From positions 1 to 40,382 of the IMG/VR virus record IMGVR_UViG_3300049484_000143: a stretch of 40,382 nucleotides of DNA; one strand, 5' to 3'. The stretch's first letter is position 1. Each line of letters starts with the position of its first letter. The stretch is from a virus. This document shows positions 1-40,382 of this stretch, piece by piece. A program made the position numbers and the translations under genes. The notes beneath the pieces were generated by a model. The model saw only the letters and a list, made by a program, of their open reading frames with translations. It did no database searches and was not told the DNA's origin.

Positions 1-369
1 GATGATATTCAAATGCACCGGGCGCTGGAGACTGATTACTTTCGCCTCGTGACTAGGAGTTCTAGTTGCATAAAAGGCAAAAGTTACGACCGGGACTTCA
101 GGGCGCATGGTGCGGTAGAACGGCAACGAATGATCTTGGCGTTTAGACCCCGAGATTTAGATGCGAAGTTGAGAACCATGCCTCTTATTCAGCACAAGGC
201 CATGATTGAGTCTATTGCTGAAGGGAAAGAGACAGAAAATTACTCCACTTCGTTCCAGAAATCCTCGGGTGATATTGACAAGGGCGGCAAGATGACTGTG
301 ATGGCACAGGAGAACCTTGACGGCACTGGATTGGTTGACGAATCTGGTGCGGCGATTATAAAGACTTAA
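1..369 (+). CDS. C-terminal part of an unknown protein (5' end outside window)
   Basis: The reading frame is open from base 1, so only the last 122 residues are present. The first ATG inside the window (position 13) is probably not the true start. The sequence is polar and charged, with no membrane segment and no motif I recognise. It ends 10 bp before the next gene, within a closely packed capsid operon, so a head-related role (scaffold, maturation or connector component) is likely by position only. Confidence 0.6.
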   Translation, partial: DDIQMHRALETDYFRLVTRSSSCIKGKSYDRDFRAHGAVERQRMILAFRPRDLDAKLRTMPLIQHKAMIESIAEGKETENYSTSFQKSSGDIDKGGKMTVMAQENLDGTGLVDESGAAIIKT

Positions 370-379
370 GGAGTTTAAT

Positions 380-1027
380 ATGGCATTTAATACAAGATAT
401 TTATACTGGGGTGTGAAGCCCTTGTACATGACCGAGGCAAGAAAAACTGCGTTGATTCTGCCAATTACTGCGGCGTATGGGACTCGACTTGGGATTAATG
501 ATCCCGTGATGGGTGTTACTGCGGGTACTTTGGAGAGAGCGGCTACTACGGGTGGTTCGTGGTTGGGAACGATTCTGGAACTTTTCAGAATCCCTGTGAC
601 TACGACTAGACTATATGACCATCGGGCGTTGACTCCAGTACAATATGTCCCTGCGACAGATGCAACGTATAGTTATTTGGCTCTGGTTACTACTGACCAT
701 CACATGTTCTATTCGATGCAAGAAGATGGTCTGACGAGTTCACTTACCATCGCTGGTATGTTTGCGGCGGCAGACCTGGTCTTCCCGACCGATTGTGATA
801 CTGTCACTGGCCAGTCCGCAGCTATGATTGATTCAAATACGTTTGATGCTACGACCACTAGGCCACTTCAAATTATTGCGCCATTGTCAAATTACTATGA
901 TATAGACGCTGGGCAATATACTGCAATCACTGCGGCAACTAACACCGCTTTGCAGTATGGTAAATTCATTGTTCGAAACGCTAATTCTCAGTTTAACAAT
1001 CTGGCCGTCTCGTTGGCGTTTGCATAA
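380..1027 (+). CDS. Probable capsid accessory/structural protein
   Basis: A 215-residue protein, rich in Ala and Thr and lacking signal peptide or membrane segments, encoded directly upstream of the major capsid gene. A clear ribosome binding site (AGGAG, 7 bp from ATG) lies in a leader nearly identical to that of the capsid gene (AGGAGTTTAATATGGC at both), suggesting matched high expression. Small abundant-looking proteins next to the capsid gene are often decoration or head-stabilising proteins. I do not recognise the family, so this is inference from position and composition. Confidence 0.6.
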   Translation: MAFNTRYLYWGVKPLYMTEARKTALILPITAAYGTRLGINDPVMGVTAGTLERAATTGGSWLGTILELFRIPVTTTRLYDHRALTPVQYVPATDATYSYLALVTTDHHMFYSMQEDGLTSSLTIAGMFAAADLVFPTDCDTVTGQSAAMIDSNTFDATTTRPLQIIAPLSNYYDIDAGQYTAITAATNTALQYGKFIVRNANSQFNNLAVSLAFA

Positions 1028-1041
1028 GATAGGAGTTTAAT

Positions 1042-1956
1042 ATGGCTTTAGAAACTAGATCAAAATTTACGACAGTAACTGCGCCAGGACTTTTTGCGGT
1101 GGCCGTCGAGGAATACAAACGCTATCCTGAGATTTGGCGTGAGTTGGTAAAGGTTGACAAGTCCGAGAATATGTATGAGGAATGTGCGTATTTATCGGGT
1201 CTGGGCATTGTGCCAATCAAGGGTGAAGGCGATGCGATTGCGTATGATGCGAGGTTAATGGGTCCGACCAAGAGATGGACTCATGCGACTTATGCTCTTG
1301 GGATGCGGATTACTGAAGAAACCATCGAAGATGATCGCTATCGTGTGATGGGTGATGGGGCGAGGGAACTTGGTGTTTCGACCCGTGAAACTCGGCACAT
1401 CAATGTGGCTGAGATTTTCAACACTGGCTTTGCTACGACTTACCATACCGCTGGCGACGCACTAGCCATCTTTAGTGGCGCTCACCTTCGGCTTGATGGC
1501 AAGACTTGGAGTAACTTGGCCACGGCCTCAGCGTTAAGTTATTCTACTTTACAGAATGGCATCCTTGCATTTGAGTCCCAAGTGGACCATCGTGGCAAAA
1601 AGATCATGCAGACCCCGATGACTCTACTGGTGCCTCCGGCTTTGGAATACAAAGCTATTCAAATTCTCCAGAACCCCGACCAGCCTGATACTGCTGAGCG
1701 GAATATCAATGTCGTGACCAAGGCTCGGCCTGGGATTAAGTTAGTCGTTTGGCCGTATCTGACCTCGGCGACTGCATGGTTCCTCATTGGCGATAATGCC
1801 AAGATGGACACTGGCCTGGTGCATTTTGAACGTGTTGGTGTTCAGTTTGGTAAAGAGGGCGACTTCGATACTGGCGATGCTAAGTTCAAGGTCCGGTGGC
1901 GGTCCTCGATTGAAATCAATAACCCGATTGGCCTCTATGGCAATGCTGGAGCATAG
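1042..1956 (+). CDS. Major capsid protein (HK97-fold, Mu gpT-like)
   Basis: A 304-residue protein with the layout of HK97-fold capsid proteins of the phage Mu gpT type. It has an N-terminal arm with the stretch KRYPEIWRELVKVDKSENMY (residues about 26-45), an aromatic-containing GPTKRWTHATYALGMRITEE strand region, and a P/A-domain region around residues 190-250 (LVPPALEYKAIQILQN, WFLIGD). Length is typical for such proteins. It would form the icosahedral shell. No separate protease gene is visible in the window. The ATG follows an AGGAG box and lies 14 bp after the previous gene. The family is assigned from overall pattern; a profile search would settle it. Confidence 0.82.
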   Translation: MALETRSKFTTVTAPGLFAVAVEEYKRYPEIWRELVKVDKSENMYEECAYLSGLGIVPIKGEGDAIAYDARLMGPTKRWTHATYALGMRITEETIEDDRYRVMGDGARELGVSTRETRHINVAEIFNTGFATTYHTAGDALAIFSGAHLRLDGKTWSNLATASALSYSTLQNGILAFESQVDHRGKKIMQTPMTLLVPPALEYKAIQILQNPDQPDTAERNINVVTKARPGIKLVVWPYLTSATAWFLIGDNAKMDTGLVHFERVGVQFGKEGDFDTGDAKFKVRWRSSIEINNPIGLYGNAGA

Positions 1957-1967
1957 GAGGAAAATCT

Positions 1968-2972
1968 ATGGCAACTAATTTTCCTCATGGCGTAGCATCT
2001 ATGGGTGCTGTGTTAGGGCCGGTTGGGATTCCTGTAGGCGGGACGCATTATTATGTGAAGCCTTATTCAGGACTTGATGGCAATGATGGATTATCTCTGG
2101 ATACTGCGGTCCAGACCTTGACTAAAGCTCAGGCTTTGGCAACTGCTAATAAAAATGATGTAGTCCATCTTATTGCAGAAAGTAATACTGCGGGATCAAC
2201 TACTGATTATCAAGCAGCTCCTTTAATTTGGGCGAAAGATGCTGTGCATTTGGTTGGTGAGAACTGTGGCCCTTTGATGAGTCATAGATCACGAGTGGGA
2301 ATTCTTTCCACTGCTACAACCTCGGCGATGTATGGTATGGTTTTAGTTTCCGCTAATGGCTGTTTATTTCAGAACGTTGAGTTTTTTGCTGGTATTGCAA
2401 GTGCCTACCCATTATATGCAGTTAAAATTACTGGGATGCGAAACCACTTTGTTAACTGCCATATTGCAGGTATTGGTCATGATACTATGGATGCAACTGG
2501 AGCAGCTTCATTGGTTCTTTATGACAGCCATGAAAATGTCTTTGATGGTTGTGTGATTGGTATTGAGACTATTGGTCGAGGCACAGCAGTTGTTTCCGAG
2601 ATTCTGTTAGATGGCGTAACTGCCTGTCGTCGAAATGTATTTCGGGGGTGCTTGATTGTTGGTTTTTGTCAATCGGCTGGTAATTATACTTTTGTTACTG
2701 CTAGTGCTAAATGCTGTGAGGGTTTCTTAGTATTTGCTGATTGTATGATGCTGAATACTGGCACAGCTAAATCGGGTGGTGCAGCTATGACACAGGCTAT
2801 GATTATTCCAGCAACTGCCAATGGTAATGTAATTCTTCATAATACTACTATTGTTGGTGCGGGTAATGTCAACTCGGCCGATGTGGGATTGATTCTTTGT
2901 GGTGCTGGTAGTGTTCCGAACAATGCCACCAAGACTGATTTGGGTCTTGCTTTAGTTACTACTAACGCTTAG
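1968..2972 (+). CDS. Beta-helix structural protein encoded after the capsid gene
   Basis: A 334-residue protein. Residues about 28-55 contain the sequence HYYVKPYSGLDGNDGLSLDT, the lead-in often seen in right-handed beta-helix proteins (a YYV..GsDgNDGls pattern followed by a Pro/Thr-Ala-rich helix). The remainder shows short repeating strands with N, G and C turns typical of parallel beta-helix folds (for example NCHIAGIGHD, NVFDGCVIGI, RNVFRGCLIVGF). Its place directly after the capsid gene (11-bp gap, AGGAGG box) suggests a capsid surface fibre or decoration rather than a tail spike. It contains many cysteines for a virion protein. No catalytic residues can be assigned. Confidence 0.65.
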   Translation: MATNFPHGVASMGAVLGPVGIPVGGTHYYVKPYSGLDGNDGLSLDTAVQTLTKAQALATANKNDVVHLIAESNTAGSTTDYQAAPLIWAKDAVHLVGENCGPLMSHRSRVGILSTATTSAMYGMVLVSANGCLFQNVEFFAGIASAYPLYAVKITGMRNHFVNCHIAGIGHDTMDATGAASLVLYDSHENVFDGCVIGIETIGRGTAVVSEILLDGVTACRRNVFRGCLIVGFCQSAGNYTFVTASAKCCEGFLVFADCMMLNTGTAKSGGAAMTQAMIIPATANGNVILHNTTIVGAGNVNSADVGLILCGAGSVPNNATKTDLGLALVTTNA

Positions 2973-2983
2973 GATAATTAACA

Positions 2984-3313
2984 ATGCCCATTTATGAGTA
3001 TAGGTGTAGCTCATGCGGCGAGGAATTTGAGGTGTTGGAGCTTCGGATAACAGAGGCTCCAACGTCTCAATGCCCTGAATGTAAAGGACTGGGATGGAAA
3101 GTAATGTCCCGTCCTGGATTATTTCATACGGTATTTGATCCGTCAGCGATTCATAAGTTGCCGACGTATTACGAACAGGAAGACCGGGCTGCGGAGCATG
3201 ATGAAAAGATGAGAAATAGACAAAAGAAACCACTGCCTCCGCCGCTTGCAAATGATCGAGGACAGGGCATTAAGGTCTATCATAGTGATGGGTTAGGGCC
3301 GGAGCCTAAATAA
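2984..3313 (+). CDS. FmdB-family zinc ribbon protein
   Basis: A 109-residue protein beginning MPIYEYRCSSCGEEFEVLE, the hallmark of the FmdB/CxxC_CxxC_SSSS family: a short zinc ribbon with Cys8, Cys11, Cys30 and Cys33. The C-terminal half is charged and Pro/Lys rich, with a probable short helix (residues 65-85). FmdB-type proteins are small bacterial zinc ribbons of mostly unknown role, and homologues do occur in phages. Here it sits inside the virion operon between two beta-helix genes, so it may be a virion or assembly factor. The stop codon is followed at once by a 20-bp repeated element. Confidence 0.8.
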   Translation: MPIYEYRCSSCGEEFEVLELRITEAPTSQCPECKGLGWKVMSRPGLFHTVFDPSAIHKLPTYYEQEDRAAEHDEKMRNRQKKPLPPPLANDRGQGIKVYHSDGLGPEPK

Positions 3314-3333
3314 GTTTGTTTATAATTTAAACG
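3314..3333 (+). repeat. 20-bp repeated element, copy 1
   Basis: The sequence GTTTGTTTATAATTTAAACG begins on the base after the FmdB-like stop codon and ends 22 bp before the first spike gene. An identical copy is at 11444-11463. It contains an imperfect dyad (GTTTA-N5-TAAAC) and a TATAAT hexamer. No convincing -35 box lies 16-18 bp upstream, so it could be a protein binding site, an unusual promoter or a recombination linker. Confidence 0.7.
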
Positions 3334-3355
3334 AATTTTCGTAAGGAAATTAGAA

Positions 3356-5512
3356 ATGTACCAAACCATAACCGTCCACCCTAAGCAGTATCCCTATACG
3401 TCAATAATGGCTTCTCCGTATAATGGCGACCCCACAGGAACTATTGATTGTGCTGCTGGATTAACTGCATTGATGGCGAATATCTCTAATAGTGGTGAAA
3501 TCCATATTCCCAAGGGCTCGTTTAAAATTGGAACTAATCTCACTATTCCAGTTGGAGTTCATTTAGTATTCGCCAAGGGAGCGTCATTTGCGATAGCTAC
3601 GGGAATTGAGTTAACTATATCAGGTCCAGTGAGTTGTCCTTCCGGGCAGTATTGCTTTACTGGTGCAGGGAAGTTACTCTTAGGGGCTTCATTCAGTGCT
3701 GTCGCTGCTGAGGTGAATTTGGTTCCTGGAACTTGGTTTGTGTTGGATAATATTACTATTCCCGTTCAGATTACTTTAGTTCCACAACCTGGTGCCGTTC
3801 TTCAAATTGCTGATGCAAAGACTTTGCAGATTAATGGTGGTATTGAAGCTGGGAATTATCAGATTTTTAGCTGGGCCGGGACCGGGGCTATTAAGATCGG
3901 CACGGTGTCGATCCGTAAGGGTGTTTCAGAAGTAAATCCTGTTTGGTTTGGCGCCTTGGGTGGCGGAGTGGATGATTCAGCAGCCTTCCAGAAAGCTTTT
4001 GATGCTTCGCCCACGTCCGGCACGATTGACCCAGGGAAACATGGTCTGACCCTGGTGGTCCCCCCTGGTGAATATACGATAGCTGATGTCTCCATTCCCA
4101 TGAACTGTTCCATAGTCGGGTCCGGGCCTACTTCCCAGACGCAGATCATCAGAAAATCCACAGCCACCTATGGCGCCCTGTATTTGACGGCTACGGCTCT
4201 GACGGCGGGGGACGGCACGGTGATCCGGGGTATCAGTTTTGAATCTGCCAACTCCGGCCTCAAGGCGTCTATCTACGTGTCCTCCTGGCCTTCCCTCTAT
4301 ATCGACGGATGCTGGTTTAACGGCGGGATCGGCGTGTTGCTCAATGGGGTGATGGACGCCAAGATCACGAAGAACACTTTTGATTCCGGCGACTATGGGA
4401 TCTACTGTTACGGCGGGGCTGCGGGAACCGATACCAACGTCGTGATGGTGCGGGATAACTGGTTTCGGGCCACAACGGCTTGTATTTTTGCCGATAACCT
4501 GAGCAAGTCGCAAATTTCCGGAAACGAGTTTATGGTGGGTGGGCTGTATTCCACTACTAAATTTATCGCTTTTACCCCTGCCGTCTATAACGTGGTGCAT
4601 AACAACCGGATTAGTGACAACTCATTTTATTGCTATGACACTACCTATTACACTCAGAAATGTGTGGATATCGGGACTAAATGCCGGAATATTTCAGTGA
4701 GTGACAATTCGGTTTATGGCTGGTTTTCATATTTCCTCTATTCGGCTGCTGATACCCTGGGAATATCCTGTCAGAACAACAACCTTGACCTTCTGGACGA
4801 GGATACCGGGAACTTTGCGATTGCCTATCCGATTCACATCGCCGGGGGCGTCCGGGCCACGGTCACAGGCAACAATATTGACGTGCGGCTGACTGATTCG
4901 GCCTTGACGTTCTATTCAGCCATATATTGTGCGGCCTCGGAGTCCATCGTGGACGGCAACAATATCCGGCTCAATTGGGATCACGCCACGACTGCCAAGA
5001 CCCTCGCCACGCCCATCATTCAGATTGCTGGGGATAACTCCTCCTGTCAGGGCAACCGGATCACCCTGGAGGACACGACGGCTGTCCTTACTGTTACCTA
5101 TGGGGTGCATACCTCGACCGGGATCACGGGTTGCCGGGTGCAGGATAATCAAGTAATCCTGGTCAATACTGCGGTTTGCACTAATCCGAAGTATTTTATC
5201 GATCCGCTTAATTATTCCTCAATGAATGATAATGTGCAGATTTCTGCTGATAATGGCAAGACCAATAAAACGCTCTACGCTCATCGTGACTCACGGGTCC
5301 AGAAATGGTTGACTGAGTTGACAGGCGAGGTGACTATTGCTTTGAGCGTGACCAGCGTTTTTGATGGGGCGGAGTTTTTAATCGTGAGGCCAGCGATTGG
5401 GGCATTTAACCTGGTCGTCAACAGCCATGCTCTGGCGGCCGGGAAATGGGCGCAATTCACATATGACCAGGCGGCGGGATTTATTGTCACCGCCGAAGGG
5501 AGTTTGACCTAA
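3356..5512 (+). CDS. Tail spike 1 (beta-helix, pectate-lyase-like)
   Basis: A 718-residue protein. Residues about 1-190 form a beta-rich N-terminal domain with an IPKGSFKIG motif. Residues about 195-215 carry NPVWFGALGGGVDDSAAFQ, a variant of the GAxGDGxxDDTxAxQ signature that opens pectate-lyase-type right-handed beta-helices. Residues 230-640 are helix rungs with N/G-rich turns, and the last 70 residues form a separate C-terminal cap. Spikes of this kind bind or cleave host surface polysaccharide. Active-site residues cannot be assigned. Base composition changes inside the gene near 3870, from AT-leaning to clearly GC-richer, pointing to a recombined receptor-binding part. The gene ends in a TAATG overlap with the next. 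Confidence 0.82.
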   Translation: MYQTITVHPKQYPYTSIMASPYNGDPTGTIDCAAGLTALMANISNSGEIHIPKGSFKIGTNLTIPVGVHLVFAKGASFAIATGIELTISGPVSCPSGQYCFTGAGKLLLGASFSAVAAEVNLVPGTWFVLDNITIPVQITLVPQPGAVLQIADAKTLQINGGIEAGNYQIFSWAGTGAIKIGTVSIRKGVSEVNPVWFGALGGGVDDSAAFQKAFDASPTSGTIDPGKHGLTLVVPPGEYTIADVSIPMNCSIVGSGPTSQTQIIRKSTATYGALYLTATALTAGDGTVIRGISFESANSGLKASIYVSSWPSLYIDGCWFNGGIGVLLNGVMDAKITKNTFDSGDYGIYCYGGAAGTDTNVVMVRDNWFRATTACIFADNLSKSQISGNEFMVGGLYSTTKFIAFTPAVYNVVHNNRISDNSFYCYDTTYYTQKCVDIGTKCRNISVSDNSVYGWFSYFLYSAADTLGISCQNNNLDLLDEDTGNFAIAYPIHIAGGVRATVTGNNIDVRLTDSALTFYSAIYCAASESIVDGNNIRLNWDHATTAKTLATPIIQIAGDNSSCQGNRITLEDTTAVLTVTYGVHTSTGITGCRVQDNQVILVNTAVCTNPKYFIDPLNYSSMNDNVQISADNGKTNKTLYAHRDSRVQKWLTELTGEVTIALSVTSVFDGAEFLIVRPAIGAFNLVVNSHALAAGKWAQFTYDQAAGFIVTAEGSLT

Positions 5513-5787
5513 TGGCGAATGAAATCAAGAAAGTTGAAATCGAGGACGGCGGGGCTAATGTAGCGGTGCAGTATGAGGTTGCCGGGAGAACGGGTATTTA
5601 TCGGTGTAGCAGCGAGACCACCGCAGCCGACGTGAAGGCGGCAATCGTTGCTAAAGAATCTAAGTTAATGACCGCCAAGACCCTCGCCGATGATCTGAAA
5701 CGTGCCCCGGCCCTGACGTTCCCTGAAGATGTGTGGGCCTTAATCATGTCCAGCGCCAACGTCGAGACGGAGATCATGGGGGGCTAA
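5512..5787 (+). CDS. Small unknown protein at the start of the lysis cassette
   Basis: A 91-residue soluble protein whose ATG overlaps the spike stop codon (TAATG), indicating translational coupling. The sequence alternates charged and small residues, with a likely beta-strand first half and a helical second half. It has no signal peptide, membrane span or recognised motif. The tight coupling to spike 1 and lack of membrane segments could suit a spike chaperone or accessory, but this is positional inference only. Confidence 0.6.
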   Translation: MANEIKKVEIEDGGANVAVQYEVAGRTGIYRCSSETTAADVKAAIVAKESKLMTAKTLADDLKRAPALTFPEDVWALIMSSANVETEIMGG

Positions 5788-6063
5788 ATGAATAATGACG
5801 GGAATGACCGTAACTGGTTTACTTTTTTCATGGCCTTATCGCTGGTCTGCCTGGGGTGTATCGGCGCCCTAATCATGATCCTCAACAACCAGCTCTGGTC
5901 AAAAATGGATCGGATGGTGTCCCTTTTCCAGGAGCGCAGCCGGGACGTAGGGTTGTGTATCGAGCGCATGAGCGACAAACTGGCCGAACAGCAGGGACAG
6001 ATCCAGGCTATTAAAACTCGGCTGGATATGGAACGGCCCCCGGAGAGAGGCAAAAATAAATGA
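5788..6063 (+). CDS. Small membrane protein with coiled coil (candidate inner-membrane spanin)
   Basis: A 91-residue protein with one hydrophobic span at residues about 11-32 (FFMALSLVCLGCIGALIMIL), followed by a charged heptad-like helix (residues 33-85). This is the plan of an N-terminally anchored Rz-like protein, and a lipoprotein gene that could encode its partner lies at 8056-8445. It starts at the base after the previous stop codon and shares an ATGA overlap with the next gene. Alternative: a holin-regulating or tail-associated membrane protein. No diagnostic Rz motif is visible. Confidence 0.6.
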   Translation: MNNDGNDRNWFTFFMALSLVCLGCIGALIMILNNQLWSKMDRMVSLFQERSRDVGLCIERMSDKLAEQQGQIQAIKTRLDMERPPERGKNK

Positions 6064-6494
6064 CCCGGAAACCGCACCGGGCCATAAATCAGGTGGACAC
6101 CAGGCAGTATATCCTTAAAGCCGACCACGTTAAAGAGATTGCGGAGAGAGAAAACCGGCATATCCTTGACTTGCTGGAAGAAAAAGAGAAGCAGTTAATC
6201 GAGTCCCGGCGGTTGATTGAGGAACAGATGCGAGGCTACCCGGAAATATTTCTAACCAAGGCCGAATATGAGAAGCAGCACCAGGGAGTAGTTGAAGATT
6301 TAAAGAGAATTGTCGCAATTTCCGCCACCCATATAACCCGGGAAACATTTGAACCTTTTGCAACGGCGGTGACTAAACTGGTCGATTCCAAGGATGTCTC
6401 AAAAAATACCATCTCTTGGTCTATCTCTGTGACGGCGATAGTGGTGACTGCTATTATTGGATTGGCTCACATACTCTGGGGGAAGATTCCATGA
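6060..6494 (+). CDS. Coiled-coil protein with C-terminal membrane anchor
   Basis: A 144-residue protein. Residues 20-110 are highly charged and heptad-like (ERENRHILDLLEEKEKQLIE), ending in a single hydrophobic segment at about residues 118-139 (SWSISVTAIVVTAIIGLAHI). This topology resembles phage XhlA-like tail-anchored proteins that assist holins, although the family is not certain. It has ATGA overlaps with both neighbours, so this set of small membrane proteins is probably translated as a coupled unit. Confidence 0.6.
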   Translation: MTRKPHRAINQVDTRQYILKADHVKEIAERENRHILDLLEEKEKQLIESRRLIEEQMRGYPEIFLTKAEYEKQHQGVVEDLKRIVAISATHITRETFEPFATAVTKLVDSKDVSKNTISWSISVTAIVVTAIIGLAHILWGKIP

Positions 6495-6598
6495 TTACGG
6501 CAATCCTGGGAATAATCCTAATCTGCGGCGCTATTCTCTGGCTCTGCTACTGGCTGGCCAAGGGGATTTTTGGGGAAGATAAATTTTGGGAGGATTAA
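6491..6598 (+). CDS. Tiny membrane protein (35 residues)
   Basis: An ATG at 6491 overlaps the previous stop codon (ATGA). The product is a 35-residue protein, almost entirely one transmembrane helix (residues 2-25, ILGIILICGAILWLCYWLA) followed by an acidic-aromatic tail. The stop codon overlaps the next ATG (TAATG), and these overlaps on both sides support a real gene. It could modulate the holin or be a small pore former; its function is not known. Confidence 0.6.
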   Translation: MITAILGIILICGAILWLCYWLAKGIFGEDKFWED

Positions 6599-6834
6599 TG
6601 CCTGACGAACTGGTGAAACGCTATCTGGGCCTGATCTTCGTTATTGTCTCTCTGGTCACGGTGGTGATCCTGGTGGCCCTGCCGGGGTGTAACCCAGCCC
6701 TGGCTAATACCGTCGTGGGGGTTCTGCTGACCTGTGTCGTGACCATCATCACTTACTATTTCGGCACCTCTGAGGGCAGTCGCCGGAAGTCAGAGCTGAT
6801 TCAGGACATTGTTAGAAAGGAGGATTGCAAATGA
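6598..6834 (+). CDS. Holin-like two-span membrane protein
   Basis: A 78-residue protein with two hydrophobic spans (about residues 9-28 and 36-55) and a charged C-terminal tail. The segment after the second span, YYFGTSEGSRRKSELI, is a pattern I associate with phage holin-like proteins. Length, topology and position three genes before an endolysin fit a class II holin, which would form membrane lesions that release the lysin. The start is the ATG in TAATG. An upstream in-frame ATG at 6586 would lie deeper inside the previous gene and is less likely. Confidence 0.7.
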   Translation: MPDELVKRYLGLIFVIVSLVTVVILVALPGCNPALANTVVGVLLTCVVTIITYYFGTSEGSRRKSELIQDIVRKEDCK

Positions 6835-7034
6835 CCTGCTTCCCCCACAAAACAGCCGTTGACCTGGCTCTACACGCCGCTGTGAAACTCCTGGAGACAA
6901 TGACCCTGGATGCTATTTGCGAGAGTCCAGAGGCTCTTGAACTGGCCTATAGCCTACACCTGGCCGGTTGCACGATTCATGGACAAGACTTGGTAACCTG
7001 GGAAAATAAGAGGAAAAAATATGAGCCAAACTGA
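6831..7034 (+). CDS. Small unknown protein of the lysis cassette
   Basis: A 67-residue soluble protein starting at an ATGA overlap with the holin-like gene, preceded by a strong AAGGAGG box. It is largely helical (Leu/Ala rich) with three cysteines and ends KRKKYEPN. No motif is recognised. Its last 14 bases overlap the following gene, whose start is one of two copies of a duplicated 20-bp sequence. Confidence 0.6.
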   Translation: MTCFPHKTAVDLALHAAVKLLETMTLDAICESPEALELAYSLHLAGCTIHGQDLVTWENKRKKYEPN

Positions 7035-7040
7035 GATCAA
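7021..7040 (+). repeat. 20-bp direct repeat, left copy
   Basis: ATGAGCCAAACTGAGATCAA, identical to 7323-7342. The two copies mark the starts of consecutive genes and bound a 302-bp unit of differing composition. The bases upstream of the two copies do not match, so the duplication is confined to the start of the coding sequence. Confidence 0.9.
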
Positions 7041-7326
7041 AACGCCATGTTGGAAGCCAGGATTAACGGTAGAAGAAGAAAGAGACATTGCCTATCAGGA
7101 GCGCAATTTGCTTGCTCTTTATATGGCTGATGGGTGGTATTTTGACACTGATAATAATTGGGAAGGTTGGAAACGGGTTTTAAGTTGTGCTGATGGTCGT
7201 ATGTGTTTTCATATTCCAGATGATTTTCCTATTGGCGATCTCAAACAAATTGAACCTAACTGGGATGGTCATACCACAGAAGAAAAATGGAAGTTTGTTT
7301 TAAAATGTGTAGGAGCAATAGAATGA
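7021..7326 (+). CDS. Unknown protein, likely inserted gene
   Basis: A 101-residue acidic, Trp-rich soluble protein with two similar stretches (NNWEGWKRVLSCADG and NWDGHTTEEKWKFVLKCVG), suggesting an internal duplication. It is visibly more AT-rich than the genes on either side. Its first 20 bases (ATGAGCCAAACTGAGATCAA) are identical to the first 20 bases of the endolysin gene at 7323, so both proteins begin MSQTEIK. This looks like a gene inserted at the endolysin start, leaving the start duplicated. Function unknown. Confidence 0.7.
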   Translation: MSQTEIKTPCWKPGLTVEEERDIAYQERNLLALYMADGWYFDTDNNWEGWKRVLSCADGRMCFHIPDDFPIGDLKQIEPNWDGHTTEEKWKFVLKCVGAIE

Positions 7327-7342
7327 GCCAAACTGAGATCAA
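7323..7342 (+). repeat. 20-bp direct repeat, right copy
   Basis: Second copy of ATGAGCCAAACTGAGATCAA, forming the first codons of the endolysin gene. Confidence 0.9.
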
Positions 7343-7892
7343 GGCATGGCAGCAACTTATCGGTGTTGACCCGGACGGCGACTTCGGGCCGGTGACCCTG
7401 GCGGCCTCGACGGTGATTTATGAACGTAGCCTACAGGATGCTGGACTTCCCAGCGGTCAGCCGGTCCCTGCGGCAAATAAGACCCCCTGGATGGACGTGG
7501 CCAAGAAAGAGTTGGGCCAACACGAGGTCCAGGGTGGGGAGAATCCCAGGATACTTGAGTATCTCCGGTCAACCTATATCGGCGCACCTGGGAATCAGGA
7601 AGATGAGACTCCCTGGTGCAGCGCCTTCGTTAATTGGTGTTTGCAACAGGTGGGCATTAAAGGCACCCGGAGCGCCTGGGCCAGGTCGTTTGAAACATAT
7701 GGCAAGAAAATGACTGGACCTGAAGTTGGCTGTATCGTGGTTTTCGACTGGCATGATGGCACCGGCCATGTGGGGTTTGTCACGGGCTGGACCGGCACCA
7801 CCGTTACTGTGTTAGGTGGAAACCAGGCCGATTCAGTGTCCTTGGCAACCTTCAGTCGGCGCAATGTTAGCGCCTTGGTGTGGCCATTATGA
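7323..7892 (+). CDS. Endolysin: peptidoglycan-binding-like N-terminus plus CHAP amidase (TIGR02594-like)
   Basis: A 189-residue protein. Residues about 8-40 resemble a short peptidoglycan-binding repeat (WQQLIGVDPDGDFGPVTLAA). Residues about 55-189 are a CHAP/NlpC-type cysteine peptidase-amidase: catalytic Cys99 in ETPWCSAFVNWC, His149 in GTGHVGFV, and a GGNQ motif (Asn167) as the likely polar third residue. This matches the TIGR02594 phage lysin pattern. It would cleave the peptide part of the cell wall once the holin opens the membrane. No signal peptide is present, consistent with holin-dependent export. The start is the ATG overlapping the previous stop (ATGA); further upstream in-frame codons lie within the previous gene. 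Confidence 0.85.
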   Translation: MSQTEIKAWQQLIGVDPDGDFGPVTLAASTVIYERSLQDAGLPSGQPVPAANKTPWMDVAKKELGQHEVQGGENPRILEYLRSTYIGAPGNQEDETPWCSAFVNWCLQQVGIKGTRSAWARSFETYGKKMTGPEVGCIVVFDWHDGTGHVGFVTGWTGTTVTVLGGNQADSVSLATFSRRNVSALVWPL

Positions 7893-8059
7893 GCGATGAG
7901 ACCAAACTGATATTCTGCCCTGCCGGGCCTCACGCTTTTACTCTGGAACAGGCTTGGAACCAGGATAAGTCTGCCTGTGTTCATTATATTGACGGGAAGA
8001 AAATCATTGACCTGGCCTGCCCGGAGTGCGGAGTCCGGGTTAAGGAGGAAATGAAATGA
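7889..8059 (+). CDS. Small zinc-finger-like protein (56 residues)
   Basis: ATG at 7889 overlaps the endolysin stop codon (ATGA), and the TGA at 8057 overlaps the next start. The 56-residue product has Cys10 (IFCPAG), Cys29, and a C-terminal CPECG pair, with a His between, so it could bind one zinc ion. It is coupled on both sides, and its composition matches the surrounding cassette. Role unknown. Confidence 0.6.
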   Translation: MSDETKLIFCPAGPHAFTLEQAWNQDKSACVHYIDGKKIIDLACPECGVRVKEEMK

Positions 8060-8445
8060 GATCAAAAAAATACCTGTGGATAGTTTATCCCTTTCTACTG
8101 TGGGCCTTACTCATCGGCGGCTGCGCCAGTATGCAGAAGGTTTCTAATCAAATCTGCAACCCCACGGCTGAGGAAAAAGCCACGGCCGATGCCATGCTTG
8201 CGGCTATCAATGCGGCTCAAGCGGCGGCTGGGATGTTCCTACCGCAGGCCAATATTATCCAAGCATCCACGGTCTTGAATACAATCCGGGCCGGGGGGTG
8301 CTTCCTGATTGCTGAGCTGGCCGATGCCTTTAAAGTGGTCGATGCGGCTAATGTCTCTGTCCAACCAAAGACTAAATCCCTGGGGGCGGCTAAGGCTCCG
8401 GTCCTCTTGCCGGAATACCCGGCGTTAAGGAAATTTGTGAGGTAA
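8056..8445 (+). CDS. Lipoprotein (candidate outer-membrane spanin)
   Basis: A 129-residue protein with a positively charged start (MRSKKY), a hydrophobic stretch and a lipobox LIGGC ending at Cys23, the signal for lipid attachment and outer-membrane sorting. The mature part is an Ala-rich helix followed by a Pro-containing tail. Located after the endolysin, it could be the outer-membrane partner of an Rz-like protein (candidate at 5788-6063) that joins the two membranes in the last lysis step. It is longer than most such lipoproteins, so the assignment is tentative. A strong AAGGAGG box lies 8 bp upstream. Confidence 0.7.
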   Translation: MRSKKYLWIVYPFLLWALLIGGCASMQKVSNQICNPTAEEKATADAMLAAINAAQAAAGMFLPQANIIQASTVLNTIRAGGCFLIAELADAFKVVDAANVSVQPKTKSLGAAKAPVLLPEYPALRKFVR

Positions 8446-8447
8446 AA

Positions 8448-8564
8448 ATGAACATTGAGATTGAGTTAAACATGGGCAAAGGAAGTGTATATTTATATGG
8501 ATTTTTCTTTTCGACTTTTGCTGAGTGGTTTGTTGAGAACACTGCTGCTAACTGGTTTGAGTAG
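8448..8564 (+). CDS. Possible 38-residue protein
   Basis: An ORF of 38 residues starting 2 bp after the lipoprotein stop and ending 9 bp before the second spike gene. The product is acidic with an aromatic-rich middle (VYLYGFFFSTFAEWF), possibly membrane-associated. It is more AT-rich than its neighbours. The ribosome binding site (GAGG) is modest. It fills an otherwise empty gap exactly, which supports it, but it is short. Confidence 0.4.
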   Translation: MNIEIELNMGKGSVYLYGFFFSTFAEWFVENTAANWFE

Positions 8565-8573
8565 GGGAACTAA

Positions 8574-11069
8574 ATGGGCACACTGACAACTAATAAATTT
8601 GCATTGAAACCACCTTGGGCTGATAGTTCTGCGGATGCGACGGCGTTTGGCACGGCAGCAGATAAACTGGATACTCGCTTAGGCACAGTGGTTTATGTTG
8701 GAGATCCGGTTATCACTGCCGGCACGACTCTGGCCCACGCCATCACGTATATGAACGCCCTGTCCGGTGGTGGGACTCTGGTTATTCCTAAAGGTGCCCA
8801 TGCTATTGCAGCTGATACCTCGGTTGATGCCGACGTGACACTGATGCCATTGCCAGGGGCAGTGGTAACGATTGCCATAGGAGCCACCTGGACGATCCTG
8901 GGACACGTCGTGGATACGATGAGCCAGTGGATCGTGGATAGTTCGGCCAATCTAACGATGGGCATTAAATTCCCTCGGGGCTCAGTCGAATTTGTCAGGC
9001 CGGAGTGGTGGGGGGCTAAGGGTGATGGTCTCGGAGCAGCGCAAGCCACGGCGAACACAACGGCGTTTAATCTGGCTTGTAATTGTGGCTCCGGCTATTG
9101 TGCGCCGACTATTCAATTGTCCTCCGGGGCGTATTATCTGGACGGAACTGTGGCTATTACCTATGACGGCCAGGTGATACAAGGGACCGGATGGCAATAT
9201 CCTGCCAGCAAGGGCGGAACTGAGGTTATAGCAATCTCCACTTTAGCTACTCACATGTTTACAGTAGCGGTGACACGAACCAAATTTTTCAATCTAAGTA
9301 TAGTTGGCAACGCTGAGGCTATTTTTGGCATTAGTGCTACTTCTGGTGGATCATATGGCACTATTGCTAATTGTCTGTTTAGGAACTTTAGTGGGCCGGG
9401 CGTCTCTATAGTATCCACCAATATCTGGCACATCTCTAATAACATATTTTCCGGTGGCCAGGCGGGGTCCAGTGGCATTTATGCTGATGGTTACGACTCC
9501 ACGATTGTCAATAATTTCTTTGAGGGGAATGGGATTGGCACTCCTGGTGGTGGGTCGTCAACCGGGTATGGGGTGTTTATAAAAGGGTCAGGACTGATTT
9601 GCGCCAACAACTGGTTCTATGATCTGCGGTATGCCATATATAACTCCGCTGGGGCCAATGCTTCGCAAAACAATCAGATCATGGGAAACAATATCCGGGA
9701 TTGTGATTATGGTATCTATGGCTCATTCACCAGGTCTTTACTTGCAAATAATCAGTTTTATGATGTCTGGAATTGCGGTATTCACCTGGGAATTTACGGC
9801 TACAATAACATCAACGGGAATCAGTTTATTCACTATACGGCTGGCTGCCGGGGGGCACATTATTATCGTTATTCTGGTGAGCCTGATACCTTTACCGGCA
9901 ATACCTATTATGAGTATGGGTCTCTCCGGGGCGTTCCGGCAGAGGCTTATCTGACTTATCCTATTATTAGCGGAGAGGTGCCGTTTCTGGCCAACAACAC
10001 CACCCGCCGGACCATCGCTCCCAGCGCCACTGCTCCTAAGATTGAATCTCTTTACGGTCACAAAACCCGGAACAATGCGGCGACAACTATAGCATCTCTG
10101 ACCACCGGGGCCAACGGGAAGATCGTGGACTTGCTGTTTGGCGACTCCATGACGACGATTGATTTTACCGAGACGTTGATGTACGGGAACAAAGGGGTTG
10201 ATTATGTTTCGACTCCCGGCGACCGGATGATTGCCACGTATAGAGATGGAGTTTGGCAGTGTAGAATTGAGGGCATCAGCGAGGGCATGACCCTGGGGGC
10301 CGAACTGGTTACTAATCCAACAATATATCCGGGGTTGGATTCGGAGTTGGTAGTTGACGGCGCTTTTACCGGCGGTATCTCTGCCAACTGGACGGTTGGG
10401 GACGGCTGGACTGGGGCCAGCAATCAGGCAGTCCATGCGGCCTATGGCGGCACCGCAGCCTTGAGTCAGACCATTGGCGGCGGATTGACTGCTTCTGGTT
10501 ACTATGTATTGACGGTCTATTGTAATTTTGATTCTTTTTACCGCCCGGCTTTGACAGTGAACCTCGGCAATGTTGCTGGTGTGGTTCACAATACCCAGCC
10601 ATTTAGAATGTGTGACAATGGCACCACCAGGCGTTTCTGGTTGCAGGCGGGAACGGCTACCAGTCTCTTAGAGTTTTTACCCACACAGTCGTTTGTGGGG
10701 ATCATTGATACTGTCAGCCTCAAGAAATTGACAGTTCCGGCGAATTGGACCTTAAACGGCACGGGTGAGTGGGTTTCGGCCTGCGATAATGATACCTGGG
10801 GGCTCAAACACGTTACCGGCGTCGAGACGGCAGTGGCGGCTACTGCTACAGTCTCCGCAGCCTCGGTGTATCTGGTGACTCTGGAGATTTCCGGTATGAC
10901 TTTGGGGAACCTGACGCCTACCCTGGGAGGGGTGGCCGGTGCAGCGGTAACAGCTAACGGCTATAATTACCAGCGGATCACTGCCGGGGCCGATGGGGAT
11001 TTGACTTTGACCCCCTCGACTGATTTTAACGGCCTGATCCGAAACGCTTCGGTGAAGTTGATTAGTTAG
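8574..11069 (+). CDS. Tail spike 2 (beta-helix with C-terminal carbohydrate-binding-like domains)
   Basis: An 831-residue protein. Residues 1-140 form a beta-rich N-terminal domain containing GTLVIPKGAHAI. Residues about 141-155 carry VRPEWWGAKGDGLG, the pectate-lyase-type beta-helix opening motif. Residues 180-470 are helix rungs (NNIFSGGQ, NNFFEGNG, NNWFYD, NNIRDCDYGIYG, NNQFYDV, NGNQF). Residues about 490-570 form a linker/cap, and residues about 575-831 contain two similar jelly-roll-like units (NWTVGDGWTGA..., NWTLNGTGEWVS...) that resemble carbohydrate-binding modules. Likely host-polysaccharide binding or depolymerisation. It has the same N-terminal/hinge plan as spike 1. Confidence 0.82.
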   Translation: MGTLTTNKFALKPPWADSSADATAFGTAADKLDTRLGTVVYVGDPVITAGTTLAHAITYMNALSGGGTLVIPKGAHAIAADTSVDADVTLMPLPGAVVTIAIGATWTILGHVVDTMSQWIVDSSANLTMGIKFPRGSVEFVRPEWWGAKGDGLGAAQATANTTAFNLACNCGSGYCAPTIQLSSGAYYLDGTVAITYDGQVIQGTGWQYPASKGGTEVIAISTLATHMFTVAVTRTKFFNLSIVGNAEAIFGISATSGGSYGTIANCLFRNFSGPGVSIVSTNIWHISNNIFSGGQAGSSGIYADGYDSTIVNNFFEGNGIGTPGGGSSTGYGVFIKGSGLICANNWFYDLRYAIYNSAGANASQNNQIMGNNIRDCDYGIYGSFTRSLLANNQFYDVWNCGIHLGIYGYNNINGNQFIHYTAGCRGAHYYRYSGEPDTFTGNTYYEYGSLRGVPAEAYLTYPIISGEVPFLANNTTRRTIAPSATAPKIESLYGHKTRNNAATTIASLTTGANGKIVDLLFGDSMTTIDFTETLMYGNKGVDYVSTPGDRMIATYRDGVWQCRIEGISEGMTLGAELVTNPTIYPGLDSELVVDGAFTGGISANWTVGDGWTGASNQAVHAAYGGTAALSQTIGGGLTASGYYVLTVYCNFDSFYRPALTVNLGNVAGVVHNTQPFRMCDNGTTRRFWLQAGTATSLLEFLPTQSFVGIIDTVSLKKLTVPANWTLNGTGEWVSACDNDTWGLKHVTGVETAVAATATVSAASVYLVTLEISGMTLGNLTPTLGGVAGAAVTANGYNYQRITAGADGDLTLTPSTDFNGLIRNASVKLIS

Positions 11070-11089
11070 TCTATAAATTAATCTCTATG

Positions 11090-11106
11090 CGTTCATTTTT
11101 TGAACG
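11090..11106 (+). terminator. Small hairpin after spike 2 (terminator or processing site, uncertain)
   Basis: CGTTCA-TTTTT-TGAACG forms a perfect 6-bp stem with a 5-nt loop in the 62-bp gap after spike 2. No T-run follows, so it is not a standard intrinsic terminator. It could be an mRNA processing or stabilising hairpin or a protein-binding dyad. Confidence 0.3.
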
Positions 11107-11131
11107 AGTTAAAAATCTTTAGGAGTCTAAA

Positions 11132-11440
11132 ATGCCTGATACTATTTTAGTTGGAAAGAACATGACTATTATCTCTGATGGATCTCCAAGCAATTTTGAC
11201 AGCACAACTTATTTCCCTGGAGAGATTCTATTAGCCGCTGTGAAACTTAAAGGAACCGCAAATGACCATGTTGTTATTCGTCATGGCTCGGGAACTGGTG
11301 AAATCATAAGTGATTTTATTGACCTTACAGGAGCAGGTGCCAAAGACACGCTTAAGCCTCCGCTATGGTGCAAACCCTATATGCTTGCGAGTGAGTGTAC
11401 TTTGACCAATGGGACACTTGTTGTTCTGGAAATGGCGTAG
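11132..11440 (+). CDS. Small structural-region protein, unknown
   Basis: A 102-residue beta-rich protein with no membrane segment, two cysteines (residues about 80 and 88) and a short GTGEIISDFIDLTGAGAKDT stretch typical of small phage structural proteins. An AGGAG box in the leader CTTTAGGAGTCTAAA precedes the ATG; the gene at 15877 has an almost identical leader. Composition returns here to the AT-leaning style of the flanks. Function unknown. Confidence 0.6.
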   Translation: MPDTILVGKNMTIISDGSPSNFDSTTYFPGEILLAAVKLKGTANDHVVIRHGSGTGEIISDFIDLTGAGAKDTLKPPLWCKPYMLASECTLTNGTLVVLEMA

Positions 11441-11443
11441 ATG

Positions 11444-11463
11444 GTTTGTTTATAATTTAAACG
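11444..11463 (+). repeat. 20-bp repeated element, copy 2
   Basis: Identical to 3314-3333 (GTTTGTTTATAATTTAAACG). It starts 3 bp after a stop codon and ends 15 bp before the next ATG. The two copies bracket the spike-lysis-spike segment. Confidence 0.7.
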
Positions 11464-11478
11464 GACTGAAAGACAATT

Positions 11479-11838
11479 ATGAAACACACGATTGAAATAT
11501 TTGACCTTAGTGGTCTTAATGAATCTCCAGTCTCTGGCGACTTTATCATTTCATCGAATAGGGACTTTGTCACTCGGGGCGTAACCACAGCGTCTATTAT
11601 TACGAATGGAAAGTCTGGAATTAGTGGCACTGTCTCGGCAGTGACAGCAAGTAAGATAACTTCGACAGGAATGATGTTCAATCCTGGAGATCCATTTCAC
11701 GTGACATTAGCAGTTGGTTGGATATTACAGAACGCAGATGTTCCAGTGATTGAAGTAGAGTGTAATGTCTGTGGCTTTTGCTATCCACAGAAACAACTTA
11801 CTAAGGGCCGCTGCAAAACTTGTATTGACAAGGAGTAA
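11479..11838 (+). CDS. Unknown protein with C-terminal zinc ribbon
   Basis: A 119-residue protein. Residues 1-90 are beta-rich (Thr/Ser/Ile), resembling a small virion domain. Residues 95-115 hold Cys95, Cys98, Cys101, Cys112 and Cys115 (ECNVCGFCYPQ...GRCKTC), a zinc-ribbon-like knuckle. This is the second zinc-ribbon protein in the virion operon. It lies 4 bp upstream of the tail adaptor gene and could be a connector or assembly component. Confidence 0.6.
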   Translation: MKHTIEIFDLSGLNESPVSGDFIISSNRDFVTRGVTTASIITNGKSGISGTVSAVTASKITSTGMMFNPGDPFHVTLAVGWILQNADVPVIEVECNVCGFCYPQKQLTKGRCKTCIDKE

Positions 11839-11842
11839 TTAG

Positions 11843-12946
11843 ATGCCTCAGTATGTAGATTTTTATGCTATGAATCTGGGCGAGTTAGAAACTGAGGTGT
11901 TGAGAAAGCTGTGGATTAATACCTTAGAAGACACTAATGGATGGTCTCCAGATTCGGCGTTTGTTAAATATTCTAGGTATCGAGTTGATAAGAAGATTAA
12001 CCAAGTTTACTCTGATCTCGTTACTATGACAAAGGCAATTAAGACCTGGTTTATTCTGCCACTTTTGGCTAACTATACTGAGTACCCAGTTCCACAGGGT
12101 GTGTTTGATATTGAATCGGTTTATCTTTTTAACTCCGCAACTTCTTATTCAGAGTTGAAGGTTTATGATCTTGGTTATATTGAAGACTCATTAAGCGCAG
12201 GATGGAGAGGCTATCCATCAGTTCCTCAATATGCGTATGTTGGAAAGAATCAAGGGATGAATGTTAATCTGGGAATTGCTCCGGCGTCGAAGACCTCGGC
12301 ATCTGCGGTAACGATTGCAGCAGGGGGTTATACCGTTACGAGACCATTTGGCAGTGTTGATGGAATTTATGGTTCAGCAGCTCCAGGCTCCGCAACGATT
12401 ACTTATGTGGATTCTGAGGGCCAGAACTTTGTGACTATGGGTTTGGTAGTGGGTCAGAAGATTCTAAACATCACTAATGATTTACTTGGAACTGTGGTTT
12501 CTATTGGAACAACCAATACCACAAATGACACCATTGTCACGGATTTGACCTGGATTCCTGAAGACGAAATGAGAATCTTGGCGGGAGATTCAGTTAGGTC
12601 TCTGGCAATTACTGCACAGGAAGCGTCGTATATTTTATCTGCTGTAAAGGGTTCGATGCCAACTCCGGGGATTACTATGGCTGCGAATAACTTATTGGTC
12701 TGTGGCTATAGCCAGCCGGTTAAGTTGGTTGAGTTATATCAATACCCTGAGGTCAATCCTTTGTTCCATGCTGGAATTGCCCTCGGAGCCGCAGCTATGT
12801 TAGGCAAAGAAGAGCCGCCGGACTCTCCTGAGTTTGCCCAGGCCACGACATACGAAGCTGATTATCTTAAAAATGTTGGTTCTCTAAGCACCTTCATGGC
12901 CGATCAATACTCCCAGGGCGCACAAATAATTAGCAGGGTAAAATAA
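11843..12946 (+). CDS. Probable tail adaptor (head-to-tail) protein
   Basis: A 367-residue protein with a helical N-terminus (residues 10-70: LGELETEVLRKLWINTLEDT... and KINQVYSDLVTMTKAIKTW), followed by LANYTEYPVPQGVFDIESVY. This arrangement is typical of podovirus adaptor/tail tubular A-type proteins that form the ring below the portal. The beta-rich insertion at residues 145-260 is consistent with a virion-exposed domain. It is followed, with a 1-base stop/start overlap (TAATG), by a long nozzle-like gene, as expected for the short-tail gene pair. Confidence 0.6.
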   Translation: MPQYVDFYAMNLGELETEVLRKLWINTLEDTNGWSPDSAFVKYSRYRVDKKINQVYSDLVTMTKAIKTWFILPLLANYTEYPVPQGVFDIESVYLFNSATSYSELKVYDLGYIEDSLSAGWRGYPSVPQYAYVGKNQGMNVNLGIAPASKTSASAVTIAAGGYTVTRPFGSVDGIYGSAAPGSATITYVDSEGQNFVTMGLVVGQKILNITNDLLGTVVSIGTTNTTNDTIVTDLTWIPEDEMRILAGDSVRSLAITAQEASYILSAVKGSMPTPGITMAANNLLVCGYSQPVKLVELYQYPEVNPLFHAGIALGAAAMLGKEEPPDSPEFAQATTYEADYLKNVGSLSTFMADQYSQGAQIISRVK

Positions 12947-15366
12947 TGGGTTTGATTACTGTTTCCAATATAAGCGAAGGCATCAATGTCAAACTCGATC
13001 CGTCTGTGATACCGGATGGTGCTGTTGCTGATTGTGTGGGGTTTGATGTTATTGCGGGAGGACGACTGAATACCTCTGGAGGAATTGCATTAAATGATAT
13101 AAGCGATTTGTTACCGAGTAAAGATATTGACTGGATGGAGATTAGGTATATTGGATCGGTTAAATATGTCTTGGTGTCAACTTCTGAGGGACTTTATAGC
13201 AATGGTGTTTTGATTTCAGCAGCCATTACTGGTCGATTTAGATCAGAATCTTTTTTAAATAACATTTATATTGTTAACAGTACCGCTGCGATTAGATACG
13301 ATGGAACGACCTGTTACCAATGGGGCATCGACCCACCGACAGGTATTCCAACTATTGCTCCGGGAACCCATCTCTCAACAACCATTCATACTTTTGAGAC
13401 GATGGCTACGTGGATTGCCAATGCGAGCACCTTAACGGTCGCTGCGGAGGGAACGATTAAGAAGCAAGGTTCCTATTCCATGAAGGCAACAGCGGCAATA
13501 AGCACTTCGGGTTATAGCTATGTTACGGCCTCGCTGGATTTGACAAAGTTCTCCAACGGAACAACTTCAAATGAAAACGATTATATTAGCTGCCAGATTT
13601 ATATTGATGATTTGACCCATCTGGAAGGCGTTTCATTTGTCTTTGATACTGGAGATGTTACTTTTAAAACAGATACTTTTACTTATGACTTGCTTTCTCC
13701 GACTGTCTTAGGCACTCCTCAGGCTATAGGTTCTGGCCAAACAGCTAATATCTATGGTGAAGATACTCTTTCTGATATGAGTGGTTTTACTTCATGGAAC
13801 GATTTTGTCAATCAAACTAGTTCAAAGACCTCATCTTTGGTGTTAACAAGTGGCGGTTTCTCTACTATTGATTCTGAAGTTGGCGATCAAACTTTGACTG
13901 TTTGGAAAACCAATCCATTGTTTCAATTAAAGAGCGCTACATGGCAGGAATTGAGAATCCCCAAATCTATGTTCACTTGGGCAGGAGCAGCAGATTGGGC
14001 GACAGTGAAGGGATTAAAGATTAAAGTAACTGCCAATGATGCAGGCGCAGTTAATGTTTATTTTGACGACTGGAAGATGATTGGTGGCAGTGAATTAAGT
14101 GGTACTTATTGGTTTATGTATACGTTCTTCCGGGGTGATAGTAACAATACTGTAATTCACGAATCGCCTCCGGCTATTGCAAATAGGTTATATGTAATTA
14201 GTGAACCAGTTGTTTTCGACCGCCATCCATTAGTTTATTCAGCTCGTCCATTGTCTACTGATCCGCAGGTTACGGGTGGAAACATCTATGCCACGGGCGA
14301 GGACTTGGGAGATTTTTGGCTGATTGCTTCAGTATTGGATAACACGACAGTTACTGATACAGTCTATGGCTGCGAGGGTGTGAGGATTTTAAACTCAAAG
14401 CATAATTTCCCAGCCCCACCTGGAACCGATTTAATACTTTTCAAGAATAAATTTTGGATGATTGGTGATCCCAGTTATCCAATGGTTATGCGGACGTCTG
14501 ATATTTTAGAAGATGGGACTTTGGCTCCAGAGGGTTGGCCGCCCAGGAATGGCTATGAATTGTCAGGTAACCAAGGTGAACTTCTCAATGTTGATATTTT
14601 AAACGAGACAATATCGGTCAAAGGAAAGTTTGGAGAATGGAAAGTTGACACTACTGACCCCACTGATTTTCTCCAAGTAACTGCTAAAAAGGTTTCGGAC
14701 TATGGTTTATTAAGCCAGGATGCTATTGTTCGGCTTCCTGCGGAACATATTTATCCTTCTAAAAGGGGGTTCATTAGGACGACTGGCTCGACGGCTTCGT
14801 TTATATTCCCAGAATTAGAACCTTTGATTGATAGTAATATTGATTTAGCCATGGGAGTCAATGCAGGTCTGGTTAGTTATTTTACGTATAGGACTAATTT
14901 ATTAGGCGACCGTACAGCCAAAATAGATTTATACAACGGCAAACCAAGATTCACCAACATCAACAATGTATTGTTTAATCAACTGTCTTTTGATCCGCTG
15001 ACTGATAATGTTTATTGTCTATATGGCAAAGAGATTGGAATTTTAGATTCAGGAACTAAGAATGAATTTATTCCAGGCGGCTTGCTTTATGCGTATCTGA
15101 AATCGAGAACATATCAACCTGGGAATGTAGTCGGCTGGACGTGTGTTGCATTTAGGCATAATACTGGAGGCGTTTGGTATCGTCTTAATTTATGGGTCGA
15201 AGGCACATTGGCTGCTATGTTTCCATTTAAATCCAATGCGGTCACTGAGCAATACTTTAGATTTGGCCCTTATTCTGGTTATGATTTTTACTTTGAGATT
15301 GTTGGGGATTATGATGTTCCAGGTCAGATTATATTTCCAATAAGGATTTATCACAGTGGAAAATGA
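12946..15366 (+). CDS. Probable tail nozzle protein (tail tubular B / P22 gp10-like)
   Basis: An 806-residue protein without low complexity. The N-terminus (ISEGINVKLDPSVIPDGAVADCVGFDVI) resembles the opening of podovirus nozzle proteins, where a GGLN...DP..lpdGea...N pattern introduces a beta-propeller-like body. The remainder is beta-rich with repeated motifs such as YIGSVKYVLVSTSEGLYSNG. It would form the distal tube of the short tail. Length is close to the roughly 800 residues common for these proteins. The next gene starts inside its last codons. Confidence 0.65.
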   Translation: MGLITVSNISEGINVKLDPSVIPDGAVADCVGFDVIAGGRLNTSGGIALNDISDLLPSKDIDWMEIRYIGSVKYVLVSTSEGLYSNGVLISAAITGRFRSESFLNNIYIVNSTAAIRYDGTTCYQWGIDPPTGIPTIAPGTHLSTTIHTFETMATWIANASTLTVAAEGTIKKQGSYSMKATAAISTSGYSYVTASLDLTKFSNGTTSNENDYISCQIYIDDLTHLEGVSFVFDTGDVTFKTDTFTYDLLSPTVLGTPQAIGSGQTANIYGEDTLSDMSGFTSWNDFVNQTSSKTSSLVLTSGGFSTIDSEVGDQTLTVWKTNPLFQLKSATWQELRIPKSMFTWAGAADWATVKGLKIKVTANDAGAVNVYFDDWKMIGGSELSGTYWFMYTFFRGDSNNTVIHESPPAIANRLYVISEPVVFDRHPLVYSARPLSTDPQVTGGNIYATGEDLGDFWLIASVLDNTTVTDTVYGCEGVRILNSKHNFPAPPGTDLILFKNKFWMIGDPSYPMVMRTSDILEDGTLAPEGWPPRNGYELSGNQGELLNVDILNETISVKGKFGEWKVDTTDPTDFLQVTAKKVSDYGLLSQDAIVRLPAEHIYPSKRGFIRTTGSTASFIFPELEPLIDSNIDLAMGVNAGLVSYFTYRTNLLGDRTAKIDLYNGKPRFTNINNVLFNQLSFDPLTDNVYCLYGKEIGILDSGTKNEFIPGGLLYAYLKSRTYQPGNVVGWTCVAFRHNTGGVWYRLNLWVEGTLAAMFPFKSNAVTEQYFRFGPYSGYDFYFEIVGDYDVPGQIIFPIRIYHSGK

Positions 15367-15853
15367 ACTTGAAGCTAGGGTAACTAAGAAGATTAATGAG
15401 TTAAAGAGGGAGTTGGTGAGTATTCAGAATCAACTTCAATCCATGATGGTTCAGTTATGTCGAGCACCTGGTTCTTCTTACGTGAGAAAGACAGATACTT
15501 TAGATCATGGAGCCCTGTCTGGTCTGTCCGATGACGATCATGGGCAGTATTTGTTATTGGCTGGTAGGGCTGGTGGTCAGACAGTTATAGGTGGCACAGC
15601 TTCGGGGGATGATCTTACTTTACAAACAACATCTAATGTTACCAAGGGAAGTTATATCTTCTCTGAAATGACCACGGTAGGTTATTTAAAGAACTCTGTT
15701 GCTGGGGTGGTAACAGGTGGGAATCTTGGAGATTTACCCACGGGGTCTATAATTGGCTGGACAGGATTTCTTACTGATTGTCCTACAGGTTTTGCTGTTT
15801 GTGATGGAACTTTGGGAACACCTGATTTAACAGCGGAATTTATTCTGTTATAA
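15356..15853 (+). CDS. Tail fibre/collar-domain protein, short
   Basis: A 165-residue protein read from GTG at 15356, overlapping the nozzle gene, with an AAGGA box about 10 bp upstream. Residues 1-35 are a coiled coil. Residues about 48-80 carry DHGALSGLSDDDHGQYLLL and GGQTVIGGTASGDDL, a pattern common in phage fibres. Residues 130-165 match the start of a phage tail collar domain (GSIIGWTGFL...PTGFAVCDGTLGTPDL) but end right after the TPDL motif, where full collar domains continue. It is either a natural short form or a truncated fibre. No continuation follows in any frame. Confidence 0.7.
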   Translation: MENELEARVTKKINELKRELVSIQNQLQSMMVQLCRAPGSSYVRKTDTLDHGALSGLSDDDHGQYLLLAGRAGGQTVIGGTASGDDLTLQTTSNVTKGSYIFSEMTTVGYLKNSVAGVVTGGNLGDLPTGSIIGWTGFLTDCPTGFAVCDGTLGTPDLTAEFILL

Positions 15854-15876
15854 TAGAACTTTAGGAGACTAAATAA

Positions 15877-16164
15877 ATGGCTCGCACGGTAGCAGTAACT
15901 AAAAAGACAGTGGAGCAGACCGGCCCGCAGAGATATGTCATCACGTTGAACCTAAAATATTTAGAGGATGGAACAGCGGCGGTGTTGATAGATAAGGATT
16001 ATCCACAGGAATATCTCTACGGCGAGGCACCGAGTATCTATGTTGCCAAGTGGAAAGCCTCTATGCAGGATGATATTGCCAAGTATAAAGCTCAGGAAGC
16101 GGTTTTTAACAATGCTCTTTTAACCACGGCTGTCAGTAATATCCAGGCCGGATTGGTGGTGTGA
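15877..16164 (+). CDS. Small unknown structural-region protein
   Basis: A 95-residue protein: beta-strand N-terminal half (QRYVITLNLKYLEDGTAAVL) and helical second half (KWKASMQDDIAKYKAQEAVF). The leader CTTTAGGAGACTAAATAA provides a good ribosome binding site. It is followed within 2 bp by the next gene. Possibly a fibre-associated or baseplate-like component; family not recognised. Confidence 0.6.
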   Translation: MARTVAVTKKTVEQTGPQRYVITLNLKYLEDGTAAVLIDKDYPQEYLYGEAPSIYVAKWKASMQDDIAKYKAQEAVFNNALLTTAVSNIQAGLVV

Positions 16165-16165
16165 G

Positions 16166-16816
16166 ATGGCTCTGACTAAAGCAGCAGGACTCATGACGGC
16201 AGCAGAATGGACGGCCCTGGCCTCTGGGACCGTTGTGGTGGCAGGGCAACTTGACGTTTCAGATGCCTATGAAACAACCTTGGTAATTCAGGCAATGTTG
16301 GATACTGATGCGACTGCCCACGTTGGGACAGAATTTATTATCCAGGGCCGGGCGGCAACGACTGACACGAACCGAGACTGGTATGACATTTGCCGGTTTG
16401 TTGATCTGGTCAATGCGGCTCCGCAGCTTATCGGGATTGCTGAGACGGTTGATACTAATGAAGAGCGAGTGACCGTTGACGAGAATCCCACGACACTGAT
16501 TACCATCGGCACAACTGACAGTCCCCTGCCCTGGGTTGGTGTCGAGAATACCGGAGATGTCCTGTTATCAGAAATGGTAATGGCAACCGACGGTGATGCT
16601 GATGAAATCTGGTTGCTCACCTCTAACGAAGCAGGCACGGAGTATCTGGAAACGGCTCAGGCAGATGATGACAGCCTGTGTAACGTGGCTATTTCACGAG
16701 GCATAACTATCGGCATCGGGCATTATAGATTGAGAGTGGTAATCAATAATAATTACGACGTCAACGGCAACACCTTAAATTATCGTATCAAATACATCAA
16801 GGTAACGGCCCTCTAA
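16166..16816 (+). CDS. Unknown beta-rich virion protein
   Basis: A 216-residue acidic protein rich in Thr, Asp and Val, with regular beta-strand alternation and no membrane segment. The C-terminus YRIKYIKVTAL looks like a terminal strand. Its stop overlaps the start of the LamG-repeat protein (TAATG), so the two are probably translated together and may be partners in a fibre or surface structure. GC content is slightly higher than in the gene that follows. Confidence 0.6.
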   Translation: MALTKAAGLMTAAEWTALASGTVVVAGQLDVSDAYETTLVIQAMLDTDATAHVGTEFIIQGRAATTDTNRDWYDICRFVDLVNAAPQLIGIAETVDTNEERVTVDENPTTLITIGTTDSPLPWVGVENTGDVLLSEMVMATDGDADEIWLLTSNEAGTEYLETAQADDDSLCNVAISRGITIGIGHYRLRVVINNNYDVNGNTLNYRIKYIKVTAL

Positions 16817-18114
16817 TGTCCCGTTGGCTGCAAAAACCACCGTTAGGAACGCAGATTGATTGGAGCAATCCGCTGACGCAGGGGCTTGTGGGTTGTTGGC
16901 TGTTTAATGAAGGTTCGGGAAACCGAGTTTATGACACTTCCCAAGCGTTCCCTGGGTATTATGGCGACATTGTCGGTCGGGATGCAGGATTCTGGAACTT
17001 GGGGGATAAGGCTGACTTTGGAACCGGGGACGGACAGTATGTGAAGGTTGGCTACTGGCCTAACTATCCAGTTTTTTCTGTAGTTATGAAAGTAACTCTT
17101 CCTGATGTGGCAGGAAATACTTATTTATTTCATGCCAGCGATTCTTGGGTGTCAAATTATGCTTTTCATATTTATCAAGGAGCTGCAGAAGAAATATTCT
17201 TTCTCGCCAAGGTTGGAGGTTCTTCAAAAACTATCCAAACTCCAGCCCTAACTATTGGCAAGGAATATATTATCACTTGTTTAGCGGACGGAACTAATAT
17301 TGGTATTTATTACAACACCTCAACTGTCACTCCAGTCGCTGCTGGGCCGATAGATGGCTATAGTCGAAATTGTGCCATCGGAGCCAGAGCATATAATAGT
17401 TTTGGGGGGTTTGACTATATCTGGCCTGGGAAAATGGATTTCCTTTATCTCTTTAATAGAGCAATTTCACGGGCCGAGCATAATAATATATTAGTAAACC
17501 CCTACCAAATCCTAACCTCGCCGAGGAGGATGTGGTTAAGGCCGAGTGGGTTTGTAACGGTATTGGGAACCATTGCGGCGACCGCAGCAAACGTAACCTC
17601 GTCAGAGTCTGGCAAGGTTAAAGTCTCTGGAACTGAGGCGGCAACCTTAGCAGCGGTAACTGCGGCTGAAACTGGGACCGTAAAAATTGCTGGCAGTTTA
17701 GCCGCAACACTGGCACAGTTAGTTAGTGCTGAAACCGGCGGTGTTAAGGTTGCCGGGACTCTGGCCGCTGCACTATCGCAATTAACTGCGGCTGAAGTTG
17801 GTAAGGTCAATATCTCCAGCACGATAGCTGCCTTATTATCTCAATTGACTAGCGCCGATACCGGCCGAGTGGCAATATCAGGGCATGTAACAGCCAATCT
17901 ACTTGCTGTAACTGCGGCTTTGGTTGGGTTGAATGAAGGTTACTTGGCTATTAATGGCAGCATGTCTGCGACTCTGCCGATTGTAGCAGCTTTAAATAAT
18001 GGCGTCGTAAAAATCAGCGGTGGCATCGTAGCCACAGATGCGGCAGTTGTTGCCTCGTTAGTTGGCACCAGTGGCAGCACTAATTATAAACTTTTCTATA
18101 TTATGAAATTGTAA
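16816..18114 (+). CDS. LamG/concanavalin-like domain protein with C-terminal 21-residue repeats
   Basis: A 432-residue protein. Residues about 15-225 fit a LamG-type jelly roll (GLVGCWLFNEGSGNRVYDTS at the start, and GKMDFLYLFNRAISRAEHNN near the end, both typical of this lectin-like fold). From Gly251 there are five successive 21-residue repeats with the plan G-x-x-A-A-x-L-x-x-x-T-x-A-E-x-G-x-V-x-I/V-x, then two or three degenerate repeats to about residue 420. This looks like a surface adhesin: a sugar-binding head with a repetitive stalk or solenoid. The C-terminal YKLFYIMKL is hydrophobic. Confidence 0.75.
   Translation: MSRWLQKPPLGTQIDWSNPLTQGLVGCWLFNEGSGNRVYDTSQAFPGYYGDIVGRDAGFWNLGDKADFGTGDGQYVKVGYWPNYPVFSVVMKVTLPDVAGNTYLFHASDSWVSNYAFHIYQGAAEEIFFLAKVGGSSKTIQTPALTIGKEYIITCLADGTNIGIYYNTSTVTPVAAGPIDGYSRNCAIGARAYNSFGGFDYIWPGKMDFLYLFNRAISRAEHNNILVNPYQILTSPRRMWLRPSGFVTVLGTIAATAANVTSSESGKVKVSGTEAATLAAVTAAETGTVKIAGSLAATLAQLVSAETGGVKVAGTLAAALSQLTAAEVGKVNISSTIAALLSQLTSADTGRVAISGHVTANLLAVTAALVGLNEGYLAINGSMSATLPIVAALNNGVVKISGGIVATDAAVVASLVGTSGSTNYKLFYIMKL
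17566..17880 (+). repeat. Five tandem 63-bp coding repeats
   Basis: Each 63-bp unit encodes one 21-residue repeat beginning GTIAA, GTEAA, GSLAA, GTLAA or STIAA. The DNA units have diverged while the protein pattern is kept, so this is an old duplication maintained by protein structure. Degenerate units continue to about 18070. Confidence 0.85.
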
Positions 18115-18126
18115 GGAGACAATAAG

Positions 18127-18504
18127 ATGGCAGTATCGTTTGTTTTATCAACTTCAGGTAGAACTGTCTTAGCCGCAGCGTTATTAGCTGATTTAGCTGG
18201 TGGGACTTTAGTTATTACAACTGCTGCCGATGGGGTTTTGGCAACAATACCTTTGGCAAGTCCAATAGGCACTGAGTCGAATGGAGTGATAACTCTTACT
18301 ACTGCTGCTATGACGGTTGCTGCGTCAGGAACCGGAACAGCAGCTAAAGGAAAGTTTTACTCGGTTACACCAACACTGAGAGCTACAGCCAATGTTGGTC
18401 TTGCAGCAGATACTATGACTATTACTTTAGATAATCTGAGTATCAATGCGGGTCAGACTGTTACAATTACTTCGGGTACAATTACTGTCCCGGCTGGAAC
18501 GTAA
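18127..18504 (+). CDS. Small Thr/Ala-rich virion protein
   Basis: A 125-residue protein of regular beta-strand pattern, rich in Ala, Thr, Gly and Val, with no cysteine and no charged clusters. Such composition fits a small fibre-tip, decoration or head-fibre protein. An AAGGAG box lies upstream. Between the LamG protein and the GNAT gene. Family not recognised. Confidence 0.6.
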   Translation: MAVSFVLSTSGRTVLAAALLADLAGGTLVITTAADGVLATIPLASPIGTESNGVITLTTAAMTVAASGTGTAAKGKFYSVTPTLRATANVGLAADTMTITLDNLSINAGQTVTITSGTITVPAGT

Positions 18505-18532
18505 GACATAGCATAACACCAAAAGGACTTCT

Positions 18533-19045
18533 ATGAAAATCAAAGTTCGGAGAGCGAAAGTTTCTGACATTCCGCAACTTGTAGACAAAATGTTTAGTTT
18601 CTATTCTATTCTTAAAGAGCGTGGAGCGAAGGATATTAATAGAGACGATAGTGTATTAAGAGGTGGGATAACAATTGAAGTGGGCAATGGATTCAATTCA
18701 CCTAACTGGTTTTGTGTCTTAGCAGATAATGAAACAGAGATAATGGGATTCTTAGTTGGTGTCTTGGAGTTCTGCTCGCCGGTGTCTGAAGATATGAAAT
18801 GCGTTAGGGTCCATGCGATTTATTTAGACAACGATTCTTTTATTGGGCCAAAGATTCTCACAGCTATGTGGAAAGAACTGGATGACTGGGCGGTTCTATG
18901 TGGCGCCGGTCATTACTATGCCAATGTTCATCCAGGGAATCAACCATCCATCCGGGCAACAAAAGCTTGTGGCTTTAAACATCACTATACACAGTTTTAT
19001 CGGCCAGTTGGCAAGCAATCTGAAAGGGAAATTGAAGGAGATTAA
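18533..19045 (+). CDS. GNAT-family N-acetyltransferase
   Basis: A 170-residue protein with GNAT features in order: N-terminal strand-helix KIKVRRAKVSDIPQLVDKMF (residues 2-21); the central strand with CVLADNETEIMGFLVG (residues about 62-80); and the C-terminal helix-strand NQPSIRATKACGFKHHYTQF (residues about 139-158), where N..S.r.. kaCGF is typical of the acetyl-CoA fold. The acetyl-CoA loop (Q/R-x-x-G-x-G/A) is not canonical. Acetyltransferases of this type occur in podovirus structural blocks just before the internal virion protein genes. Target unknown. Confidence 0.75.
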   Translation: MKIKVRRAKVSDIPQLVDKMFSFYSILKERGAKDINRDDSVLRGGITIEVGNGFNSPNWFCVLADNETEIMGFLVGVLEFCSPVSEDMKCVRVHAIYLDNDSFIGPKILTAMWKELDDWAVLCGAGHYYANVHPGNQPSIRATKACGFKHHYTQFYRPVGKQSEREIEGD

Positions 19046-19046
19046 A

Positions 19047-19502
19047 ATGGGCGGAGGCGGTAGCAGCGGGACTTCGGGTACTAGCGGGACTAATTTATAT
19101 ACTTGGAAAGATATTTTGCCGCCCTGGATTCAATCAGGACAGAAAGCGGCATTGCCATATTTGATGAGCAGAGCGCAGACTGGGTTGCTTCCGAGTGAAG
19201 AACGGAGTCTATGGGGTGGAGTGAAGGGATCGCTTGAATCAGGGTCGATGGGAGCAGGGAAAGAGCTTTCTCGGATGCTGGCGAGTAGTGGCATTTCTGC
19301 GAATAGTCCTGCGGCTGCGGGAGGGTTTGCAGATTTGGCATCGGATAAAGTAACGGCCACTTCAAAGGCAGCATTGGACTTTGCGAAGACTAAAATTGGA
19401 GCGAGAGATACTTCCATTGGTCAATTGTTGACAGCTCTCTATACACCACCTCCGGTTGCAACAAGTCAATGGTCTAATCAGACTGGTGGTGGAGGGAAAT
19501 AA
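19047..19502 (+). CDS. Probable small virion protein (internal or head-tail)
   Basis: A 151-residue protein starting at ATG 19047, 8 bp after a GAAGGAG box. Upstream in-frame starts would run through the GNAT gene. The N-terminus is a flexible Gly/Ser/Thr segment (MGGGGSSGTSGTSGTN). The middle is helical and Ala-rich (residues 40-130), and the C-terminus ends in a Gly run. The first of four consecutive genes with the character of podovirus internal (ejected) virion proteins. Confidence 0.6.
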   Translation: MGGGGSSGTSGTSGTNLYTWKDILPPWIQSGQKAALPYLMSRAQTGLLPSEERSLWGGVKGSLESGSMGAGKELSRMLASSGISANSPAAAGGFADLASDKVTATSKAALDFAKTKIGARDTSIGQLLTALYTPPPVATSQWSNQTGGGGK

Positions 19503-19503
19503 A

Positions 19504-20172
19504 ATGGGATCTGATTGGTTTGATCTTTTTAATAATAGTTATCTCGGGCAGTTTCAACCGTCGGGAGAGTTTAAGAGACCTGAGTTGGGGACCAACAGTG
19601 TTTTCAATCCGGACGATTCTTATGGGGCTAATATGGTCCGAGGTAGTCAGAATCAGAATCCGTCGGCGAATAGAGATTCGGCCAATGCTTTACAAGGAAT
19701 GTTTGCTCCACAGCCGAAAGGCTTAAATACCAATCAAAGTATGCCATCGGCTGAGAGGTTTAAACAGATGATGGGCTTTGCGAATCCGGGTGGAAACTTT
19801 AGTAGCAACATGGCCGCAGCCGGAGCGGGGTCTGGACTGGCGAATATTATTTCTAAACTTGGCAGTGAAAAGGCTGCTTATTTTGCTCCGGGCGGAGGGC
19901 CGATTACTCCAGCGGCAGGTGTTCCATTGGATGAGTTTAATGTGGGAACTGTGTCTGATAGTATTACTTCAGGAGACTTTATGCCGGGGCCGGGAACTGC
20001 TCTTAGCTTTTTACCAATGGCAGGTAGGACTATTGGTGGTGAAACTGGGTCGACTATTGGTCAAGGTGCTAAGTTAGCAGGTGAAGCTGGATTGGCTATA
20101 GCACAGCCTGAGGTTGGTGTTCCTATGTTGACGGTTGATGTGTTGAAGCAATTGATGAGTAGGTTATTTTAA
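19504..20172 (+). CDS. Probable internal virion protein
   Basis: A 222-residue protein starting 1 bp after the previous stop, with a GGAGGG box just upstream. It begins with an acidic aromatic segment (MGSDWFDLFNNSYLGQFQPS), has a low-complexity Asn/Gly/Ser region (residues 35-100), and a C-terminal Gly/Ala-rich helical part. Such flexible proteins before a long lytic protein suggest a member of the ejected set. No motif recognised. Confidence 0.55.
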   Translation: MGSDWFDLFNNSYLGQFQPSGEFKRPELGTNSVFNPDDSYGANMVRGSQNQNPSANRDSANALQGMFAPQPKGLNTNQSMPSAERFKQMMGFANPGGNFSSNMAAAGAGSGLANIISKLGSEKAAYFAPGGGPITPAAGVPLDEFNVGTVSDSITSGDFMPGPGTALSFLPMAGRTIGGETGSTIGQGAKLAGEAGLAIAQPEVGVPMLTVDVLKQLMSRLF

Positions 20173-20183
20173 CGGGGTATACT

Positions 20184-21236
20184 ATGGGATCATTCACTGG
20201 AGATATATTAAGACTATTGGCTCATCAGGGGTTGCAGACTGGGGGGCAGTTGCTTGGAAACGCTTTGGCTATTCCTATGAAAAGCAAAGCAGATATACAG
20301 GAATATTCAGCTAAACAAAACTGGGAGGCTTTAAAAACGGCTTCCCCTGAACAGGCTTTGTCTGTAGCAGCTCGATTAAAAGAGTTAGCTGGTGGGAAAG
20401 ATGTTGTTGCTATGGCTCCAACAGGAAAGGTTCTTGGTCCAACTGGGGAAAGACTTGCCATGACTCCAATGCCTGGAGCTCCAGTTACTCCAGAGATGGG
20501 AGTTGTGCAGCCACCAATTAGTGCTGAGCAGGCATTGGGCGGATATTTCCAACGGAACCCTAAAGCTATGGATGCGTATGTAGGGTTGAAAACAGGAGCA
20601 ACTGAGACTCTTGCACAGCAGCATGCTGATGAGAAGCGTGGACTTATGATTCAAAATAAGCAAATCCAAGACGAAGCTAATAATTTACTCAAACAACAAG
20701 GACTAGCTCATCAGGAATATAAGATCGGTATGCTTGGGGAGTTAGGACAAGCAAAGAATGAGATTGCTATTGCAAAAATGCAACAGTTAATGCAAGAGTT
20801 TGACCACAGAAAAGCATTAGGAACCCTAACCGAAGCTGATAAAGACCAACAGCAGTATTTAATTAGACTTCGAGAAGCCAGAGACAAGGCAACAAGTGAT
20901 AAGATCGATCCCAAGATGGCAGTAATAGAAGGTGATGCTCATAATGCCTTGTTAAGAGAAGCTCGTGATAAACATCCAAAAGCCTTTGCTGGTATGCCTG
21001 AGATTCCAATAGCTCCAAAAGATGTATCGGCGTTTGGTGGAATTTTTGGATCGAAAATGGAACGGAGAATTGATCCTAATGCGGTTCCATCGGTGGGGGC
21101 TCCTGCCGCAGCGTCTTCAAGTGGAGGTGTACCAAAAGGCATACCTAAAACAGGCACAGTCCAAAGTGGACCAAATGCAGGCAAACGAAAATTAGTATAT
21201 CCTGATGGGACAGTACTTTATGAAGACATTAAATGA
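20184..21236 (+). CDS. Probable internal virion protein, coiled-coil rich
   Basis: A 350-residue protein. The N-terminal part is Ala/Leu helical (residues 1-80), and there is an extended Gln/Ala/Lys-rich helix (residues about 130-240, for example KQIQDEANNLLKQQGLAHQ) with coiled-coil character. The C-terminus is Gly/Pro-rich and flexible (residues 300-350). This layout resembles internal core proteins of podoviruses that pass into the host with DNA. It overlaps the start of the long M23 gene. Confidence 0.6.
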   Translation: MGSFTGDILRLLAHQGLQTGGQLLGNALAIPMKSKADIQEYSAKQNWEALKTASPEQALSVAARLKELAGGKDVVAMAPTGKVLGPTGERLAMTPMPGAPVTPEMGVVQPPISAEQALGGYFQRNPKAMDAYVGLKTGATETLAQQHADEKRGLMIQNKQIQDEANNLLKQQGLAHQEYKIGMLGELGQAKNEIAIAKMQQLMQEFDHRKALGTLTEADKDQQQYLIRLREARDKATSDKIDPKMAVIEGDAHNALLREARDKHPKAFAGMPEIPIAPKDVSAFGGIFGSKMERRIDPNAVPSVGAPAAASSSGGVPKGIPKTGTVQSGPNAGKRKLVYPDGTVLYEDIK

Positions 21237-24200
21237 TGAGATTGTTGCATGGGATGCTGCGCCTGAGAGTGGTTTCATTTCGCCAATTAATGGAGTCATG
21301 GGCAGCGGTTTTAATGATACACGAGATGGTGGTAATCGAATCCATCATAGTGGCGACATCAAAGCCCCTCCTGGAACAGAATTTGTTGCGCCTATGGCAC
21401 TTAAGATTACTGAAGTCCGAGATCAAATGAGCGATGCAGCAGGAGGCATGGTCTGGGGAACCGATGAACAGGGACGGTTACATAAGTTTATCCATGTGGT
21501 TCCAGGGGTTAAGAAGGATGATGTTGTTAATCCAGGTCAACCATTAGGAGTCTTGTCTAATATAAAAGGATCCCATCTCCATTATCAAATTAAAGATCAG
21601 AATGACAATCCTGTTGACTGGACCAAGCACTTCAAACGAGGAGACGCCTTTCAGGTTCCATCAAGCATGGTAGCAGGTCCAGCAACTCCAAGTGGAGTGC
21701 GGGATACTTCTCCACTGAAACAGGGTGTAATTAGTAAGGCTATGCCTGAAGAAGTTCAATGGGATGAAGATGTTAAATGGGATGAGCCAGTAGCGGCGCA
21801 GCCAAGACAACCCAATCTCTTACAGAACGAACTAAACGCAGGTGATCCATTGGCTGCTTTAGGTGGAGGTCTACCGAAGCAAAGTGGGATTGATCTTTTA
21901 ACCCCGGTAGCAAAAGCAACCGAAGCAGCAATTAGTTTGCCAGGTAAAATTGCTGCACCCTTTGTGAATAAAGCAGCTAGTTTGATTCCTGAAAGTTCTG
22001 TTTATCCCAGCGAAGTCATGGCGGATGTAGCCGCAGGTATTACACCTCGATCGTTAAGTGAAGGTGCAACTTTACCTGGTCGAGAAGTTGCCAGAGTTGC
22101 CGGGCAAGTTGGCGCAGAAACTTATTTATTCAATAAGTTATTCAAATTACTGGAAGGCCAATCAGCATTATCCAGGTTACGACCCACTGGAACTACAACA
22201 CCAACAACTGCGGAGCCAACTCTCGATCTTCTGCCAGCTCAAGCAGAGTTAAGATCTTCCTCTGGTAGCCAAGCGGTGTCTCAATTAAGTGCAGAGAATG
22301 CTGAGATTCAAAGGATTTATGACCAGCTTCACGGTTTATCTAAATCGCCATTTAGTAATCAAATAATGGGAGCGGCTGCGAAAGAAAATCAAGCACTTAT
22401 AGATCAACTCTCTGGGTCTACATCGAGAGTTTTACCTGGAGCTTTGGAAGGAACTCGGCCAGTTAATATTCCAGCAATTACAAACCCTCAAGGACTTCAG
22501 ACTGCGGAGGAAATTCAAAGATTTGCAAATAGATCATTTCCTAATGTTCCCTTAGCCGAGAAACTTACACCGACTGCGACTGAGAAAATCGTAGGTGCTC
22601 AACAAAGAAGCCTCCAAGAAACGATTAATGCAACTCCACTGGATACTACTGAGTTTACTAAAAACGCTTTAGATAGAAAGTTGTTAAAGGAATACTATGG
22701 CGGTGGGACTAAGTTATATGGAGGCCTTCCGGTTGATAAATTTATTGAGGAAGAGACGTTGAGGAAAGGGGTCTCATCAACACTTGCGATTAGTAATGCG
22801 GTTAAAAAGTTTGGTATCTCCCCAGAAGAGGGGGTGGCGATTGTAAAGAGATTAAAAAATAGTCCTGTGGCTCCAGCAACTATGGAAGGGTTGGCCGCCG
22901 AGACTCCAGTTTATCATCAGACGTTTAAAACGAATATTGACTCAAATCTCGGACCCGCAGGGACGGAAGTTAAAACAATTCCATTGACGGTTGAGGATTT
23001 GGCTGTTAGAAACTTAGCTGAGGTTGGAAAGGATATTTCAAAGCCTTTTATTGCACAACATAAATGGGGAAATACCTTAAAGACTAATGAAAGATTGTTC
23101 TCTGAGATTGATGATGTATTGCCAGGGTTTTATAACCGGATTTACCATCCATTAAAGGAAGCAGAGAATATTGCCCATGGTAACACAATTAAATTCTTTG
23201 ACGAAATGGATGCTTTGAAGGGAACTTTACCAAAGGGAGCGGGGAATAATATTGGTATAGATGCTATTGCTCAGAGGGGGAATGGAGCAGTTAGGTTGAA
23301 ATCCATGGGGATTACTCCAAAGGCTTTGTCATCTGCCGAGCAACAAGCCTCTGCTCAAATCAAAAAGATTTATGATGAGACCTGGGCAAAGTTAAACGAA
23401 GGTAGGGCATTGGCAGGTTCTCAACCTATTCCATATGATGAAAACTATATGCCGTTTATGGTTAATTTTGTCGAGAAAGTTTCTGAAGGAACTGATCCGA
23501 TTAAAGCAGCGGCATATTTATTTAATGCTCCGACAGAGACACCGTTTAGGTTTAAGTTTAAGTTAACTAATACCAATAGAGAGGTGGCTACTGATGCGTT
23601 TGATGTGATTAAGAATTATGTAGCGATGGCAGAACGGCATGTTAATATATCTCCTCAGTTAAAACGAATTGAGATGTTTCAAGATGGTATTGAGTTGGCT
23701 ACTGGGACTAAGTTAAAACCTCTTGGAGAGATTGCACCTAATATAAACACAGCTCTTAATCATATGAGAGAGGCTATTTCTGGGGTTAAAGAACCTATGA
23801 CTCCGGCGCTTAGATGGTTAACTAAACTATCTGATAACTTAGTCATTTCTACCTTGGGGGCCTATCCCAGATCGGTCGTCAATCAGATGGGTTCGCTGGC
23901 TGCTGGGAGTGCAGAGACTGGAATTAGTAATATGGTCAAAGGATTGAGCGAAATGCTCACTCCAGGGAAATGGGAAGAAGCGCATAGGTTAAGTAACGTG
24001 TTGTCTCAAAGAGTTATGGATGTGGTGTTGGAGGACTTATGGGGGAGTGGATTAAGTAAGATGTCTGCGAAAGCCAAGCACTATGCCATGATGCCATTGG
24101 AGGTTGTTGATAATTTCATGGCAACGGCGACGTGGCGAGGAGCCATGAATAGGGCAGAGCAACTGGGATTAAAAGGAAAGGATGCGGTTCAGTTTGCAGA

Positions 24201-24873
24201 CTCTACTGTTATCAGAACCCAAGCCTCGGCGAGTTCCATTGACAGGGCTATGGCGCAAGGAACAGTAACTGGTCGAGTCGCCACGGCTTTCCAAACCTTT
24301 GCGATAGCAGATGCGAATTATATCTCAAGGTATGTATTGGGTCGGGGGAATATTAATTTTAATAAAATGGATGGGTTGAAGAAGTTGGCGACTATGACAT
24401 TGGTTGGAACGGGGTTAAATTATCTCCAACGGGAGATTATTGGTATGCCTGCAGGATTGCCAGAACCTATTACAAAGTATATGGAAGCGACGGAGATGGG
24501 AGCAGGGCCAATAGAAGCCGGGGTTAAAGCCGCTGCAGAGTTCGCCCCATTTGTTCCCATTGCTGGAAGCATTGCTTTCGGTAAGATGCCTGGAGGGGCG
24601 ATAGGTTCCACGGCAGGGGATTTAATCATGGGGAGGAAGAGTCCTCTTGAAGCCCTGGCTATGCTATCTGGTATTCCTGGGATGAATATTATTCAGAAGG
24701 GGTTGAAGACGGAAGAGGGGGTGGACTTCGTTCGGGGTATAAAATCTGATCTCAATTACCCTCAAGCGCCTCGGAAAGGAAAACCCTATACTTGGGGTGA
24801 AGTGTTACTTGGTAGAGAACCCGAGTTGAAACGTCACAAACAATGGAATGTTGACAAATGGATGGAGAGATAA
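21205..24873 (+). CDS. Large internal virion/ejection protein with M23 peptidase domain
   Basis: 1222 residues from ATG 21205; a start at ATG 21220 (15 bases later) is equally possible. Residues about 25-140 are an M23 metallopeptidase: His47 and Asp51 (HHSGD), His97, and the HxH pair His124/His126 (SHLHYQ) as zinc ligands. It probably opens peptidoglycan during DNA entry. The body (residues 400-1000) is helical with no long hydrophobic run, and residues about 1000-1222 include amphipathic Gly/Ala-rich stretches (AGSIAFGKMPGGAIGSTAGD) that may insert in the membrane. Size and final position in the virion block are typical of podovirus ejection proteins. It overlaps the previous gene. Confidence 0.75.
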   Translation: MGQYFMKTLNDEIVAWDAAPESGFISPINGVMGSGFNDTRDGGNRIHHSGDIKAPPGTEFVAPMALKITEVRDQMSDAAGGMVWGTDEQGRLHKFIHVVPGVKKDDVVNPGQPLGVLSNIKGSHLHYQIKDQNDNPVDWTKHFKRGDAFQVPSSMVAGPATPSGVRDTSPLKQGVISKAMPEEVQWDEDVKWDEPVAAQPRQPNLLQNELNAGDPLAALGGGLPKQSGIDLLTPVAKATEAAISLPGKIAAPFVNKAASLIPESSVYPSEVMADVAAGITPRSLSEGATLPGREVARVAGQVGAETYLFNKLFKLLEGQSALSRLRPTGTTTPTTAEPTLDLLPAQAELRSSSGSQAVSQLSAENAEIQRIYDQLHGLSKSPFSNQIMGAAAKENQALIDQLSGSTSRVLPGALEGTRPVNIPAITNPQGLQTAEEIQRFANRSFPNVPLAEKLTPTATEKIVGAQQRSLQETINATPLDTTEFTKNALDRKLLKEYYGGGTKLYGGLPVDKFIEEETLRKGVSSTLAISNAVKKFGISPEEGVAIVKRLKNSPVAPATMEGLAAETPVYHQTFKTNIDSNLGPAGTEVKTIPLTVEDLAVRNLAEVGKDISKPFIAQHKWGNTLKTNERLFSEIDDVLPGFYNRIYHPLKEAENIAHGNTIKFFDEMDALKGTLPKGAGNNIGIDAIAQRGNGAVRLKSMGITPKALSSAEQQASAQIKKIYDETWAKLNEGRALAGSQPIPYDENYMPFMVNFVEKVSEGTDPIKAAAYLFNAPTETPFRFKFKLTNTNREVATDAFDVIKNYVAMAERHVNISPQLKRIEMFQDGIELATGTKLKPLGEIAPNINTALNHMREAISGVKEPMTPALRWLTKLSDNLVISTLGAYPRSVVNQMGSLAAGSAETGISNMVKGLSEMLTPGKWEEAHRLSNVLSQRVMDVVLEDLWGSGLSKMSAKAKHYAMMPLEVVDNFMATATWRGAMNRAEQLGLKGKDAVQFADSTVIRTQASASSIDRAMAQGTVTGRVATAFQTFAIADANYISRYVLGRGNINFNKMDGLKKLATMTLVGTGLNYLQREIIGMPAGLPEPITKYMEATEMGAGPIEAGVKAAAEFAPFVPIAGSIAFGKMPGGAIGSTAGDLIMGRKSPLEALAMLSGIPGMNIIQKGLKTEEGVDFVRGIKSDLNYPQAPRKGKPYTWGEVLLGREPELKRHKQWNVDKWMER

Positions 24874-24874
24874 G

Positions 24875-25003
24875 ATGGCAAAAGTAAAGTTGTCTGGAAG
24901 AAGAGGCCGGGTGGTCTCTAAAGGAAAGAAACCCCCGGCTAATGGAGTGACTAAGCCTAAAGTTCCAGGTAAGACGAAGTTGCAGAAGTTGATTAAGTAT
25001 TAA
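24875..25003 (+). CDS. Small basic protein, 42 residues
   Basis: ATG at 24875, 1 bp after the ejection protein stop (TAAG ATGG). The product is very basic (about a third Lys/Arg; MAKVKLSGRRGRVVSKGKK) with no acidic residues, so it may bind nucleic acid or lie in the virion interior. It is the last + strand gene before the terminator pair. Confidence 0.55.
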   Translation: MAKVKLSGRRGRVVSKGKKPPANGVTKPKVPGKTKLQKLIKY

Positions 25004-25009
25004 GTAAAT

Positions 25010-25035
25010 GGGCAATCATAGATGGTTGCCCTTTT
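25010..25035 (+). terminator. Rho-independent terminator of the virion block
   Basis: GGGCAATC-ATAGAT-GGTTGCCC forms an 8-bp stem with one T-G pair and a 6-nt loop, followed by TTTT. It lies 6 bp after the last virion gene. Confidence 0.75.
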
Positions 25036-25039
25036 AAAT

Positions 25040-25059
25040 GGGCCACGTCCCTGTGGCCC
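25040..25059 (-). terminator. Second hairpin at the convergence point (candidate terminator for leftward transcripts)
   Basis: GGGCCAC-GTCCCT-GTGGCCC is a perfect 7-bp stem with 6-nt loop. It stands 11 bp beyond the last leftward stop codon at 25071. On the - strand only a short ATTT follows, so termination there would be weak or depend on both hairpins. Confidence 0.5.
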
Positions 25060-25070
25060 CCTGCGTAACG

Positions 25071-25271
25071 CTATTGGCCTATTTGGTCATGGGCATCACC
25101 TCCTCTTAATAACTTAATCGCAATATTAGCTTTGGAACGTAGAAATATTTCTCTAAGTTCAGCTCTTCCATAGTTTGTTTTAATAAGCGACTCAAAGAAA
25201 TCCTTTTCAAACATGTCAAAGATTTCTTTAAGCGATGGGGTTGCGGGTTGGAGTTCAAATATACTGGGCAT
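25071..25271 (-). CDS. Small unknown protein
   Basis: A 66-residue helical, mixed-charge protein and the last gene of the leftward block. Start is ATG 25271, whose A base is shared with the end of the upstream gene, with a GAGGAGA box about 9 bp before it. No motif is recognised; the middle (IFDMFEKDFFESLIKTNYGR) is likely one amphipathic helix. Confidence 0.6.
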   Translation of the reverse strand: MPSIFELQPATPSLKEIFDMFEKDFFESLIKTNYGRAELREIFLRSKANIAIKLLRGGDAHDQIGQ

Positions 25272-25459
25272 TATTTTATCTCCTCACTCCATGCAGATGT
25301 TGCGGCTTCGGTGCAACGGGGACAATCGTTGCCATAGTCAAAAACCAGATTGTGTGCTAAGCATATGTTCTTCCAATACTGAATTCTATAAGTTTCAAGT
25401 TGGAGTTGGTCAATTACATCAGTTCTCGGTTTAATTTTTTCAAAATCTTCTGGTTCCAT
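25271..25459 (-). CDS. Small unknown protein with CPRC motif
   Basis: A 62-residue protein with Cys at about residues 33, 46 and 49 (NDCPRCTE), a possible partial zinc site. A strong AAGGAGG box lies upstream, and the stop overlaps the next start. It is part of the dense cluster of small early genes; role unknown. Confidence 0.6.
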   Translation of the reverse strand: MEPEDFEKIKPRTDVIDQLQLETYRIQYWKNICLAHNLVFDYGNDCPRCTEAATSAWSEEIK

Positions 25460-25473
25460 ACTGGAGCCTCCTT

Positions 25474-25755
25474 TTATTTAGTATTCTCCAATCTATGCTC
25501 CACTTCAATTTGTCTCAAAAACCAATTAATCCACTCTGGTTTTCTACACGCTGCAAGAATATCACCAACTGTTCCACCGGTAGGAAACTTTTTCTTAAAC
25601 CATCTTGGGCCTTCTGGTCCACAAGGTCTTCGTTCCAAAATCCATTCAATAGTAATATGCCTTCCGGCTATTCTGATAGGTTTACAAACTATACGTTCTC
25701 TTATAACTTCTCGTATAGGTTCGTAATATACTGGTTCTCTATCTCCAAAACCCAT
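25474..25755 (-). CDS. Unknown basic protein
   Basis: A 93-residue protein from ATG 25755 (MGFGDREPVYYEP), chosen because AAAGGAGG lies 7 bp upstream on the - strand; a longer reading from 25833 would have no such box. Rich in Arg, Ile and Pro with aromatic clusters (EWILERRPCGPEGPRWFKKK), suggesting a compact beta protein with possible nucleic-acid contacts. Not recognised. Confidence 0.6.
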   Translation of the reverse strand: MGFGDREPVYYEPIREVIRERIVCKPIRIAGRHITIEWILERRPCGPEGPRWFKKKFPTGGTVGDILAACRKPEWINWFLRQIEVEHRLENTK

Positions 25756-25777
25756 ACAGGGCCTCCTTTTAATCTGC

Positions 25778-26032
25778 TCACGTTCCATCCAGTCGACAAG
25801 ACACTTTTTGTGGAAACATCTCATGGACTTCATGCTTTACGGTTTTCTTTTCTTCTTCGGGTTTGAAGATACAGTAGTAAATTTGTTTCTTGTGGCCGGT
25901 CTTTAGGGTTATTACCTCTGAGATTTCATGAGGACAGTTTAACGGGGCCATTGAGCATTTTGCTTTGTGAGAAATCCGGCCATAGTGCATGTAGTCTCGA
26001 TTACGGCAGACGATTATTTTTGGGGTGGTCAT
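25778..26032 (-). CDS. Unknown Cys/His-containing small protein
   Basis: An 84-residue protein with Cys9, Cys27, Cys33 and several His (RDYMHYGRISHKAKCSMAPL, NCPHEISEV), compatible with a zinc-stabilised fold. A GGAGAA box precedes the ATG. It overlaps the 3' end of the upstream gene by 32 bases. No family assigned. Confidence 0.55.
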   Translation of the reverse strand: MTTPKIIVCRNRDYMHYGRISHKAKCSMAPLNCPHEISEVITLKTGHKKQIYYCIFKPEEEKKTVKHEVHEMFPQKVSCRLDGT

Positions 26033-26195
26033 TTTTAGTTCTCCATAGTTCTATGATTCGAGCTGTTGCTCCTTCTCTTAATATAACTTCTTCGGGTATA
26101 ATTATAGATTTTCCGGGGTTGTTTTCCAGAAACTCTATAGCCTTAATTAAATTTTCTTTGCTTAGATCGGCAGGTTTGTTTCTTATCACCATCAT
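26001..26195 (-). CDS. Small helical protein with LSKENL motif
   Basis: A 64-residue protein from ATG 26195 (26192 or a GTG at 26210 are alternatives; none has a strong ribosome binding site). It contains DLSKENLIKAIEFLENNPG, an amphipathic helical motif that recurs in two other small proteins of this block (34779-34961 and 37711-37995). The C-terminal half (IIIPEEVILREGATARIIEL) is mixed helix-strand. Confidence 0.5.
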   Translation of the reverse strand: MMVIRNKPADLSKENLIKAIEFLENNPGKSIIIPEEVILREGATARIIELWRTKNDHPKNNRLP

Positions 26196-26233
26196 CCTTG
26201 GTATCCACACTCTATAAGCAGTCGTTTGATTTT

Positions 26234-26389
26234 CTAAAGCAAGTCATCATAAAGACCATGCTTTACGATCTCAATGAATATTTCGGCCATCTCTGTGGCT
26301 TTGCTTTCTAATGTCAGCCGAGCGAGATTAGCTCGATATAATTCATCTTCGGAGTTATCTATGGGCGTCCAGGGGCGTTTGATGTTCAT
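26234..26389 (-). CDS. Small unknown protein, 51 residues
   Basis: ATG at 26389 overlaps the stop codon of the upstream gene (ATGA), indicating coupling. The 51-residue product is acidic and mostly one helix (ELYRANLARLTLESKATEMA). Too short for family assignment, but it explains a gap that otherwise has no gene. Confidence 0.55.
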   Translation of the reverse strand: MNIKRPWTPIDNSEDELYRANLARLTLESKATEMAEIFIEIVKHGLYDDLL

Positions 26390-26784
26390 TTCTTTTGACT
26401 CCTAACTGCCTCAAGTGCGGCAAGACATATAGCATGACCGATGGATTTACGATCTTTTATTTTTCCCTTTTTATAAGGCTTTCTAAATTCAACTCGATAA
26501 TATAATCCTGGTGGATCGTCAGCCTTTAATGTCACTATGTAAACCGTAGCAACAGCAAATAAAAATTCCTTTTCTATCATCCTCTCCACCACCATCATCC
26601 AGTGGTTGGCGTTGGTGAGGGAAAAGGTAGATTCATAATCATCATGAACCTGAATAACCACCCACTCTTCGTCAACATCATCCCAAAACAATTGACAAGT
26701 TTCATCAAACTGATCTTTGGTAGCTCCAAAGACCTCAACGGCCACTGCTTCAATCAGTTGCTCGTCGGTTAGGTTGTCGTTCAT
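26386..26784 (-). CDS. Phage ABA-sandwich-like domain protein
   Basis: A 132-residue protein. Residues 1-15 (LTDEQLIEAVAVEVFG), then ESTFSLTNANHWMMVVERM (residues about 49-68) and the C-terminal SIGHAICLAALEAV (residues about 114-127), match the pattern of the small phage ABA-sandwich family, where a D/N-x-x-x-A-W..V.ekm segment precedes strands and a final a-I-c-A-L/A-A helix. Function of that family is unknown. It is coupled to both neighbours by 4-base overlaps. Confidence 0.65.
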   Translation of the reverse strand: MNDNLTDEQLIEAVAVEVFGATKDQFDETCQLFWDDVDEEWVVIQVHDDYESTFSLTNANHWMMVVERMIEKEFLFAVATVYIVTLKADDPPGLYYRVEFRKPYKKGKIKDRKSIGHAICLAALEAVRSQKK

Positions 26785-26945
26785 AAATCCTCCAACCCAT
26801 CGTTAGAATTAAACTTCACCTTGCATCCAGGGCAGGTAATCATGAAGCCACGAGAAGCTTCTCGGTAGCAATATAGCCCCATCACCAAGAGTCCGATGAC
26901 CAGACCAGTTGCAAAGCCCCATACCCAAAGTAAAATGAATATCAT
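26781..26945 (-). CDS. Small membrane protein with cytoplasmic CPGC site
   Basis: A 54-residue protein from ATG 26945. Residues 2-25 form a membrane helix (FILLWVWGFATGLVIGLLVM), followed by Cys26 and Cys38/Cys41 (TCPGC), a possible metal-binding pair. It overlaps the next gene by ATGA. Role unknown. Confidence 0.6.
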   Translation of the reverse strand: MIFILLWVWGFATGLVIGLLVMGLYCYREASRGFMITCPGCKVKFNSNDGLEDL

Positions 26946-27197
26946 TTAATGGTTCTCCTTTTGGGTTTCTCTCACAGCTATGGCCATCGCTAAGCGAGTA
27001 AAGGCGTTATGCAAATCTTCTTCTGTTAATTCCAATCCCACACAGCGGCACGTTTCAATATGATCTCCAGCATGGGCGACGTGTTCTTCGGCTGGTATTT
27101 TTCTCCACCTCGCCTGAGGGTGTTTGTGGGCGTTGGCTTCGAGGACCTGGCCGATTATTGCAATCGCTTCGTATGGGAAATTCTCACGATATGGCAT
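26946..27197 (-). CDS. Putative phage dATP/dGTP diphosphohydrolase-like protein (DUF5664-like)
   Basis: An 83-residue protein from ATG 27197 (MPYRENFPYEAIAIIGQVLE), preceded by AAGGAGAG. An N-terminal helix ending in EANAHKHPQARWRKIP, then EEHVAHAGDHIETCRCVG and HNAFTRLAMAIAV, follow the plan of the DUF5664/dATP-dGTP diphosphohydrolase family of phages: a first helix, a Trp, and a pair of helices with His residues. It is shorter than usual, so the enzyme assignment is tentative. Such an enzyme would adjust nucleotide pools. Confidence 0.45.
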   Translation of the reverse strand: MPYRENFPYEAIAIIGQVLEANAHKHPQARWRKIPAEEHVAHAGDHIETCRCVGLELTEEDLHNAFTRLAMAIAVRETQKENH

Positions 27198-28461
27198 CTT
27201 TACTCTCCTTTTTCTTTTTCTTCTTATATGGACTTGAATCTTCTTCAAACGTCTCGATTAAATCAGGGAATAAAACCACCTCTTGTTTATCATATTTACA
27301 AAATCCTTCCATTACCAACTGTTCAAGGCTCTCCTCAAGTTCCACCTTTCTCATAAACTTAGAAACCCGAGTCATTATATCTCGGAGTTTTAGTTTCAAA
27401 TCCCCTCGAAGTTTAGAGAGTCCGATTAAGTTTTTCTTTAGCTTTTGAATGTTTGTAAAATAAACAGTTGTTTGACCAATGCCACGGGTGGCGTGCTCAC
27501 AGTCTCGAATCAAGTCGAAAGCGAGATCAAAATCAGCTATATCAATCTCGAGTTCGTTCCGTTGGGCGACAGCTAAGAGCATAGCCACTCTTTGGATAAA
27601 CTGTGCCCGACGGGAGATAAAGCCTTCGACCTCAATATTATCTGTCCCTTGGGTGTATTCGGTTTCTTGGTTTATATACCATTTGGACCATTTTACTTTA
27701 GCCTCTGGTCGCCATTTAATCTCTCCGTAGAGGGAACTGATTATTTGGAGGTCATGGATTAAGTCCTCTCTAAGCATTTGATCGTCAACAGACAATGTCA
27801 TTCCCTCTTTCCAAAATCGTCTTTTGGTATTATTAACCACAAGCATTCGGCCGAGAAACCCCGATCTCAAGGCGGCAGATGACAGCTCCTCGTCAATCCA
27901 TTGAGGAAAACAACAGGCCCAGAAGGTGACATTCGGGTTTTCAACATAGATAAATCCACTCCCTTTGGTTCGGTATTCGTAATTTCCTTGTTTGTTAAAC
28001 AGCTCGGTGAGGACAAGAGTGAGCTCTTGAATCCCAGCCGTTCGGGTTAATAGGGTGCCGAGCTCTGAGGCATATACCAAACATGGTGTTTTATACGAGA
28101 TCTTTCCATTACACTCTACAGAGACTTTACTTTCGCTCATGAATTGGACAAGCCCCTGAGGGGTGATAAAGTCTTTGTAGATTGGGACTCGAAGTTGGGC
28201 GTCTCTAAGCAATTGAATCGCAATGCCCGAAGAGGTTGATTTCCCCACCCCACTTGGTCCGACAAATAAAACATAAAGGTTTGGATATGATTTATAATAC
28301 CCCCAATCCATCCATATATTTCTATTTACCGCAGCGGCGAGGGTAGTTAATGCACTCCATACATGGAAAGATGTTGATGCCTCAGAGTGGCGGGTGTATT
28401 TTATATAACTCGTTAGCCAATTATCAAGGCGTCGAATGGTTATTATTTGATCGTTGTCCAT
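27184..28461 (-). CDS. DUF3987-type ATPase (primase/helicase-like)
   Basis: A 425-residue protein from ATG 28461 (MDNDQIITIRR). A longer start at 28494 would overlap the upstream gene by 71 bp. It has a Walker A motif GPSGVGKST at residues about 68-76, an acidic strand LVYASELG (Walker B-like), and the stretch FPQWIDEELSSAALRSGFLG, characteristic of DUF3987 proteins. These RecA-fold ATPases are common in phage replication blocks and are thought to act as helicase or primase-helicase components. The Lys-rich tail (YKKKKKKESK) is unusual. It lies downstream of the polymerase genes. Confidence 0.8.
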   Translation of the reverse strand: MDNDQIITIRRLDNWLTSYIKYTRHSEASTSFHVWSALTTLAAAVNRNIWMDWGYYKSYPNLYVLFVGPSGVGKSTSSGIAIQLLRDAQLRVPIYKDFITPQGLVQFMSESKVSVECNGKISYKTPCLVYASELGTLLTRTAGIQELTLVLTELFNKQGNYEYRTKGSGFIYVENPNVTFWACCFPQWIDEELSSAALRSGFLGRMLVVNNTKRRFWKEGMTLSVDDQMLREDLIHDLQIISSLYGEIKWRPEAKVKWSKWYINQETEYTQGTDNIEVEGFISRRAQFIQRVAMLLAVAQRNELEIDIADFDLAFDLIRDCEHATRGIGQTTVYFTNIQKLKKNLIGLSKLRGDLKLKLRDIMTRVSKFMRKVELEESLEQLVMEGFCKYDKQEVVLFPDLIETFEEDSSPYKKKKKKESKDAIS

Positions 28462-28753
28462 ATGGAGTTCCAATAATGAGTAAGTTGTGGTCAAGAGAGA
28501 CTCGGAGATTAAATTTGATCTTACATAATGGACAAGTTATAACCTTTGAAAATATCCATTTGTTGGAAATGGGGGTGAAGAATCGGGAACAATGTGGACA
28601 TTGGAATATGTTGTCAATAAGTTTTCCTCCGTTGCAGAGATAGCATGGGACTTCGGATCTATTCCGCTTTACTGCGTCATTGAAGCACCGAGAGTAGGAA
28701 GAACACTCTCGGTCTTCAATTAGACGTAGGAACTGGGTGTTTAGTCCACCCAT
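28424..28753 (-). CDS. Multi-zinc-ribbon protein
   Basis: A 109-residue protein with three CxxC pairs: Cys37/Cys40, Cys52/Cys55 and Cys74/Cys77, suggesting one or two zinc ribbons, with basic residues between. It starts inside the polymerase C-half gene (13-base overlap) and ends inside the DUF3987 gene (38-base overlap). Such proteins often bind nucleic acid or replication proteins. The ribosome binding site is weak, so translation may depend on the upstream gene. Confidence 0.6.
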   Translation of the reverse strand: MGGLNTQFLRLIEDRECSSYSRCFNDAVKRNRSEVPCYLCNGGKLIDNIFQCPHCSRFFTPISNKWIFSKVITCPLCKIKFNLRVSLDHNLLIIGTPYGQRSNNNHSTP

Positions 28754-29499
28754 GGCTTGAGCTCGCCCCAGTGAGTTCCAACCTTCGCATCACTTGGGAT
28801 AACCAAAACATCACTCTGACCAAAAAACGGGTAGATCTCCAAGGGTTGATGGAGTGCCTTTTTACAAATATCATACGCGGTTTGAACGTGCTTCTCTGGA
28901 ACCTCTACCAAGATAGAGTCATGAACCTGGGCGAGGATAAACGAATCCAGCTCTAAGAGCTGTGGCTCAGCGATGACAATAGCGTCGTTGGTTATCTCAG
29001 CGACGGTGCATTGAGGGAGGAAAGCATAGGCTCGACGGAAAGTGTTGTCATCTAACTTAGAGAAGAAATAACGAGACATACCCTTGGCTGTCTTTAGTGT
29101 TCGGGTCTTTCGAAGAGCCTGTTGGACGCCAGATTGGTATATCTTAATTCCTGGAAACGCTAAATGGATAGAGGCCATGATGATCTTAACCTCTGATTCC
29201 TTCTTATAAACTCCAGAGGATTTTAAAGTAATGTTCATGGTTCGGGCAGAGACGTCATAATTGGTGGCATGTACGCATACTTTAGCAAGCTGACGAAGTA
29301 ACTTCGCTTCTTTGTCGTTGTTGGTTATCCGATCAAGGAGATTGTCATATTTATGGTTAAACATCTCTGCGGCCCGTTGGGTGTGGCAGTCGATTCCTGC
29401 TTGGAAGCCAGCTTTGAGGCCGGAGTCGCCACAGTAATACGCCACGGCACGAGCTTCGGCTTGGGAGAGATCGAACTCAAGAAGGGTTTTTCGTTTCAT
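28741..29499 (-). CDS. DNA polymerase A family, C-terminal half (palm/fingers)
   Basis: A 252-residue protein from ATG 29499, preceded by GGAG at a 6-base spacing. Upstream in-frame ATGs at 29511 and 29505 are less favoured. It holds the catalytic core of PolA: motif A LLEFDLSQAEAR (catalytic Asp10), motif B RQLAKVCVHATNYD (Arg69, Lys73, Tyr81; the usual Phe is His77 and the usual Gly after Tyr is Asp82), and motif C QVHDSILVEV (Asp194; HDS in place of HDE). The exonuclease and thumb are in the separate gene at 29830-31542. The halves are in the same frame but parted by a DUF1937 gene. Presumably they assemble as two chains. Confidence 0.85.
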   Translation of the reverse strand: MKRKTLLEFDLSQAEARAVAYYCGDSGLKAGFQAGIDCHTQRAAEMFNHKYDNLLDRITNNDKEAKLLRQLAKVCVHATNYDVSARTMNITLKSSGVYKKESEVKIIMASIHLAFPGIKIYQSGVQQALRKTRTLKTAKGMSRYFFSKLDDNTFRRAYAFLPQCTVAEITNDAIVIAEPQLLELDSFILAQVHDSILVEVPEKHVQTAYDICKKALHQPLEIYPFFGQSDVLVIPSDAKVGTHWGELKPWVD

Positions 29500-29830
29500 A
29501 GACATCTCCATTGAGATAAGTAATAGGAATTTTATTCTTTACTGCTAGTTCTATTTCGGCCTTTACCCCAACAGACTCCTGCCAACCAGAAAGTTTCAAC
29601 ACGTATAACTTACTACAAGCAGTTACAAATATCTCACCTGAGTGTTGCCAATAGGACCAATCTGTTGGAAGGTCGTGTTCAATAGCAATAGGATGACAGT
29701 GTGAAATTGGTGAATATACAGTTATTCCTTGTCTCATTAACTGAGCAACACAGGCGTTTATCTGCTCGAAGCGTTTCTGTCGAACGGTTAAATCCGGATG
29801 ACTATATGGTGCTGCTAAATAGATATACAT
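29477..29830 (-). CDS. DUF1937 protein (nucleoside 2-deoxyribosyltransferase-like)
   Basis: A 117-residue protein with the full DUF1937 pattern: YLAAPYSHPDLTVRQKRFE (residues 4-22), YSPISHCHPIAI (residues 39-50), LPTDWSYW (residues 54-61) and LSGWQESVGVKAEIELA (residues about 79-95). The fold resembles nucleoside 2-deoxyribosyltransferases, so a role in nucleotide metabolism or base exchange is plausible, not shown. Its ATG overlaps the stop of the UDG-exonuclease gene (TAATG), and its 3' end overlaps the polymerase C-half gene by 23 bases, so it occupies the exact break in the polymerase. Confidence 0.8.
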   Translation of the reverse strand: MYIYLAAPYSHPDLTVRQKRFEQINACVAQLMRQGITVYSPISHCHPIAIEHDLPTDWSYWQHSGEIFVTACSKLYVLKLSGWQESVGVKAEIELAVKNKIPITYLNGDVYETKNPS

Positions 29831-31542
29831 TATTCATAATCTCCCGTGAACAAAGGTCGTGCTTTCCTTGTCACATTTTGAATGTTAGAGCCACTTCCAA
29901 AATGACTCTTTGTCGAACTCAATCTTGTCGTCTCTGTGACATGAAGGTTGATACTCGTCCTGAATTTATTATCTCCATCAGTTGGGCGAGAGATGGCCGA
30001 TAGTAACGAATAATCTGATCTAAGATCAAGAATTGTTCGGGCGACAACCGACTCGTTTGCAATAAGCGCAAGAGTTTCTTCGCTTGAGTCTTTGATGTTG
30101 TAGCCCAAACTACGGAGAAGGTTGACGACTTGTTGAGGGGACTTGACATTGAACGTTTCATCAACATTATACTCCAAACTTAGTCCTTCGAATTTGTCAA
30201 TATAGGTCTTGGTTAGTTGGCCAAGAGGGTAGCCACATTCTTTTAAGGCTTCATTGAAGATGTCATGCTTTGGTTTTATATCTTCATAATATACTCTTTG
30301 AATTATCTCATTCCTCCTCGACTCATCAATAGAAATTCCCTTTCGATGCTGACGAATGGCCCATTTAGCAAGAGGTAATCTCTTGGTGAGGTAGTAATCC
30401 CACATATTGGCTTCGATGGCTTCAGCTTTGAGGGCCATTGCAATTTCATGGGTGCTCATAACATCTTGACAATTATATGAATATGTCTGGGCTACGTTTG
30501 TTTTGGCTTCGTTCCCTCTACCAAGGTATTTGAAATAGGACATATCTGTGTACATGGATGCGAGAAAGCCGAGGTCGTGTTTAAGCTCTGGATAGAGTAG
30601 CGAGTGTAGTATGGCTGTGTCAATGTAGAGGTTGTCTGTGAACCACAACCCGATGTCTCTATCGAGATACGAGCAATCAAACCCAACCGTCTGTCCATTA
30701 ACGAAATGGCTGTTGAGAACACTATCTAACCCCTTCCAAATCTCCGCCTCTTGGTTTAAAGGATAATAAGATTGGCCTGATGTATTTGCGACAAATGGGA
30801 TACACATTGCATAGTCGTCTCGATGGGTTAATCCAATACATTTTACATACTCTCGACGAAGGGTTTCGATGTCGATTGTTATTGAGGTCTCTGCGGGCAT
30901 GGATTTCAATTCTTCGAGATACTCCATGACTTCAATATAGGTCGGGAAGATTTTCTCGGTTCGAATCTTGGGGGTCCAACCCTCGTCAGATACTTTCTTT
31001 GCTTTCATAAGATCGAATACGGAAATATGAAACCAAGGTTGTCTGGCATCTTTCATCTTGGAAGAGGTCATATTATAACATCTTCTGGCGTATGAAGGAT
31101 GAACAATTGGTATAACAAAGCACGTATGATCTCCAATCGTGCTCTGAACAACACTACCCCGCCAGGAGGTAGAGCCTTTATGTCCAATAAGAGCGTAAAG
31201 AGGTTGATCTCCTGCTGCAATAATAACTTTAGGTTTGACAATATTGATTCGTGAATAGAGGTCATCCCACCATTGACGTAGTTCTTCGGTTGGTTCTCTC
31301 TGGCCTTTGTCATTATAGAACCCTCTAAAGTCATTCTTATCTGGTTGGTATTGGACAACATTGTCAATCCGCATGGTGTTCCAAGATAACCCCGCTCGCT
31401 CGCACATTTCTTGAAGGAATTGACCAGACCATCCGATGAAGGGCTTGCCTTTGATTCGCTCATCGGCTCCGAGGGCCTCACCTATAATCATGAGCTTGGC
31501 GTCCATGGGGCCGATTCCCTCAACTTGTCGATTTAATTTCAT
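29830..31542 (-). CDS. Uracil-DNA-glycosylase-like + 3'-5' exonuclease + PolA N-terminal half
   Basis: A 570-residue fusion. Residues about 10-190 match the family 4/5 UDG superfamily: GEALGADERIKGKPFIGWSG (residues 21-40) and HPSYARR (residues 148-154). Residues about 220-380 are a DnaQ-like proofreading exonuclease: Exo I DIE (Asp224, Glu226), Exo II NGQTVGFD (Asp289) and Exo III YNCQD (Tyr356, Asp360). Residues about 390-570 are the PolA thumb and palm entry, ending TRLSSTKSHFGSGSNIQNV then ARPLFTGDYE. The chain stops just before motif A, which is in the downstream gene. A GGGGGAT box precedes the ATG. The upstream ParB-methyltransferase stop is 1 bp away. Confidence 0.82.
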   Translation of the reverse strand: MKLNRQVEGIGPMDAKLMIIGEALGADERIKGKPFIGWSGQFLQEMCERAGLSWNTMRIDNVVQYQPDKNDFRGFYNDKGQREPTEELRQWWDDLYSRINIVKPKVIIAAGDQPLYALIGHKGSTSWRGSVVQSTIGDHTCFVIPIVHPSYARRCYNMTSSKMKDARQPWFHISVFDLMKAKKVSDEGWTPKIRTEKIFPTYIEVMEYLEELKSMPAETSITIDIETLRREYVKCIGLTHRDDYAMCIPFVANTSGQSYYPLNQEAEIWKGLDSVLNSHFVNGQTVGFDCSYLDRDIGLWFTDNLYIDTAILHSLLYPELKHDLGFLASMYTDMSYFKYLGRGNEAKTNVAQTYSYNCQDVMSTHEIAMALKAEAIEANMWDYYLTKRLPLAKWAIRQHRKGISIDESRRNEIIQRVYYEDIKPKHDIFNEALKECGYPLGQLTKTYIDKFEGLSLEYNVDETFNVKSPQQVVNLLRSLGYNIKDSSEETLALIANESVVARTILDLRSDYSLLSAISRPTDGDNKFRTSINLHVTETTRLSSTKSHFGSGSNIQNVTRKARPLFTGDYE

Positions 31543-31543
31543 C

Positions 31544-32863
31544 TCATATCCCCCTTAACCTCAATGTCGCCAACCGGATTAAATCTTCGTTCTTCTCAAT
31601 ACAAAGACACTTTCGGTTTAATATCTTACACGCATCAGCGACATTGCACGAGCCTCCAAAGGGATCAAGCACCATATCTCCAGGCTCGGTGTGAAGATTA
31701 ATTATCTCGGCATGAAGCCCTGGAGGTTTCTCACTCGAATGGATTCGGTTCTGATAGGCCACTTGGAACTCAATCACATTCCTTGAAGCATGGTTTAATA
31801 ATGGTCTCTCTCCTTTCCAACCATAGAATATGGCTTCGTAGTTTAGGGAGTGACGAGTCTCTCGAGAGTCATGGGATAGAACGTGTTTCTTGTACCAAAT
31901 TAATGGAATTATCTCAATTTTAAACCCGGCGGTTTCTAAGATTGTCTGAGCCTCAACTTGTTTCTTCGGAAGTGCAGAGTAGAACATATAAACCGCTGAG
32001 TTATCTTTCAGCTTATTATAACACATGGACATAATTTCAATAATCTTCATTACATCAAAGCCATCATCGTAGACGTCATAGGCTTCTGTTCGGTTGTCTG
32101 CGATTCGTTCCTCGAAGTGGATTCCCCATGGAGGGTCGGTGATGATGAGGTCAATTGATTCATCCTCAATTGTATCAAGATACTCTGAGGAATCTCCACA
32201 AACGATTCTCACATCCCCCTCGTCATAATCTTCAAGATCTAATATATCTGCGATCTGTTTGGCTTTGACTCGTTTGAGACGAGTTAACGCTTTGGATTTC
32301 TGTTTAGTTTCTTTAAGAGTTGGGTCGAGGATCATACCCTCGGAGAGTTGAAGGTAATGAACCACCTCGGAGGGAAAGAGACCAAGCTCGGTGGCTGTAT
32401 CCCGAATGCTCCAGCCGTCTTTCCCAGGACCGGATTTTGCGATGCCAAACTTCATCGTTTGGACGGTGTGATAGGCTTTGACAAGTTCGGCGGCCTCTTG
32501 CCAGAGGAAGTCTTTCCTCCCCATGTTTTCAATGAACTCAATGAGGAGTCGTTCGGATTCAGAGAGATTGGTTCGGATATGAGCCGGAACTTCGGAGTAA
32601 GCGGCTTGTTGGTCGGAAGTTGGCTCAATATCATCCCAAGCTTCTTTGGCTCCTGTGGATAGTAGAGTATATGCCGATACTCTTCGGCCACCTGCAAGGA
32701 GATGGTATTCACTATCTATTTCCTCTACTACAATGAAGTTAAACTTAATCCCCTCGGTTGATCGGATTTTCCGACAGAGGTCGGGGATATCGCCATAGTC
32801 CTTTCGGAACCGAGAGGGAATGGTTATTTGATCAAGGGGTATTAGTTTGGTTGTTTGGGTCAT
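31544..32863 (-). CDS. ParB-like N-terminus fused to DNA adenine/cytosine-N4 methyltransferase
   Basis: A 439-residue protein. Residues about 5-120 are a ParB/sulfiredoxin-like domain (ITIPSRFRKDYGDIPDL, HLLAGGRRVSAY at residues 54-65), and residues 140-200 form a helix-turn-helix-like middle. Residues about 215-439 are an amino-methyltransferase: DPPW motif (Asp243-Trp246), HSSEKPPGLHAEII near 374-388, and the S-adenosylmethionine motif DPFGGSC (residues 400-406). The order (catalytic motif before the SAM motif) is that of the beta class. ParB-methyltransferase fusions occur in many phages and probably protect phage DNA or mark it. Substrate site unknown. Confidence 0.85.
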   Translation of the reverse strand: MTQTTKLIPLDQITIPSRFRKDYGDIPDLCRKIRSTEGIKFNFIVVEEIDSEYHLLAGGRRVSAYTLLSTGAKEAWDDIEPTSDQQAAYSEVPAHIRTNLSESERLLIEFIENMGRKDFLWQEAAELVKAYHTVQTMKFGIAKSGPGKDGWSIRDTATELGLFPSEVVHYLQLSEGMILDPTLKETKQKSKALTRLKRVKAKQIADILDLEDYDEGDVRIVCGDSSEYLDTIEDESIDLIITDPPWGIHFEERIADNRTEAYDVYDDGFDVMKIIEIMSMCYNKLKDNSAVYMFYSALPKKQVEAQTILETAGFKIEIIPLIWYKKHVLSHDSRETRHSLNYEAIFYGWKGERPLLNHASRNVIEFQVAYQNRIHSSEKPPGLHAEIINLHTEPGDMVLDPFGGSCNVADACKILNRKCLCIEKNEDLIRLATLRLRGI

Positions 32864-33026
32864 TTGGTTTAGTTCTCCTTATTTCATCCAACTGTCTTAG
32901 AAGTGTTTCATTAACTTTATGTTCTTGCTTTATTCGAAATGTTAACCACCAATTTCGTGGTGATATTATAGCTCCAAGTAGGAATCCAACCATTCCACTT
33001 AGGAGGCAATAAAGTGTAGTTTTCAT
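32832..33026 (-). CDS. Small membrane protein
   Basis: A 64-residue protein with one membrane helix (LYCLLSGMVGFLLGAII, residues 5-21) and a charged, helical tail. A strong GGAGGTGGTAGA box precedes the ATG. It overlaps the start of the ParB-methyltransferase gene by 32 bases. Function unknown. Confidence 0.6.
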   Translation of the reverse strand: MKTTLYCLLSGMVGFLLGAIISPRNWWLTFRIKQEHKVNETLLRQLDEIRRTKPNDPNNQTNTP

Positions 33027-33027
33027 T

Positions 33028-33213
33028 CTACCACCTCCAGAGCATTGTTAATATTGCCAACCCTGCAAAGAAGTAAACAGCCGCCCGGGTCTTGGCAAAA
33101 TTGGTATAATGCCTCATTTGCAGGCAGTATGCTGCGTCGATCCATAGCATACAGATTGCGAATAGACAACCTGCGGTTGAGAATGCTGTGATTAGGAAGT
33201 CTAAGATTGCCAT
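33028..33213 (-). CDS. Small two-span membrane protein
   Basis: A 61-residue protein from ATG 33213 (MAILDFLITAF), preceded by AAGGAG; the longer reading to 33252 lacks such a box. Two hydrophobic spans (about residues 3-24 and 42-59) around a polar middle (QMRHYTNFAKTRA). It could be a small early membrane protein; not recognised. Confidence 0.6.
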   Translation of the reverse strand: MAILDFLITAFSTAGCLFAICMLWIDAAYCLQMRHYTNFAKTRAAVYFFAGLAILTMLWRW

Positions 33214-33392
33214 TCCGGGTCTCCTTCTCGCAGTATCTCTAATGTGACACAATTATCGAAATCCTCGGAGATTAGGTAATTGTTGCTGTCAATGCCGGGT
33301 TGATGAGATTCATCACGACAAAGCTCATCATCATAATCAACCTCGAAGAATCGAGTCTGGCCGGCGTATGTTACTTTAATTTGGAATTTCAT
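33201..33392 (-). CDS. Small unknown acidic protein
   Basis: A 63-residue beta-rich, acidic protein (DYDDELCRDE) preceded by GGAGCTTGAAAA. Overlaps the next gene by 13 bases. Not recognised. Confidence 0.6.
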   Translation of the reverse strand: MKFQIKVTYAGQTRFFEVDYDDELCRDESHQPGIDSNNYLISEDFDNCVTLEILREGDPEWQS

Positions 33393-33395
33393 TTT

Positions 33396-33611
33396 TCAAG
33401 CTCCTTTTCCGTATTTTCTAATTGCATCGGCTTTGTCACAAAGGTAGTCCTCTTTGGCCTCAGCTTCATCAAACGGTATAAATTCTTCGCAGGTGCAATC
33501 GCCGTGTTCTTGATGGCAATTTGCACAATATTGAGGTTTTTGGTTCCATGGAGCGTCGGGGTGGAACTCGGTTCCAGGTGGGTAGTCCCAACCGAAAATG
33601 TTTCGTTTCAT
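33396..33611 (-). CDS. Small phage protein with FGWDYPPG motif and CxxC zinc site
   Basis: A 71-residue protein with NIFGWDYPPGTEFHPDAPWN, a motif seen in many small phage proteins, and Cys29/Cys32/Cys39/Cys41 (CANC, CTC), probably one zinc site. It overlaps the nuclease gene by 4 bases (ATGA), so it is translated with it. Role unknown. Confidence 0.65.
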   Translation of the reverse strand: MKRNIFGWDYPPGTEFHPDAPWNQKPQYCANCHQEHGDCTCEEFIPFDEAEAKEDYLCDKADAIRKYGKGA

Positions 33612-34522
33612 TTTATCTCTCCGTTAGGCTCTTCGAGCCATGGTTGGAATACATCTAAAATATAATTGTTATCAAATAATGTCTTCGGCCAATTCCGGGT
33701 GCAAAGGTCAAGGAATTGACATGGATGGTTAATCGTGAAGTAACACTTCGATGTGTTGGTTGGAAATTGTTCCCAGAGATTTTGTTTAAATGTGAGTTCA
33801 ATATTCTCTTCAAACGAGTTCTCAGAGAGGAGATTGGTTTGATTTCGATATCTGATTATTTCTTCTCCTATTATTGTTATTTCTCTGATAAACTGTTCAA
33901 TCTCCCATTCCAAGATTGGAATTCGGAGGGAGTCAATACATGGATATGGATCTCCCTTTCGGCCTTGTTTTTGAGGGAAAACCCCAATACCGAGGAGAGT
34001 AACTGCGCTGGCGTCATTCGCCCAGGCGTAGCCTCGGATAGAGTTATGGCCCCACCATTGGGAGAGGTAAGGAAGGGAATTGCCATGAGCATTATAAAGA
34101 TAATATGTTGTTTTCCACTCCCCTATCTCTCCATTGTCAAACTTCCTATCACATCGACCGGCGTAGATTATGTTGTCTGAGAGTTGACGGGTGAATGAGA
34201 TTTCCATGGAGCCTTTTTCTTGAATTACAAATTTCCAACCTTTTTGTTTTATGTATCGTTGGTAATTGGTTAGTAACTCTCTTGCCCGGTTTAATGTCCT
34301 CACTTTATCATCCGGGAAGGAGAACATTTCGGTGAAAGTATTCATCGCGAGGTCGAGATCATTAGTCAGGTCAATTATTTCACTTGACCGATGGAAAGCG
34401 CTTCCAAAACCAAAGGACGCTGAGTCCGGCGTCGCCTTTCTCGTGCCTAAAATGTGCCGTGCGAGATATTCTCGCTTGCAGTTTTGCCAAGAAGCTCGTT
34501 GGGAATGGTCGAGGGGGAGCAT
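33608..34522 (-). CDS. RecB-like PD-(D/E)XK nuclease with candidate Fe-S cysteines
   Basis: A 304-residue protein. Residues 38-45 carry FGFGSAFH (the G..H motif common in Cas4/RecB-type nucleases, His44). The catalytic core is GRCDRKFD (Asp125) and GEWKTT (Glu135, Lys137). Cys15 and C-terminal Cys260, Cys268 and Cys274 are spaced as in AddB/Cas4-type 4Fe-4S nucleases. It probably processes DNA ends in recombination together with the Sak4-like ATPase and the DUF669 protein. A GGAGGA box lies about 12 bp upstream. Confidence 0.82.
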   Translation of the reverse strand: MLPLDHSQRASWQNCKREYLARHILGTRKATPDSASFGFGSAFHRSSEIIDLTNDLDLAMNTFTEMFSFPDDKVRTLNRARELLTNYQRYIKQKGWKFVIQEKGSMEISFTRQLSDNIIYAGRCDRKFDNGEIGEWKTTYYLYNAHGNSLPYLSQWWGHNSIRGYAWANDASAVTLLGIGVFPQKQGRKGDPYPCIDSLRIPILEWEIEQFIREITIIGEEIIRYRNQTNLLSENSFEENIELTFKQNLWEQFPTNTSKCYFTINHPCQFLDLCTRNWPKTLFDNNYILDVFQPWLEEPNGEIK

Positions 34523-34525
34523 GAT

Positions 34526-34777
34526 TTAATCTTCCTCCATAAATTTAATAAACTCTTCAATCTCATTAAAAAGTTGGTATCTTCTATCAATTCGAGCAAT
34601 ACGAGCTTTGATTTCTTTATCTCTGTCAATACAATATAAATCAATCTGAGCTGCCTTCAATGTTTCAATGTTGGGCAAGTCATAATCTCCTTTCGGCCAG
34701 TGCCATGAATGCTTCCAATTTCCAGCATCGGTAAACTCTTTAGCTCTTTCATATAATTCTTGTGTCTTCGATGCCAT
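34526..34777 (-). CDS. Small unknown helical protein
   Basis: An 83-residue protein from ATG 34777 (MASKTQELYERA), 1 base after the upstream stop codon, with TATGGAG just upstream. The longer reading from 34789 would overlap the neighbour. Highly charged and helical, with several Trp (NWKHSWHWPKGDY). Not recognised. Confidence 0.6.
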   Translation of the reverse strand: MASKTQELYERAKEFTDAGNWKHSWHWPKGDYDLPNIETLKAAQIDLYCIDRDKEIKARIARIDRRYQLFNEIEEFIKFMEED

Positions 34778-34778
34778 T

Positions 34779-34961
34779 TCAATCTCCATATAGGGCTAAA
34801 GCCCTAAGAACCGTTGGACTTGGGCTTTCCATTTTATTATTCGCTTTTTCTTTCTTGAGAAGGGTGACTTCTTCTCTAAGTTTGTCATTCTCGTCCATCA
34901 GGGCTTCGATGACCTTGAGAAGGTTTTCTTTAGATAAGTTCTTTGATGGGGTTGGTTTCAT
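34779..34961 (-). CDS. Small coiled-coil protein with LSKENL motif
   Basis: A 60-residue protein starting MKPTPSKNLSKENLLKVIE, with a coiled-coil stretch (residues 15-42, ENDKLREEVTLLKKEK). It shares the LSKENL(L/I)K(V/A)IE motif with the protein at 26001-26195. Its 3' end forms a strong hairpin (34791-34806) next to the following gene's ribosome binding site. Confidence 0.55.
   Translation of the reverse strand: MKPTPSKNLSKENLLKVIEALMDENDKLREEVTLLKKEKANNKMESPSPTVLRALALYGD
34791..34806 (-). promoter_or_regulatory. Hairpin at a gene end beside a ribosome binding site
   Basis: TAGGGCT-AA-AGCCCTA is a 7-bp inverted repeat (effectively 6 bp with a 4-nt loop) in the last codons of 34779-34961, directly before the TATGGAG box of the next gene. 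It may affect that gene's translation or mRNA stability. Confidence 0.4.
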
Positions 34962-34973
34962 TGTTTTAAACTC

Positions 34974-35141
34974 CTATTTATACGCATTAATTCCGATTTT
35001 AACTCCATCACCCACGTCTATATTTCCCTCTGTTGAGGCGACGATGGTTGTCTTGCCACTTTTACTTGGTCCAAAGGTTTTAGAGAGATCAATGGTTATA
35101 TGGAGAAGAGTCTTTTCTTTTTTAATTTCGATGTTTTTCAT
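34974..35141 (-). CDS. Small conserved-looking phage protein (SKSGKTTIVASTEG)
   Basis: A 55-residue protein from ATG 35141 with AAAGGAG upstream. It contains HITIDLSKTFGPSKSGKTTI followed by VASTEGN, a pattern I recognise from other small phage proteins of unknown role. The SGKTT run resembles a P-loop end, but the protein is far too small for an ATPase. It is probably a small beta-sheet protein. Confidence 0.7.
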   Translation of the reverse strand: MKNIEIKKEKTLLHITIDLSKTFGPSKSGKTTIVASTEGNIDVGDGVKIGINAYK

Positions 35142-35157
35142 TTTAAATTCTCCTTTA

Positions 35158-35175
35158 TTTGTTTATCTTTTAAAC
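35158..35175 (+). repeat. Possible further copy of the GTTTA-N5-TAAAC dyad
   Basis: TTTGTTTATCTTTTAAAC differs at two bases from the core of the 20-bp element at 3314 and 11444. It spans the 3' end of 35170-35475 and the adjoining gap. AT-rich chance matches are possible. Confidence 0.3.
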
Positions 35176-35475
35176 AATCTCCTCGACCCCTTCCATTCTC
35201 ATACAATGGCCCCACCATCTGTCCTCATGATCTGATATACACCTTGGGCACCATTGAATGGTGGAGTTGAGATATGGAGAATTGGGAAGGTGTTGCATGA
35301 GCCCAGAGTATCTCTTTCCACACCCATTACATTTTATCTCCGTTCGTGAGAATAGCCAGGGGTCTTTTTCAAAATCCATGGTCGGAAGCCCGATAGTATC
35401 AAGGGCTTCGATTAATTGGTCAATGTCGAGATCGTCATTCATTTGCTCGATGTCAAAGTCTTTCATTTTGCTCAT
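35170..35475 (-). CDS. Small protein with zinc-finger-like cysteines
   Basis: A 101-residue protein. The acidic N-terminus (residues 5-35) is helical. Cys49, Cys52, Cys76 and Cys79 (KCNGCGK and QWCPRC) form a likely zinc ribbon, followed by His82, Trp and a WWGHCMRM stretch. A very strong AAGGAGG box precedes the ATG at 35475; upstream of it is a stable hairpin and then the structured element at 35523-35726. Confidence 0.65.
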   Translation of the reverse strand: MSKMKDFDIEQMNDDLDIDQLIEALDTIGLPTMDFEKDPWLFSRTEIKCNGCGKRYSGLMQHLPNSPYLNSTIQWCPRCISDHEDRWWGHCMRMEGVEEIV

Positions 35476-35487
35476 GGTTTAAACCTC

Positions 35488-35509
35488 CTTGTGGGGGTTT
35501 CCCCACAGG
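35488..35509 (-). promoter_or_regulatory. GC hairpin next to a strong ribosome binding site
   Basis: On the - strand the sequence CCTGTGGGG-AAA-CCCCCACA folds into a 7-bp stem (TGTGGGG/CCCCACA), immediately followed by AAGGAGG of the next gene. No T-run follows, so it is not a classic terminator. It could control access to the ribosome binding site or protect the 3' side of the structured element above it. Confidence 0.5.
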
Positions 35510-35522
35510 ATTAGATTATAAA

Positions 35523-35726
35523 TTCCAGGGGCAGGATTCAATAACAACAAATGGCTATCTACCTGCTTGTATTATAGGGTAGGCGTGGAGTGGCGACGCC
35601 TCGTTTTGCACTAAACCTGCCAGCCTTACCATACTCATCTGGACTGGTTCGCCCGCGCCGTATCGTTTACCACCGGGTTCAATCCCCTATATTTGATTAC
35701 CCGGTTCCCGCCGGGCCGCCCTGGAA
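35523..35726 (-). ncRNA. Highly structured RNA candidate with pseudoknot, unknown family
   Basis: A 204-nt G+C-rich stretch within an otherwise AT-rich non-coding gap. Helices in + strand coordinates: P1 35523-35530/35719-35726 (8 bp, TTCCAGGG/CCCTGGAA); P2 35531-35535/35562-35566; P3 35581-35586/35596-35601 (6 bp); P4 35614-35623/35639-35649 (9 bp with one mismatch and one bulge); P5 35651-35655/35712-35716; P6 35672-35682/35693-35705 (7 + 4 bp). The P6 loop (35685-35691) pairs perfectly with 35573-35579 (TATAGGG/CCCTATA), a pseudoknot. No ORF fits. Orientation is unproven: one extra G-U pair at P4 and operon position favour -. Not tRNA, tmRNA or any riboswitch I recognise. Confidence 0.6.
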
Positions 35727-35741
35727 ACTTGTTAATTTCTT

Positions 35742-36272
35742 TTACTCCGGCCAACAAGTAGTTATCTGAACTCTCTCTTTACTCGGGTCTTTTCGGTTCT
35801 TCACCATCCGAGCGGAAGCGTTAAACTGAAGCCCGATTAATTTATCCAGGTCAATATCCCCATCAGTGAGGTAATCATCAAGAATGATAATCTCTCCATT
35901 TTCTTTCATCCCGGCTCCAATATCACCTAAGAATTGGAAGAGGAAGGTTGAGGGATCATAGGTCTTCTTCGCCAGGGCGATTTTGGCTTCCGAGGCGTCG
36001 AACATCAAACTATGGAAATGGACCTTCCCTGCAAATTCCTTCGGTTCAAGAACAACCAATTTAAAATTGACAAAATCCATCCAGACATCGGAAGAACTTT
36101 TCTTCTTTAGTTCTGGATAATGGTCTTTTATCTCATTAAACTCTTCGTCACTCATGGTGAACCTTCTTGTCCAGCCATTTTCCCCCGGAGCTTGAATCTC
36201 AAACAAATAATCCCCTGGGGTTAAGTCCTCAAATACCTTCTTCCTTGGGCCAAGACCGCTTAATCTACTCAT
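35742..36272 (-). CDS. DUF669-like candidate single-strand DNA-binding protein
   Basis: A 176-residue protein. The N-terminal region has GDYLFEIQAPGENGW, then WMDFVNFKLVVLEP, KVHFHSLMF and FQFLGDIG, and a C-terminal DLDKLIGLQFNASARMVKNR with an acidic stretch before it. This order fits DUF669, an OB-like family usually placed beside Sak4-like ATPases and RecB-like nucleases and thought to act as the phage SSB. It lies two genes after the Sak4-like gene and directly before the structured RNA element. Confidence 0.7.
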   Translation of the reverse strand: MSRLSGLGPRKKVFEDLTPGDYLFEIQAPGENGWTRRFTMSDEEFNEIKDHYPELKKKSSSDVWMDFVNFKLVVLEPKEFAGKVHFHSLMFDASEAKIALAKKTYDPSTFLFQFLGDIGAGMKENGEIIILDDYLTDGDIDLDKLIGLQFNASARMVKNRKDPSKERVQITTCWPE

Positions 36273-36433
36273 AAATCATCTCCTTCTTGCTCGATTTCGT
36301 CGAGCAACTTTTGTAATTCCTCCATGGAGGATGGTTTTGGTTCCTTACTCGCTTTCTTTTGTTTAACTTTAATAGTCTCTCGGTTGATACGGAGCTTTTG
36401 GAGCTCGTTGATTAAATCCTCTCTTAGGGGCAC
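36269..36433 (-). CDS. Small charged helical protein, GTG start
   Basis: A 54-residue protein with GTG at 36433 preceded by GGAGG about 9 bp upstream; the ATG just before it in another frame is closed by a stop after three codons. Very charged and helical (EDLINELQKLRINRETIKVK, MEELQKLLDEIEQEG), likely a coiled coil. Its stop overlaps the next start (ATGA), which supports translation. Confidence 0.55.
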   Translation of the reverse strand: MPLREDLINELQKLRINRETIKVKQKKASKEPKPSSMEELQKLLDEIEQEGDDL

Positions 36434-36434
36434 A

Positions 36435-36635
36435 TTATTCTTCCTCCCACTCTGTTAAATACATGGCGTGAATGATACCAAGACAGGAATACAGTTGGAT
36501 TACTTGTTCTTTGTTTAAGAATACTCTGGTATGAGTTCCTCCTTTCTCGTTAATTATAAATGAATTGGTTGGGGTTTTTTCATTATAAACTACTTTAATA
36601 CTTTGAATGTCTACATTATAAATTACACTTTGCAT
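36435..36635 (-). CDS. Small unknown protein
   Basis: A 66-residue protein with mixed strand-helix pattern and a C-terminal acidic WEEE tail. AAAGGAG lies about 12 bp before the ATG. It ends 1 base before the GTG gene at 36269-36433. Not recognised. Confidence 0.6.
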   Translation of the reverse strand: MQSVIYNVDIQSIKVVYNEKTPTNSFIINEKGGTHTRVFLNKEQVIQLYSCLGIIHAMYLTEWEEE

Positions 36636-36638
36636 TTC

Positions 36639-37421
36639 TTATTTCTCCTTTCCAAAAGCATCAAGTATCAGCTTCCAATCTTGGGTCCAGTCATTTGAGA
36701 GCGTTACCCGCTCTGGCAGCATGTGAGAGTTATCTTTGGCCTCGTAGTATTGAGAGCCATAAAAGTGGATTACTAATTCCTCCTTTCCTTCAGAGATTGG
36801 GATGGTGCTCAAGTCTGCCCGAGCGTCTTTCGGTGGACTTATTGTCTTTCCCGTTTCCTTGTTCATAAATCCAATGATGTCAAAAGTTTCCATGGTTTGT
36901 CGATAAGCTCCCCGAGGTCCACCCCCAGGGATTGCAGGGACGTAACGAGAGAAGGGAACATTCTTTATCTTCACCTCTACCATATTTGTGTGGGACGTTG
37001 CGAGGAATAGTTTATCAGACGAAGCTCTTCTCAAATCTCTGATCCAATAAATATATTCCTTAGTGAGTTTGCTCCATGTCTTCCCCATATCATTTTTATC
37101 CGCAGGGTGGCCTTCTCTTTTCACAAAGTCCTCGAAGAGTAGATCATGGAAAATGTTTAGATTGTCAATTCCCAGACCTGAATATTTCTTAGGGAACTCT
37201 TTTTGGATTGTTTTGAGGAAGTCGAGAGCTTGTCTCCAATTCTCAATGTTGATGATATAGCCAGGGAGAGCTTTACATGAGTAATCTGGGTCGATGATGA
37301 GTAGATCGGGAACTGAGCAGAGTAAACTGCTCTTTCCAATTCCATCATTCGATCCATCGAATAGCCAATTGAAGCTCTCGGGGGTTATCCTTGGGGATTG
37401 TTTGGTTTGAGGAAGGTCCAT
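36639..37421 (-). CDS. Sak4-like RecA-fold ATPase (AAA_24)
   Basis: A 260-residue protein. Walker A FDGSNDGIGKSSL (residues 21-33), a Walker B-like strand GLGIDNLNIF (around residue 82-91), and a basic arginine-rich segment (WIRDLRRASSDKLFLATSHT) with a sensor-like SHT. The pattern GGGPRGAYRQTMETFD is typical of the phage Sak4/AAA_24 group, which load annealing proteins onto single-stranded DNA during recombination. It pairs functionally with the DUF669 gene and the RecB-like nuclease nearby. Confidence 0.75.
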   Translation of the reverse strand: MDLPQTKQSPRITPESFNWLFDGSNDGIGKSSLLCSVPDLLIIDPDYSCKALPGYIINIENWRQALDFLKTIQKEFPKKYSGLGIDNLNIFHDLLFEDFVKREGHPADKNDMGKTWSKLTKEYIYWIRDLRRASSDKLFLATSHTNMVEVKIKNVPFSRYVPAIPGGGPRGAYRQTMETFDIIGFMNKETGKTISPPKDARADLSTIPISEGKEELVIHFYGSQYYEAKDNSHMLPERVTLSNDWTQDWKLILDAFGKEK

Positions 37422-37709
37422 TTATTCTCCTTTTCTTGGTTGGAGGATTAATTTAATTGTTCTTAATGCATCGCCGTCTTGGATTAATTGAGTTATGTCA
37501 AACATCAACATGTCTATTTCCTCTCTGGAGAGAGGGGTTGCTTTCTCGGGATATTTAATACTTTGCTCGCAGAACCTAAATGCTGTTTCGTGGTAATCTC
37601 CGTTACATGTATAAAAGATTACATGGATACTCGGTTCAGGAGGCTCATTATATTCCAAAGGCTCTTTTAACCCTATACACCCACATTCAAACCTGACGAT
37701 TGAGTTCAT
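37422..37709 (-). CDS. Small unknown protein
   Basis: A 95-residue protein from ATG 37709 (MNSIVRFECGCIG), with GAGGGG upstream and the previous stop 2 bases away. It has four cysteines (ECGC near the N-terminus) and a helical C-terminus. It abuts the Sak4-like gene. Not recognised. Confidence 0.6.
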   Translation of the reverse strand: MNSIVRFECGCIGLKEPLEYNEPPEPSIHVIFYTCNGDYHETAFRFCEQSIKYPEKATPLSREEIDMLMFDITQLIQDGDALRTIKLILQPRKGE

Positions 37710-37710
37710 T

Positions 37711-37995
37711 TTATTTAACCCCTCTTCTTGGAACAAGGTCAATGTTGAGTTGATGGAAAGTAGTTGGCAATTCACTCCATATTTCTGCTGCGATTGAGAT
37801 ATACTTAATTCTCGTTGGTCCGTTTTGATACAATGCCGTGTATTTATTCCAGCAATAGTTCTTAACCTGTCGAGTATATTTCACTCGACTTTGGGCATTG
37901 TTAAATAGACGTTTAGCCGCCAGATGGGGGTGGTTTTCAATATAAGCAGCTAAATCCATCAATTCTTCTTTGTTTAGATCGTCAAGGCATTTCAT
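37711..37995 (-). CDS. Small helical basic protein
   Basis: A 94-residue protein from ATG 37995, preceded by AAAGGAGG. It starts MKCLDDLNKEELMDLAAYIE, related to the LSKENL motif of two other small proteins here, followed by a basic region with several Tyr/Trp (KNYCWNKYTALYQN). A longer reading to 38049 overlaps the upstream gene. Confidence 0.6.
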   Translation of the reverse strand: MKCLDDLNKEELMDLAAYIENHPHLAAKRLFNNAQSRVKYTRQVKNYCWNKYTALYQNGPTRIKYISIAAEIWSELPTTFHQLNIDLVPRRGVK

Positions 37996-37997
37996 CT

Positions 37998-38210
37998 TTA
38001 TTTCACCTCCTTTAATATCCCACCTTCCATCTTCCCACTTGCATACCATTTATGGGGTTTCGGATAGTGTGGACCTTCTAAGTAAACAACTCCGGTGAAG
38101 TTGCTTAGGTCGCCACCTAATCCGGGGTTATAGCATCTCACCTCTTGTCCTTCGGACAGGGCGAGTTTTAATTCTTTTTTCGTTTTGAAGTTGATCGTGG
38201 TGTAACTCAT
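37998..38210 (-). CDS. Small phage protein (YLEGPHYPKPHKWYA)
   Basis: A 70-residue protein. The C-terminal motif TGVVYLEGPHYPKPHKWYA and the preceding YNPGLGGDLS resemble small conserved phage proteins of unknown function that I have seen in similar early regions. An AGGAGAAG box lies before the ATG. Confidence 0.7.
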   Translation of the reverse strand: MSYTTINFKTKKELKLALSEGQEVRCYNPGLGGDLSNFTGVVYLEGPHYPKPHKWYASGKMEGGILKEVK

Positions 38211-38585
38211 TTATTCTTCTCCTTGTCTTTTCTTCCATGGACAGTTTCCAACCTTGTGGATTGTTTTAAAATATCTGACTTTATATCCCCTTAAGTCCTC
38301 ACAAATACAAACCGTGTCTTTTTTACATGAGAGCTTAACCTTACTGCATGGAGTGTCGAGGAAGTGTTTGATATAGGTATAATTATTTTTCTTCCAGCTC
38401 CTAAACGTCTTTGGCGTTTTGTTTTGATACGCACAGGTTCTAAAATTACTCGAGAAGAATTGACCATAGTCGAGAGGATTATTAAAGTCAGTCATTGCTA
38501 ACTTTCTCGCTTGTGTCTCAAACTCATAATAGAGCGTCCAATATTCTTCTTCTGAGATCTCTTCGATTTTAAGCTTTTGTTTCAT
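38211..38585 (-). CDS. Unknown cysteine-containing early protein
   Basis: A 124-residue protein from ATG 38585 (1 base after the upstream stop; GAGGTGG upstream). Acidic helical start (EEISEEEYWTLYYEFET), then a basic C-terminal part with Cys at about 79, 86, 92, 94 and 114, which may bind a metal. Not recognised. Confidence 0.6.
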   Translation of the reverse strand: MKQKLKIEEISEEEYWTLYYEFETQARKLAMTDFNNPLDYGQFFSSNFRTCAYQNKTPKTFRSWKKNNYTYIKHFLDTPCSKVKLSCKKDTVCICEDLRGYKVRYFKTIHKVGNCPWKKRQGEE

Positions 38586-38586
38586 C

Positions 38587-38856
38587 TCATTCCACCTCAC
38601 TGAGCAATCTTTTCAGCTCGTTTTTATCAACCATTTGGATTGATTGTTTATCTTGCCGATATTTTTTCGGCGTGCCTTTTACGTTGTTTCCAAATTCCTC
38701 AAATTTGTTTACTTTATAAACAGATTCCCTATCCTCCTCCCGTATTGAGATTAAAAGTTTAATTTCCAAGCTTACAATTTCATCTTGGAGAAATTTGAGA
38801 GATTTCCTTTTCTCTCGGAGGGATTGACGAATTGATTCAGAAACTGAGATCTCCAT
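38587..38856 (-). CDS. Coiled-coil small protein
   Basis: An 89-residue protein, heptad-like over residues 8-45 (SLREKRKSLKFLQDEIVSLE), with a basic middle and acidic end. GGAGAA lies before the ATG. It contains, in its coding sequence, a chance or real GTTTA-N5-TAAAC dyad. No family assigned. Confidence 0.6.
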   Translation of the reverse strand: MEISVSESIRQSLREKRKSLKFLQDEIVSLEIKLLISIREEDRESVYKVNKFEEFGNNVKGTPKKYRQDKQSIQMVDKNELKRLLSEVE

Positions 38857-38857
38857 T

Positions 38858-39064
38858 TTAAATATTCTCCGTAATAAAATCTAAGCAATTTCGATTAAGT
38901 TGAATTAAGTCTTTTATTGTCTTTTCCCACCTACCCGGTCTTTCCTCCCAATTCATTAGTTGCCACTCAACCTCTTGTAAATACTTCTCGGTGTCGGCGA
39001 TAATGTCTTGATCATACTCTGGAGGGTATCCGGGATCGTATGTTGGATTATGAGGGTATGACAT
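38858..39064 (-). CDS. Small Pro/Tyr-rich protein
   Basis: A 68-residue protein, starting MSYPHNPTYDPGYPPEYDQD, an unstructured Pro/Tyr-rich segment, then an amphipathic helix (TEKYLQEVEWQLMNWEERPG). Overlaps the upstream gene by 17 bases. Not recognised. Confidence 0.6.
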   Translation of the reverse strand: MSYPHNPTYDPGYPPEYDQDIIADTEKYLQEVEWQLMNWEERPGRWEKTIKDLIQLNRNCLDFITENI

Positions 39065-39245
39065 ATCCTTTTACCTTTCTTTTTGGGGTTTTGTTTGTAG
39101 GGATAACACCATATAAAATCTCTTCGATGGTAATCCGCTGTTGGGGTGTTAATTGAAATAGACATTTACAAGAAATTCTTAATGTCTCCAGGTTCTTTTG
39201 GGCAGTCATCCGTGATAATGTTCTGAAAAATAATGTTGTGTTCAT
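39048..39245 (-). CDS. Small unknown basic protein
   Basis: A 65-residue protein from ATG 39245 (MNTTLFFRTLSRM), preceded by GGAG at 7 bases; a TTG 6 bases upstream is less likely. It is basic with a central LTPQQRITIEEILYGVIP helix. It lies 2 bases after the GIY-YIG-like gene. Confidence 0.6.
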   Translation of the reverse strand: MNTTLFFRTLSRMTAQKNLETLRISCKCLFQLTPQQRITIEEILYGVIPTNKTPKRKVKGYVIPS

Positions 39246-39247
39246 TT

Positions 39248-39763
39248 TCAATCTCCATTCCTTTCTTTTAATATTTGGGTTTCCAAACTTGTGAGGGGTT
39301 CATCCTGTAAAGTAAGCTTTTGTGAATATGTTACCCATCTTATAATTTTTCTTCGTCGGGAATTCCATTCTTTTTCGGTTACTGATAGATATTGAGAAAC
39401 ATTTTCTTGTTTGCTTGGTTTAGTATTTTTTGTAGGTGGGTGTAATTCTTTAATTGGGATAATCTGTTTCCAATTTTGCAAACAGATTTCTTCTGTTATT
39501 TGATATATTCTTCTGTCATAAACAAACCATTCACCGTATAAATTATCTTTATAGAAATTGTCATGCAGGAAGGTTTCAATCTGTTTTGCTTTTTCAATCG
39601 AATTAAATTGAAACCCAAAAAATAGCAATTTTGTTGTTATAATCCTTTGTAATTGATACATTCTCGATTGAATATTTGTTGTTCTTCCTATTTTCATAAA
39701 TGTGCAGTCTGTAGCTACTGCAAAATATACATAACAGGGTTTACATTTCTGTTTCATTATCAT
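39248..39763 (-). CDS. GIY-YIG/T5orf172-like protein
   Basis: 171 residues from ATG 39763 (ATG 39757 is an alternative; AAGGA lies just upstream). Residues about 8-85 match the T5orf172/MUG113 branch of the GIY-YIG superfamily: CYVYFAVATD (strand with the tyrosine), MKIGRTTNIQSRMYQLQ, then IEKAKQIETFLHDNFYKDN and GEWF with the acidic and aromatic residues of the fold. The C-terminal half is basic and extended. It could be a nuclease or a DNA-binding factor. It is coupled to an upstream HTH gene, so a regulatory or defence role is also possible. Confidence 0.7.
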   Translation of the reverse strand: MIMKQKCKPCYVYFAVATDCTFMKIGRTTNIQSRMYQLQRIITTKLLFFGFQFNSIEKAKQIETFLHDNFYKDNLYGEWFVYDRRIYQITEEICLQNWKQIIPIKELHPPTKNTKPSKQENVSQYLSVTEKEWNSRRRKIIRWVTYSQKLTLQDEPLTSLETQILKERNGD

Positions 39764-39938
39764 TATTTCCTTGCCTACTATTCTCAATTAGCTTTTCCAA
39801 CCTTGCCAGGTCTATAAAAATCATTCCCTGGATTTTAATAAATAACTCTGGATTAATTCCATTAGCACTCCATTTATATAGTGTTGATTTTTTGATTATT
39901 AAATCATCGGCTTTTGATAAACGGATTAGATTTTCCAT
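39741..39938 (-). CDS. HTH/excisionase-like DNA-binding protein
   Basis: A 65-residue protein whose residues 5-50 resemble a compact MerR/Xis-type helix-turn-helix: LSKADDLIIKKSTLYKWSAN followed by the short winged strand FIKIQGMIFIDLARLEKLIE. It is the first gene of the leftward block, 45 bases downstream of a promoter-like sequence, and probably controls early transcription. An AGGA box precedes the ATG. It overlaps the GIY-YIG-like gene. Confidence 0.65.
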   Translation of the reverse strand: MENLIRLSKADDLIIKKSTLYKWSANGINPELFIKIQGMIFIDLARLEKLIENSRQGNNDNETEM

Positions 39939-39989
39939 AGTGAATCCTATTTGTTTAATTTATTTAATTGGTTATTGCCAGGAATTACA

Positions 39990-40017
39990 TATATAAGGAA
40001 TGCAAGATATGAGCCAA
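39990..40017 (-). promoter_or_regulatory. Candidate sigma-70-type promoter for the leftward block
   Basis: On the - strand TTGGCT (40017-40012) and TATATA (39995-39990) are separated by 16 bp. Transcription would begin near 39983, about 45 bp before the HTH gene. A moderate match in an AT-rich region. Confidence 0.5.
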
Positions 40018-40057
40018 TTGGAGATTTTTTGAAAAGAAACGAAAAGATTTATCTAAC

Positions 40058-40075
40058 TTATTGATTTTATTGATT
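40058..40075. repeat. Tandem 9-bp repeat TTATTGATT
   Basis: Two adjacent perfect copies. A related TTATTGA lies at 40185-40191, followed by GAAAAGATT (40190-40198), and GAAAAGATT also occurs at 40041-40049. Iteron-like or operator-like, but AT-rich chance is possible. Confidence 0.4.
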
Positions 40076-40121
40076 TCTTTTTTTAGAGTAGTATTTTTTT
40101 ACTTCTCTTTTCAGAGCTATT

Positions 40122-40140
40122 CGAGATTATTACAATCTTG
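40122..40140. promoter_or_regulatory. Dyad AGATT-ATTAC-AATCT
   Basis: A 5-bp inverted repeat around a 5-nt spacer, extended by C-G and G-T pairs. A possible regulator binding site in the non-coding control region. Confidence 0.3.
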
Positions 40141-40382
40141 TAAAAGTTGGGTAAATTATCGCAAAATTTTTATACTCTTTTAAGTTATTGAAAAGATTAG
40201 ATAAAACGAGATGATTTCTTATTTGGTTTACATAACTCCGGCAATTAGTTCAATTTTTTAAACCTTTACTTTTTATCCCGATTAATCACGTACCCTTATT
40301 ATATAGCAATTTTTCTCTACTCCTCTGGGAATTAAAAATTAATATCAACAATTTTAATACCTTATATTTGTATCTCCATAGC

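Follow-up and report, generated by a model that had tools for sequence, protein, structure and literature searches.

The window analyzed here spans positions 1 to 40,382 of the IMG/VR virus record IMGVR_UViG_3300049484_000143 and contains, between two minus-strand genes, a non-coding gap of 204 nt (35523-35726) that is almost entirely occupied by a structured RNA. The RNA is read from the minus strand, as are the flanking genes (5' end at 35726, 3' end at 35523), beginning 15 nt past the gene that ends at 35742 and finishing about 50 nt ahead of the gene that starts at 35475. An earlier note, made from the letters of the window, had described the gap as free of ORFs; it is indeed non-coding, although short, not gene-like ORFs overlap the RNA (59 aa at 35590-35769, plus strand; 40 aa at 35635-35757, minus strand), and nothing suggests that these are genes.

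Genes in the vicinity are recombination- and replication-like, and include a Sak4-like/AAA_24 gene, a DNA polymerase and a possible PD-(D/E)XK nuclease. The "DUF669-like SSB" and "zinc-ribbon" labels previously given to the flanking genes are without support in Pfam or PHROGs, and protein searches recovered no viral relatives of the flanking 176-aa gene product. The DNA polymerase gene (phrog_17; 28741-31542) is split or interrupted, lying in two pieces (29830-31542 and 28741-29511) with a 117-aa ORF (29477-29830) between them. Also, a single 439-aa protein encoded at 31544-32863 fuses a ParB-like domain to a DNA methyltransferase, with a PHROGs match for each half. On the minus strand, the gene starting at 35475 has AGGAGG as its ribosome binding site; a hairpin (TGTGGGGAAACCCCCACA, 35484-35513) lies immediately ahead of that site and could influence processing or translation.

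The 8-bp closing stem and the several internal helices that had been proposed for the gap are confirmed. The plus-strand fold of the earlier note was dropped for that of the minus strand, because it is the minus-strand reading that agrees with the covariation and with the conserved relatives, and all features below are on this strand. The whole tRNA-like RNA (35523-35726) was delimited by segmentation and by a match (cmsearch, 35525-35724) to a model from another phage. It is closed by an acceptor-like stem, P1, whose 5' strand TTCCAGGG (35719-35726) pairs with the 3' strand CCCTGGAA (35523-35530; segmentation and covariation), with 7/7 modelled pairs showing changes on both sides in the relatives. 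This is followed by the D-arm-like hairpin P2 (CCCGG-CGGGAA-CCGGG, 35700-35715; 5/5 pairs changed on both sides) and by a conserved joining strand, TAATCAAA (35692-35699; TAATCAG in the family), whose AATC is kept in nearly all relatives. In place of an anticodon stem stands P3, formed by TATAGGG (35685-35691) and CCCTATA (35573-35579) according to fold, segmentation and covariation (7/8 pairs changed on both sides). This exact 7-nt complementarity, present where the earlier note had placed it, is not the pseudoknot it was taken for but a nested helix, found in the minus-strand minimum free energy (MFE) fold and covarying among relatives.

Inside P3, strand a (TTGAACC, 35676-35682; from the segmentation) can pair with the complementary strand c (GGTTTAG, 35611-35617), and the overlapping CCCG (35674-35677) can pair with strand b (CGGG, 35652-35655; segmentation and covariation alignment) to form P5, which is 100% paired with little variation, two pairs varying on one side (C-G to U-G). 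Hairpin P6 (CCAGTC-CAGATGAGTATGGTAA-GGCTGG, 35620-35647; 5/5 pairs changed on both sides, 100% paired) carries the near-invariant conserved loop AGATGAGTATGGT. It is followed by the conserved strand TGCAAAACG (35602-35610; family TAAAACG), whose AAAACG is common to all relatives found and part of the search pattern, and by the invariant hairpin P7 (AGGCGT-CGCCACTCC-ACGCCT, 35581-35601), complementary in all relatives. The T-arm-like hairpin P8 (GCAGG ... CCTGC, 35531-35566; 5/5 pairs changed on both sides) abuts P1 without a gap; its loop has 26 nt in the window, against 7-9 nt in most relatives. The window RNA retains P1, P2, P3 and P5-P8, and of the family core inside P3 (AATC ... CGAGA ... 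AAAACGAGGCGTCG-N-ACGCCTA) it keeps AATC and AAAACGAGGCGTCG..ACGCCTA, CGAGA being degraded to GGGGA. A candidate pseudoknot between ATAC (35660-35663) and the GTAT of the P6 loop (35631-35634) is suggestive only; it is paired in 16/16 sequences, with one compensatory change only (L044 in our numbering of loci, ACAC/GTGT), and 33/500 shuffles were as good.

Blastn recovered relatives of the RNA in Klebsiella phage phi1_146050 (76% identity across 100 nt) and also in Aeromonas phage 62AhydR11PP, Hafnia phage Meifeng and the P22-like E. coli phages CUS-3, IME10 and Huey. Two-part core patterns matched 14 and then 73 IMG/VR contigs, the longer pattern having 23 specified bases, so that chance matches are estimated to be negligible. 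They replaced a single pattern, GATACGGCGCGGGNGAA, whose matches in IMG/VR were mostly unrelated and apparently coding.

Since the outer helices were misaligned by MAFFT, a covariance model built from one phage only (L031/L032, identical RNA) was used instead. This model matched the window RNA with 77.5 bits (E = 8.2e-22, E-values being rough), and recovered all 15 other members of the core group, the window included, as well as most members with other inserts. The model-fitted alignment comprises 16 related sequences; both sides changed in 29 of its 40 base pairs, and none of 500 shuffles equalled the observed covariation values; covarying pairs in homologues were the test that the earlier note itself had set for a structured RNA. 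Every pair of P1, P2, P6 and P8 changes on both sides, and P7, being invariant, is neutral in this respect. Overall, 98.2% of cells were paired, compared with 33-44% when partners were slid by 1-3 columns. An alignment fitted to a structure is biased towards it, yet folds and parses made sequence by sequence agree. In a separate parse of 33 sequences, P1 pairing within the same sequence was 1.00 (parser-selected) versus 0.55 for mismatched sequences, and the inner P1 5-mers occurred in 24 distinct versions. The core pattern served as the search query, so that the invariance of the core is partly selected; the outer helices were not selected for. Folding energy compared with shuffled sequence, a further check put forward earlier, was not convincing alone (plus strand, z = -0.83, 35/200 as good; minus strand, z = -1.77, 13/200). 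The proof of the structure is comparative, not energetic, and it demonstrates, at the level of sequence, that the RNA is under strong structural constraint.

The layout of the family runs from an acceptor stem through 0-4 nt, a D-arm, P3 in the place of the anticodon stem and a short variable region to a T-arm of 4-6 bp that directly abuts the acceptor stem. Acceptor, D-arm and T-arm are disposed as in tRNA, with the T-stem set against the acceptor stem. The anticodon stem-loop (5 bp and 7 nt) is absent, and in its stead stands a domain of about 110 nt in the window, longer in some relatives, that carries the invariant motifs CGAGA and AAAACGAGGCGTCG…ACGCCTA. The alignments establish a predicted tRNA topology in which a conserved domain stands in for the anticodon arm. 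D-loop/T-loop kissing by at least 5 Watson-Crick pairs was found in 16 of 33 sequences versus 17% of mismatched pairs, in versions such as GCTGAT/ATCAGC, ACTGAT/ATCAGT, TGATG/CATCA and GTGAC/GTCAC; other members have a tRNA-like 7-nt T-loop (TGCAAAC, TGTAAAT).

This topology, together with the loop contact and a CCA at or near P1 in a few members, could point to a tRNA or tmRNA, degenerate or otherwise unusual, that still undergoes aminoacylation. This is very unlikely, for ARAGORN made no tRNA or tmRNA call in the window and the Rfam tRNA (RF00005) and tmRNA models gave no match at the RNA, an anticodon arm is lacking, and no tag-peptide frame was found either by ARAGORN or, as a conserved frame, by eye in the alignments. 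Moreover, an encoded 3' CCA after the acceptor stem is absent in the window and most relatives, lying directly or almost directly 3' of P1 in a minority only (e.g. CUS-3, L031, L087, L097). Weak, sub-threshold tmRNA matches in three further loci (L104, L106, L107) lie outside the RNA.

The type of insert between CGAGA and AAAACG differs among members; in the group to which the window RNA belongs, the segment GGTG..CGATACGGCGCGGG is conserved and P6 has the loop AGATGAGTATGGT. Strand a has alternative partners, strand c just ahead of AAAACG and strand b, and members with CTTG in strand a (L034, L038, L041, L085, L087, L097, L101, L108) have CAAG in both b and c, so that two exclusive pairings are possible. 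This suggests two exclusive conformations via strand a. Across all families the a:c helix received modest support (25/42 for same-sequence pairs versus 39% of mismatched pairs at a score of at least 4.5), in part because composition is similar, and beyond the core group it is not claimed as proven.

Some members depart further from the common plan. P1 ranges from 5 to 23 bp, L050 having a perfect 23-bp closing stem, and two members (L038, L085) are without D- and T-arms, which indicates that the tRNA shell is dispensable. One copy harbors a complete tRNA-Ala inside its insert (L090, 1453-1526) and two others a tRNA-like sequence (L058 and L060, the latter at 6854-6927); if these were excised, the RNA would fall into two parts. 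In locus L045 (around the core at 903, on the reverse complement), the parts of the RNA follow one another in what looks like a circularly permuted order. Next to this version lies a sequence that resembles a tRNA but has an anticodon/variable region of unusual length and is not called by ARAGORN. The copies with tRNAs in the insert and the permuted L045 imply that the folded core matters, rather than strand order.

Permuted versions are known for ribozymes, and the apparent permutation, a compact multi-helix core and more than 50 invariant alignment columns, many of them unpaired, might indicate a catalytic RNA, self-cleaving or other, with the invariant unpaired strands of the core as active site. 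Rfam ribozyme families, however, gave no match and no catalytic motif is recognisable. The family associates with tRNA arrays, which to our knowledge is untypical of self-cleaving ribozymes, and such a role appears improbable.

In all, 46 distinct copies were collected from IMG/VR phages, from P22-like phages of E. coli, from Klebsiella, Aeromonas and Hafnia phages and from one bacterial MAG contig, and 115 complete E. coli genomes have a site that spans 80% or more of the CUS-3 form; plasmids searched for the RNA gave no match. tRNA genes occur within about 1.5 kb at 18 of the 46 distinct loci, on the same strand every time. In one phage locus (L078) the RNA is immediately upstream of a run of 22 tRNAs, and in the Klebsiella phage copy the region has two tRNA genes and further tRNA-like sequences. 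The copies of CUS-3 and Huey lie between Q and the holin/lysis genes. Judged from these loci, the RNA is clearly present in unrelated phages, often in or beside tRNA arrays. Three loci have small hypothetical proteins annotated in GenBank antisense over the RNA (L001, 2491-2684; L042, 2379-2585; L108, 2584-2781), which are probably spurious genes.

The protein genes flanking the RNA vary among relatives (holin, baseplate, scaffold, ParB-like, terminase), a variety that speaks against regulation in cis. An mRNA element acting in cis on the gene starting at 35475, such as a riboswitch, an attenuator or a translation control, would agree with the setting of the window copy, which separates two genes of the same direction and is closely followed by a GC hairpin and a strong ribosome binding site. 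It is nevertheless unlikely, as relatives share no downstream gene nor, as in riboswitches, a consistent class of downstream gene, their neighbors being unrelated; no terminator or sequestering helix was seen conserved with the RNA, and many copies adjoin or sit in tRNA arrays. The earlier note had also considered a replication-origin structure. An origin or packaging structure acting as single-stranded DNA would suit the window copy, near recombination and DNA polymerase genes, but it is hardly credible for the family. Its location is not conserved, relatives sitting in lysis, tail, head and tRNA neighborhoods; it is always co-oriented with neighboring tRNAs; and its helices tolerate G-U pairs, as expected for RNA.

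The best explanation as a whole, which we regard as probable on sequence grounds, is that 35523-35726 (minus strand) is a phage gene whose product is a stable non-coding RNA, acting in trans and belonging to a new family that is tRNA-shaped and associated with tRNA loci. The structured RNA that the earlier note saw here, without a recognised family, thus stands, its strand, tRNA-like topology and broad phage distribution having been overlooked. Such an RNA would presumably be transcribed within a longer, polycistronic operon transcript and excised by processing of the tRNA or rRNA type, possibly through RNase P (at the acceptor/T stack), RNase III (in members with a long closing stem) and RNase E. 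The 23-bp closing stem of L050 is as expected of an RNA excised by RNase III, while the absence of CCA in most members and the variable length of P1 mean that processing by RNase P is not universal. The tRNA-shaped shell would supply folding, stability and processing, and the invariant inner core (CGAGA, AAAACG, the P7 loop and AATC) would be the working part, binding a host component conserved across bacteria. As a guess, this component might be the tRNA/translation apparatus or a tRNA-attacking enzyme, and in the infected cell the RNA might then act as a decoy or modulator.

The outer acceptor, D-arm and T-arm sequences (GTTGTGGTGAATGCGCAGGCTGATGCGC ... GCCGGAGATCAGCACCGGC) recur, slightly varied, in P1, HK629, Klebsiella phages KlebP_265 and Madison, and IME207, whose shell RNAs are without the AAAACGAGGCGTCG core and have inserts that look unrelated; AAAACGAGGCG is also missing from the shell-bearing P1, HK629 and several Klebsiella phages. 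The shell with other inserts was seen in the form GTTGTGGTGAATGCGCAGGCTGATGCGC ... GCCGGAGATCAGCACCGGC-CACCACAAC at L104 (phage P1, OP279344.1 around 65619-65750), L105 (HK629), L106, L107 and L110, and P1 has more than one shell element behind its tRNA-Asn and tRNA-Thr genes. A second small recurring element, GGTAAGAGCATT ... CAGTGCTCTTATC, lies immediately upstream of the shell (L043, 2284-2349; L104, 1440-1512; L106; L109; L110). It is possibly another tRNA-like RNA, and its P1 copy has a canonical T-arm, GGGTTCGAATCCC.

The occurrence of one shell with differing inserts suggests a modular chassis. A tentative extension, to which we give somewhat less than an even chance, is that the tRNA-shaped shell is a general phage chassis whose inserts are interchangeable, in P1, the lambdoid phages and elsewhere, the insert of the window being a widespread "cargo" with an invariant core. 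If so, nature would have its own version of the engineered tRNA scaffold, and a class of stable effector RNAs, possibly acting on translation or against tRNA-targeting defences, would lie concealed among phage tRNA genes.

Conservation across unrelated phages probably means that the RNA bears on something that all bacterial cells share. It can be tested now, as it occurs in the E. coli phages Huey, CUS-3 and IME10. No RNA is annotated at the locus among the GenBank records examined, and records show either nothing or spurious ORFs at the site. The RNA may help to explain the carriage of tRNA arrays by phages, and suggests that these arrays hide genes other than tRNAs. Large structured RNAs that are commonly tRNA-adjacent are known from phages and prophages, namely GOLLD and ROOL. 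No prior description of the present RNA was found in the open literature; subscription papers lay largely outside the search, so that one cannot be excluded.

Rfam 15 gave no match at the RNA in the window and 22 relatives, and the lack of a recognised family asserted earlier holds for the window both at gathering thresholds and up to E = 5. GOLLD and ROOL, which have been described as large structured RNAs of phages and prophages often near tRNA genes (PMC12286853), are much larger, differ in sequence, and their Rfam models had no match. Bacterial Y RNA/YrlA, which mimics tRNA and is bound by Ro60/Rsr, is likewise non-coding with a tRNA-like module, and the literature cited in one paper reports Y RNAs for phages too (PMC12282133). 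Rfam, its Y RNA models included, gave nothing for the window RNA up to E = 5, and no TROVE (Ro) protein is encoded in the 40-kb record of the window, possibly a genome fragment. Among prophage RNAs of lambdoid regions, STnc100 and PasA-D (PMC13192938), STnc100 is found near the related shell in Madison and has a sub-threshold match in P1, with no match to RNAs of the window family; the Pas RNAs are of the Hfq type with a 3' terminator stem, unlike the window RNA.

There is also a likeness in plan to tmRNA (ssrA), in which a tRNA-like end domain is also combined with a long helix and structured domain in place of the anticodon arm, and for which permuted gene forms exist, as L045 appears to be in the present family. 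In contrast to tmRNA, the window RNA has a real D-stem, no tag frame that could be found, no general CCA and an unrelated core sequence. With respect to location, other P22-like phages, such as L and Sf6, have real tRNA genes where the late operon starts, after Q/gene 23 and before the lysis genes (PMC8022706), the same slot that is occupied by the RNA in CUS-3 and Huey. Unlike those tRNAs, the RNA of CUS-3 and Huey is not decodable, an insert of about 130 nt replacing the anticodon arm. We take the window RNA to represent a new RNA family, whose outer tRNA shape is itself a known theme.
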